The notes beneath the pieces are model-generated. The model saw only the letters and a program-made list of their open reading frames with translations, searched no databases and had not been told where the DNA came from. Both the position numbers and the translations under genes were made by a program. Positions 1 to 40,975 of a DNA stretch of 40,975 nt are shown here, in pieces. The stretch covers positions 1-40,975 of the forward strand of contig JAJYDG010000006.1 in NCBI GenBank assembly GCA_021777675.1, read 5' to 3'. Source of the DNA: a bacterium (GTDB lineage Bacteria > Patescibacteriota > Minisyncoccia > Moranbacterales > UBA2206). Positions within the stretch are counted from its first letter, which is position 1. Each line of letters starts with the position of its first letter.

Positions 1-55
1 GATGATCCTTCAGGGTTCCCAAAAGGGTAAAAATATTTGGCTCTTTTTGTTTCAT
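1..55 (-). CDS. ISAs1-family transposase, N-terminal fragment cut by the window edge
   Basis: The ATG is at 53-55 and the gene reads leftward off the window. The visible codons give MKQKEPNIFTLLGTLKDHR, identical to the start of the transposase at 6134-7232. This is the start of the DDE_Tnp_1-associated domain typical of ISAs1 (H-repeat) transposases. Whether this copy is intact or carries the same frameshift as the other cannot be seen. Confidence 0.8.
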   Translation of the reverse strand, partial: MKQKEPNIFTLLGTLKDH

Positions 56-127
56 TTTTGTTTTTGTTAGGTGATTACCTTAATATTTTACACCTTTTTA
101 AAAGAACGTACCAGCCGTGCCCCTTCC
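1..127 (-). mobile_element. ISAs1-family element, right end of a copy running off the window
   Basis: Positions 1-127 are identical to 7178-7304, the transposase-start end of the complete IS further right. The shared block holds the first codons of the transposase, its leader and the terminal repeat (about 100-119). Identity stops at 127/128, so the element ends at or just before 127. The rest lies outside the window. Both copies have the same orientation and bracket the island between them. Confidence 0.85.
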
Positions 128-216
128 ACCTCCCTACTTGAGTTCATATACTATTTTCATACCATACGGAGGAGAAAAAGGCAACTTTAAAAAAAGTGAT
201 GCGGGAGGTTTCATGG

Positions 217-753
217 CTAGAGTAACCCGAGATAATCAAGTCCGATATATCCGACTTCGACATCAGTATTTTTGCCACTCTTTAGCAATTCTCGAAATTC
301 TCCCAGAGACATCAAAACTACTTCTGCAAACTCATTTTTATCTAGATTTTGCTCGGCCACTTTTTCGCAATCAGTTACAACAACACAATATCTGTTCATT
401 GTGGAATAAGCGCAATCAAAAGCTGTCGCCACCAATTTAGCTGTGCCCTTGAAGCCAGTCTCTTCCAGGAGTTCTCGCTCACCTGCTTGCTCTGGAGTTT
501 CATTGGCATCAACATATCCGCCCGGAAGCTCGCTTAAAATTTCATTTGGACCGGGACGAAATTGCTTCACAAGAATCACTTGCTGGTCTTTTGTTAGTGC
601 TAGAATTCCAGTAGCCGGACCTTCTTTTTTCAGATAAAAATCACTTTCCTTTCCGTCGGGCATTTTATACATCACTTTTTCAATTTTCCGGCTGTATTTT
701 TGGAAGGCTATTTCTCTTGATAGCTCTTCCCATTTTTCGACTTTGGTTGGCAT
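217..753 (-). CDS. NUDIX hydrolase (ADP-ribose pyrophosphatase-like)
   Basis: 178 aa. A complete Nudix box lies at residues 79-101: G79, E85, then R93-E94 and E97-E98-x-G-F, matching G-x5-E-x7-RE-U-x-EE-x-G-U. These residues bind the metal that drives hydrolysis of a nucleoside diphosphate linked to a moiety X. The N-terminal strand and the 'ELPGGY' entry resemble ADP-sugar/ADP-ribose pyrophosphatases (NudF-like); the substrate is inferred. It ends about 90 bp from the left IS end. It is separated from the sugar operon by a terminator and has its own possible promoter (808-813/785-790). Unlike the operon genes it has no Shine-Dalgarno sequence before its ATG, so it may be a native gene beside imported ones. 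A housekeeping role in clearing nucleotide sugars is plausible. Confidence 0.9.
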   Translation of the reverse strand: MPTKVEKWEELSREIAFQKYSRKIEKVMYKMPDGKESDFYLKKEGPATGILALTKDQQVILVKQFRPGPNEILSELPGGYVDANETPEQAGERELLEETGFKGTAKLVATAFDCAYSTMNRYCVVVTDCEKVAEQNLDKNEFAEVVLMSLGEFRELLKSGKNTDVEVGYIGLDYLGLL

Positions 754-784
754 AGGTTTATTTTTAATTATTAATCTTGAATTA

Positions 785-813
785 ATGATACTTTAAATCC
801 ACAAAAAAGTAAA
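785..813 (-). promoter_or_regulatory. Possible promoter for the NUDIX gene
   Basis: On the minus strand TTTACT (808-813) is followed after 17 bases by TATCAT (785-790), about 32 bases before the NUDIX ATG. The -35 box overlaps the T-run of the upstream terminator, so the match may be partly compositional. Confidence 0.3.
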
Positions 814-846
814 ATGCCCCAACCTCATTTGAAGTTGGAGCATTTA
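808..846 (-). terminator. Intrinsic terminator after the sugar operon
   Basis: A 12-bp stem pairs 812-823 with 834-845 (one G/T-type mismatch) around a 10-nt loop. On the minus strand it is followed by a T-rich tract. It lies 20 bp past the IMPase-like stop codon and closes the four-gene operon. Confidence 0.75.
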
Positions 847-865
847 AGTTTATTTCGTTGTAATT

Positions 866-1678
866 TCATTGCAGATCACCCAAGAGTTGATCGTGGTCAC
901 AGAATTTATTAGTGGCAAGCCAACCATCCCTGTGGATAATCCTTTGACTGCCAAAGGGCATGGAAGATCCGTCCAGTGATGTCATTTTCCCTCCGATCTC
1001 CTCGAGAAGCAAAATAGCCGCAGCATAATCCCATACATTTGCCGACTTGCCCTCTTGTGGAAAATACACTCCCGCATCAGATCTTCCTAGAAGAATGGAC
1101 ACTATCTTGATAGTCAAAGTCGAAACAGGGAGTGACTTAAAGCCGCTTAGTTGGACCCGAGTTTTAAATTCAGGAATCTGAATTTGTCTTGGACTAACGG
1201 CTATTTTTCTCCTACCAACATTCTGTCCTTTTGAAAATATCGCCTCCCCATTACAAGTCACGCCCATACCTTTACAAGACGCAAATCTTAAGTTGTCTTG
1301 AGGCATGAGAAGCATTCCGACACGAGGAGTAAGATTATTCACAGCAGAAAGAGATATTGACCATTCACTGCTTCCTCTGGAAAATTCCGCCGTTCCATCA
1401 ATCGGGTCAATAATGAATACCCAGCCTTTGCGAGGGAGAACACTTTCTTTTTTATAATGCTCCTCGGCAAGAACTGGGATTTCTGGAAAAAAAGAAAAGA
1501 GAAACTTAATGCAAATTTCTTCCACCTCCCTGTCAACCTCGGTAACAATTTCTTTGCTTCCATTTACGCCCGTTTTGAAAAACGCAGTTGCCATTATTTG
1601 GCGTTCAAAACTAAAATAGGTTTCCAAAATGTTAGCAAGAGCATGAAATGACTGTAAAATTCTTTTTTCAGTTTCCAT
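866..1678 (-). CDS. Inositol-monophosphatase-family phosphatase
   Basis: 270 aa, the normal family length. Metal-site motifs are in order: T-E-V-D near residue 46-49, E72-E73 in 'LAEEH', D91-P-I-D94-G-T, and W-D217-Y-A-A near the C terminus. This is the full Mg2+-dependent IMPase/SuhB/CysQ/HisN fold. It hydrolyses a phosphomonoester of a sugar, inositol, PAP or histidinol; the sequence does not decide which. It is the last gene of the operon and its start overlaps the Fe-ADH stop by 11 bp. An AGGAGG site (1683-1688) precedes the ATG. Next to a sugar nucleotidyltransferase and a hexomutase, dephosphorylation of a sugar or polyol phosphate intermediate is the best inference. The stop is TGA, as in the other operon genes. 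Confidence 0.88.
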   Translation of the reverse strand: METEKRILQSFHALANILETYFSFERQIMATAFFKTGVNGSKEIVTEVDREVEEICIKFLFSFFPEIPVLAEEHYKKESVLPRKGWVFIIDPIDGTAEFSRGSSEWSISLSAVNNLTPRVGMLLMPQDNLRFASCKGMGVTCNGEAIFSKGQNVGRRKIAVSPRQIQIPEFKTRVQLSGFKSLPVSTLTIKIVSILLGRSDAGVYFPQEGKSANVWDYAAAILLLEEIGGKMTSLDGSSMPFGSQRIIHRDGWLATNKFCDHDQLLGDLQ

Positions 1679-2807
1679 ATCCCCTCCTGAAATTTAACAG
1701 TGATTCATTTATGATTTCACACGTTTCCGACAACCCAATTTTTCTTGGGTTAGAAGGAATGTTACTACTCTGTAATGCTTCTGAAGCAATTCTTTCAATG
1801 GGCAGGTTATCGTAAACAACGAGATGATTGGAGATCTTTTCTGCCATGCCCGATTCCTTTATGAACAAGCGTAGCCAAGAAAATAAATCGTCATCACTCG
1901 AAAAACCCACCATTCTCCCTGCCTCCCGAAAGGAATCACGACAGGCCGAAACATTGTATTTCATTGAGGTTTCAAGAAATGTTACAACTGCCAGCCCATG
2001 ATGCAAACCCGTGAATGCGCCCAGTGGATGAGACAATGCGTGAGCAATGCTCAGCCCCGTTCTGGGATATAGCAATCTCGCCGTAAAAGCGATCGACTGC
2101 AGCGCTTCCAACGCGAGTGCATCTTTTTCATTTAAGGCTTTTTCCAACGGTTCTCGGATGGAACAAAGAAGCCCTTTGCTAACAATCCGAGTTAAAACCG
2201 TCGCCTTTTTTGAAATATGTGACTCCAGAATGTGCGTAAATGCATCCATTCCCGTTGCAGCAATCATGACGCTATCAAGGGAAATTAATGCTTCCGAGTC
2301 AAGGATCACTGCAGTCGGCATAAAAAATACACTTTCTATGCCCCTCTTTTTGGGAATGCTTGAATCCATGATAACGGCAAAGGGGCTACTTTCTGCCCCA
2401 GTTCCGCAAGTGGTTGGAATGGCTATGATAGGCACTGACTGAACATCAGCCTTCTTCCCCTGAAAATACTCTTCGGCCTTTCCTCCATTTGCAGCAGTTA
2501 AGCCGATAACTTTAGCCAAATCAATAGCGCTTCCCCCGCCGACAACAATAATTGAATCATAGTCGTTCTCGGAAAAGAGATGCAACCCATCACTCACTTG
2601 TGAGAAGGTTGGATTTGTCTCAAAACCGTCAAACGACTTCTTCGCAAAACCCATGAGGCGTTTTCCGAAATCAGCTTCTTTGACTTTTGGATCAATCACT
2701 ACGAAGGGATTTCTTAAATTCATTTCCCTCAGGAGCTCAGGCAGATATGATACACTACCTATACCCGAAATTACTTTTTTTGGTGTTGTCATATTCCAGT
2801 TTATCAT
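1668..2807 (-). CDS. Iron-containing (group III) alcohol dehydrogenase
   Basis: 379 aa. The NAD(P)-binding GGGS motif is at residues 90-93 with D96. Candidate metal ligands D188, H192, H256 and H270 have the spacing of the Fe-ADH family (as in FucO). The fold is a Rossmann-like N-terminal half plus an all-helical metal domain, and it interconverts an alcohol with an aldehyde or ketone. The AAGGAG site at 2815-2820 supports the ATG at 2807. It lies 3 bp from the hexomutase and overlaps the IMPase, so all are probably co-translated. In this context it probably reduces or oxidises a phosphorylated sugar, polyol or phosphonate-type aldehyde before nucleotide activation; the substrate is not readable from sequence. 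A fermentative dehydrogenase is the alternative, but operon structure argues against it. Confidence 0.88.
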   Translation of the reverse strand: MINWNMTTPKKVISGIGSVSYLPELLREMNLRNPFVVIDPKVKEADFGKRLMGFAKKSFDGFETNPTFSQVSDGLHLFSENDYDSIIVVGGGSAIDLAKVIGLTAANGGKAEEYFQGKKADVQSVPIIAIPTTCGTGAESSPFAVIMDSSIPKKRGIESVFFMPTAVILDSEALISLDSVMIAATGMDAFTHILESHISKKATVLTRIVSKGLLCSIREPLEKALNEKDALALEALQSIAFTARLLYPRTGLSIAHALSHPLGAFTGLHHGLAVVTFLETSMKYNVSACRDSFREAGRMVGFSSDDDLFSWLRLFIKESGMAEKISNHLVVYDNLPIERIASEALQSSNIPSNPRKIGLSETCEIINESLLNFRRGYGN

Positions 2808-2810
2808 AGC

Positions 2811-4217
2811 TCATCTCCTTTCAATTTTTCTAATAACTTCTTCAACTGCTTTGGCAATTTCAGAAGCTTTTTTGTTATTGCTTGATTCTGAATATACCCG
2901 TAGGCATTCTTCGGTGCCGGCAACACGAATATTCACCCAGTCTCCTGACTCGAAAAAAAGTTTTAATCCATCAATTTCACTTACTCCTGAAACGATTTGA
3001 TTATTAAGCTTTTCCGGAGTCTCTCTTTTTAGCACCTCCATGATAGATGTCGGTGAAATAGAAAGATTTAGATTAAGCCTGCAAAAACCAGAACCTCCGA
3101 CTGCCTTTTTCACCTGATTGAGGATTCCATTGATTCCCCCGTCATGGTTTATTTCAGCTTCAGAAAGCAGCGCAGCTGCAAGTGTAGCATCGCGTTCTGG
3201 CAGATAAAATCCAAATCCTATTCCACCATTTTCTTCACCCGCGATAAGCACTTTTTCTTTTCTCATTACTTCACAAGCATTTCTGAAACCAATAGGGACT
3301 TCTTTGTAGGCAAGCCCGAGATATTCCGCCAGGCAAGACAACCGCTTACTCATCGTCACGCTACCGACCACAACCCCTGTCTGCTTCCTTGTTTTTGCCA
3401 AATACCATAGCAAGGCAATAGTAACATCATGCGGAGATAAATACCCGATATTCGGAATAACCGCCATAATTCTATCGCCATCTCCATCATGGGCGATTCC
3501 TAAGTCGCATTGCCCACCCGAAACCATCTTTTGAAGTTTTTGAGTGTTGCTTTCCATCGGTTCGGGAGCAACTCCGCCAAAATACGGATCGAGCTTAGTG
3601 TTGATCTCTGATACTTCAGCTCCGGAACCAGAAAGCACATTTTTCAAAATACCCCTCGTTGTCCCGTGCATCGTATCCACCACCACTTTCAAGGAGCAAT
3701 TCTTAAACGCTCCGAAATCAATAGTTTCCCTGATTTTCTGATAATAATCCCCGAGGGGATCATCTAGCTGGAAGCCGCGGTTTCCGTGAAGATTTGTATT
3801 TTCCAACGAGCTCATTGAGTCTTGGATTTCAGATACAAATTCTCCATCAGGGGCGCCACCATAACCCATGCGGACCTTTATCCCATTATAATAATGAGGG
3901 TTATGAGAAGCGGTTATGGTAATGCCACAAATCATTTCTTTTTGATTTGTTCGGAAAGAAACCACTGGGGTAGGAATTGGCGTTGAACTTATGGAAACTG
4001 TTAATCCTTGCTGACTCAAAAACTGCCCCGCTCTTTTGGCAAATTCAAAGCCTAAAAAACGAGTGTCGTAACCGATAAATGTCTCCACTCCGCCGCGCTT
4101 AAGAATGTAATTGCCAATTGCGACAGCCACTCTTTCCACGAAACCAAATGTAAAAGAATCTGCCATCACGCCCCTCCATCCATCAAATGTCGAACGAAGA
4201 TTGATCTTGCTTTTCAT
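2811..4217 (-). CDS. Phosphoglucomutase/phosphomannomutase family (alpha-D-phosphohexomutase)
   Basis: 468 aa, full length for the family. The phosphoserine loop T-A-S104-H-N-P is present, the Mg2+ loop DGDGDR is at 244-249, and the sugar-binding loop is GEENGG (327-332; usually GEESGG, so S to N). The C-terminal phosphate-binding R-V-A-G-T-E is near residue 430. It moves phosphate between C6 (or C7) and C1 of a sugar, giving the sugar-1-phosphate used by the adjacent nucleotidyltransferase. GGAGGT (4223-4228) precedes the ATG, and its start overlaps the upstream stop by 4 bp (ATGA). It could be a PGM, PMM, GlmM-type or heptose-phosphate mutase. The altered sugar loop and the partners make a dedicated pathway enzyme more likely than housekeeping. 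Confidence 0.9.
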   Translation of the reverse strand: MKSKINLRSTFDGWRGVMADSFTFGFVERVAVAIGNYILKRGGVETFIGYDTRFLGFEFAKRAGQFLSQQGLTVSISSTPIPTPVVSFRTNQKEMICGITITASHNPHYYNGIKVRMGYGGAPDGEFVSEIQDSMSSLENTNLHGNRGFQLDDPLGDYYQKIRETIDFGAFKNCSLKVVVDTMHGTTRGILKNVLSGSGAEVSEINTKLDPYFGGVAPEPMESNTQKLQKMVSGGQCDLGIAHDGDGDRIMAVIPNIGYLSPHDVTIALLWYLAKTRKQTGVVVGSVTMSKRLSCLAEYLGLAYKEVPIGFRNACEVMRKEKVLIAGEENGGIGFGFYLPERDATLAAALLSEAEINHDGGINGILNQVKKAVGGSGFCRLNLNLSISPTSIMEVLKRETPEKLNNQIVSGVSEIDGLKLFFESGDWVNIRVAGTEECLRVYSESSNNKKASEIAKAVEEVIRKIERR

Positions 4218-4981
4218 TTTTTACCTCCATCTGTAATTGGTTCGCCATAAATTCTTTTTAGAATCCATAGATTGTTTTTGAGAATTTCATACCGCTGGGG
4301 AATTCCATAATCCAAAAAAAATCCGAATCCATTGTTTACTGCGCCAACCATTCTCGATGAAACCAGCCTCGGCAAAACTTCTCTTTCGAGTGATGAACTG
4401 CCTAAGGAAAATAATGGAAGAGCTGTTGAGCGTTTTAGAAAATAACACCCCGTGCTACTTCCACGAAAAAAACTCTCTCCGTCAATTAGATCTCTTACCT
4501 CTCCACCCTCACAAAACTCACTCACAATTCCTCCTTCGACAGAAACGGCTCCCTGATTGGGAACTTCCTTGCTTAAGGTAAGAATAGCTGTTACTGGCGT
4601 GCCTAAAATCCTATGGATTTCATATAGACGAAAAAGATTTAAAGCTACAATGGTATCGCCATTGCACAAAAACACATCTTCATTTGAACAATTTTCGCAT
4701 GCCAACCTCGTTGCTCCACCCGTTCCGAGTGGATTATCTTCTCTGATAATCCTAACGCCCTTAGAGCCCCAAAAGTCAGTTGCAAATATAGATTCAATCC
4801 CTTCGCTCAATCGCCCAGTTGAAATCAAAACCTCGTTCAGACCCATTTTCACCAGCCAGCTAACCAAATACTGAAGAAATGGATAACCAGCTAGTTCGAG
4901 CATAGATTTGGGGATTTCATGACAGATCTCCCCCATTCTCGAAGCCAAGCCACCTGCAAGAATTATAGCAGTTATCTTCAT
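4214..4981 (-). CDS. Sugar-1-phosphate nucleotidyltransferase (HddC-like)
   Basis: 255 aa. The N terminus has the nucleotidyltransferase signature L-A-G-G-L-A-S-R-M with K25 in 'IPKSM'. P-L-G-T-G-G-A and the metal-binding N-G-D-T follow. It resembles the short COG1208 enzymes such as D-glycero-D-manno-heptose-1-phosphate guanylyltransferase, with no C-terminal left-handed beta-helix, so no acyltransferase fusion. It makes an NDP-sugar from a sugar-1-phosphate. It is the first operon gene, with AGGAGG (4990-4995) eight bases before the ATG. The base and sugar specificity are inferred only from similarity of motifs. Together with the hexomutase it would form a standard activation pair. Confidence 0.88.
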   Translation of the reverse strand: MKITAIILAGGLASRMGEICHEIPKSMLELAGYPFLQYLVSWLVKMGLNEVLISTGRLSEGIESIFATDFWGSKGVRIIREDNPLGTGGATRLACENCSNEDVFLCNGDTIVALNLFRLYEIHRILGTPVTAILTLSKEVPNQGAVSVEGGIVSEFCEGGEVRDLIDGESFFRGSSTGCYFLKRSTALPLFSLGSSSLEREVLPRLVSSRMVGAVNNGFGFFLDYGIPQRYEILKNNLWILKRIYGEPITDGGKK

Positions 4982-5020
4982 ATCATTACCCTCCTGTGTG
5001 TAATATTTTAGTTTATTCAG

Positions 5021-5042
5021 AAAAGCTCTAATTCGAGCTTTT
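5021..5042. repeat. Perfect inverted repeat in the sugar-operon leader
   Basis: AAAAGCTC (5021-5028) and GAGCTTTT (5035-5042) form a perfect 8-bp stem with a 6-nt loop, 40-60 bp upstream of the nucleotidyltransferase start. A TTGACA hexamer lies just upstream on the minus strand (5051-5056), but no convincing -10 follows at normal spacing. On the minus strand the stem ends in only four Ts, so it could be a weak attenuator or an operator. Function is unknown. Confidence 0.45.
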
Positions 5043-5141
5043 ATTTAGGTTGTCAAAGAACATTAAAGACTACCACGTTAAGCAAAAAAGTCAATAGCTT
5101 GTCCTCGCAAATTCTATTTTGAACTGCAATTCCCTTTTTAT

Positions 5142-5171
5142 GCAAAAAGCTCTTATCAAAGAGCTCTTTGC
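5142..5171 (-). terminator. Hairpin/terminator downstream of the DUF262-receiver remnant
   Basis: AGCTCTT/AAGAGCT (5148-5154 and 5159-5165) form a 7-bp stem with a 4-nt loop. On the minus strand it is followed by TTTTT (5144-5148). A longer register pairs 5142-5152 with 5161-5171. Placed between the remnant gene (stop at 5238) and the sugar operon, it reads as an intrinsic terminator. Confidence 0.55.
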
Positions 5172-5237
5172 TAAAAAATTCAATCAGCATTGTAAATCTA
5201 TTTTATTATTTCTACTTCGCTACCCAATCCTCCACAA

Positions 5238-6030
5238 CTAGCCCACCTCAACAATCTTTTTCACCTCAGAAACTAATTCCGTCGGGGTAAATTTTGATTT
5301 TGGGATGAAACCGTTGGCGCCCAAATCAATCGCTTTTTTGCGATTGTCTCCTTTGCCTATGTTGCTAAGCATAACATAAGGATATTCGGCAATTTTTCTT
5401 ATCTTTTGCAATCTCTCGGAATACTTATCCCACCGCTCATCGTCCGAATTTATTCCGATCGGCTTCAGAATTTCCCGATCTGTTTTTTTTGAAAATATCC
5501 GAAACGGAAATCCACAAGGGATTATTCTGCAAAGTTTTATTTGCCACCACAAAAGTTCTTTTCTTCATTTCTTCCTGAATATCCCGCTCTGCTGTTTCCT
5601 CATCCTCGATATCTTCAACATCAGTGGTAAAATCGTCTTCTTCAACTTCCATGATATCGGAAGGCGGACTGTCCGGATGCTCCAAATTAAAAATGATGTC
5701 GATTGGTCTTCTGCGATTTCGGACGCAAACCGGTTCGCCGTTCAATATAGCCGTAAGCGATGTTAGTCTTTGTTGACCGTCCAGCAATAATAATTTTTGA
5801 GAAGTTATTGGATTGTCCGTCGCCCTCACAGCCATTTCCCTGGTCTCAATATCTTCATCCGTTTCCCAAACCAAAATAGTTCCCGACGGATAACCGCGAT
5901 AAAGAGAATCCAAAAGATCGCGAACTCTTGTCGCCGGCCAAACATATCGGCGTTGCATTTCCGGCAGGGTCAATTCTCCGCGCCTGACTTTGTTTACAAG
6001 TTCCTGTATGCTAATATCAACTTTTGGCAT
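5238..6030 (-). pseudogene. DUF262 (GmrSD-type) N-terminal domain, frameshifted and joined to the tail of a response-regulator receiver domain
   Basis: From the ATG at 6028-6030 the protein starts as a DUF262 domain: Ile/Leu-rich helix, 'LPEMQRRYVW', and the nuclease/NTP motif L-D-G-Q-Q-R-L-T-S-L. After 'WISVSDIFKK' the frame is lost at an A8 run (plus-strand T8, 5483-5490). One base fewer restores 'KKTDREILKPIG' and runs on to 5238 with typical DUF262 sequence up to 'YPYVM'. There the similarity switches to the C-terminal half of a CheY-like receiver: 'LSNIG..', 'LGANGFIPKSKFTP', with the conserved Lys. So this looks like a chimera of two unrelated genes plus a single-base indel. An intact DUF262 protein (GmrSD restriction or Abi type) would be 2-3 times longer. 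No function is expected unless the frame is sound in the real genome. Confidence 0.7.
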
Positions 6031-6118
6031 ATTATTTCACTTAAATTATTTTCCGAATACTCTTTTAAGACCATTTGCATTAAAAAATTAACACACATTC
6101 GCAAGCACCCTCGCATCC

Positions 6119-7304
6119 CACGGCCGGTACGTTCTATAATAACGACAGCATAAATGGCACGTTGTTGGCACATTTTTCCGTAGCTTCCTGAATACAATCA
6201 TAGCCACGGTGTCTGAAAATATTGATTGCCATGCTTCGAATCAGTGAGTAGTTTGCGGGAGCGTTTTTTGTGCTAACTTTCCAAGCATCTTCTAGAAAAG
6301 TCTTATCTTTGATGTAATGGAAGCTTTCAATCTGCCAGTGGGAGCGAATGCCTTTGTAGAAATATTTGGCGCCAATTTCAGGCCTTAAATCAGAGATAAA
6401 GTAGGTAATTTCTTTGGTTGTTTTTTCTTTGATTTTAACAATTCTTTCAACTTCAATTATTAAGCTGACGCTTTTCCATTTCTTTCTATTGGGCTTATTC
6501 AAATTATTTTCATATACCTTAATAGTCCTTTTTTCAATGCGTCCTCGGTTTTTTTCTTTTTTAGAATATTTTGCTAGCAGACATTTGCAGTTTTTTTATA
6601 TCCTGACACAATTTTTTCTGATTATTTTTTACGCCGATAATGTAATGATTGCCAGTCTTTTTGATAGTTTTTACGGTTTTTTCCTGGCAATGCAACGCAT
6701 CTAGCGTGAAGGTAACGTCTTTCAGGTCTAGCATAGCCAGCAGTGCCCGAACGGTAGGGATCTCACTTTCTTTATTGGTCTTAATTTTGGCTGAAGCCAG
6801 CACCGGTTTTCTTTTGCTGACAAAAACAGAAACCAAGCTGGTAAAACTTTGTAACTTATTTTGAGCTTCCTTGACTGTTCCTTTTACGGCTTTGCCATCA
6901 ATGCTGACGATGTCATGCTTTCTTACTTTAATTATTTTTAAGGCCCATCCGTGAAAGATATTTTGCAACTCCTCAAAATCAACATTTTCGATCACTCCTT
7001 TGATAACGCTCCTGCTTGGAACTTCTTTGCGCTGGAGACTTAAGGCTTTAACCAATGCCATCCTATTGTTCTTGGAGAATCTGGCTATTGCTCTTTCTCC
7101 TTTGGCGCCAGCCATAATGGCCATAATTATGATTAGCAGTACTGCCTCCAGGGAATGTCTCTTGCCCTCTTTTCTGCGATGATCCTTCAGGGTTCCCAAA
7201 AGGGTAAAAATATTTGGCTCTTTTTGTTTCATTTTTGTTTTTGTTAGGTGATTACCTTAATATTTTACACCTTTTTAAAAGAACGTACCAGCCGTGCCCC
7301 TTCC
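6119..7304 (-). mobile_element. ISAs1-family insertion sequence, complete copy
   Basis: About 1.19 kb, with one transposase reading leftward. The ends carry an imperfect inverted repeat: left 6119-6137 against right 7278-7296, consensus CACGGCYGGTACGTTCT plus A/T bases. The bases 7297-7304 are also shared with the copy at 1-127, so the element probably extends to about 7304. No clear target-site duplication was found at either side. Its right end abuts the 3' end of the RND permease gene. Confidence 0.8.
6134..7232 (-). CDS. ISAs1-family DDE transposase in two frames (-1 shift)
   Basis: Frame 0 (6561-7232, 223 codons) has the DDE_Tnp_1-associated N terminus ('TLGTLKDHRRKEGKRHSLEAVL'-like, residues 10-31). 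It also carries the first two catalytic Asp in 'VSIDGKAVKG' and 'FTLDALHC'. It ends prematurely after 'SASKIF'. The -1 frame is open from before 6592 to the TAG at 6134. It continues the family sequence 'KKEKNRGRIEKRTIKVYE' and supplies the third residue in 'HWQIESFHY'. The switch falls on A7-C (plus-strand T7, 6591-6597), where the frame-0 codons read A AAA AAA C, a slippery heptamer. The joined product is about 365 aa, the normal ISAs1 length. So this is either programmed -1 frameshifting or a single-base homopolymer indel. The stop codon lies inside the terminal repeat. Confidence 0.8.
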
Positions 7305-7337
7305 TATTTTGTCAAGTGCGACCTATTTTTCTTTTTT

Positions 7338-10300
7338 TTAATTAATTTTTATTGAAGCATCCCATTTTTTATGCTCAAAAGTATAATACACAATCGGAAA
7401 AATAACTAAAGTAAGAAAAGTCGAAGCGGTTAGCCCAAAAATGAGCGCCCAAGCCAACCCCTCCCAAACAGGGTCGGAAATAATCGTAAGGGAACCCAAA
7501 ATTGCCGTAAGCGAAGTAAGCATGATTGGAAGAAGCCTAATGCGCCCCGTTTCAATCAATGCTTCAAGCAATGGGCGCTTCCTTTTTCTAAGCGGTTCAA
7601 GATATTCAAGGTATATAACAGTATTTTTAACTGAGAGTCCGGCAAGCGCGATAACACCAATCATTGAAGTTGCATTAAAATATGTTCCCTTGATTACATT
7701 TAAAATTGCAAAACCAGGGAAAACTCCGATTAGCCCGAGCGGGATGCTTATCATCAGAAGAAGCGGAATAAATAATGATTCGGATTTCGCCGCCAAAATA
7801 AAATAAATGAGAAAAATCGCCACCCCCATCGCCAAGCCCAAATCTCGAAAAACTTCCAGTGTCAACTTCCACTCGCCATCAATTTTAACAAAATAATGCT
7901 GATTGGTTTTTGTATTTTCGTATTCCGCACCAAGCAAATTCCAAGCCACCACTTTTCCATTTCCATCGGGCAACTTATAGGAAAGAATTTTAGGAAACAA
8001 ATCAATAATCGCATAAACAACACTGCGATTTTTCATTTCCGCCGAAAGATAGGTAGTTGGGCGACGATCATCGGATAGAATTGGCAAATCGGTTGCGCTG
8101 TCTGTTTTTTCAATAATTTCCGTAAGCGGAACACTTGTGCCTGTGCGAGTAGGAATTTCAATTTTAGCCAAATCATTTTGCGAATTGCGATCATCTTTTG
8201 GCAATCGAAGTATGATATATTCTTGTTCCGGTTTGCGCAAATTTCCTGGAGTGGTCTGATGATAGAGTCCGATCATTGATCCGGAAAGCGCTATATGCAA
8301 AAGCGTTGAGACATCAACAGGAGTAATTCCTAAAAGTTCCGCTTTATCGGTAAGAATACGATAGGTATAATCCAGTGTGCGATCAGGAGTTGAGCGATTA
8401 ATATCCGTCACACCACGGATTCCGTTTATATCCGCTTCAAAATCACGCGCCATTTGTTCGCGATTTTTTTCATCATTACCTTGAATTTTTAAAAGCAATG
8501 TAGCCAATACCGGAGGTCCCGGCGGATCTTCTACGACACGCATTTTAGTATCGGGATGCGCGCTTAGATAGTTTTTCGCCGAAATGATGACTTCTTGAGC
8601 AATTTTTTCCGAACTCGCACTGCGCGTTTTATTCTCTGTCAAATTCACTCGCAATGTAGCTTGATTTTGAAATACACGAGAAGAACTGCCTCGAAAAAGT
8701 CCATTGAAATCAGCTACCGGAGCGATTCCCACAAAACTTTCCACATTTACCACTTGTGAATTTTCCAAAATTAAACTTTCCAAAATCTTAGTTGTTGTTT
8801 GCGTTTGATTCACTGCTGTGCCAGTCGGCAAATCAATATAGACATAAAATTGGTTTTCATTGGCTTTGGGCAGCATCCGAAAAGGCACAAGTGGAGTAAG
8901 CGGTAGCATTAAAGCCAAAACAAAAATAATTCCGGTAGTAATAATTACCAATTTTCGTTTTTTGGCCGTTTCCAAAAATGCAAAAAGCAATTTGGCGTAT
9001 TGATTTTCCAATTTTTTAAATTGACGAAAGAAAAAACCGTCTTCATAACTTTTTTTCTTTTGCATATTATTTTTAGGCGTAAAAATGAGCGCGAGAAATG
9101 GATTGATAGAAACGGAAAAAATAAGCGAAGCAAAAAGTGCCGTTGGAACAAAAAATGGAATCGGCGCCATATACGGTCCCATCATGCCCGTCACAAAGGC
9201 CATCGGAATAAAAGCAATTGCCATGGTAAGCGTGGAAAGCGCCAATGCCCCACCAACTTCATCCACTGCTCGCACAATCAATTTTACACGATTTTCCTGG
9301 GGATAAAGCCGAAAATAACGTGCCACATTTTCAATCACCACAATTGCATCATCAACTAAAAGTCCCAAGGAAAGAATGAGCGCAAATAATGTAATTCGAT
9401 TAACCGTTTGCCCGGCCAAAAGTCCAACGCCAAAAACCGCCAGAAGCACCAATGGAATTGAAACTGCCGCCATCATAGCATTGCGAAAACCCAAAAATAA
9501 CATAAGCAAAACCGCCACAACCACGATTGATTTTGTTAGATCGAATGTTAGTTTGCCAATCTCATCACCGGCTACTTTTCCTTCATCACGAAGCACGGAA
9601 ACCTTGACATCTCGAGAAATTAATGTGCCCTTGAGTTTTTCCAATCTTGCCAAAACATCAGTTGAAACAGTTGTTGCATTAACTCCTTTCAATTTGGATA
9701 AGGCGATATGCACTACCGGATTTTCATTTTGATTTTTTTGAGCCAATGCCACATAGCTAGTAATTTCTCCTGGTCCATAAGTTACGTCAGCAACATCTCC
9801 CAAGCGAAGCACTGCTCCATTTTTTTGCCTTAAAACCAAATTTTTCAAATCATTAACATTACGAATATTGCCAGAAACATCCAAAATAGGATTTCTTTCT
9901 TGTCCTTCAAGCGGATTAACACTGAAAATATTGTTTGCGCCATTTATTGCTCCAATGATTTCAAAAAGAGAAATGTTTTGTGCGGATAGCTCACCGGCAC
10001 GTGGCTCCACAAAAAGATTATTCACACGACCGCCCCTGATTTCACTCTTTGACACGCCTGGCACCTGCTTTAGCTCATCAGTCACATCAAAAGCCAGCTT
10101 GCGCAATGAGCTTTCCGACAAAGAATCAGAAGAAATACCAATGTCTAAAATTGGTACATCATCAGGATCAACCGCCTGAATAACGGGATTAGCCACACCG
10201 GATGGTTTTAGGGCGATATTATCTTGCAATTTTTGATTAAGTTCGACTTTCGCATTTTCCAGATTGGAACCGACCAGAAACTTTACCATAACAACACTTC

Positions 10301-10634
10301 GTCCACCAGGAAAACTTTGCGAAGAAATATTATCAATCTTTGTCAACTCCGCAATCTTATCCTCCATTGGACGAGTGATTAACTCATAGACTTCCGAGGC
10401 ATCCGCATTGGGAAAGTCAGTTGTAATAACAAAAGCAGGCGCCACAATTTCCGGATTATACTGCTTGGGAGTAAGAATAAAAGACAAAATCCCCCAAATA
10501 GCAACCACAACAATAGCCAATATAGACAGCTCTTTTTTCTTAAGAAATAACCGTGTAATTCTTCCCGCCAGTCCTAAATTTTCTTTGTTAATTTCACTTG
10601 AAGATTGATCAATATTATGCATAATTTTGTTCAT
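7338..10634 (-). CDS. RND-family efflux permease (AcrB/HAE1-like)
   Basis: 1098 aa, full length for an RND pump. A first membrane helix (about residues 35-55) is followed by a large porter domain. A TM bundle contains 'GLLVDDAIVVIEN', whose Asp pair is the proton relay. A second porter domain and a C-terminal bundle with 'SVKNTVIYLEY' (Lys of the relay) follow. It exports substrates using the proton gradient. The DD motif without metal-pump signatures favours the hydrophobe/drug class over heavy-metal pumps, but substrate is not readable. It is third in the csoR-like/adaptor/permease operon, 15 bp after the adaptor, with no clear ribosome binding site. No TolC-type outer-membrane factor is in the window, as expected if the host lacks an outer membrane. 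Confidence 0.95.
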   Translation of the reverse strand: MNKIMHNIDQSSSEINKENLGLAGRITRLFLKKKELSILAIVVVAIWGILSFILTPKQYNPEIVAPAFVITTDFPNADASEVYELITRPMEDKIAELTKIDNISSQSFPGGRSVVMVKFLVGSNLENAKVELNQKLQDNIALKPSGVANPVIQAVDPDDVPILDIGISSDSLSESSLRKLAFDVTDELKQVPGVSKSEIRGGRVNNLFVEPRAGELSAQNISLFEIIGAINGANNIFSVNPLEGQERNPILDVSGNIRNVNDLKNLVLRQKNGAVLRLGDVADVTYGPGEITSYVALAQKNQNENPVVHIALSKLKGVNATTVSTDVLARLEKLKGTLISRDVKVSVLRDEGKVAGDEIGKLTFDLTKSIVVVAVLLMLFLGFRNAMMAAVSIPLVLLAVFGVGLLAGQTVNRITLFALILSLGLLVDDAIVVIENVARYFRLYPQENRVKLIVRAVDEVGGALALSTLTMAIAFIPMAFVTGMMGPYMAPIPFFVPTALFASLIFSVSINPFLALIFTPKNNMQKKKSYEDGFFFRQFKKLENQYAKLLFAFLETAKKRKLVIITTGIIFVLALMLPLTPLVPFRMLPKANENQFYVYIDLPTGTAVNQTQTTTKILESLILENSQVVNVESFVGIAPVADFNGLFRGSSSRVFQNQATLRVNLTENKTRSASSEKIAQEVIISAKNYLSAHPDTKMRVVEDPPGPPVLATLLLKIQGNDEKNREQMARDFEADINGIRGVTDINRSTPDRTLDYTYRILTDKAELLGITPVDVSTLLHIALSGSMIGLYHQTTPGNLRKPEQEYIILRLPKDDRNSQNDLAKIEIPTRTGTSVPLTEIIEKTDSATDLPILSDDRRPTTYLSAEMKNRSVVYAIIDLFPKILSYKLPDGNGKVVAWNLLGAEYENTKTNQHYFVKIDGEWKLTLEVFRDLGLAMGVAIFLIYFILAAKSESLFIPLLLMISIPLGLIGVFPGFAILNVIKGTYFNATSMIGVIALAGLSVKNTVIYLEYLEPLRKRKRPLLEALIETGRIRLLPIMLTSLTAILGSLTIISDPVWEGLAWALIFGLTASTFLTLVIFPIVYYTFEHKKWDASIKIN

Positions 10635-10649
10635 TTTTATAATTTTCTT

Positions 10650-11807
10650 TTATTTCTCCACTACAAAATCACCATCTCGAAGAGAATATTGTCCATCTAC
10701 GACAATTTTATCTCCTACAGCAACACCGGAAAGCACTTCGCGCAATTCTCCCGACGGATCACCAATCGTAATTTTATTTTTTCTGACTATCCCATTATTA
10801 CCAAGCACAAAAACAAAAATATCATCATACTCTCGCAAAATCGCTTTTTCCGGAATAAGTATCACTGCTTTTTCATTTCCGCCAGGAATAGCTACATTGA
10901 CATATTGCCCAAGGAAAAGCGCTTTTTCATTTTCCGCACCCGAAAATCTGACGCGCGCAATCGCCTTTTGTGTTGTTGCTTCAATTGCTCCTGCTACAGA
11001 AAACACATATCCCGAGACAATCGATTCGACTTTTCCATCAGGACTCACCAAAACTTTCTCGCCTTTGGAAATATTTTCGCCAATCGATCCGGGAATGGAA
11101 ATATCAATTTCCAAATCATCTGGAGATGAAATTTCATACAATGGCGTTCCAGGAGCAACAAAAGAACCGATTGTTGTGTACTTTTTAGTGATTATTCCGG
11201 AAAAAGGAGCGATTATTGTCGCATTCTTAGTTGCAATATGCGCCACTAGCGCCCCGCCTTGAGCAACAGCTAAATTTGCGTTAGCTTCTGAATTTTGCAA
11301 ATCTCGCATTTTTTTTGCACTGCTAAGCGCTTCCTCACTAACTTTAATATCTTTTTCAGTCGCACTACCATTAGAATAATTTTCTTTGGTTTTTTTAAGC
11401 ATCGCTTGAGCTTCATTTACTTTTTGATCGTAAAAATCCTTTGTTTCTCCCAAAGTTTTTTGAATTGCGTCTAACGACATTAGGGCGCTTTGATCCATCG
11501 CACGAAGTTCACTGCCATCGATAATAGCAATCGTTTCTCCGGCTTGCACCGAATCCCCTTCAACTTTCAAAAGCTTAGTCACATATCCGCCAACTTTGGG
11601 TGAAATATCAGCCTGTCTCGCACCGCTAACAAAACCGGAAAAATTCCCAACGGAATGAAAATCTGTCGTCATAGCAGATACTGTTTGCACGCGCTTAACC
11701 GGCAAACTAGAATTAACCCTTTCCGCTCCTCTGGCAAAAAAAGCTGTCCAAACAAAATAAATTGCGAAAGAAACAAACAAAAAAACTGCGAAATATTTTT
11801 TATGCAT
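10650..11807 (-). CDS. RND periplasmic adaptor / membrane fusion protein
   Basis: 385 aa. The N-terminal signal anchor (about residues 4-25) is followed by a biotinyl-lipoyl half ('SPKVGGYVTKLLKVEGDSVQAGETIAII'-like region, residues 68-95). Then come a coiled-coil hairpin (about 105-175), the second lipoyl half ('ATIIAPFSGIITKK'), a beta-barrel domain and a membrane-proximal domain. This is the HlyD/AcrA-type partner of the downstream RND permease. It lies 9 bp after the CsoR-family gene and 15 bp before the permease, so one transcript is expected. In a cell without an outer membrane the adaptor could open to the cell wall or outside instead of docking on TolC. Confidence 0.92.
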   Translation of the reverse strand: MHKKYFAVFLFVSFAIYFVWTAFFARGAERVNSSLPVKRVQTVSAMTTDFHSVGNFSGFVSGARQADISPKVGGYVTKLLKVEGDSVQAGETIAIIDGSELRAMDQSALMSLDAIQKTLGETKDFYDQKVNEAQAMLKKTKENYSNGSATEKDIKVSEEALSSAKKMRDLQNSEANANLAVAQGGALVAHIATKNATIIAPFSGIITKKYTTIGSFVAPGTPLYEISSPDDLEIDISIPGSIGENISKGEKVLVSPDGKVESIVSGYVFSVAGAIEATTQKAIARVRFSGAENEKALFLGQYVNVAIPGGNEKAVILIPEKAILREYDDIFVFVLGNNGIVRKNKITIGDPSGELREVLSGVAVGDKIVVDGQYSLRDGDFVVEK

Positions 11808-11816
11808 AATGATTTT

Positions 11817-12059
11817 CTATTTTTTAATTATTTCCTTAAGTAACTTGCCTAGTTTATCTTTATCGCTAACTTTCATTTTCGCCGCGCAATCCATCAGATT
11901 TTGTTCGGTATACTGAACCATTACTCGATCAAAAGATGCTTTAGCCGCTTTCATCTGGATGAGCACGGAAAAACATTCATTATTTTCCGCAAGCATTTTT
12001 TTTATTCCCTCCAGTTGTCCAATTATATTATTTATCAACTGTTCATTGTTTTTTGGCAT
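11817..12059 (-). CDS. CsoR/FrmR-family (DUF156) repressor, CstR-like
   Basis: 80 aa, all-helical family of small tetrameric repressors. Counting from the ATG, the ligand positions are C29, N54 and C58. The spacing 25 and 4 is exactly that of the Cys-His-Cys copper site of CsoR (C36/H61/C65 in M. tuberculosis), but the His is Asn. As I recall, C-N-C with no His is the pattern of CstR, the persulfide sensor of S. aureus (C31/C60), so a reactive-sulfur or dithiol sensor is a real possibility; copper sensing would be unlikely without His. It is the first gene of the RND operon, directly downstream of a promoter containing a perfect palindromic operator, so it most likely represses its own operon. 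There is no Shine-Dalgarno sequence. Confidence 0.9.
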   Translation of the reverse strand: MPKNNEQLINNIIGQLEGIKKMLAENNECFSVLIQMKAAKASFDRVMVQYTEQNLMDCAAKMKVSDKDKLGKLLKEIIKK

Positions 12060-12091
12060 ATTTTTTTATGAGTTAATAGTTAGTGATTCAA

Positions 12092-12121
12092 AGTCTAACA
12101 TACACCCCCAGGGGGTGTCAA
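12092..12121 (-). promoter_or_regulatory. Sigma70-type promoter of the RND operon
   Basis: On the minus strand TTGACA (12116-12121, perfect -35) is followed after 18 bases by TAGACT (12092-12097, 4/6 to TATAAT). The predicted start of transcription lies about 25 bases before the repressor ATG. The operator palindrome fills the spacer and overlaps the -35. Confidence 0.65.
12102..12118. promoter_or_regulatory. CsoR/CstR-type operator (G/C-tract palindrome)
   Basis: ACACCCCC-A-GGGGGTGT is a perfect 8+1+8 palindrome in otherwise A/T-rich DNA. It matches the class of G/C-tract inverted repeats bound by CsoR-family tetramers. It lies between the -35 and -10 hexamers, so bound repressor would block RNA polymerase. 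There is no following T-run, so it is not a terminator. Confidence 0.75.
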
Positions 12122-12158
12122 GAGTTTTACAATTCATCATCTTAATCAATCACTAAAC

Positions 12159-12179
12159 ATACCCGGCCATACCGAGTAT
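12159..12179. repeat. Imperfect inverted repeat upstream of the RND promoter
   Basis: ATACCCGG (12159-12166) and CCGAGTAT (12172-12179) pair at 7 of 8 positions around a 5-nt centre. It lies 38 bp upstream of the RND -35 box and 85 bp beyond the UDG stop. It could be a second regulator site or a weak hairpin after the repair operon. Confidence 0.3.
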
Positions 12180-12263
12180 ATTTATTCAAGAAACAAGCTG
12201 AAACACATAAAAATTCAAAATGAAATTGCGCTTTTTTTTATTACTGCGCATCTTCTTCCAATT

Positions 12264-12848
12264 TTATTTTTTCTCTTCAATTTTTGCAATAATCTTTGGA
12301 ATTCGTTTGAAATCTTTAAACAGCATCTCGCGCATTGAACCATTATAGAGCGCCGCCGCAGGATGATAGAGTGTATAAAAAACTTGCTTACCCATGCCTT
12401 CAATCCCACGACGCATCGCCTTACCGTGAATTTGCGAAATTTTAAAGCCAGGCAAAAATCTTTCCATTGAATGCCTGCCAAGCGTAACAATTAATCTTGG
12501 TTGAATTATTTTTATTTGAGCAAGAAGCCAAGGCCAACAAATGGCAACTTCAGCTGGCAATGGATCACGATTTTCCGGCGGGCGACATTTGCAAACATTG
12601 GCGATATAAATATCCTTGCGTTTAAGTTTAATTGCTTCAAGCATTTCATCCAAAAATTTTCCTGCGGCACCGACAAAAGGCGCTCCGGTCTCGTCTTCTT
12701 TTTTGCCCGGCGCTTCGCCAATAAACATAATTTTCGCCTCGGCCGATCCGGCACCGGGAACTACTTGCAGGCAACCTTTGCGAAGAGAACATTTGGCGCA
12801 GGCAAGCATTTCAATATTTAGTTTTTCAAGTTGCATTTGCTTGGACAT
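12264..12848 (-). CDS. Uracil-DNA glycosylase family 4 (Fe-S, UdgA-like)
   Basis: 194 aa. The [4Fe-4S] cysteines C17, C20, C88 and C104 have family 4 spacing. The catalytic motif G-E-A-P-G sits at 44-48, followed by 'GAPFVGAAGKFLD'. The C-terminal H-P-A-A leucine/histidine loop is near 160. It removes uracil from DNA arising by cytosine deamination, leaving an abasic site. That product is the substrate of endonuclease IV, encoded two genes upstream, so the pair would give a short base-excision route. It lies 5 bp after the phosphoesterase gene. The alternative reading as the phage-type DNA polymerase N-terminal-like UDG domain is less likely at this length. Confidence 0.92.
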   Translation of the reverse strand: MSKQMQLEKLNIEMLACAKCSLRKGCLQVVPGAGSAEAKIMFIGEAPGKKEDETGAPFVGAAGKFLDEMLEAIKLKRKDIYIANVCKCRPPENRDPLPAEVAICWPWLLAQIKIIQPRLIVTLGRHSMERFLPGFKISQIHGKAMRRGIEGMGKQVFYTLYHPAAALYNGSMREMLFKDFKRIPKIIAKIEEKK

Positions 12849-12853
12849 AATAT

Positions 12854-13357
12854 TTAGCTCAAATTATGCACTCTGATTAATTTAAAATTATCATTTTCCG
12901 TATTCCAAATGGCAAAAGTCGGCAAATATATTTCTCCGGCAACATTGCCGGGATTAAGCATTTTGCAGCTTTCAATAGTTTCCTCCCATGGTTTATGTGT
13001 ATGGCCATAAAAAACAAAATCATACTTTCCGGTTTCCGCGAGTTTTCTGGCTTTTTGAGGAAAATGAACAAATGCGATTTTTTTGTTATCTATTTTTGCT
13101 TCGCCAAAATTTTTAAATAAAAAAGTTTTTCTATATTTATTTTCCGAATCAAGCTTGCGCAGTTCGGCATAATCGGCATTACCGAAAGTATAATAAATTA
13201 TACCGGAAAAATTATCGTTCATAAGATCAAGCACTTCTTTTGAAGTAAGATCGCCACAACAAATCAGTGTTTTGATTTCTTGTTCGGCGCAGTAGCGCAA
13301 AACTTTTTCCAAATTAACTTCATTATTATGAATGTCGGATGTGATGGCAATTTGCAT
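12854..13357 (-). CDS. Calcineurin-like metallophosphoesterase (YfcE/MJ0936 type)
   Basis: 167 aa, a compact family form. Metal ligands are visible in order: D8-I-H10 ('SDIHNN'), G-D in 'CCGDLTS', G-N in 'FGNAD', H in 'FVHFP', and G-H-T-H in 'FYGHTHKP', followed by 'NPGN'. Such proteins are dinuclear-metal phosphodiesterases acting on small phosphodiesters or cyclic nucleotides; the true substrate is not defined. It sits between nfo and the UDG gene with 5-bp gaps on both sides, so it is part of the same transcript. A role in nucleic-acid end processing would fit the context but is inference. Confidence 0.88.
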   Translation of the reverse strand: MQIAITSDIHNNEVNLEKVLRYCAEQEIKTLICCGDLTSKEVLDLMNDNFSGIIYYTFGNADYAELRKLDSENKYRKTFLFKNFGEAKIDNKKIAFVHFPQKARKLAETGKYDFVFYGHTHKPWEETIESCKMLNPGNVAGEIYLPTFAIWNTENDNFKLIRVHNLS

Positions 13358-13362
13358 AGTTT

Positions 13363-14184
13363 TTATTTTCTAAAACTTTTTAACAGTTTTATATCTTCCG
13401 TTACTTTGTCATGCTCAGTTTCTAAAATCAAATCGATGTTATTTTTTTGAGCGAAAGAAACAATATTTTTAAAAGCGACTTTGCCAATTTTTCCAAAGCC
13501 AATATGTTCATGGCGATCGCGCTTAGAATTGAAATCTGTCTTACTGTCGTTGGCGTGGATTAGTTTAATATTTTTTAAACCCAATTCTTTATCAATGCGT
13601 GTTAAAGTTTTCTCAAAATCTCGCCAATCATAACCGGAAACAAAAGAATGTTGGGTATCAAGACAAATTCCGGCAATGAAATTATTTGCCACCCCGTCAA
13701 TAATAATTTTTAAATCAGCCAGCGAACTGCCAACAATTTCTCCGGCTCCGGCGCTATTCTCCAAAAGCAATTTTGTTTTTCCTGAATAATTTTCCAGGGT
13801 TTTTGCAAGCGCCTCAATCACTTTTTCAATTGATTCGTTATGAGTCATACCCTTGGCGCTACCAAGATGAGTTATGATATATTTTGCATTGATAAGACTC
13901 CCGCGTTCCAGCTCATCGCGAATAATATTGATTGAGCCATAACGAATCTTATTATCAGATGATGCAAAATTAATATAATATGGGGTATGAATATAGGTAT
14001 TTTGTAGCTTGAATTTTCCAGATAAAGCTTTAAACTCTTGACAAATTTCCGGCGTAAACTCTGGCGCTTTTCCTCCGCGCGGGGAACGAGTAAAAATTTG
14101 CATTGCTTCACAACCCAAGCCAAATGCTCTTCGAGGAGCATTTTGAATTCCGCCAGCAATGGAAATGTGAGCGCCGATAAACAT
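13363..14184 (-). CDS. nfo: Endonuclease IV (AP endonuclease)
   Basis: 273 aa. A TIM-barrel AP endonuclease with Zn ligands in their family motifs: H in 'YIHTPYY', H in 'ITHLGSAKG', E in 'LLLENSAGAGE', D and H in 'CLDTQHSFVSGYD', H in 'LIHANDSK', D and H in 'RDRHEHIGFG', and E in 'LILETEH'. It cuts the backbone 5' to abasic sites, downstream of uracil removal by the family 4 UDG in the same operon. It lies 59 bp after the DHH phosphoesterase. The start gives 'MFIGAHISIAGG', the normal family N terminus. No Shine-Dalgarno sequence is seen. Confidence 0.95.
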   Translation of the reverse strand: MFIGAHISIAGGIQNAPRRAFGLGCEAMQIFTRSPRGGKAPEFTPEICQEFKALSGKFKLQNTYIHTPYYINFASSDNKIRYGSINIIRDELERGSLINAKYIITHLGSAKGMTHNESIEKVIEALAKTLENYSGKTKLLLENSAGAGEIVGSSLADLKIIIDGVANNFIAGICLDTQHSFVSGYDWRDFEKTLTRIDKELGLKNIKLIHANDSKTDFNSKRDRHEHIGFGKIGKVAFKNIVSFAQKNNIDLILETEHDKVTEDIKLLKSFRK

Positions 14185-14243
14185 ATTTTCATTTTAATTC
14201 TAACACAAAGAAAAAAATAAAGAAAAAACTTTTTTTTATTCGC

Positions 14244-15203
14244 CTAAACAATTTCCCAACCATCTTTAGTTTCGACAATTTTGCCTTTGATTTCAAATCC
14301 GCTGGCAAGCACATGCCCGCCACCGCCAAATTTTGCCGCAAGCTCCGAAACATTGATTCCTTTATATTTTTCACTTCGCAAGCTACCTTTAATAACACCA
14401 TCCCCCCGTTCAGAGAGAATAAGCGCGAATTTGGTGCCGGGAACAGTATTGAGAATAGTTGCCACTTGAGCAATATCATCACTCGTCGCTCCAAATTCAA
14501 GCATATCTTTTTGTGTAATAACCGATACAATCATTCCATTTTCATGATTAACACGCGCGCGCTCAAATGCACGACCCCAAAGTTTCAATGTTGATACATT
14601 TTTATTGTTAAACATAGCACTGACTATTTTCGCCATCGGAGCACCTTTTTTCATTAGACTGGAAACGATTTCCAAAACATCGGAAGTTGTGTTTGAATGT
14701 TGCAACATTCCAGTATCATTAAGAATTCCCAATAATAAATATGTTGCCATCTGCTGATCTATCTCAATGTTTTGCAAAGAAAAAAAGTTATAAATAATTT
14801 CACAAACAGAAGAGTATGTGGAATCGACGATATTAATATCGGCTTTAATTTCTATGTCCGGATGATGATCAATAATCGCCGTAATTTGATCTTGCTTGAT
14901 TGCGGGAAGAATTTTTTCAAAACCCCGCTCCACGCTATCAGTCGCAATAATCAATTTATATTTTGCCACATCCAATTTATTTGGATTAATAAAAGTCTCA
15001 AAAGAAAAACTCTTTAAATACTCCGGCAATTCATTAAAACAAGCAACATCAACTGTTTTGCCAAGTTTTTTAATATATTCTTTTAGAGCCAAAACGGATC
15101 CAACCGTGTCTCCGTCAGGATGGCTATGTGCAAATAACAAAATGGAATTACAACCCTTTATCGCATAGTCAAGCGTATTGAATTCATTAGAAAAATTTTG
15201 CAT
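14244..15203 (-). CDS. nrnA: DHH/DHHA1 phosphoesterase, NrnA-like (oligoribonuclease / pAp phosphatase)
   Basis: 319 aa. The DHH domain has H-x-H-P-D-G-D at about 26-32, a metal Asp in 'IIATDSVERG' and the name motif D-H-H in 'AIIDHHPDIE'. The C-terminal DHHA1 domain ends in the RNA-binding 'FGGGGHVLASGFEIKG'. Length and order match NrnA, which degrades nanoRNAs and dephosphorylates 3'-phosphoadenosine 5'-phosphate. It leads the repair/turnover group followed by nfo, the phosphoesterase and UDG. A c-di-AMP phosphodiesterase activity (as in related stand-alone DHH-DHHA1 proteins) cannot be excluded. Confidence 0.9.
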   Translation of the reverse strand: MQNFSNEFNTLDYAIKGCNSILLFAHSHPDGDTVGSVLALKEYIKKLGKTVDVACFNELPEYLKSFSFETFINPNKLDVAKYKLIIATDSVERGFEKILPAIKQDQITAIIDHHPDIEIKADINIVDSTYSSVCEIIYNFFSLQNIEIDQQMATYLLLGILNDTGMLQHSNTTSDVLEIVSSLMKKGAPMAKIVSAMFNNKNVSTLKLWGRAFERARVNHENGMIVSVITQKDMLEFGATSDDIAQVATILNTVPGTKFALILSERGDGVIKGSLRSEKYKGINVSELAAKFGGGGHVLASGFEIKGKIVETKDGWEIV

Positions 15204-15262
15204 AAAAAAATTAGATAAAAAGTCAAATCTGCATGCCCTATCAAAAATTCAATAAATACTTT

Positions 15263-15595
15263 TTAGAGTTCTTTTAGCAATTTTTCGATTTTATCGGCTT
15301 TTAACTCCGTAAAATCTTCAATGAAAACAATGCGAGGGCTTGGTTTTATGTGTAATTTTCGATTAAGTTCTTTTTGAATCAGATGGAGCTCTTTTTTTAA
15401 CGTTTTAATTGCATAATTAAATTCTCCTTCCGGAAAAACACTAATGAACACTTGAGTGTAGCGAAAATCCGCGCTAGTGTCAACCTTGGCGATAGTGATG
15501 AAGACTCCGGTCTTGATTTGCAAGCTTCTAAGAAGAATTTCATCTATATATTTTCTAACCAATTCATTGATTTTAAGCAGACGATTTTCTGACAT
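15263..15595 (-). CDS. rbfA: Ribosome-binding factor A
   Basis: 110 aa, KH-type fold of RbfA. The features seen are the N-terminal basic helix 'RLLKINELVRKYIDEIL', the central 'FITIAKVDTSADFRYTQVFISV' strand pair and the C-terminal 'PRIVFIEDFTELKADKIEKLL'. It assists 30S maturation at the 5' end of 16S rRNA. It follows IF-2 by 3 bp, the widely conserved infB-rbfA order, and is probably translationally coupled to it. Confidence 0.92.
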   Translation of the reverse strand: MSENRLLKINELVRKYIDEILLRSLQIKTGVFITIAKVDTSADFRYTQVFISVFPEGEFNYAIKTLKKELHLIQKELNRKLHIKPSPRIVFIEDFTELKADKIEKLLKEL

Positions 15596-15598
15596 AGT

Positions 15599-17380
15599 TT
15601 AGAGCGCTTTCTTTTTTAAATTTTCTTTATAGGAAATCAAAGTATCATCAACTTTTATTTTCGTGTCGCCCATAAATGTAACTCCGCATTCATTGGGGCG
15701 CACACAATCATTAACATCAACTTTATTTGATTGCAAGTTTCCCATTTTTCCTTTTCCGATTAACATGTCTTTTCTTTCCACTTCCAAAAGAGAATTATTT
15801 TCAATTCGACCGGAAGTTACCTTTCCTCCGACAATCATATCGTGTTTGCCCGTTTTAAATATTGCCAGCACTTTCATTTTTCCAAACTCAACTCTTTCAA
15901 ATTCATCGGGAAGCATAGCAATCAAACGCGCCTTTATATCATCCACCAATTCATAAATAATTTTATAATTTTTCACTTCCACATTGGAATTTTCCGCCAT
16001 TCTTTTTGCTACAGAAGTAATTTCAGCATTAAAACCGAAAATAACCGCTTTTGAAGCCGCCGCGAAGCGAACATCAGACTCAGTAATATTGCCTACGCCG
16101 GTTCCAATATATTCAATAGCGACTTGATTGGAATTTATTTCAGAAAGAATTTGTTGAATTGCTTCAAGCGATCCATGGACATCCGCCTTAATTATCAAAT
16201 TCAACTTATCCAACTTTGCGTTGGCAAGGCTGGAATAAATTTTTTCCGTATTAAGATTTGATCCGTTATCAGTATGAGAAAAAATTCTTGTTTCGTTCAG
16301 CTTGCTTTGCCCGATTGATTTTGAAGCGACAACTTGCAAAATATCATTTGAATTTGGCGTTGAGCGTAAACCGATAAGACTTACCGGCGTTCCCGGCTTA
16401 GCTTCAGAAATTCGCTTTCCTGTAAAATCCTCCAAACGACGAACCCGTCCAAAGGTATTTCCCGCAATAACATCTTGCCCCTCTTTAAGAATTCCCGTTT
16501 TTACCAGAACATTTGAAACCGGCCCTTTGTGCGGATCGAGATAAGCTTCCAGGATTATTCCCAAAGCATTTCTTTCTTGATTCGCCCTGAAATCTTCCAC
16601 CTCATCAATTAACAAAATATTATCCAAAAGATCATCAATACCAATATTTTGTTTGGCACTGATTTTTGAAGAAAGCACGGCACCGCCCCATTCTTCCAGT
16701 AAAATACCGTTTTCCGCCAATTCTTGCTTAACTTTTTGAATATTAATTCCCGGCTTATCAATTTTATTAATCGCAACTACTATCGGAATTTTTTTAGTTA
16801 ATAAATATTCAATAACTTCTTTAGTTTGCGGACGCACTCCGTCATCGGCCGCCACAACCAAAACAGCAATATCAGCCAAACTCACTCCCCGCTCGCGCAT
16901 AGCGGAAAAAGCCTCATGCCCGGGAGTATCGATGAAGGTGATTAGCTGCCCCTTTTTTTTAACTTGGTAGGCGCTAATATGTTGCGTTATTCCACCGGAT
17001 TCTTTCATTGCTACGCTGGTTTTTCTGATTGTGTCGAGCAATGTGGTTTTTCCATGATCGACATGCCCTAGGATCGTAACAATCGGTGGCCTTTTTTTGA
17101 GATTCTCTCCGGATTCAACTTCTTTCTTGCACAATTCCAAAAGTTTTTCCAAAGTCATTGAATTTCCTGTGTCTTGAGCCTCTTCACATGATTCATACCC
17201 AAGATCCTGAGCAATAATCGAAGCTGTCTCAAAATCGATTTTTTCATTTATCGTGGCGAATATTCCATTCTTAATCAATTCCGTAATGACAATGTTAACA
17301 GGCACACCCAAAAGTTCACTGAATCTTTTCAATGTAATGGAATGAGGGATAATTATTTTTTTAGAAGAAATTTCTGACAT
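15599..17380 (-). CDS. infB: Translation initiation factor IF-2
   Basis: 593 aa, short compared with about 700-900 aa in many bacteria because the variable N-terminal extension is minimal. An IF2-N-like domain (about 12-65) is followed by the GTPase: G1 GHVDHGKT at 105-112, G3 D-T-P-G-H, G4 N-K-I-D. Beta-barrel domains and the C-terminal fMet-tRNA-binding domain follow. It delivers initiator tRNA to the 30S P site. It is followed by rbfA at 3 bp. Short infB is usual in small-genome CPR bacteria. The leader is A/T-rich with no Shine-Dalgarno sequence. Confidence 0.95.
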   Translation of the reverse strand: MSEISSKKIIIPHSITLKRFSELLGVPVNIVITELIKNGIFATINEKIDFETASIIAQDLGYESCEEAQDTGNSMTLEKLLELCKKEVESGENLKKRPPIVTILGHVDHGKTTLLDTIRKTSVAMKESGGITQHISAYQVKKKGQLITFIDTPGHEAFSAMRERGVSLADIAVLVVAADDGVRPQTKEVIEYLLTKKIPIVVAINKIDKPGINIQKVKQELAENGILLEEWGGAVLSSKISAKQNIGIDDLLDNILLIDEVEDFRANQERNALGIILEAYLDPHKGPVSNVLVKTGILKEGQDVIAGNTFGRVRRLEDFTGKRISEAKPGTPVSLIGLRSTPNSNDILQVVASKSIGQSKLNETRIFSHTDNGSNLNTEKIYSSLANAKLDKLNLIIKADVHGSLEAIQQILSEINSNQVAIEYIGTGVGNITESDVRFAAASKAVIFGFNAEITSVAKRMAENSNVEVKNYKIIYELVDDIKARLIAMLPDEFERVEFGKMKVLAIFKTGKHDMIVGGKVTSGRIENNSLLEVERKDMLIGKGKMGNLQSNKVDVNDCVRPNECGVTFMGDTKIKVDDTLISYKENLKKKAL

Positions 17381-17448
17381 ATTTTTTGCAATAAGCTAAT
17401 TTAAAAAAAATTTAAGTTAAAAAACCGGAATACTTCTCTTTGATAGTT

Positions 17449-17964
17449 TTATACTGCCTTGTCTTTTTTTACCAATGCTGCTTCTATCGCTTTTTTTTCT
17501 TCTTCGGAAAATGGAAAATCAATCGACTTTCCATCAGCGATTGCTTTGGAATAAACACGCGTGCCATCTTTTGTATATAGCGCAGTAATTGTCAGTCCAT
17601 TGTCTTTTCCGTCTAAGAGTGCGATTGAAAAACTTTGATTTCCGCCAATATCTTTAAAAGGATTAAAGCGAACAACGGCAAATTTATGCAAACTCCTAAG
17701 CGCTAAATTGTTAATTTCATTGGAAACTGCGTATAATTCTTGAATATCTTTATCTAAAATTTTCAAATTTTTCTCATGGCCAAGCAAAATTTCATCGATA
17801 TTTTTTATCTTTCCGCTCTTGAAAAATTCTTCATTGAATGCTTGCATTTTTTTAATTTTAGCTTGCAAAGCAAAGCACCAAAAAAACATTGTCACAAAAA
17901 ATGCCAAAGAAAAAAAAGAAAAAACAAACAGATTTTTTTCAATTAGTTGGTTAATTGTTTCCAT
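17449..17964 (-). CDS. DUF4446 family membrane-anchored protein
   Basis: 171 aa. One N-terminal membrane helix (about 10-35) is followed by a coiled-coil stretch (35-90). A conserved C-terminal domain has 'VRFNPFKDIGGNQSFSIALLD' (20-residue core) and 'GTRVYSKAI..GKS', the recognisable DUF4446 signature, found in Firmicutes and many CPR genomes. The function is unknown. It lies about 70 bp upstream of infB in the same direction and may share its transcript. A role at the membrane or envelope is all that topology supports. Confidence 0.8.
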   Translation of the reverse strand: METINQLIEKNLFVFSFFSLAFFVTMFFWCFALQAKIKKMQAFNEEFFKSGKIKNIDEILLGHEKNLKILDKDIQELYAVSNEINNLALRSLHKFAVVRFNPFKDIGGNQSFSIALLDGKDNGLTITALYTKDGTRVYSKAIADGKSIDFPFSEEEKKAIEAALVKKDKAV

Positions 17965-18050
17965 ATTTTTGTTTATTCAAGGCTAGCATTTTAATCTTAA
18001 AATGTAAAGCAATATTCACAATACCAATAATGTCATATTATCAGATAACA

Positions 18051-18080
18051 AAAAAGCATCTTCATTAAGGATGCTTTTTT
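18051..18080 (-). terminator. Intrinsic terminator after the repeat-rich surface protein
   Basis: GCATC(TT)/(AA)GGATGC form a stem of about 7 bp with one bulge. It is flanked by A5 on one side and T6 on the other, so it can act on both strands. It lies 22 bp past the stop at 18102. Confidence 0.75.
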
Positions 18081-18101
18081 AAAGTTGCCCGGTAAGATAA
18101 A

Positions 18102-19286
18102 TCAGGAGAACATTTTTGCCAACCAGCCAAACAAGCTGAATCCCGAGTCGCTGTTTGTTGCAAATATTTGCAATTTAGCATTTTGCTGGTTCAATGCGTT
18201 AATTTGATCTTGTAAAACTAATTTTACCGCCGGATCATTCGCCTTATTCATCAAATCAGTGAGCACTTTGATTCTGGATTGGTTTTCCGTAATGGCAGTT
18301 TGAATTTCCGCAATACTTCCATATTTCGGCCCGATAAGAAATTTCACCAACCCGCTTCGGTTCTCCACTTTATTTATAGATTCTTCCACTTTAGCTTGTG
18401 AATCATTTTGAGCCTGAGCCACTTCTTTCACCTGCTCTCCAATGCCCTTAGCATCCTCAGTATCGGATTCGCTAACCGTTTTCAGTGTATGCACAAATTG
18501 GGCAACAGTATTTTTGTATTGTTTTGCCACATCCTCATTGCCATTTTCATTGCTATTGTTTTTATTATCTTCAAGTGCCACTTCTACCATTTTATTTAAT
18601 GTTTCTATTTTACTATTGATGATATCGCCAAGAGTTTTAATTTGAACAGGATCTTTAGCGACGCCTGATTGAGCAATCAATGACTTGATTTCTGAAAGTG
18701 AAGATATAAAAGCTTTAAATGCTTTAGGATCAGAAGCTTCCAATGGAGCAATTTCAGCTTCAATCCTGGATACTTTCTTTGTTGTGTCATCAGTATTTTC
18801 CTGAACATTATTTTTATCACCACCCTGTTTTTCAGTTTCACTTTGTTCCTTATTTCCCTGGCTATTATCCGCTTCCATGGATTGATTTTGCGCAGTCTTA
18901 ATCTCGTTCTCGCCATTTTTAATTGCATCTGAGGATGCTTGCTTGTCTTTTTGATTACTATGGCTGCTCTCATCATTATTGTTACTATGATTATCACTAG
19001 TGATACTGTGACTGCTATTTTCATTATTGCCACTATTATTATCATTACTATGGCTGTCATTGCCATGGCTGTCATTGCTATGGCTGTCACTATTACTATG
19101 GCTGTCTTCACTGATATTATTTCCATTACTTCCCTCCTCATCGGCTAAAGCTGTTGGGATTTCCGGTTTAATCTTACTGAAAACATGAGAAAACACAGCG
19201 CCGGTTGTGAATAAAATGCCAATGACGACGACCACAGGCAAGTTTCTTTTCACTTTTTGCATATTTTTGCTTTTAAATAATTGCAT
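18102..19286 (-). CDS. Signal-anchored Ser/His/Asn-repeat surface protein
   Basis: 394 aa. A membrane/signal segment at about 15-37 is followed by a low-complexity extracellular region (about 50-165) rich in Ser, His, Asn, Asp and Gln, with tandem 'DSHSN/DSHGN' units at about 60-85. Next come a charged linker, predicted helices with coiled-coil character (about 170-370) and a C-terminal hydrophobic patch 'FSLFGWLAKMF'. No enzyme motif is recognised. It is the third gene after an ECF sigma factor and a membrane protein, so it could be an effector or surface target of that sigma system. Clustered His might bind divalent metals (inference). An internal ATG at codon 9 is an alternative start; neither start has a Shine-Dalgarno sequence. 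Confidence 0.75.
   Translation of the reverse strand: MQLFKSKNMQKVKRNLPVVVVIGILFTTGAVFSHVFSKIKPEIPTALADEEGSNGNNISEDSHSNSDSHSNDSHGNDSHSNDNNSGNNENSSHSITSDNHSNNNDESSHSNQKDKQASSDAIKNGENEIKTAQNQSMEADNSQGNKEQSETEKQGGDKNNVQENTDDTTKKVSRIEAEIAPLEASDPKAFKAFISSLSEIKSLIAQSGVAKDPVQIKTLGDIINSKIETLNKMVEVALEDNKNNSNENGNEDVAKQYKNTVAQFVHTLKTVSESDTEDAKGIGEQVKEVAQAQNDSQAKVEESINKVENRSGLVKFLIGPKYGSIAEIQTAITENQSRIKVLTDLMNKANDPAVKLVLQDQINALNQQNAKLQIFATNSDSGFSLFGWLAKMFS
19046..19108 (-). repeat. Short tandem repeat encoding D-S-H-(S/G)-N units
   Basis: The plus-strand octamer TGGCTGTC recurs at 19051, 19066, 19081 and 19099, giving periods of 15, 15 and 18 bases. Each unit encodes Asp-Ser-His-Ser/Gly-Asn. The in-frame periods point to slippage-driven growth of the protein repeat rather than a CRISPR or regulatory array. 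Confidence 0.8.
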
Positions 19287-19359
19287 ATTAAGTTAGTTCA
19301 TATGAAACTTTCTTACTTCTATTTATGAATACGGAGACGCTTTCACAATTATTTCACTT

Positions 19360-20136
19360 TTATTCTTCACTCGATACATCTTCATTTGACGAAGTCGTGC
19401 TCCTGTGGGAATCTGATTTTTTGTTTGTTGCCTCCGGCACTTTGGATGTGGGTTTATCTCCAGTGGATTTTACAGCAGATCCTTCAATTCTATTTCCCGA
19501 TTGATTTTCTTTATTGGCATTGGCGCTTTGTGTTTTTTTCGATGACGCGCTTTCACTGTTAATATTTTCATTTTTCAATTCAAGCTTCGAATTATTTGTT
19601 TTTTTATCCTCATTGTATCTATCTGCAGATTTAATATTATCATCATTTTTTTTACCATCAACACCCGTTTTTTCGTAATGATATATGGATTTTATTTTGG
19701 ATTTTAGCGGAATATTTGCGGTTACCGGCACTATTTTACTGTAAATCGGAATCTTCTCCAATTCTTTTTCTATTTCTTCCGCCTTTCCACTGGCGAAGGT
19801 TAAATAGCCAAAAGATAAACTAATAAAAAATAGCACGGCTATTGCCAAGGTAATTTTTATTTTATATAACGAACCAATTTTATTTAACAACCAATAACCT
19901 AAAAACAAAAAAACTCCAAATAAAATCAAATAAACATAAGGAATATTTAACCAATCCAGATTTTCATTCTGCTTGGTTATTATCTCAAGAAGTAAAGCCA
20001 ATGACAATGAACCCAAAATACTGCTTGAAAGCGTACCAATTCCGAAAACAAAATTTTTCATAGCGAAAAACCACCTTGATCTGATTTTCAGATTTTCTCT
20101 TTTGATTCTATCTAAAATTTTTTTATCCAGACTCAT
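19360..20136 (-). CDS. Three-helix membrane protein coupled to an ECF sigma factor (candidate anti-sigma factor)
   Basis: 258 aa. A short basic N terminus (about 22 aa, presumably cytoplasmic) is followed by three membrane segments at about 25-50, 67-86 and 94-113. A long Ser/Lys/Asn/Glu-rich tail (about 165-258) follows and would lie outside the cell. The ATG overlaps the sigma stop by 4 bp (ATGA), the typical arrangement for a sigma/anti-sigma pair. No known anti-sigma domain (zinc-finger, RsgI or RskA type) is recognised, and the cytoplasmic part is short, so anti-sigma activity is an inference from context only. It is followed 73 bp later by the repeat-rich surface protein. Confidence 0.7.
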   Translation of the reverse strand: MSLDKKILDRIKRENLKIRSRWFFAMKNFVFGIGTLSSSILGSLSLALLLEIITKQNENLDWLNIPYVYLILFGVFLFLGYWLLNKIGSLYKIKITLAIAVLFFISLSFGYLTFASGKAEEIEKELEKIPIYSKIVPVTANIPLKSKIKSIYHYEKTGVDGKKNDDNIKSADRYNEDKKTNNSKLELKNENINSESASSKKTQSANANKENQSGNRIEGSAVKSTGDKPTSKVPEATNKKSDSHRSTTSSNEDVSSEE

Positions 20137-20705
20137 TTATTTTCGCTTAGAATTTTTTTAAATCTCTTTTTGGCTCTATTTAATAATGTTCCTACTGTAG
20201 AAATCGGTTTTTTTAAAATATATCCCACCTCTTCGTAACTTTTATCCTCCAAATATTTTAATACCAGCACTTCCCTGAATTTGGCCGGCAACTTTTCCAG
20301 TGATCTGTTAATGCTCTCCTTCTGAGTTTTTTTAATAAATGATTGCTCAATGTTTTCCTCTGAAGCCAAGATCGCAAGCAGTTCTTCGTTGCTTTCCAGT
20401 GAAATATTGCCGGCATGTTTTTTGTATTTTCTCCAATTATCAATACACTCATTGTGGGCAATGCCGTATAGCCAGCTTCCAAAATTTTTGCCTTTTTGGA
20501 AGCTATTTATATTTACGAAAGCTTTAATAAATATATTCTGGACAATATCTTCAATCATCTCCTCGTTGCCACCCGCAATTCTACGCACATAATTAGTAAT
20601 TCTGGATTCATATCGTCTTATTAAAACACCAAAAAACTCCTTGTCCCGAAGAACAAGAGCTATGACATCCTCATCATTTTTTTCTTCCGCCTCTTGAAGA
20701 TTCAC
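20133..20705 (-). CDS. ECF-type RNA polymerase sigma factor
   Basis: 190 aa from a GTG start. Region 2 is at about residues 22-85 ('FFGVLIRRYESRITNYVRRI', then 'EDIVQNIFIKAF' and 'FGSWLYGIAHNECIDNWR'). Region 4 is at about 135-185, with the helix-turn-helix 'SYEEVGYILKKPISTVGTLL'. There is no sigma region 1 or 3, so it belongs to the ECF group. The reading frame is open upstream to a TTG at 20783, but those extra 26 residues are hydrophobic and not family-like. The GTG at 20703-20705 (protein MNLQEAEEKND...) gives a normal N terminus, though without a Shine-Dalgarno sequence. It leads an operon with the coupled membrane protein and the repeat surface protein, pointing to envelope or surface control. 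Confidence 0.88.
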   Translation of the reverse strand: MNLQEAEEKNDEDVIALVLRDKEFFGVLIRRYESRITNYVRRIAGGNEEMIEDIVQNIFIKAFVNINSFQKGKNFGSWLYGIAHNECIDNWRKYKKHAGNISLESNEELLAILASEENIEQSFIKKTQKESINRSLEKLPAKFREVLVLKYLEDKSYEEVGYILKKPISTVGTLLNRAKKRFKKILSENK

Positions 20706-20820
20706 ATCTTTTTTAAAAATCGTAAAACTAATCAAATATCTTGAATGCAATTTTATCACAAAGAAAAACAATAACGCAATCAACTAAATTTATACGATTT
20801 TGCAATATGCGCGAAAGCGG

Positions 20821-20849
20821 TTGTTGATTTTTCAGATTTGTTGTAAAAT
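20821..20849 (+). promoter_or_regulatory. Likely promoter of the methyltransferase/binding-protein genes
   Basis: TTGTTG (20821-20826) is followed after 17 bases by TAAAAT (20844-20849), about 30 bases before the methyltransferase ATG. Both boxes are 4-5 of 6 to consensus. Confidence 0.45.
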
Positions 20850-20878
20850 GAAAATATAAGAATTACTAACATAAAAAA

Positions 20879-21433
20879 ATGGAAGAAGAAAAGACGGGTT
20901 TTGAAATTAAGTTCATTAATCCGCGCGCAGTTATTACGGAATTGGAAATTATTCCTGGAATGTCCGTTGCGGATTTCGGTTGCGGGACTGGCTATTTCAC
21001 ATTTCCCTTGGCGGAAAAAGTCAAACAAACAGGGCGCGTCTATGCTTTGGATATTCTTACCGACAAACTGGAAGCAATTGAATCGCAAGCAAAGCTACTA
21101 GGGCTAAGCAACCTCATCACCAAAAGAGTTAATTTGGAAGTCATCAATGGGTCAAAATTGGAAGAAAATAGCTTGGATTGGGTTTTTTTGGTTAATATGC
21201 TTTTTCAAAATAAAAATAAAGAAGTAATTATTCAAGAAGCGATGCGCGTTTTAAAGCCTGGCGGAAAAATTCTAATAATTGAATGGGATGAAAAGGATGC
21301 CTCATTTGGACCGGATAGGACATTGCGTATTTCTCGAAATAAAATTTCCGAGTTGGCGCAAAACAGTGGATTGTCAATGGTGAAAGAAATAAAAATCAGC
21401 GACTTTCATTTCGGAATAATTTTTGAAAAATAG
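20879..21433 (+). CDS. Class I SAM-dependent methyltransferase
   Basis: 184 aa, single-domain. SAM-binding motif I is 'VADFGCGTGYF' (about 29-39), motif II acidic 'ALDIL' follows, and the post-I/IV region contains 'LDWVFLVNMLFQ' and 'LKPGGKILIIEW'. The fold is Methyltransf_11/UbiE-like. The substrate cannot be told from sequence. It starts the plus-strand block, divergent from the ECF sigma gene, and ends 11 bp before the solute-binding lipoprotein, so the two are probably co-transcribed. Confidence 0.88.
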   Translation: MEEEKTGFEIKFINPRAVITELEIIPGMSVADFGCGTGYFTFPLAEKVKQTGRVYALDILTDKLEAIESQAKLLGLSNLITKRVNLEVINGSKLEENSLDWVFLVNMLFQNKNKEVIIQEAMRVLKPGGKILIIEWDEKDASFGPDRTLRISRNKISELAQNSGLSMVKEIKISDFHFGIIFEK

Positions 21434-21444
21434 AAAAATAAAAG

Positions 21445-22824
21445 ATGAATGGATTTAAAAAAACCAAAAAAATATTGAGCGGTTCGATGATTCTTTTTTT
21501 TCTTTTGCTTATTTCCGGATGCGGATTGAAAAAAACTACTCCGAATTATAAAGTAAATCTGGAAATTTGGGGGCCGGTTGATGACGCCGATGCCTATCAA
21601 GAAATAATTGACAACTACAGAAAAATCAACCCCAATATTGGAACTATTGTCTATAAAAAACAACGCATTGATACTTATCAAAACGATCTGATTGAAGCAA
21701 TGGCTTCCGGACAAGGACCGGATATTTTTCTTATACACAATGATTGGTTAAGCAATTTTTCCGACAAAACCACTCCAGCCCCCAAAGACATTCTAAATGA
21801 ACAAACATTCCGCAATAATTTTGTGGATGTTTGCGCCAATGATTTCATTTCCAAGGGAGATATTTTTGCCGTTCCGCTAACTGTCAATTCTTTAGCGCTT
21901 TACTATAATAAAGACTTGTTTAATGCTTCCGGAATTGTCGCCCCGCCAACAACTTGGGATGAATTTTCCGCCGATGCGCAAAAATTAACTAAAATAAATT
22001 CTTTCGGTGAAATTGTTCAATCCGGAGTAGCAATGGGCACAGCCTACAATATTAATCGTTCGACAGATGTTTTGAATATGTTAATGCTCCAAAATGGCGC
22101 AACGATGTCATCGGATTCTCAGGGAAAAATGCTTTTAAGTTTTGATTCAAAATCAATCAATGCCCTAAATTTTTATATGCAATTCGCAAAATCCGGCTCA
22201 GCGAATTATACATGGAACCCAACCCTGCACTATTCCATTGATGCTTTTTCCGAAGGAACGCTAGCGATGATGCTGAATTATTCCTGGCAAATCGATGCCA
22301 TTAAAAGCAAATCTCCCAAATTAAATTTTGCCATTGCCCCTCTGCCTCAACTTTCCACTTCAAACACAGTAAATTTTGCCAATTATTGGGCATTTGCCGT
22401 AGCAAAAAATAAAACCACTCAAACAGGAGGAGTCGGAAATACTGCTCCGGTTTCCAATGATCTGCGCGTCAAAGAGGCTTGGAAATTTCTCACCTATCTC
22501 ACAACCAAAAAAATTTCATCTCAAGCAAACGCATCCGCTCCGTCCGGTGGTCTGGGAAAGCAATATGATCCCAATTTCGATCCGGCGGATAATTATCTAA
22601 AAAAAACCAGCCAGCCAGCCGCGCGAAGAGATTTGCTTGAAAAACAAAAAAGTGATGTCAATTTAGGAGCATTCGCCCAAGGCAATTTAATTGCCAAAGA
22701 TTTTCCAGTAAACAATCCGGCTTATCTGGAAACAACTTTTGCAGAAATGATTGATTCAATTAACAAAGGTCTTGCGGGAACTTCTGACGCTCTTTCTAAA
22801 GCAATAAGCAAAATAAATCATTAA
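21445..22824 (+). CDS. Extracellular solute-binding lipoprotein (family 1-like), no ABC permease nearby
   Basis: 459 aa. The N-terminal signal has a lipobox L-I-S-G-C26, so lipid attachment is at Cys26. The mature part has the carbohydrate/oligosaccharide-binding-protein pattern: 'VNLEIWGPVDDADAYQEII' start, 'SGQGPDIFLIHNDWL', 'AVPLTVNSLALYYNKDLF', 'PPTTWDEF' and the C-terminal 'EAWKFLTYLTT'. It would capture a sugar or oligomer at the cell surface. No ABC permease or ATPase is present in the window. Instead it is followed 10 bp later by VirB2-like genes, so it may serve as a surface-binding or scavenging protein rather than a classical importer subunit, or may use permeases elsewhere. Confidence 0.9.
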   Translation: MNGFKKTKKILSGSMILFFLLLISGCGLKKTTPNYKVNLEIWGPVDDADAYQEIIDNYRKINPNIGTIVYKKQRIDTYQNDLIEAMASGQGPDIFLIHNDWLSNFSDKTTPAPKDILNEQTFRNNFVDVCANDFISKGDIFAVPLTVNSLALYYNKDLFNASGIVAPPTTWDEFSADAQKLTKINSFGEIVQSGVAMGTAYNINRSTDVLNMLMLQNGATMSSDSQGKMLLSFDSKSINALNFYMQFAKSGSANYTWNPTLHYSIDAFSEGTLAMMLNYSWQIDAIKSKSPKLNFAIAPLPQLSTSNTVNFANYWAFAVAKNKTTQTGGVGNTAPVSNDLRVKEAWKFLTYLTTKKISSQANASAPSGGLGKQYDPNFDPADNYLKKTSQPAARRDLLEKQKSDVNLGAFAQGNLIAKDFPVNNPAYLETTFAEMIDSINKGLAGTSDALSKAISKINH

Positions 22825-22834
22825 CTAACTCAAA

Positions 22835-23749
22835 ATGCAAAATAAAAAATATTTTCTGGGCCTTATATTATTTGTTCTCTTTTTTTTCATCAAAATTGAT
22901 AGTGTTTTTGCTGATAGATATTGTTATTTTGCTACTGACTCTAAATGTGAAAAAGTAGATTCTTCTGGCAAGTGTGCTGATGGCGGCACACTTTGTGATG
23001 ATGGCGTATCTTGCGACGGAAGTACTGGTTGCGCCACTTCAACAACCAGCGATTATAAATGTTGCGTAAATACAGGGGAATCGTCAAAATGCAATGACTC
23101 TACTACAAGTGGTTATAAAACAAAGACAGAATGCACAAAAAAAAATGGCACACCAAAAAGCGATGCCTGCTCATCCATATCCACTTGTTCGCAATATTCC
23201 GGTGGTGGCGGTTCCAGCTCCTCCACAACAACCTCCGTATCATTTACCAACCCGGCTTCTTTCAGTGACATCAATGGCTTCCTCACCGCATTGCTCACCG
23301 CACTTAAAGGTTTCATTGTAACATTGGCGATAATTTTTATTGTAATCGGCGGAATTCTTTATATGCTTTCAGGGGGGAATCCCGGCATGGTTAAGCGCGC
23401 CAAAGATTGTTGGTTATTTTCCGTAATCGGTTTTGCCATTGTAATCGCCGCGCCCACATTCCTCAAGCAAGTCCAGCTGATTATGGGATCCAATTTATCC
23501 GGAACGGAAAGCGCCCTATCGATTGGACAAATCGCCACTAATGTCCTAAACTTTCTCTTGTCAATGTTGGGAATTATTGCTACAATCAGTCTAGTGATTG
23601 CCGGAGGAATGTATATGACATCATATGGCGATGAAAAACAAACCACCGCAGGAAAAAATATGGCAAAGTGGGCAATCATCGGAATTTCAATCGCTCTAAT
23701 TTCACTCATTGCCATTCAACAAATTTCCAAAATAATAACAGGAAAATAA
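22835..23749 (+). CDS. Cys-rich ectodomain fused to two VirB2/TrbC-like membrane modules
   Basis: 304 aa. A signal peptide (about 1-26, ending SVFA-D) is followed by a secreted region with 12 cysteines (about 29-118) including a 'KCCV' motif. A Gly/Ser/Thr linker follows, then two successive two-helix units of the VirB2/TrbC pilin type: 'FIVTLAIIFIVIGGILYML..' with 'KRAKDCWLFSVIGFAIVIAA', and 'LLSMLGIIATISLVIAGGMY' with 'KNMAKWAIIGISIALISLIA'. Each has the hydrophobic-turn-basic-hydrophobic pattern of such pilins. The doubled module is unusual. An even number of cysteines suggests disulfides outside the cell. It begins 10 bp after the binding lipoprotein and starts a run of four related genes. 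A structural part of a surface appendage or secretion channel is inferred; no VirB4-type ATPase is visible here. Confidence 0.75.
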   Translation: MQNKKYFLGLILFVLFFFIKIDSVFADRYCYFATDSKCEKVDSSGKCADGGTLCDDGVSCDGSTGCATSTTSDYKCCVNTGESSKCNDSTTSGYKTKTECTKKNGTPKSDACSSISTCSQYSGGGGSSSSTTTSVSFTNPASFSDINGFLTALLTALKGFIVTLAIIFIVIGGILYMLSGGNPGMVKRAKDCWLFSVIGFAIVIAAPTFLKQVQLIMGSNLSGTESALSIGQIATNVLNFLLSMLGIIATISLVIAGGMYMTSYGDEKQTTAGKNMAKWAIIGISIALISLIAIQQISKIITGK

Positions 23750-23797
23750 CAGAAAAAAGATACAAGTAATAAAATAAAAATAGAAGGAGGTGTTAAT

Positions 23798-24175
23798 ATG
23801 AAAAATAAAATTAAAATATTAGGCTATTCAGCTTCATCATTGTTGCTTTTGGCGCCATTTACTGTTTTTGGCGACGGCGGATTTTCCGTTCCTGCCAATG
23901 GCACCGGAAATTTAAAAAGTACGAGCGTCGGCACGCTTCTCGGAACAATTTTAAATTGGCTCCTATCGGCAGTGGGAATTTTAGGCGTTATCGGTTTTGC
24001 CGTTTCCGGCATTATGTATCTGACAGCGGCGGGAGATGACAAGCGAATTGCAACCGCCAAAAGTTTTATGCTCTATGCAGTTATCGGAGTAATTGTCGCT
24101 CTTGTCGGACTGATCGCTGTTAATGCTTTGAGTAGCATATTTGTCAGTAATAGTGGATCGATTTCCGGGAATTAA
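23798..24175 (+). CDS. VirB2/TrbC-like small membrane (pilin-like) protein
   Basis: 125 aa. A signal peptide (about 1-25) is followed by a short polar stretch and two membrane helices (about 47-70 and 88-112) joined by 'TAAGDDKRIATAK'. This matches VirB2/TrbC pilin topology. It has the strongest ribosome binding site in this block: AAGGAGGTG at 23783-23791, seven bases before the ATG. A terminator follows at 24190-24228. Strong initiation plus its own terminator suggests high expression, as expected for a major structural subunit. It is closely related to the next gene, sharing a 34-base identical stretch. Confidence 0.8.
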   Translation: MKNKIKILGYSASSLLLLAPFTVFGDGGFSVPANGTGNLKSTSVGTLLGTILNWLLSAVGILGVIGFAVSGIMYLTAAGDDKRIATAKSFMLYAVIGVIVALVGLIAVNALSSIFVSNSGSISGN

Positions 24176-24189
24176 TTGGCAAAAAAATG

Positions 24190-24228
24190 AAAAAGCAGTC
24201 TCAATTTATTTGCGGACTGTTTTTTTTG
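24190..24228 (+). terminator. Intrinsic terminator between VirB2-like genes
   Basis: GCAGTC (24195-24200) pairs with GACTGT (24215-24220), extended by A/T pairs, and is followed by T8. It lies 15 bp after the stop of the 125-aa gene. Confidence 0.65.
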
Positions 24229-24261
24229 TTTGCAGATTGTTTTTTCTTTTTTATTTTTTAT

Positions 24262-24269
24262 GCTATACT
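24262..24269 (+). promoter_or_regulatory. Extended -10 promoter element
   Basis: TG-C-TATACT is a near-consensus extended -10 located 29 bp before the 131-aa VirB2-like start and after the terminator. No good -35 is seen at 17 bp, which extended -10 promoters tolerate. Confidence 0.45.
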
Positions 24270-24297
24270 GTTTTTATAAATATTAAATTAACATTTT

Positions 24298-24693
24298 ATG
24301 TTAAAAATGAAAAACAAAATAATAAATATTGTTTTATGGATGGCTATTTTTTGGGAAGTAAATGTAAATATTACACTAGCAGCAACAACAGATACGCCAA
24401 CAAACTTAAACACCGGATTATCCAAATTAATGAATTTTGGTCTTAGTGGAACATCTATATTTGAACTCTTAAGCACCATTCTCAATTGGTTGCTTTCGCT
24501 TGTCGGGATTTTGGGCGTTCTTGGTTTTGTTGTTTCCGGAATTATGTATCTAACGGCTGCTGGAGACACGAAAGCAATCGATAGAGCCAAAAGTATTATG
24601 CTCTATTCAGTTATCGGAGTAATTGTCGCTCTTGTCGGACTAATCGTTGTTTATGCGCTTAGTTATATTTTTGTTGGAGGCACTTATGTTTAA
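24298..24693 (+). CDS. VirB2/TrbC-like small membrane (pilin-like) protein, paralogue
   Basis: 131 aa, or 128 aa if translation starts at the second ATG (24307). A signal peptide (to about residue 28) is followed by a polar stretch and two membrane helices. The basic turn is 'TAAGDTKAIDRAK' and the second helix 'YSVIGVIVALVGLIVVYAL'. It is very close to the preceding gene in the membrane half and divergent in the exposed N-terminal half. There is no Shine-Dalgarno sequence. Its own promoter (extended -10 at 24262-24269) separates it from the upstream copy, so the two subunits could be differently expressed. Confidence 0.78.
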   Translation: MLKMKNKIINIVLWMAIFWEVNVNITLAATTDTPTNLNTGLSKLMNFGLSGTSIFELLSTILNWLLSLVGILGVLGFVVSGIMYLTAAGDTKAIDRAKSIMLYSVIGVIVALVGLIVVYALSYIFVGGTYV

Positions 24694-24715
24694 TTAAATT
24701 CAATAGTGTTGCTAT

Positions 24716-25171
24716 ATGAAAAATAATTTAAAAATAAATTTGCTTTTGCTTTCCATTTTATTCGCAAGCCTTTTCCCGCTAACAAAAAAAGCGTTTGCCA
24801 GCAACACCGACTGCAGCGCCGTTCCGGGTAATTGCAAGACATCTTGCGCGACAACAGAATCGGAAGGAAGCGCTTTCTGCAGTGATTCCAGTCAAAAATG
24901 CTGTGTAACAATAGGACTTCCCACTAATACCGACGGGGTTTTTGGAATTCTTTCCAATACACTTAATTTTTTATTAAGCTTGGTGGGCATTCTATCTCTA
25001 TTGGGATTTGTCCTGGCAGGATTTCAATATTTTTTCATGGCATTTGATGAAAAATCAGTTGAAAAAGCTAAAAAAACATTTTCCGCTTCAGTTATTGGCT
25101 TGGTTATTGTTCTCTCGGGACTGATTATTATTTACGCCATCAGCAAAACCATTTTCGGATTGTCTCTTTAG
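24716..25171 (+). CDS. Cys-rich VirB2/TrbC-like membrane protein
   Basis: 151 aa. A signal peptide (about 1-28, ending AFAS) is followed by a 40-residue ectodomain with six cysteines ending in 'KCCVTIG'. Two membrane helices follow with the turn 'AFDEKSVEKAKK'. It repeats in single-module form the plan of the 304-aa protein. It follows the previous gene by 22 bp with no Shine-Dalgarno sequence and ends at a bidirectional terminator. Paired cysteines suggest a disulfide-stabilised exposed part, perhaps a minor or tip subunit (inference). Confidence 0.75.
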   Translation: MKNNLKINLLLLSILFASLFPLTKKAFASNTDCSAVPGNCKTSCATTESEGSAFCSDSSQKCCVTIGLPTNTDGVFGILSNTLNFLLSLVGILSLLGFVLAGFQYFFMAFDEKSVEKAKKTFSASVIGLVIVLSGLIIIYAISKTIFGLSL

Positions 25172-25179
25172 CCAAATAA

Positions 25180-25219
25180 AAAAAGACCGATCTTGCATAA
25201 CTGTGCAATTCGGTCTTTT
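25180..25219. terminator. Bidirectional terminator between convergent genes
   Basis: AAAAAGACCGA/TCGGTCTTTTT form an 11-bp stem (about 25180-25190 and 25209-25219). An inner TTGCA/TGCAA stem extends it. It lies between the plus-strand pilin-like block and the minus-strand membrane module, with A- and T-tracts on both sides. Confidence 0.85.
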
Positions 25220-25236
25220 TCCTCCTTTCCCCCAAT

Positions 25237-26367
25237 TCATTGATCGGGGATTTTTTTTATGGTTACTTTCCCTGATTTAATATTATCAGGAAAAGTAAAT
25301 CCTATCATTATTTTTTTACCCGGAGAATTAAACACTCCCCCGGGAACTCTTTTGAATTCTTCCGGCCCGATCTGTATCTTAATATCTGGCGGAAATACTT
25401 GCCATTTACCCCTTTCCAGATGATTGTAAGCCTCCCAGCCACCGGCAGGGATGTTAATGACAAGCTCCGTAACCTCCACCCCAGAATCTTCAGCCATGGC
25501 TTTGGCCTCAGCTTTGGCTTCTGCTTCAGCCTTAGCCTTGGCGTCCCATGACTGCCAATTCCAATCCAGTTTCCTGGTTGGAATCCAGCCCTCGTTGCCT
25601 TGTTGAAAGTCGCCGTGCCGATTAGGAAGCATGATTTTTGTCATGCCTTCTGCATCGGCATTAGCTTTTCGTCCATTAAGGTCTTCAACCATAACGGTTG
25701 TACCTTTCCGGACAGAAAAAACAGGCTGGCCAGATTTGTTATAAATTTGCGAGTCCTCAAGAATTTTCGCAAATATTCCCATTTCCGGCTCCGATTTCAT
25801 CGAACCTTTGTCGAGGGAATTTGCAATTTCCCCAACTTTATTTCCGCTGGATCGTCCAATGCTAGTTTGGAGTTGCGGAGATAAATTCCCAAATATTCCC
25901 CAACCAGCGACGATTGCCAGATAGATAAAAAGAATGATCGTTATTGGTCTGGCAATCCAACAACTAATCCAGCGCAATGGTTTAAGCATGGCAATTTGGG
26001 GAAGCGCTGAAAGAGATCCCCAAACAAGAAGGGCGAGCAATGCCCAAAATGCCGCTTGCCAATGCCCCAAAATTCCTCCGATTGTTATAATTGTTATACC
26101 GGCCATAAAATAAAGACCGCCGACAAATACAATTACAACTAAGGCCAGGATTAGGAGTATTCCTCCGATCCAGCCAATAGCGGGAACAGCAACTGCGCCA
26201 GCAATCGGTGCTACTCCGATAATAAAATCCCAAATCCTACCAAATATTCCGCAAATAATATTCCAGATTGCGGAAAAAATACTGATTAATCCCGCTCTAT
26301 AAGGAGTTATAAAAATAATACCAATAACTCCAATCATTACCAATATCCAAATTGGAATTTGTAACAT
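25237..26367 (-). CDS. Multi-pass membrane protein with an SH3-like extracellular domain, unknown function
   Basis: 376 aa from the ATG at 26367. That start is chosen because AAGGAG lies at 26375-26380; the open frame extends ten codons further but over the upstream gene's stop. About five hydrophobic segments occupy residues 1-160, rich in Ile/Gly/Trp. An SH3_3-like stretch follows (about 195-260: 'KILEDSQIYNKSGQPVFSVR', 'KGTTVMVE', 'GWIPTRKLD'). Next comes an Ala/Lys/Glu helical linker (about 275-295) and a C-terminal beta-rich segment ending 'SGKVTIKKIP'. SH3_3 domains usually bind peptidoglycan or protein ligands outside the cell. I do not recognise the family. It is co-directional with the 218-aa gene upstream (11-bp gap) and forms a two-gene unit. 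Confidence 0.7.
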   Translation of the reverse strand: MLQIPIWILVMIGVIGIIFITPYRAGLISIFSAIWNIICGIFGRIWDFIIGVAPIAGAVAVPAIGWIGGILLILALVVIVFVGGLYFMAGITIITIGGILGHWQAAFWALLALLVWGSLSALPQIAMLKPLRWISCWIARPITIILFIYLAIVAGWGIFGNLSPQLQTSIGRSSGNKVGEIANSLDKGSMKSEPEMGIFAKILEDSQIYNKSGQPVFSVRKGTTVMVEDLNGRKANADAEGMTKIMLPNRHGDFQQGNEGWIPTRKLDWNWQSWDAKAKAEAEAKAEAKAMAEDSGVEVTELVINIPAGGWEAYNHLERGKWQVFPPDIKIQIGPEEFKRVPGGVFNSPGKKIMIGFTFPDNIKSGKVTIKKIPDQ

Positions 26368-26378
26368 AATATTTCTCC

Positions 26379-27035
26379 TTATCTGTTTTCTCGCCATGCT
26401 TTGGCGCGTTCGGCCCAGTTGGCAGTGGTTTCGTTGAAGTCTTTGCGGTTGGCCTTCTCGCCTTCCGCAATTTTTTCCTTAAAAAACTTTTTTGTCGCAT
26501 CAACCGCAGGAGCGGTTTTTGATGCAACCACCTTAATATTCTCCCGAGCCAAGATGCGAAGCCTTTCGGCGTCATCTGTGGCGCTAACAATATCAAGAAC
26601 CAAATCCTCCGCGATCCTGATCGCGTCCGATTCGTCAGTGGAAGTTTTTTTCTTGGGCTTGTCCTTTGTCCCACTTTCCACCTCGGATTGTTTTGTGGTT
26701 TTTACCAGAATGTTGTGAATTCTTCTGGTAAATTCACTAGCCAACTTCGGATCAGACATCCTGAGTCGTCCGATCCATTCTTTTATTTGTTGTTTTTGAG
26801 CATCATTTAGCAATACCCCTTTGACGAGAACTTTCCGGAAGGAAATTTCATCGTCATCATTTTTTTCCGCGCTAGTAGAGCTTAATCCAAAAAGCTCGCT
26901 GGCCCTTTTTTCAATGTGAGTTCCGGCGCTATCTGTCATTGCGCCAAAAATTCTCCCAATAATTGGGATTGATGCTATCGCTCCCAAAATATCTGTTACT
27001 CCTTCTGCGAAATCCCTAACTCTCTTTGCTACCAT
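26379..27035 (-). CDS. Unknown protein, partner of the SH3-like membrane protein
   Basis: 218 aa from the ATG at 27035. AGGAGG seven bases upstream supports this start rather than the TTG at 27041. A mildly hydrophobic or amphipathic segment lies near the N terminus (about 12-38, 'ILGAIASIPIIGRIFGAM'). The rest is soluble, charged and mostly helical, with a Lys-rich acidic linker (about 120-135) and Ala/Lys/Glu helices at the C terminus. No conserved motif is recognised. The strong ribosome binding site and tight coupling to the membrane protein suggest the two act together. Confidence 0.65.
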   Translation of the reverse strand: MVAKRVRDFAEGVTDILGAIASIPIIGRIFGAMTDSAGTHIEKRASELFGLSSTSAEKNDDDEISFRKVLVKGVLLNDAQKQQIKEWIGRLRMSDPKLASEFTRRIHNILVKTTKQSEVESGTKDKPKKKTSTDESDAIRIAEDLVLDIVSATDDAERLRILARENIKVVASKTAPAVDATKKFFKEKIAEGEKANRKDFNETTANWAERAKAWRENR

Positions 27036-27201
27036 AATCAATCCTCCTTTTTTTATTTATATAAATTGTCAAGGTTCTTCAAAGTCAGTGCAAACATTTT
27101 CACACTAACTTGATATATTAACACGAAATGAAGAAAAAATCAATAGCATTGCTTAAAAACCCTCAAAATAAGGCTTTCTCGCCTTCGCTTTTTTTAGAAA
27201 A

Positions 27202-27230
27202 TTGACCAATCGAAATATTTTTGATAATCT
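27202..27230 (+). promoter_or_regulatory. Promoter of the tRNA-Cys/tRNA-Leu pair
   Basis: TTGACC (27202-27207) is followed after 17 bases by TAATCT (27225-27230), 23 bases before tRNA-Cys. Confidence 0.65.
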
Positions 27231-27253
27231 AAGGATGGTACTGATATTTTTTT

Positions 27254-27324
27254 GGTCCGGTGGCCGAGTGGTTAGGCAAGGGTCTGCAAAACCCTTTACA
27301 ACAGTTCAATTCTGTTCCGGACCT
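27254..27324 (+). tRNA. tRNA-Cys(GCA)
   Basis: The 7-bp acceptor GGTCCGG/CCGGACC, the D arm, the anticodon stem AGGGT/ACCCT with loop CTGCAAA (GCA), and the T arm AACAG/CTGTT with TTCAATT are all present. The discriminator is T, as usual for Cys. CCA is not encoded. Confidence 0.93.
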
Positions 27325-27336
27325 CAAAAAAAATCA

Positions 27337-27420
27337 GCCGCGGTGGTGGAATTGGTAGACACAAGGGACTTAAAATCCCTCGATCGCAAGGTCATGCGAG
27401 TTCGATTCTCGCCCGCGGTA
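27337..27420 (+). tRNA. tRNA-Leu(TAA)
   Basis: 84 nt, with a long variable arm typical of class II tRNAs. The anticodon stem AGGGA/TCCCT has loop CTTAAAA (TAA). The T arm is GCGAG/CTCGC. The acceptor closes with a G-T first pair. The discriminator is A and CCA is not encoded. It lies 12 bp after tRNA-Cys. Confidence 0.93.
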
Positions 27421-27427
27421 CAAATAA

Positions 27428-27458
27428 AACGCTTTGGCATTTCTGCCAAAGCGTTTTT
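27428..27458. terminator. Bidirectional terminator after the tRNA pair
   Basis: A perfect 12-bp stem AACGCTTTGGCA/TGCCAAAGCGTT with a TTTC loop is followed by TTTTT. It also ends the convergent 3D-domain gene (stop at 27479). Confidence 0.9.
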
Positions 27459-27478
27459 CACTTCCTTATTCCATACCT

Positions 27479-28030
27479 TTATTCATTGATTATTTCCGCC
27501 ATAAGCTTTCGCCTGCCGAAAGCAAACGCCTGTGTTTTTGTTTTCATATAAATATCAATTCTATTTCCTTCAATCGCCCCGCCGCGATCCTGACAAATAT
27601 AGATGCCATAGCCATCAATACTTATTTTAGTTCCAAAAGGAAAATTCATCGGGCAAGCAATTGTTTCATTTTCATGAACTATTACTCCCGAAGCTGTTAT
27701 TCCGTCACTTTTTCCACACTCATCAGCCGAAGCAGTATAGGCGGAAGCATTGATTTGAAATTTTCCGTCAGGGAATTTTTTATTTTTAATCTTATTTTTT
27801 TCTTCTTTTTGATCAAAAATCGCATTTCCACAGATAGACTGATCAATATTTTCTTTTGCATTGCAAGATGATATTTGAACATTTCCGGAAGTCAGAATGT
27901 TTTCGGCAATGCTTGGGTAGTTTATTTTTGTTTGATTAGAATCATCAGCTCTTGCGCTTTCCGTTGTCGCCAATAAACAAAAAGCGATAAACGACCCGCA
28001 AGCAAATGCCAACTTCGTTCTAATACGCAT
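27479..28030 (-). CDS. Secreted 3D-domain protein (RlpA/YocH-like double-psi barrel)
   Basis: 183 aa. A signal peptide (about 1-28, ending ESARA-D) is followed by a spacer with two cysteines and then a C-terminal 3D domain (about 92-183). That domain has 'INASAYTAS', 'GITASGVIVHENETIAC', 'PFGTKISIDGYG', 'CQDRGGAIEGNRIDIYM'; the Asp residues of the last motif name the family. Such domains occur in peptidoglycan-lytic transglycosylases and resuscitation or stationary-phase proteins. A cell-wall hydrolase role fits, next to a class A PBP gene. The N-terminal domain lacks LysM or SH3 binding modules. Confidence 0.88.
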   Translation of the reverse strand: MRIRTKLAFACGSFIAFCLLATTESARADDSNQTKINYPSIAENILTSGNVQISSCNAKENIDQSICGNAIFDQKEEKNKIKNKKFPDGKFQINASAYTASADECGKSDGITASGVIVHENETIACPMNFPFGTKISIDGYGIYICQDRGGAIEGNRIDIYMKTKTQAFAFGRRKLMAEIINE

Positions 28031-28161
28031 AGATAAACTCTTAATTGTTAAATGTTGATCTTAAAAAAAGGCTTTTTCGATCAACCGCGCATACTAGCAC
28101 AAGTTCCCTGTTTGGTCAAGCCTGAATTTATTTTTTTGGCTATAACAAGCATTTTTTAGAC

Positions 28162-28188
28162 AAAAAAACTCCGTGTAGGAGTTCTTTT
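28162..28188 (-). terminator. Terminator after the PBP gene
   Basis: AACTCC/GGAGTT (28167-28172 and 28178-28183) has a 5-nt loop. On the minus strand it is followed by T7 (28162-28168). It lies 24 bp past the PBP stop. Confidence 0.75.
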
Positions 28189-28211
28189 TCTAAAAAAATG
28201 TTTTTTAACAA

Positions 28212-30218
28212 TCAATGCTTTTTTTTGCTTTTTCGTTCTTTTCCGAGAGCGTTTTTTGCCATTTCTTCGGCTGCTGCTTGCTGATTGCTTAAGTCCTCCG
28301 GACTCAGAAGAATTGAATTATCTTGATTGGCGCTTGCTTGATCTTGATATGGAGTAAAAACTTCGCTAAAATAATCGGCGGGAATGGCGTCCATAAAACT
28401 GCGCCAAATCGGAGCAGCCGCAAAAATTCCATCCGCCTCTCCGCTCATCGGTTGCGAATTATTATTTCCCACCCAAACAGCAGCTGAAATTCTTGGCGTA
28501 TAGCCTACCGTCCATGCATCGCGAAAGTCTTGCGTTGTTCCTGTTTTCGCCGCCACAACTTTCCCCAAAATATTTAGTGGATTATTCACGCCGAAAGTCG
28601 CCGCCCTGGCATCGTTGTCTGATAAAATAGAATTAATTTTCCTCGCCACATCAGAAGAAATAACTTGCTCTCCGCTTGCGTTATCCGTATACAACTCTCC
28701 GGCATCATCATCTATTTTTTTAATCATATGTTGAGCATATTTCTTTCCGTCATCGGCAAAAACAGAAAAAGCGCTTGCCATTTCAATCGGTTTCACTTCG
28801 GCTCCGCCGATTGCCATTGAAAGTCCATAACGTTTTCGATCGGTTAATGTTGTAATTCCCAATCGCTGAGCCATATTGATTGCACTGTCAATTCCCACAA
28901 GAGAAAGTGTTTTAATCGCCGGAATGTTAAGCGACATTGCCAATGCTTTTCTCATTGGAAGAATGCCATGAAATTGTCCATCGTAATTTCGCGGAATATA
29001 ATCGGATCCGCTTCCATCGGGTCCAAAATCGGTTTGCGTATCAGAAATCAATGTTTCCGGTTGATAGCCCTTTTCAAAAGCCGTAGCATATACGATCGGC
29101 TTAAAAGCTGAACCCGGTTGACGGTTTGAAATTGCAACATTAACTTGCCCGTCAATCGATTTATCAAAAAAATCACGACTTCCGACGAGCGCCAAGACAT
29201 CCCCGCTTTTCGGATCGACAGCCACTAATGTTGCATTATTAGCATTATAATTTTTGTTTCTCACCACTCCGTCAGCAATTGTTTTTTGGGCAATTTTTTG
29301 CAAATTCAAATCCAATGTGGTAATTACTTTTAATCCGCCTTTTTCCAAAAAATCTCGCCCATATTTTTTTTCCAATTGCTCGATTACGCCAAAAACAAAA
29401 TGCGGTGCAAGTATTGGTTCAAAAAAAGGCTTTATTTTTGCCATTACATTTATTTTTTTTGCTTCATCAATCGCTTTGGCGGAAACTGTTTTTGAAACTT
29501 CAATTTTATCTAAAATACTTCTATAGCGAGCATTGATTTTTTCAATATTATTTCCATATGGAGAAAAATAGCTAGGCGCCTTTGGCAATGAAGCCAAAAA
29601 AACCGCCTCATCCAATGTCAAATCCTTTGCTTCTTTGCCAAAAAAAACTTTTGCTGCGGCGGAAACTCCATAAGCATTGGAGCCATACGGAACTTCGTTA
29701 AGATACATATCCAAAATTTGATCTTTGGTAAAATTCCTTTCCAATTTTATGGCAATCAACATTTCCATAAATTTTCGACGCACTGTTTTTTCCGGAGTAA
29801 GATAAATATTGCGCGCCAATTGTTGTGTGATAGTCGATCCTCCTTGCAAAATTTCTCCGGTTTCCATATTTGATTTTAATGCACGAAATATTGATAAAAG
29901 ATCCACACCGAAATGAGTATAAAAATTTTTGTCTTCCGTGGCAATCGTAGCAACACGCATAACATCGGGGATTTCACTGTGCGTTAAAACTTTGCGATTT
30001 TCCTCTCCATGAATTTCATATAACACTTGCGTCCCGGTGCGATCATAGATAGTCGAAGTTTGGGCCGGATGAAAATTCATAAGTTCTTGCGCACTGGGCG
30101 TTTGATATTTATAGATAAAAAATGTCGCCAATAAAAAACCGGCAATAACGACAAAAAAAGCCAACAATAAGCCTAAAATTATTTCTTTCAAATAATGCCA
30201 AAATAAATGTTTCCTCAT
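28212..30218 (-). CDS. Class A penicillin-binding protein (PBP1A-like)
   Basis: 668 aa. An N-terminal membrane helix (about 10-35) is followed by the GT51 glycosyltransferase with catalytic Glu in 'ATEDKNFYTHFG' (about 93), then 'GGSTITQQLARN'. A transpeptidase follows with S-x-x-K in 'PGSAFKPIVYA', S-L-N in 'AMSLNIP' and K-T-G-T-T. It polymerises and cross-links peptidoglycan outside the membrane. The basic Lys-rich tail has no PASTA or fibronectin domain. A weak GGAG sits 11 bases before the ATG. The presence of this enzyme and the 3D-domain protein shows the host builds a peptidoglycan wall. Confidence 0.95.
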   Translation of the reverse strand: MRKHLFWHYLKEIILGLLLAFFVVIAGFLLATFFIYKYQTPSAQELMNFHPAQTSTIYDRTGTQVLYEIHGEENRKVLTHSEIPDVMRVATIATEDKNFYTHFGVDLLSIFRALKSNMETGEILQGGSTITQQLARNIYLTPEKTVRRKFMEMLIAIKLERNFTKDQILDMYLNEVPYGSNAYGVSAAAKVFFGKEAKDLTLDEAVFLASLPKAPSYFSPYGNNIEKINARYRSILDKIEVSKTVSAKAIDEAKKINVMAKIKPFFEPILAPHFVFGVIEQLEKKYGRDFLEKGGLKVITTLDLNLQKIAQKTIADGVVRNKNYNANNATLVAVDPKSGDVLALVGSRDFFDKSIDGQVNVAISNRQPGSAFKPIVYATAFEKGYQPETLISDTQTDFGPDGSGSDYIPRNYDGQFHGILPMRKALAMSLNIPAIKTLSLVGIDSAINMAQRLGITTLTDRKRYGLSMAIGGAEVKPIEMASAFSVFADDGKKYAQHMIKKIDDDAGELYTDNASGEQVISSDVARKINSILSDNDARAATFGVNNPLNILGKVVAAKTGTTQDFRDAWTVGYTPRISAAVWVGNNNSQPMSGEADGIFAAAPIWRSFMDAIPADYFSEVFTPYQDQASANQDNSILLSPEDLSNQQAAAEEMAKNALGKERKSKKKH

Positions 30219-30380
30219 ATCAAAATGCTCCGTTCCTTCTTTAGAACGCTAGCATAATCCAAACCAAAAAAGCAAGTGGTATAAAAAATTTACATTTATT
30301 AGCCACTAATTAATCCTTATAGCCAAAACAAAAAAAATTAAAGCTAGCAATGTTGAATGATTTGCTATGAAAAAATAGAA

Positions 30381-30779
30381 CTATTCTGTTGTTTGTCCAT
30401 CAAATTCAGCCTCATTCGCTTCAGCTTCGGATTTGGTAGCTCTAATAATACCAACTTTATGATGAGCCGGAGAATAAATTGTATACATTTTCAGTTCTTC
30501 TGTTTCTGAAGTATTAATAATATTATGTTGAGCACCAGCGGGAACGACAATCGCCACGCCATCTTTCAAATCATATTCATTGCCGTCAATGATACATTTT
30601 CCCTCGCCCTTTTCGAAACGAAAAAACTGATCATTTTTTTCATGCACCTCCATGCCGATTTCCTCTTTTGGCTTTAGACTCATTAAAACTAACTGGCTAT
30701 TTTCCCCAGTATAAAGCACTTTGCGAAAATTTTCATTTTCCAAAGTATCTTTTTCGATGTTAGAAAAAAATCCTTTCAT
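30381..30779 (-). CDS. Cupin-domain protein
   Basis: 132 aa, single cupin. Motif 1 is 'EVHEKNDQFFRFEKGEG' (His and Glu/Gln ligands) and motif 2 is 'VVPAGAQHNIIN' (third His). The C terminus is short and acidic. Small cupins of this type range from sugar isomerases to metal-binding or regulatory proteins; no specific activity can be assigned. It stands alone between the PBP gene and the tRNA cluster. Confidence 0.85.
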   Translation of the reverse strand: MKGFFSNIEKDTLENENFRKVLYTGENSQLVLMSLKPKEEIGMEVHEKNDQFFRFEKGEGKCIIDGNEYDLKDGVAIVVPAGAQHNIINTSETEELKMYTIYSPAHHKVGIIRATKSEAEANEAEFDGQTTE

Positions 30780-30806
30780 ATTATTTTTTTTAAATAATTA
30801 AAAACC

Positions 30807-30880
30807 TGGTCGGGCTGCCCGGAATCGAACCGGGATTACACGCACCCGAAGCGTGCGTAATACCACTATACCACAGCCCG
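30807..30880 (-). tRNA. tRNA-Pro(CGG)
   Basis: The acceptor CGGGCTG/CAGCCCG pairs fully. The anticodon stem is CACGC/GCGTG with loop TTCGGGT (CGG, G37). The T arm is CCCGG/CCGGG. The discriminator is A and a 3' CCA is encoded (30807-30809). Confidence 0.93.
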
Positions 30881-30922
30881 ATTTTTTTATTTAAACAGAA
30901 AAAATATTAAAAGAAAACTTTG

Positions 30923-30994
30923 AGCGGGTAGGGGGAATCGAACCCCCCTCCTCAGCTTGGAAGGCTGATATAATAGCCACTATACGACACCCGC
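30923..30994 (-). tRNA. tRNA-Gly(TCC)
   Basis: The acceptor is GCGGGTG/TACCCGC. The anticodon stem is TCAGC/GCTGA with loop CTTCCAA (TCC). The T arm is GGGGG/CCCCC. The discriminator is T, the usual bacterial Gly identity base. CCA is not encoded. Confidence 0.92.
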
Positions 30995-31053
30995 TTTCTA
31001 ATTTGCCTTATATTTTAATTTTAACAGAATAATAAATTATTTTCAACTTTGCT

Positions 31054-31127
31054 TGGTCGGGGCGCCGAGACTCGAACTCGGACTACTTGGTCCCAAACCA
31101 AGCGCGCTACCATTACACAACGCCCCG
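31054..31127 (-). tRNA. tRNA-Pro(TGG)
   Basis: The acceptor is CGGGGCG/CGCCCCG. The anticodon stem is CTTGG/CCAAG with loop TTTGGGA (TGG, G37). The T arm is CCGAG/CTCGG. The discriminator is A and a 3' CCA is encoded (31054-31056). Confidence 0.93.
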
Positions 31128-31187
31128 GAGAAAACTACTTACAAATAATACTACTAAAAAATATTATCGTCAATGGTGCAAAAAACA

Positions 31188-31215
31188 ACAAAATCCCATA
31201 TCATTGGGATTTTGT
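31188..31215. terminator. Bidirectional terminator between HU and the tRNA cluster
   Basis: An 11-bp perfect stem (ACAAAATCCCA/TGGGATTTTGT) has a 6-nt loop. On the minus strand it is followed by a T-rich stretch. It lies 80 bp beyond the HU stop. Confidence 0.75.
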
Positions 31216-31294
31216 CGCTATCTTCTTATTTTCTTTCGCATCGAAAAACAAAACCGATACTTTCTGAGAAAATACATTCGATAAAACCGAAAAA

Positions 31295-31579
31295 CTATTT
31301 AACCGCCTCTTTTAAAGCCTTTCCGGCTGTGAATTTAGGAACAGTCATAGCTGGAATTTTAATTTTAGCTTTAGTTTGAGGATTGATTCCCTCTCGTGCA
31401 GCACGATTGGAAACTTTGAATGTTCCAAAGCCTGTCATTGTTACCTTATCTCCGCTTTTTAAAGCTTTAGTGATAACCTCAACCATTGTTTCCAAAACCA
31501 TCTCAACATCTTTTTTGGAAAGATCGGTTTTTCCACTGATTGCGCTTACCAAAGCATCTTTATTCATATTACTTGCCAT
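31295..31579 (-). CDS. hup: HU-family DNA-binding protein
   Basis: 94 aa, full DNABII fold. It has the N-terminal helices 'MNKDALVSAISGKTDLSKKD', the arm region 'GFGTFKVSNRAAREGINPQT' and the C-terminal 'VPKFTAGKALKEAVK'. It bends and compacts DNA as a homodimer. A strong AGGAGGTGATAAT leader places the start at 31579 rather than at the internal Met5. It is one of few core genes here with a good Shine-Dalgarno site, consistent with high expression. The 5' leader has a GTCCC/GGGAC hairpin (about 31603-31620). Confidence 0.93.
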   Translation of the reverse strand: MASNMNKDALVSAISGKTDLSKKDVEMVLETMVEVITKALKSGDKVTMTGFGTFKVSNRAAREGINPQTKAKIKIPAMTVPKFTAGKALKEAVK

Positions 31580-31693
31580 ATTATCACCTCCTTCTAATTG
31601 CGTCCCTCGCCTAATGGGACAGCATTAATTTTTTATACCTTCTCTTTCGCTTTATATATTCTAATACAATTGCTTTAAATAAAGCAAACGGTC

Positions 31694-33226
31694 TTATCTG
31701 GCATATTCCACTACGCGCGTTTCACGAATAACATTAACTTTGATTTCTCCGGGATATTTTAATTCTTTTTCAATTTTATCAGCAATAGAACGGCTTAGTT
31801 TAATCGCTCCCAAATCATCTGTCTTATCCGGTTTAACAAAAACACGAATTTCACGACCAGCTTGAATTGCGTAAGTTTTTTCCACTTCGGGAAAAGAATT
31901 AGCAACAGCTTCAAGCTCTTCTAATCTTTTCAAATAATTCTCCAGCGTATCTTTTCTCGCTCCCGGACGACTGGCAGAAATTGCATCAGCGGCAGAAATA
32001 ATCATCGACTCGGGAGTTTCAAATGGATAATCTTCATGATGCGATTTCATTGCATTAATAATATCTTTTCCCACATTGAATTTTTCCAATATTTTAATTC
32101 CGATTTCCACATGAGTTCCCTGCACTTCATGATCGATTGCTTTGCCAATATCATGCAACAGACCAGATTTTTTAGCCAAATTAACATCCGCTCCCAATTC
32201 TGCCGCTAGCGCCCCAGACAAATGCGCCACTTCAAGCGAATGAAGCAGAGCATTTTGCCCATAACTGGTACGATAACGCAATCGTCCTAAAATATGAATT
32301 AATTTCGGTTCAAGACCGACCACTCCTACATCATAAACAGCTGCTTCGCCAGCTTCTTTTATTTTATTATTGATTTCCGCCTTGGCAAATTCCACCGCCT
32401 CTTCGATTTTAGTCGGATGAATTCTGCCATCAGCCATTAATTTTTCAATGGCAATTCTGGCAATTTCCCTCCTTATTGGATCAAAACCTGAAACAACAAT
32501 TGCTTCCGGAGTATCATCAACAATAATTTCTATTCCGGTTAATCTTTCCAGCGCTTTAATATTGCGACCCTCTCTTCCAATGATTCTGCCTTTTACTTCA
32601 TCGGAAGCGATAGAAACAGTACTGGTTGTTACATCGGCCGAATGCGTTCCGGCATATTTTTGAATCGCATATGTCATAATATCTCGAGCCTTTTTTTCCA
32701 AAACATCACGACCTTCGATTTCTAATGACTTTATTCTTTTTAATAGTAACTCGGCACTTTCTTCTTCTGTGAGCTGCAAAAGGATTTTTTTTGCATCATC
32801 CTTGGAGAGTCCGGCAATTTTTTCCAATCTTTTCAGTTCTTGCTTTCGCGCCTCATCAATCTCTTTTTTAATTGCAGCTATTTCCGCCACTTTTTTTTCC
32901 AGCGCCAAATTTCCCGATTCAAGTTCTTTCACTTTCACATCCAATGCTTCTTCTTTCTTTTCCAAACGCGCTTCCGCACGTCTTGTTTGATCTTCCCTTT
33001 CTTCCTCTTTTTTTCTAACATCTTCCAATATATCGACTGCTTTATTTTTGGCTTTCAAAATAACTTCTTGCGCTTTTTTCTCCGCCTCCTCAACTATTTT
33101 GAGCGCCTTTCCTTCTGCAGTTGTGAGCTGATTTTTAGCAATTGTTTGCCTGGCGTAATAACCCAAAAAGGAGCCACCCGCCAAACATAAAAACCAACCT
33201 GCGACGATCGCTAAATTTATTTCCAT
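31694..33226 (-). CDS. rny: Ribonuclease Y
   Basis: 510 aa. An N-terminal membrane helix (about 3-22) is followed by a long coiled coil (about 30-195). A KH domain ('GRIIGREGRNIKALERLTG') is followed by an HD hydrolase domain with H-D in 'SGLLHDIGKAIDHE' and 'KSHHEDY', and the C-terminal family domain ending 'VIRETRVVEYAR'. It is a membrane-bound endoribonuclease that starts mRNA decay. It is divergent from gpmI. The leader lacks a Shine-Dalgarno sequence. Confidence 0.95.
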   Translation of the reverse strand: MEINLAIVAGWFLCLAGGSFLGYYARQTIAKNQLTTAEGKALKIVEEAEKKAQEVILKAKNKAVDILEDVRKKEEEREDQTRRAEARLEKKEEALDVKVKELESGNLALEKKVAEIAAIKKEIDEARKQELKRLEKIAGLSKDDAKKILLQLTEEESAELLLKRIKSLEIEGRDVLEKKARDIMTYAIQKYAGTHSADVTTSTVSIASDEVKGRIIGREGRNIKALERLTGIEIIVDDTPEAIVVSGFDPIRREIARIAIEKLMADGRIHPTKIEEAVEFAKAEINNKIKEAGEAAVYDVGVVGLEPKLIHILGRLRYRTSYGQNALLHSLEVAHLSGALAAELGADVNLAKKSGLLHDIGKAIDHEVQGTHVEIGIKILEKFNVGKDIINAMKSHHEDYPFETPESMIISAADAISASRPGARKDTLENYLKRLEELEAVANSFPEVEKTYAIQAGREIRVFVKPDKTDDLGAIKLSRSIADKIEKELKYPGEIKVNVIRETRVVEYAR

Positions 33227-33354
33227 AATATTTTTTGCTATTCAGTTGATAAATCATATTTATAATATATCCACGCATATTTTTATTTACCAAGCCAAAC
33301 TAGACTAATTTAACAAATTATCTACTCTTTTGATGCTATTACAAAAAAGCTCTT

Positions 33355-33383
33355 TTGTCAAAAACAATTAAAAATGCTATCAT
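33355..33383 (+). promoter_or_regulatory. Promoter of gpmI
   Basis: TTGTCA (33355-33360) is followed after 17 bases by TATCAT (33378-33383), with an extended TGC just before it. The predicted start is about 30 bases before the ATG. A short inverted repeat (about 33341-33358) overlaps the -35. Confidence 0.7.
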
Positions 33384-33421
33384 TTTAACAAGAATTAAAA
33401 AAAATAACTTTAATCAAAAAT

Positions 33422-34993
33422 ATGTTTAAACCGATTATCTTAGTCATCATGGACGGCTGGGGAATTAGCGAGGATCAACGGGGAAATGCTATCGCTAAAG
33501 CTAAATTACCAACAATAGAAAAACTTAATCAATTCTATCCGCATATATCCCTCCAGGCATCGGGAATTTCTGTCGGTTTGCCTTGGGGCGAGGCGGGAAA
33601 TTCAGAAGTTGGACATATCACTTTGGGAACCGGACAAACCATCTATCAAAATATGCCTCGCATTACAATGTCTATTCAAAATGGAGAATTTTTTAGAAAT
33701 GAAGCTTTTTTATCTGCTGTGGAATATGCCAGAAAAAACAATTCTGCTATCCACCTAATGGGACTTGTCGGCAAAGGAGGAATTCATTCCACAATCGACC
33801 ATCTCTACGGCTTGCTTGAGTTTATGCGAGATCAAAAATTCACCAATGTTTTCTTGCATATCTTTACCGACGGAAGAGATTCTCCACCAATGGCAGCGGT
33901 AGAATCAATCAAAGAGTTGCAAAATCGCCTTAATACATACCAATTAGGAAAAATCGCCACTATCGGAGGACGCTACTATGGGATGGATCGTAACAACAAC
34001 TGGGATCGCGTAAAACTTGCTTATGATGCCATAGTACAAGGAATAGGAGAAAAAATTCAAGACCCGATTGACTATCTGAACAAATCTTATAAAAAAGAAA
34101 TTTTTGATGAGTATATTGTCCCGGCCGTAATCACAGAAAATGACAATCCCATTGGAACAGTTAAAAATAATGACGCTGTTATCTTCTTTAATTTTAGAGA
34201 AGATCGCGCACGCCAATTGACCAAAGCTTTTGTTTTGCCAAGTTTTGACAAATTCGAAAGAAAATATATTGAAAAACTTTTTTTTGTTACAATGGTGCAA
34301 TATGAAAACGATTTACCTGTAACTGTCGCCTATCCCGTCATCGAAGTAAAAAAATGTCTTGGAGAAATATTATCCAAACATAAACTAACTCAATTGCGCA
34401 TTGCCGAAACGGAAAAATTCGCCCATGTTACATATTTTTTCAATGGAGGTGGAGAAGATGCTTTTTCCGGAGAAGATCGCGTCATTGTCCCTTCAAAAGA
34501 TGTTCCGCGTTTTGATGAAGCTCCGGAAATGAGCGCTCAAGAAATTACAAACAAAGTAATTTCATTTATACGGCAAAATAAATATGATTTTATTTTAATA
34601 AATTATGCTAACGCCGACATTGTCGGACACACTGGAAATATTGAAGCAGCAATTACTGCCGTTGAGACTGTTGATAATTGCCTTGAGCAATTGATAAAAG
34701 AAACTCTTTCGAAAAACGGCTGCTTGCTAATTACAGCCGACCATGGAAATGCTGAAGAGATGATAAATCTTAAAACGGGCGAAAATGACACGGAACATTC
34801 GGCTAATCCCGTTCCGCTTTGGTTTGTAACAGGAGAAAATCATTCAGAAATTCCACTTAAAAACAACTATATTTTTACGGCAAGCGGATTGCTCAGTGAT
34901 GTTGCTCCAACAATCCTAGATTTATTGGGAATTGAAAAACCAATAGAAATGACCGGCGAAAGCTTACTTCCTGATCTTGGCTTTAAGAAATAA
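33422..34993 (+). CDS. gpmI: 2,3-bisphosphoglycerate-independent phosphoglycerate mutase
   Basis: 523 aa, normal for the enzyme. 'ILVIMDGWGISED' carries the first Mn ligand Asp, and 'GEAGNSEVGH' carries the catalytic Ser near residue 60. The C-terminal metal motifs 'NYANADIVGHTG' and 'TADHGNAEEM' complete the alkaline-phosphatase-like site. It interconverts 3- and 2-phosphoglycerate in glycolysis. It is monocistronic with its own promoter and convergent with clpP (9-bp gap). The N terminus 'MFKPIILVIMDGWG' is family-typical. Confidence 0.96.
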   Translation: MFKPIILVIMDGWGISEDQRGNAIAKAKLPTIEKLNQFYPHISLQASGISVGLPWGEAGNSEVGHITLGTGQTIYQNMPRITMSIQNGEFFRNEAFLSAVEYARKNNSAIHLMGLVGKGGIHSTIDHLYGLLEFMRDQKFTNVFLHIFTDGRDSPPMAAVESIKELQNRLNTYQLGKIATIGGRYYGMDRNNNWDRVKLAYDAIVQGIGEKIQDPIDYLNKSYKKEIFDEYIVPAVITENDNPIGTVKNNDAVIFFNFREDRARQLTKAFVLPSFDKFERKYIEKLFFVTMVQYENDLPVTVAYPVIEVKKCLGEILSKHKLTQLRIAETEKFAHVTYFFNGGGEDAFSGEDRVIVPSKDVPRFDEAPEMSAQEITNKVISFIRQNKYDFILINYANADIVGHTGNIEAAITAVETVDNCLEQLIKETLSKNGCLLITADHGNAEEMINLKTGENDTEHSANPVPLWFVTGENHSEIPLKNNYIFTASGLLSDVAPTILDLLGIEKPIEMTGESLLPDLGFKK

Positions 34994-35002
34994 ACAAACA
35001 AT

Positions 35003-35587
35003 TTATTCAATAACTTTATCCAAAATTCCATATTTTTTTGCTTCCTGTGCGCTCATAAAATAATCGCGCTCGGCATCTCGCTCGATTTTTTCAACTCTTT
35101 GTCCGCAATGTTTAGCCAGTATCTCATTCAATCTTTTTTTCATACTTAAGATATGCCTGGCATGAATATCCACATCAGTTGCCTGACCTTGTGCACCTCC
35201 CATCACTTGATGAATCATAATTTCACTATTGGGCAAGCCAATTCTTTTGCCTTTTTCTCCAGCCGCCAGAATCAATGCTCCGGCGCTAGCCGCCAATCCA
35301 ACACAAATTGTTGAGACATCGGCTTTAATATGTTGCATCGTATCATAAATTGCCAATGCGGCACTTACAGAACCGCCGGGAGAATTAATATAAAGTTTAA
35401 TATCTTCTTCTGAATTTTGTGAATCCAAGAATAAAAGTTGAGCAATAATACTATTGGCAGAAAAATCATCAATCTCACTTCCTAAAAAAACAATTCTATC
35501 CCGCAGAAGACGCGAATATATATCATATGCCCTTTCTCCATAGTTAGTTTTTTCAATAACTGTGGGAATTAAATATTGATTGCGCAT
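35003..35587 (-). CDS. clpP: ATP-dependent Clp protease proteolytic subunit
   Basis: 194 aa. The catalytic Ser is in '[14 protein letters not shown]' (about 98), the His in '[10 protein letters not shown]' (about 123) and the Asp follows near 172 in the family position. The N terminus '[23 protein letters not shown]' is typical. It forms the tetradecameric barrel working with ClpX or ClpC, neither of which is in the window. It follows trigger factor by 20 bp, the common tig-clpP order. Confidence 0.95.
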
Positions 35588-35607
35588 AATTCTATTTTTA
35601 AAAAAAA

Positions 35608-36891
35608 TTATATTTTTTCCAATATTTCGAATACTTTATCATTTTCCAAAATACCTTTAGTGTAAGAATATAATCGTTCCATATCAACATTTTTTTCAAA
35701 ATCCTTGACATTTCGGTAGTATTGTAAAGTTTTATTCATTTCGGATTCAATTTCCTTTGTGTCAATATTTACTTCCTCCAACTTGGCAATTTCCTTGAGT
35801 GCCAGTGCTGATTTAATTCTTTTTTCAGCTTGCGGTTGCCATTCTGCTTTCAATTCTCCTTCGGTTTTTTTTAATCCACTCAAATATTTATCCAATTCCA
35901 TTCCGGTTGATTGAATTTGCGCTCTAAACTCTTCCAGCATCCGTTTTGTTTCATCTGCAATAAGCGCATCGGGAATTTCTCCGTCAACATTTTTCACAAT
36001 CTCATCCAAATATTGAACATTTCTTTCTTCCTTGATTCGATGTTTATTTTCATGTTCCAATCCCTCTTTGATATTTTTTTTCAATTCATCCAGATTTTTA
36101 AAATTACCCATAGCAACCGCGAAATCATCGTTTATTTCCGGAAACTGTCTTTCCTGAACCAAATTTACCTTAACCTTAAAATCAGCCGTTTTTCCGGCTA
36201 AATCTTTTTTATAATAATCCACAGGGAAAGCCAGTTTGAATTCTTTTTCTTCATTTTCACTCATGCCAATTAAGTTATCTTCAAATCCGGGGATAAACAC
36301 TCCCTTGCCGATTACCAATGAATGATTTTTACTTTCGCCATTTTCAATATTTTTTCCATCAACACTGACTGTAAAATCAATTTCCAGATTATCATTGTTT
36401 TTTGCCGGTCTTCTCACTGTAATCAATTTCACGCGACTATTCGCCAGCTTATCCAATTCCAAATCAACATCGGCTTCGTCGGCCTCAAATTTTTTCTTGC
36501 TATATTCTTCATTGATTTTCTTTATTCCCAGGCGATAATCCGACTTTACGGAAATCTTGGGCATCACAGCGGTAATGGCTTTAAAAATCAGATCCTCATT
36601 TTCTGTGATTTTTTCAATTTCCACTTGCGGATTTCCAATTACGGAAATTTTTTCTTTACTGATAAAGTTATTGTAACTTTTTCCAATCGCTTTTTCTGCC
36701 GCACGATTTAGGATCATTTCCTTTCCAACCTTTTGTTCAACTAAACTTCTCGGCGCTTTTCCCGGACGAAAACCGGGAAACTTAAACTCTTCACCAATTT
36801 CGTTAACAGCAAAAACAATTTGTTTTTCCCATTCACTCCATGGAACGGTTAATTCAATTTCAATTCTTGATTTGGGCAAATTCTTAATCAT
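35608..36891 (-). CDS. tig: Trigger factor
   Basis: 427 aa, the usual length. The ribosome-binding signature '[18 protein letters not shown]' is near residues 35-52. The FKBP-type PPIase domain is at about 155-240 and the long helical C-terminal chaperone arms at 245-427. It binds nascent chains at the ribosome exit. It is third in the nusA-ppaC-tig-clpP group with short gaps. Confidence 0.93.
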
Positions 36892-36908
36892 ACAAAGTTA
36901 AATATAAA

Positions 36909-37838
36909 TTATTTAGTTAGGCTTTCAGTTAGCTGAGGCACGATTTGTTTTTTACGAGAAACAACCCCAGGCAAAAACATTTCGTCACCAGAAACTTTTC
37001 CAGAAAATACTTTTTGTAAAAGGTCTTTTTCTTTTTCACCGACAATAAATATTACACAATTTTGAGCAATAATATCAACCAGCGCAAAGATAATATAATC
37101 TATTTTTTCTCGTTGTTTTTTTTCAACCAACAATTTTATTATTCTTTCCTTTTCACAGAGAACACTTTTAGGATTGGTCGTCTCCCAAACAGCAATTCCG
37201 ACTTTATTTGCACCCATCTCAAATGCCTTATAATCCTGCTCTATCAACATATTCAGGGAAATGCCCTTAAGACTAGATTTAGCTAAAAACAAATCCGCTA
37301 CAAACTGTTTCAAATCTAATTTAGCATTTTTATTCAATTCTTTCACTAATTTTCTATCCATATCAGTTGTTGTCGGTGAAGTTAAATTCAATGTATCCGA
37401 TAAAATTCCCGCTAGCATAATTTTTGCAACATTTGCCGGAATTTTTTTACCAGCTTCCGCATACATTTTTGCCAAAACAGAAGCGGTACTGCCAATCGGA
37501 TCAATACGCAAAAAAATAGGGACTTCGGTTTGTAAACTAATTTTATGATGATCAATAACCCTCTCGATTTGTCCAGTTCTCAAGTCATCTGCTGATTGGC
37601 TCAATTCATTGTGATCAACTAAAATAAACACATCATGTTCTCCCGCTTTTTTTAGTAGTTGCGGAGTTTGCACTGAAAATTTTTCCAACACAAACTTTGT
37701 TTCATTGTTAATTTCGCCAAGCCGATAAGCCTTAGCGGGAATTCGAAGAATATTATTATAATAATGCTCCGCAATCAAACTGGAAACTATTGTGTCAGTA
37801 TCCGGATTTTTATGTCCGATAATAATTATTTTTTTCAT
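36909..37838 (-). CDS. ppaC: Manganese-dependent (family II) inorganic pyrophosphatase
   Basis: 309 aa. DHH superfamily: 'GHKNPDTDTIVSSLIAE' with metal His and Asp residues (about 8-15), 'ILVDHNELSQS', 'RVIDHHKI', and the C-terminal substrate motif 'VVSRKKQIVPQL'. It hydrolyses pyrophosphate to drive biosynthesis. There are no regulatory CBS/DRTGG domains. It lies 20 bp after nusA and 17 bp before tig. Confidence 0.94.
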   Translation of the reverse strand: MKKIIIIGHKNPDTDTIVSSLIAEHYYNNILRIPAKAYRLGEINNETKFVLEKFSVQTPQLLKKAGEHDVFILVDHNELSQSADDLRTGQIERVIDHHKISLQTEVPIFLRIDPIGSTASVLAKMYAEAGKKIPANVAKIMLAGILSDTLNLTSPTTTDMDRKLVKELNKNAKLDLKQFVADLFLAKSSLKGISLNMLIEQDYKAFEMGANKVGIAVWETTNPKSVLCEKERIIKLLVEKKQREKIDYIIFALVDIIAQNCVIFIVGEKEKDLLQKVFSGKVSGDEMFLPGVVSRKKQIVPQLTESLTK

Positions 37839-37858
37839 CTTATTGATAATTATTTTTA

Positions 37859-39145
37859 TTATTCACTTGCAATATTTTTATCTTCTTTGCCATCAACCGA
37901 TTCTTCCGCTATATTAATATTTTGATTTTCATCTTCCGCTCTAACATCTTGCTCATCTTCAGTATTTGCCATTCCGGAAATATCAATTCGCCAACCGGTA
38001 AGCTTAGCCGCTAATCGTACATTTTGTCCGCGCTTTCCAATTGCCAAAGACAATTGATCTTCAGGAACAATAGCTAGCGCTTTTTTTTCATTTTCATCCA
38101 AATCAACACGAAGAACTTTTGCCGGACTAAGTGCGGCGGAAATAAATTTGGAAACATCTTCATTCCAAAGAATAATATCTAATTTTTCACCTCCCAATTC
38201 TTCAATAATAGATTGCACGCGCGTTCCCTTTTGCCCTACGCAAGAACCGATTGGATCGATACCTTCTTCAGTCGAGCTGACTGCAATTTTTGTTCGTTCT
38301 CCAGCTTCGCGAGCAATCGCTTTGATTTCAACTGTTCCGGCAAAAATTTCCGGCACTTCCAATTCAAACATTTTTTTAACCATATCCGGGTGAACTCGAC
38401 TTAAAATCAATCCTGGTCCCTTTGTTCCATTATCAACACTTGATAAATAAACTTTTAATCTTTGTCCGACGCGATAATTTTCTCGATCGACTTGTTCTCC
38501 GGGAAAAAGCACCCCGATCGATTTTCCCAAATCAATGAATACATTGCGTCCTTCGATTCTTTGAATTACTCCACTGATAACTTCGCCTTCCTTGCTTTTA
38601 TATTCTTCAAACATCGAATCCCTTTCCGCTTCGCGAATCCTTTGAATAATTACTTGCTTGGCTGTTTGCGCCGCTACTCGCCCATAATCACTTTCTTGTG
38701 GCAATGCCGTTTCGATTATATCGCCCAAAGAAACATCTTTTTTGATTTTTTTTGCTTCTTCAATAGTCAAATCACGCTCCGCGTTATAGCGTGGCAACTT
38801 TTCTTTTTCATCGTCATCCATTGATTCATTATTTTTTTCCACTCCTTTTCCAGCCATCTCTTCTGCATCATTCTCGGAAATGAATTCTCTTACGGTTTCA
38901 TCAACCACTTCTTTAAGCAAATAAAATTTTGCCTCTCCGCTTACTTCATCAAATTCAGCTCTAATATTTTGACCCTTTTTACCATAATCTTTTTTATAGG
39001 CCGCGGCCAAAGCAGCTTCGATTGTTTCGATTACTTTTTCTTTGGAAATACCTTTTTCTTCGCAAAGCGCCGAAATAGCACTGCCAAAATCGCCCATTCC
39101 TCCGGATTTATTTTCTTCATTTTTTGACACTTTTTTTCTTGCCAT
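37859..39145 (-). CDS. nusA: Transcription termination/antitermination factor NusA
   Basis: 428 aa. The N-terminal RNAP-binding domain (about 20-165, with an acidic insert near 90-125) is followed by S1 ('GEVISGVIQRIEGRNVFIDLG'). KH1 ('IGSCVGQKGTRVQSIIEEL') and KH2 ('AIGKRGQNVRLAAKLTG') follow, then an acidic C-terminal tail (about 395-428) in place of the AR repeats of E. coli. It modulates pausing and termination. It leads the nusA-ppaC-tig-clpP group from a near-consensus promoter, with a hairpin in the leader. Confidence 0.95.
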   Translation of the reverse strand: MARKKVSKNEENKSGGMGDFGSAISALCEEKGISKEKVIETIEAALAAAYKKDYGKKGQNIRAEFDEVSGEAKFYLLKEVVDETVREFISENDAEEMAGKGVEKNNESMDDDEKEKLPRYNAERDLTIEEAKKIKKDVSLGDIIETALPQESDYGRVAAQTAKQVIIQRIREAERDSMFEEYKSKEGEVISGVIQRIEGRNVFIDLGKSIGVLFPGEQVDRENYRVGQRLKVYLSSVDNGTKGPGLILSRVHPDMVKKMFELEVPEIFAGTVEIKAIAREAGERTKIAVSSTEEGIDPIGSCVGQKGTRVQSIIEELGGEKLDIILWNEDVSKFISAALSPAKVLRVDLDENEKKALAIVPEDQLSLAIGKRGQNVRLAAKLTGWRIDISGMANTEDEQDVRAEDENQNINIAEESVDGKEDKNIASE

Positions 39146-39188
39146 ATTATTATTTTAATGCAATTAGAGTTGGCTGATTAAATAAAAA

Positions 39189-39205
39189 GTTCGCTACTCG
39201 CGAAC
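39189..39205 (-). promoter_or_regulatory. Hairpin in the nusA leader
   Basis: GTTCGC/GCGAAC form a perfect 6-bp stem with a 5-nt loop, between the promoter and the nusA start. It lacks a T-run, so it is not a terminator. It might be a NusA or RNA-stability site (inference). Confidence 0.4.
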
Positions 39206-39235
39206 CCAAATACTTTCCCACTTGCCAACTTTGAC

Positions 39236-39265
39236 ATTATACACCGCAAAACCGCTTTTTGTCAA
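39236..39265 (-). promoter_or_regulatory. Promoter of the nusA operon
   Basis: On the minus strand TTGACA (39260-39265) is followed after 18 bases by TATAAT (39236-39241). Both hexamers are perfect consensus. The leader to the nusA ATG is about 85 nt. It is the strongest promoter seen in the window. Confidence 0.8.
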
Positions 39266-39340
39266 ACGACAAATTATTAACATACTCACACTAAGTGCGC
39301 TGTCTGTCATGCTAAAGTTTAGATGCAAATTCAACCAAGG

Positions 39341-39414
39341 TGGGTCGTGGAGGATTCGAACCTCCGACCGTTTGCTTAAAAGGCAACTGCTCTACCAGGC
39401 TGAGCTAACGACCC
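39341..39414 (-). tRNA. tRNA-Lys(TTT)
   Basis: The acceptor is GGGTCGT/ACGACCC. The D arm is GCTC/GAGC. The anticodon stem is GTTGC/GCAAA-type with loop CTTTTAA (TTT). The T arm is GGAGG/CCTCC with TTCGAAT. The discriminator is A and CCA is not encoded. Confidence 0.93.
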
Positions 39415-39531
39415 TTGTATATTTTCATTGCTAATCAACCAACTTCGTCATTATATCATCAATAAACCTTTCGTCAAGTTGAAAAAAAAATCAAATGATG
39501 TTACACTGAAAAAAATTATTAAATTAAAAAA

Positions 39532-40437
39532 ATGGCCGAAATAAAAACAGAAAAAGTCAATTGGCTTGATTTCCAAGCGCCGGGCGAAAAAGAAATTTCT
39601 GAAATTAAAAAAAGATTTAACTTGCATCCGTTAGTCGTTGAAGAATTTTCCACTCCAACACTCAGACCAAAAGCCGCCGAATATGGAAATTGCATTTATT
39701 TAGCTATTCACATTCCTCTTTATGATACGGAAAATAAAACTACTTACCCAGGAGAATTAGACATCGCCATTTGTGAAAATTCGCTCATTACAGCTCATGA
39801 TCTTGAAATATATCAATTAACCGAACTCTTTAATGAATTGAAAAAAAGCAAAAAAAAGAGAGAGCTCTATATGAATCAAAGCCCGGGAGCACTTTTACGT
39901 TATATCCTTGAAATACTTTTAGAATCTTGTTTTCCTCGTCTTGATCATATTTCCAAAAAATTAGACCATATAGAAAAAGAAATTTTTTCCGATCATGAAA
40001 AAGAAATGGTTTTTGAAATATCGCTTGTCAAAAGAGATGTTTTGAATTTTAGGCGCACAATGAAACCGCAACGCACAGTTTTCGAATCACTGCTAAGAGA
40101 TAATAAGTATATCGAGCCCGAATTGCGCCCCTATTTTCAAGATTTGATTGGAACCAATATTCGCATTTGGAATATGCTGGAAAGTGCCAAAGAAACAATT
40201 GAATCGCTCGAAAGCACAAACAACTCTTTGCTATCCAACCAGCTGGATATGACTATGAAAGTGCTTACCATTTTTTCCGCCATAATGTTGCCACTAACAT
40301 TTTATTCCAATGTCATGTCAATGAGCATTGATATTCCTCTGCATAATAATCCGAACGCCTTCTGGATTCATGCTTTAATTATGATAATAATCGCCATTTT
40401 CACTTTTGCCATATTTAAAATACGCAAATGGCTTTAA
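39532..40437 (+). CDS. CorA-family divalent-cation transporter with a non-canonical GMN motif
   Basis: 301 aa. The N-terminal cytoplasmic alpha/beta domain (about 1-110) and long stalk helices (about 120-240) match CorA. Two membrane helices follow at about 243-262 and 276-297. After the first helix the family signature Y-G-M-N should appear; here the sequence is 'YSNVMSMSIDIPL' (258-270), so GMN is replaced by S-M-S (263-265). The short basic C terminus is normal. GMN forms the entrance that selects hydrated Mg2+, so substrate choice may differ (Zn, Co or other) or the protein may be diverged. It is followed 9 bp later by cysS. Confidence 0.85.
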   Translation: MAEIKTEKVNWLDFQAPGEKEISEIKKRFNLHPLVVEEFSTPTLRPKAAEYGNCIYLAIHIPLYDTENKTTYPGELDIAICENSLITAHDLEIYQLTELFNELKKSKKKRELYMNQSPGALLRYILEILLESCFPRLDHISKKLDHIEKEIFSDHEKEMVFEISLVKRDVLNFRRTMKPQRTVFESLLRDNKYIEPELRPYFQDLIGTNIRIWNMLESAKETIESLESTNNSLLSNQLDMTMKVLTIFSAIMLPLTFYSNVMSMSIDIPLHNNPNAFWIHALIMIIIAIFTFAIFKIRKWL

Positions 40438-40446
40438 TTAAAAAAT

Positions 40447-40975
40447 ATGCTCGCAATCTATAATACACTTGCCAAAAAAAAAGAGATATTTCAGCCTATT
40501 TATGCTGGAAAAGTCGGAATGTATGTTTGCGGTCCGACAGTTTATGATTTTTTGCATATTGGCAATCTTCGCTCCTATATGACGGCGGATATTTTACGTC
40601 GCTATTTGGAATATTGCGGATATGAAGTCCGTTTAATAAAAAATATTACCGATGTCGGACACTTGACAGATGATGATATCGCCCAAGGCGACAGCGGAGA
40701 TGACAAGCTCGTTAAAAAAGCGCTTAAAGAAAGAAAAACGCCACAAGAAATCGCTAAATTTTATGAAGACTATTTTCATAAAGCAGAAAAAGAAATTAAC
40801 ATTCTTCCTGCGCATTATTTTCCTCGCGCCACAGCACATATTCCGCAGATGATTAAAATTGTCACCGCTTTAATCGAAAAAGGATTCGCTTATGAAAAAA
40901 ATGGTAATGTTTTTTTTGATGTAACAAAATTTCCCGATTATGGAAAACTCTCCGGCAATACTTTGAAAAATCTAA
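40447..40975 (+). CDS. cysS: Cysteinyl-tRNA synthetase, 5' part (continues beyond the window)
   Basis: The ATG at 40447 opens a frame to the window end (176 codons). Class I synthetase signatures are clear: 'MYVCGPTVYDFLHIGNLRSY', with the zinc Cys and the HIGN motif, then 'DVGHLTDDD'. 'FPRATAHIPQMI' follows, carrying the CysRS-specific residues of the active-site region. It charges tRNA-Cys. It begins 9 bp after the CorA-like gene and has no Shine-Dalgarno sequence. Confidence 0.95.
   Translation, partial: MLAIYNTLAKKKEIFQPIYAGKVGMYVCGPTVYDFLHIGNLRSYMTADILRRYLEYCGYEVRLIKNITDVGHLTDDDIAQGDSGDDKLVKKALKERKTPQEIAKFYEDYFHKAEKEINILPAHYFPRATAHIPQMIKIVTALIEKGFAYEKNGNVFFDVTKFPDYGKLSGNTLKNL

Follow-up and report, generated by a model that had tools for sequence, protein, structure and literature searches.

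An orphan solute-binding lipoprotein gene is conserved next to type IV secretion pilin arrays in Patescibacteria

Arrays of VirB2-like pilin genes, divergent in sequence, and type IV secretion systems (T4SS) have already been described in Patescibacteria (Quinonero-Coronel et al. 2025, PMC12102498). As cited in that survey, a T4SS array is reported to be essential for epibiotic growth in Ca. S. epibionticum ML1, the one tractable strain. The locus analysed here resembles the published arrays in having tandem PF18895 pilins that diverge from each other within the array, a monoderm-type VirB4 in the same genome, and pilins located away from virB4, as is often the case. It differs from them in two respects: a conserved orphan solute-binding protein (SBP) heads the array, and one pilin has a conserved strong Shine-Dalgarno (SD) site and terminator. 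The main text of PMC12102498 does not refer to any solute-, substrate- or sugar-binding protein, and no report of SBP-pilin linkage was found in the open-access literature searched. The secretion system is thus a known one, to which the locus adds a conserved and apparently exapted component that had gone unreported. How ultrasmall Patescibacteria recognize and hold on to their hosts is an open question, and an orphan SBP that is tied to pilins and widely conserved provides a concrete, testable candidate receptor. The results described below suggest that this SBP is an unrecognised, probably glycan-binding, part of the T4SS contact machine.

The window (the whole 40,975-nucleotide stretch analysed) forms contig 9 in a Moranbacteria (Patescibacteria) MAG of 879 kb, from a tiny bacterium that depends on a host. 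Five plus-strand genes at positions 21445-25171 form a same-strand block, in which the gene for an SBP_bac_1/8 lipoprotein is followed by those for four small membrane proteins. The lipoprotein (21445-22824, 459 aa) is an orphan SBP with the lipobox SGCG and a maltodextrin/oligosaccharide-binding fold (PF01547, 4.3e-27; PF13416, 5.6e-27). Directly 3' of its gene, at 22835-25171, the four remaining genes encode five T4SS_pilin (PF18895) modules. Pilin 1 (22835-23749, 304 aa) contains a signal peptide, a Cys-rich N-terminal domain, and two tandem modules (PF18895 at 2.9e-15, in two stretches); pilin 2 (23798-24175, 125 aa; 1.9e-8) is the probable major pilin; pilin 3 (24298-24693; 3.3e-10) is 131 aa long, or 128 aa if translated from the ATG at 24307; and pilin 4 (24716-25171, 151 aa; 5.9e-9) has a six-Cys N-terminal module ahead of its pilin module. 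The intergenic gaps, from the SBP gene through to pilin 4, are 10, 48, 122, and 22 bp, and a strong hairpin terminator at 25180-25220 (MFE -20.2 kcal/mol, z -7.64) closes the array. In a generic scan, promoter sites were no more numerous than in shuffled sequences. The first-pass annotation had placed the SBP and the four pilin genes correctly, and its grouping of the SBP with the pilins stands; it left out the first gene of the conserved unit, which lies on the same strand at 20879-21433, 11 bp ahead of the SBP gene, and codes for a 184-aa class I SAM methyltransferase of the UbiE/ArsM-like superfamily (Methyltransf_31, 4.8e-18; NCBIfam matches at the superfamily level only).

The four pilin proteins score 34.7 to 56.5 bits against a PF18895 cut-off of 26.6, and in a search of the genome all five modules exceeded this cut-off. 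The original description of VirB2-like two-helix modules is upheld. The TrbC/VirB2 profile (PF04956) gave no match for any of the four up to E = 1. In the AF2 model of pilin 2, helices are predicted at residues 4-23, 44-76, and 81-119, corresponding to a signal peptide and, after it, a hydrophobic hairpin of two helices, the latter (residues 44-119) modelled with moderate confidence (pLDDT about 74-91; mean pLDDT 74.6). A Foldseek comparison of the pilin model with the PDB returned no match at E <= 0.001, as expected for a two-helix hairpin, and pilin identity therefore rests on the Pfam profile. Judged by that profile, the small proteins belong to a recognised family of T4SS pilins. Holins or unrelated membrane peptides were ruled out, since every module is above the PF18895 cut-off and the array is conserved. 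Pilins 2 and 3 share 77% identity over their modules; for all remaining pairs of modules the figure is 21-47%. The double-module architecture of pilin 1 recurs in relatives, where the N-terminal Cys domain is very variable in length. A beta-defensin-like six-Cys domain was considered as a general feature of minor pilins and rejected, since only 7 of 80 loci have pilins with the spacing. All four pilins also have sub-threshold similarity (18.8 to 29 bits versus a cut-off of 40) to the Mbov_0395 family pilin-like conjugal transfer protein (NF045849) of mycoplasma ICEs, systems that also possess a VirB4-type ATPase related to the one found here. Unlike these mobile elements, the present array is chromosomal and is accompanied by an SBP.

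On the contig of the window, searches revealed no VirB4, and no T4SS parts other than the pilins were seen there. The statement of the first-pass annotation that the window lacks VirB4 is correct for the window alone; the search for it elsewhere, which the annotation had proposed, located a VirB4 ATPase on contig 19 (C19:77511-79157; 364.9 bits versus an NCBIfam cut-off of 325; PF19044, 2.2e-31). VirB4 of the CD1110 family is present in 32 of 34 family genomes, this one included. The T4SS locus on contig 19 (L018) also encodes PrgI (PF12666, 2e-9), a TrsD-like protein (3.9e-8, under the cut-off), a TraG-type ATPase, a surface protein of 938 aa, and two fusion proteins that contain a pilin module, one of them with a transglycosylase (SLT) domain. 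A 774-aa polytopic protein that adjoins PrgI is VirB6-like by position only, with no Pfam or NCBIfam match, and the coupling protein (VirD4, PF02534) is represented by a below-cut-off score only. PrgI/VirB3, VirB4, SLT/VirB1 and, at its lower score, TrsD-like parts are accordingly present in this genome. Two family genomes, G001 and G024, have a T4SS locus and neither an SBP nor a full pilin array; the pattern could reflect joint loss of the SBP and the array, with incomplete assemblies as the alternative. In G014, which seemingly has an array without an SBP, the contig ends at that very point.

Within the array, pilin 2 stands out. It is preceded by a near-perfect SD site, AGAAGGAGGTG (23780-23794, plus strand), with a duplex energy of -14.8 kcal/mol, and is followed on the same strand by a terminator-like hairpin and U-run at about 24194-24225 (MFE -15.3 kcal/mol, z -3.76 versus dinucleotide shuffles). 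A very strong ribosome binding site and a terminator of its own had been attributed to one subunit from the outset, as would befit a major pilin; both features were confirmed, and their conservation at one pilin per array in relatives supports the major-pilin idea. Forty-five pilins, including the one in the window, have duplex energies under -9.5, nearly always a single pilin in each array; most have a strong hairpin behind them. Not one of 77 SBP genes has an exceptional SD site. Most relatives from Moranbacteria and Yanofskybacteria have an exceptional SD at one pilin per array, usually together with its own terminator, and in most of them hairpins occupy the place equivalent to that of the pilin 2 terminator. 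Start codons were picked partly by SD strength, which biases the absolute energies towards strong sites, yet the contrast within arrays is still large. Sequence features of this kind indicate that one pilin per array, here pilin 2, is probably the major subunit, and the conserved SD/terminator signature provides a simple rule for choosing the major pilin of each array.

The AF2 model of the SBP has a pLDDT of 90.7. Its best matches are oligosaccharide-binding proteins, the best solved one being 5ysb (Z 37.6, rmsd 2.8 over 365 residues), and both sequence and fold place it in SBP_bac_1/8. Among 44 SBP positions conserved at >=95%, 17 are aromatic. Places aligned to Trp230 and Trp340 of MBP, which are sugar-stacking residues there, carry Trp, Tyr or Phe in 67 of 78 SBPs and in 76 of 78, respectively, as judged from a remote profile alignment (~20% identity). 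The protein thus resembles SBPs of carbohydrate ABC transporters (MalE, Lin1841 5ysb, CpMnBP1 4r9f) in fold, size, conserved aromatics and, in most members, a lipid anchor. Unlike these proteins, it has no permease in the genome and its constant partner is a T4SS pilin; in addition, some Yanofskybacteria members are hydrophobic-anchored and have no lipobox. A lipobox is found in most SBPs from Moranbacteria and Falkowbacteria, and an N-terminal hydrophobic anchor takes its place in several from Yanofskybacteria.

No type I ABC permease (BPD_transp_1) was detected in the genome of the window, while all control genomes were positive, and so the SBP is an orphan genome-wide. The absence of an ABC transporter, noted in the first-pass annotation from the window, therefore extends to the whole genome as far as permeases are concerned, and the simple reading of the protein as the SBP of an ordinary ABC importer is ruled out. 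Such permeases occur in only 4 of 34 family genomes (30 have none) and, phylum-wide, in 52 of 380 (328 have none). The SBP itself was found at E <= 1e-20 in 284 of the 380 phylum genomes, so at least 232 of them have the SBP and no permease; almost all genomes searched have a single copy of its gene. Annotation by homology would assign the protein to ABC sugar transport, although most such genomes have no type I permease; a receptor role would correct this annotation. The SBP might nevertheless still take part in nutrient uptake, by way of either an unrecognised permease of a non-BPD kind or the T4SS channel itself, with the pilus forming part of a scavenging device. The intact oligosaccharide SBP fold and the ABC ATPase domains present in the genome would agree with such a function; yet there is no type I permease, the ATPase domains are assigned to no importer, and the constant neighbour of the SBP gene is a pilin and not a transporter, which makes continued uptake highly doubtful.

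Linkage of the SBP and pilin genes was assessed through a profile search of contigs, which yielded 80 GTDB loci with the SBP, 78 of them assessable. In 71 of the 78, a pilin starts no more than 800 bp downstream of the SBP gene on the same strand, and in six more a pilin lies within 7 kb; in those of the six that were examined, the first pilin-family gene has an SLT or lysozyme-like domain. A pilin on the opposite strand beside the SBP was seen in none of the 80 loci. An even draw of 380 genomes across the phylum gave a similar picture: the two genes are linked in 27 of the 28 assessable loci among the 29 best. Seven of seven further loci are linked as well. In one locus (L111), the first gene 3' of the SBP encodes a pilin fused to an SLT domain. 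The upstream side is more variable. A methyltransferase homologue directly precedes the SBP in 48 of the 80 GTDB loci, and in a larger set the upstream neighbour, which differs by clade, is a methyltransferase (51 loci), a GalU-like UTP-glucose-1-phosphate uridylyltransferase (33) or a YifB/ComM-like protein (16), the latter two named from sequence. Because the SBP-pilin junction is kept over ~100 loci with three different upstream genes, chance adjacency and mere inherited synteny are ruled out. The linkage, whose lack of conservation would have told against the original proposal, is strongly conserved.

In two loci (L107 and L099) the order SBP, pilin(s), PrgI, TrsD, VirB4 is contiguous. Together with the general linkage to pilins, this arrangement would also suit a T4SS protein with a structural or assembly role, in which ligand binding has been lost and the fold acts as a scaffold in place of VirB5/VirB7/VirB8-type parts absent here; VirB8 and outer core parts are rare in Patescibacteria according to published surveys (PMC12102498). 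The many invariant aromatic residues, and those kept at two sugar-stacking positions of MBP, point to a retained binding site, though not decisively, and a recurring glycan theme (the SBP fold and the GalU-like and Wzy_C neighbours) favours glycan binding over a purely structural role. We consider the scaffold explanation unlikely, while giving it some weight.

The explanation we favour, with a probability of roughly one half, is that a sugar-binding protein of the ABC type was taken over by the T4SS pilus as an accessory that binds glycans and has a role in contact. The methyltransferase, SBP, and pilins would constitute the surface part of a Patescibacteria-type (MPF-FATA-related) T4SS, with pilin 2 as the abundant subunit and pilins 1, 3, and 4 as minor or specialised ones, all assembled by a VirB4/PrgI/VirB6-like/SLT-pilin machine whose genes lie on a different contig of the genome. 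Recruited into this system from sugar import, the SBP would be lipid-anchored at the outer face of the cytoplasmic membrane, with no ABC permease to which a ligand could be passed. At the base of the apparatus it may bind a glycan, whether of the host envelope, of peptidoglycan or of the cell's own capsule, and in doing so help to anchor the pilus during contact, or to orient or gate it. We infer membership of the SBP in the T4SS from gene neighbourhood rather than physical association; its presence in the apparatus, its continued binding of glycans, and its part in contact are all presumed, and the idea of the lipoprotein as a capture component, put forward at the outset, is likewise the favoured interpretation. 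The surface appendage suggested along with it, for contact with a host cell or scavenging from it, is putative. A bolder proposition, which we advance tentatively and hold at less than even odds, is that an exapted SBP of the ABC-importer family is a conserved core T4SS component across several classes of Patescibacteria, acting as a glycan receptor that couples host-envelope recognition to pilus deployment.

The link between the SBP and pilins is not universal in the phylum. No pilin was found near 29 of 40 lower- or mid-scoring SBP orthologues, in other parts of the phylum several clades of orthologues lack the link, and the genes adjoining unlinked members include those for an O-antigen ligase (Wzy_C) or an Ig-domain protein. 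The ancestral role of the SBP thus need not have involved pilins, and particular lineages may have put an orphan surface protein of more general function to use at the pilus. Taken further, the SBP could be a general surface glycan-binding protein of Patescibacteria that stands before the pilins through shared regulation of surface genes and takes part in no common machine. The breadth of the family across the phylum sample, the neighbours of the unlinked orthologues, and the GalU-like gene upstream in many linked loci are consistent with this possibility. However, the junction is kept when the upstream neighbour changes and, at two loci, runs on into PrgI, TrsD, and VirB4, a pattern more specific than generic clustering, and we therefore regard mere co-regulation as rather improbable. 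Association of the SBP with the T4SS, though not for every orthologue, is well supported across a large part of the phylum, including the present lineage. In the SBP tree, pilin-linked members group together strongly, with nine label changes compared with 37 in shuffles.

Cysteine-rich N-terminal extensions of pilins were found in the window (22835-23270 and 24800-24910) and in loci of two relatives (L088, 9963-11402; L105, 4746-6113). In the double pilin, which carries two pilin modules, the extension places from 0 to 30 cysteines ahead of the first module, the number varying among species. The cysteine-rich extensions of this protein are built of apparent repeat units with CC at the end, and some have the cysteine spacing of beta-defensins. 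The cysteine-rich pilin extensions may be tip or adhesin domains that evolve fast. Pilin modules are also fused to other domains in the VirB4 locus on another contig of the window's genome (L018), where an SLT transglycosylase domain is joined to a pilin module, a VirB1-VirB2 fusion, and a second fusion has as partner a C-terminal domain without assigned identity (11372-12418 and 12445-13320).

Divergent from the methyltransferase-solute-binding protein (SBP)-pilin unit, the minus strand of the window (18102-20783) encodes an ECF-type sigma factor (20133-20783), then a membrane protein and an exported protein rich in Ser and Asn. The sigma factor may regulate surface genes.

In 8 of 42 relatives, against 0.04 expected, a perfect DnaA box (TTATCCACA, in one or the other orientation) occurs no more than 130 bp 3' of the gene for the major pilin (L076, 10232; L077, 7998; L081, 11248; L083, 11148; L087, 11375; L090, 11018; L095, 10283; L119, 12062). 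The box is mostly within the terminator hairpin, whose stems vary among species; the window has no perfect box at the corresponding place. The box could tie pilin expression to replication, or it could be no more than an inherited curiosity.

In lineages that lack the link between the orphan SBP and pilins, the gene next to the SBP encodes either a large Ig-domain membrane protein (Big_7), followed by an alaS-like gene (L188, L189, and L200), or an O-antigen ligase-like protein (Wzy_C; L204, L217, and L226).
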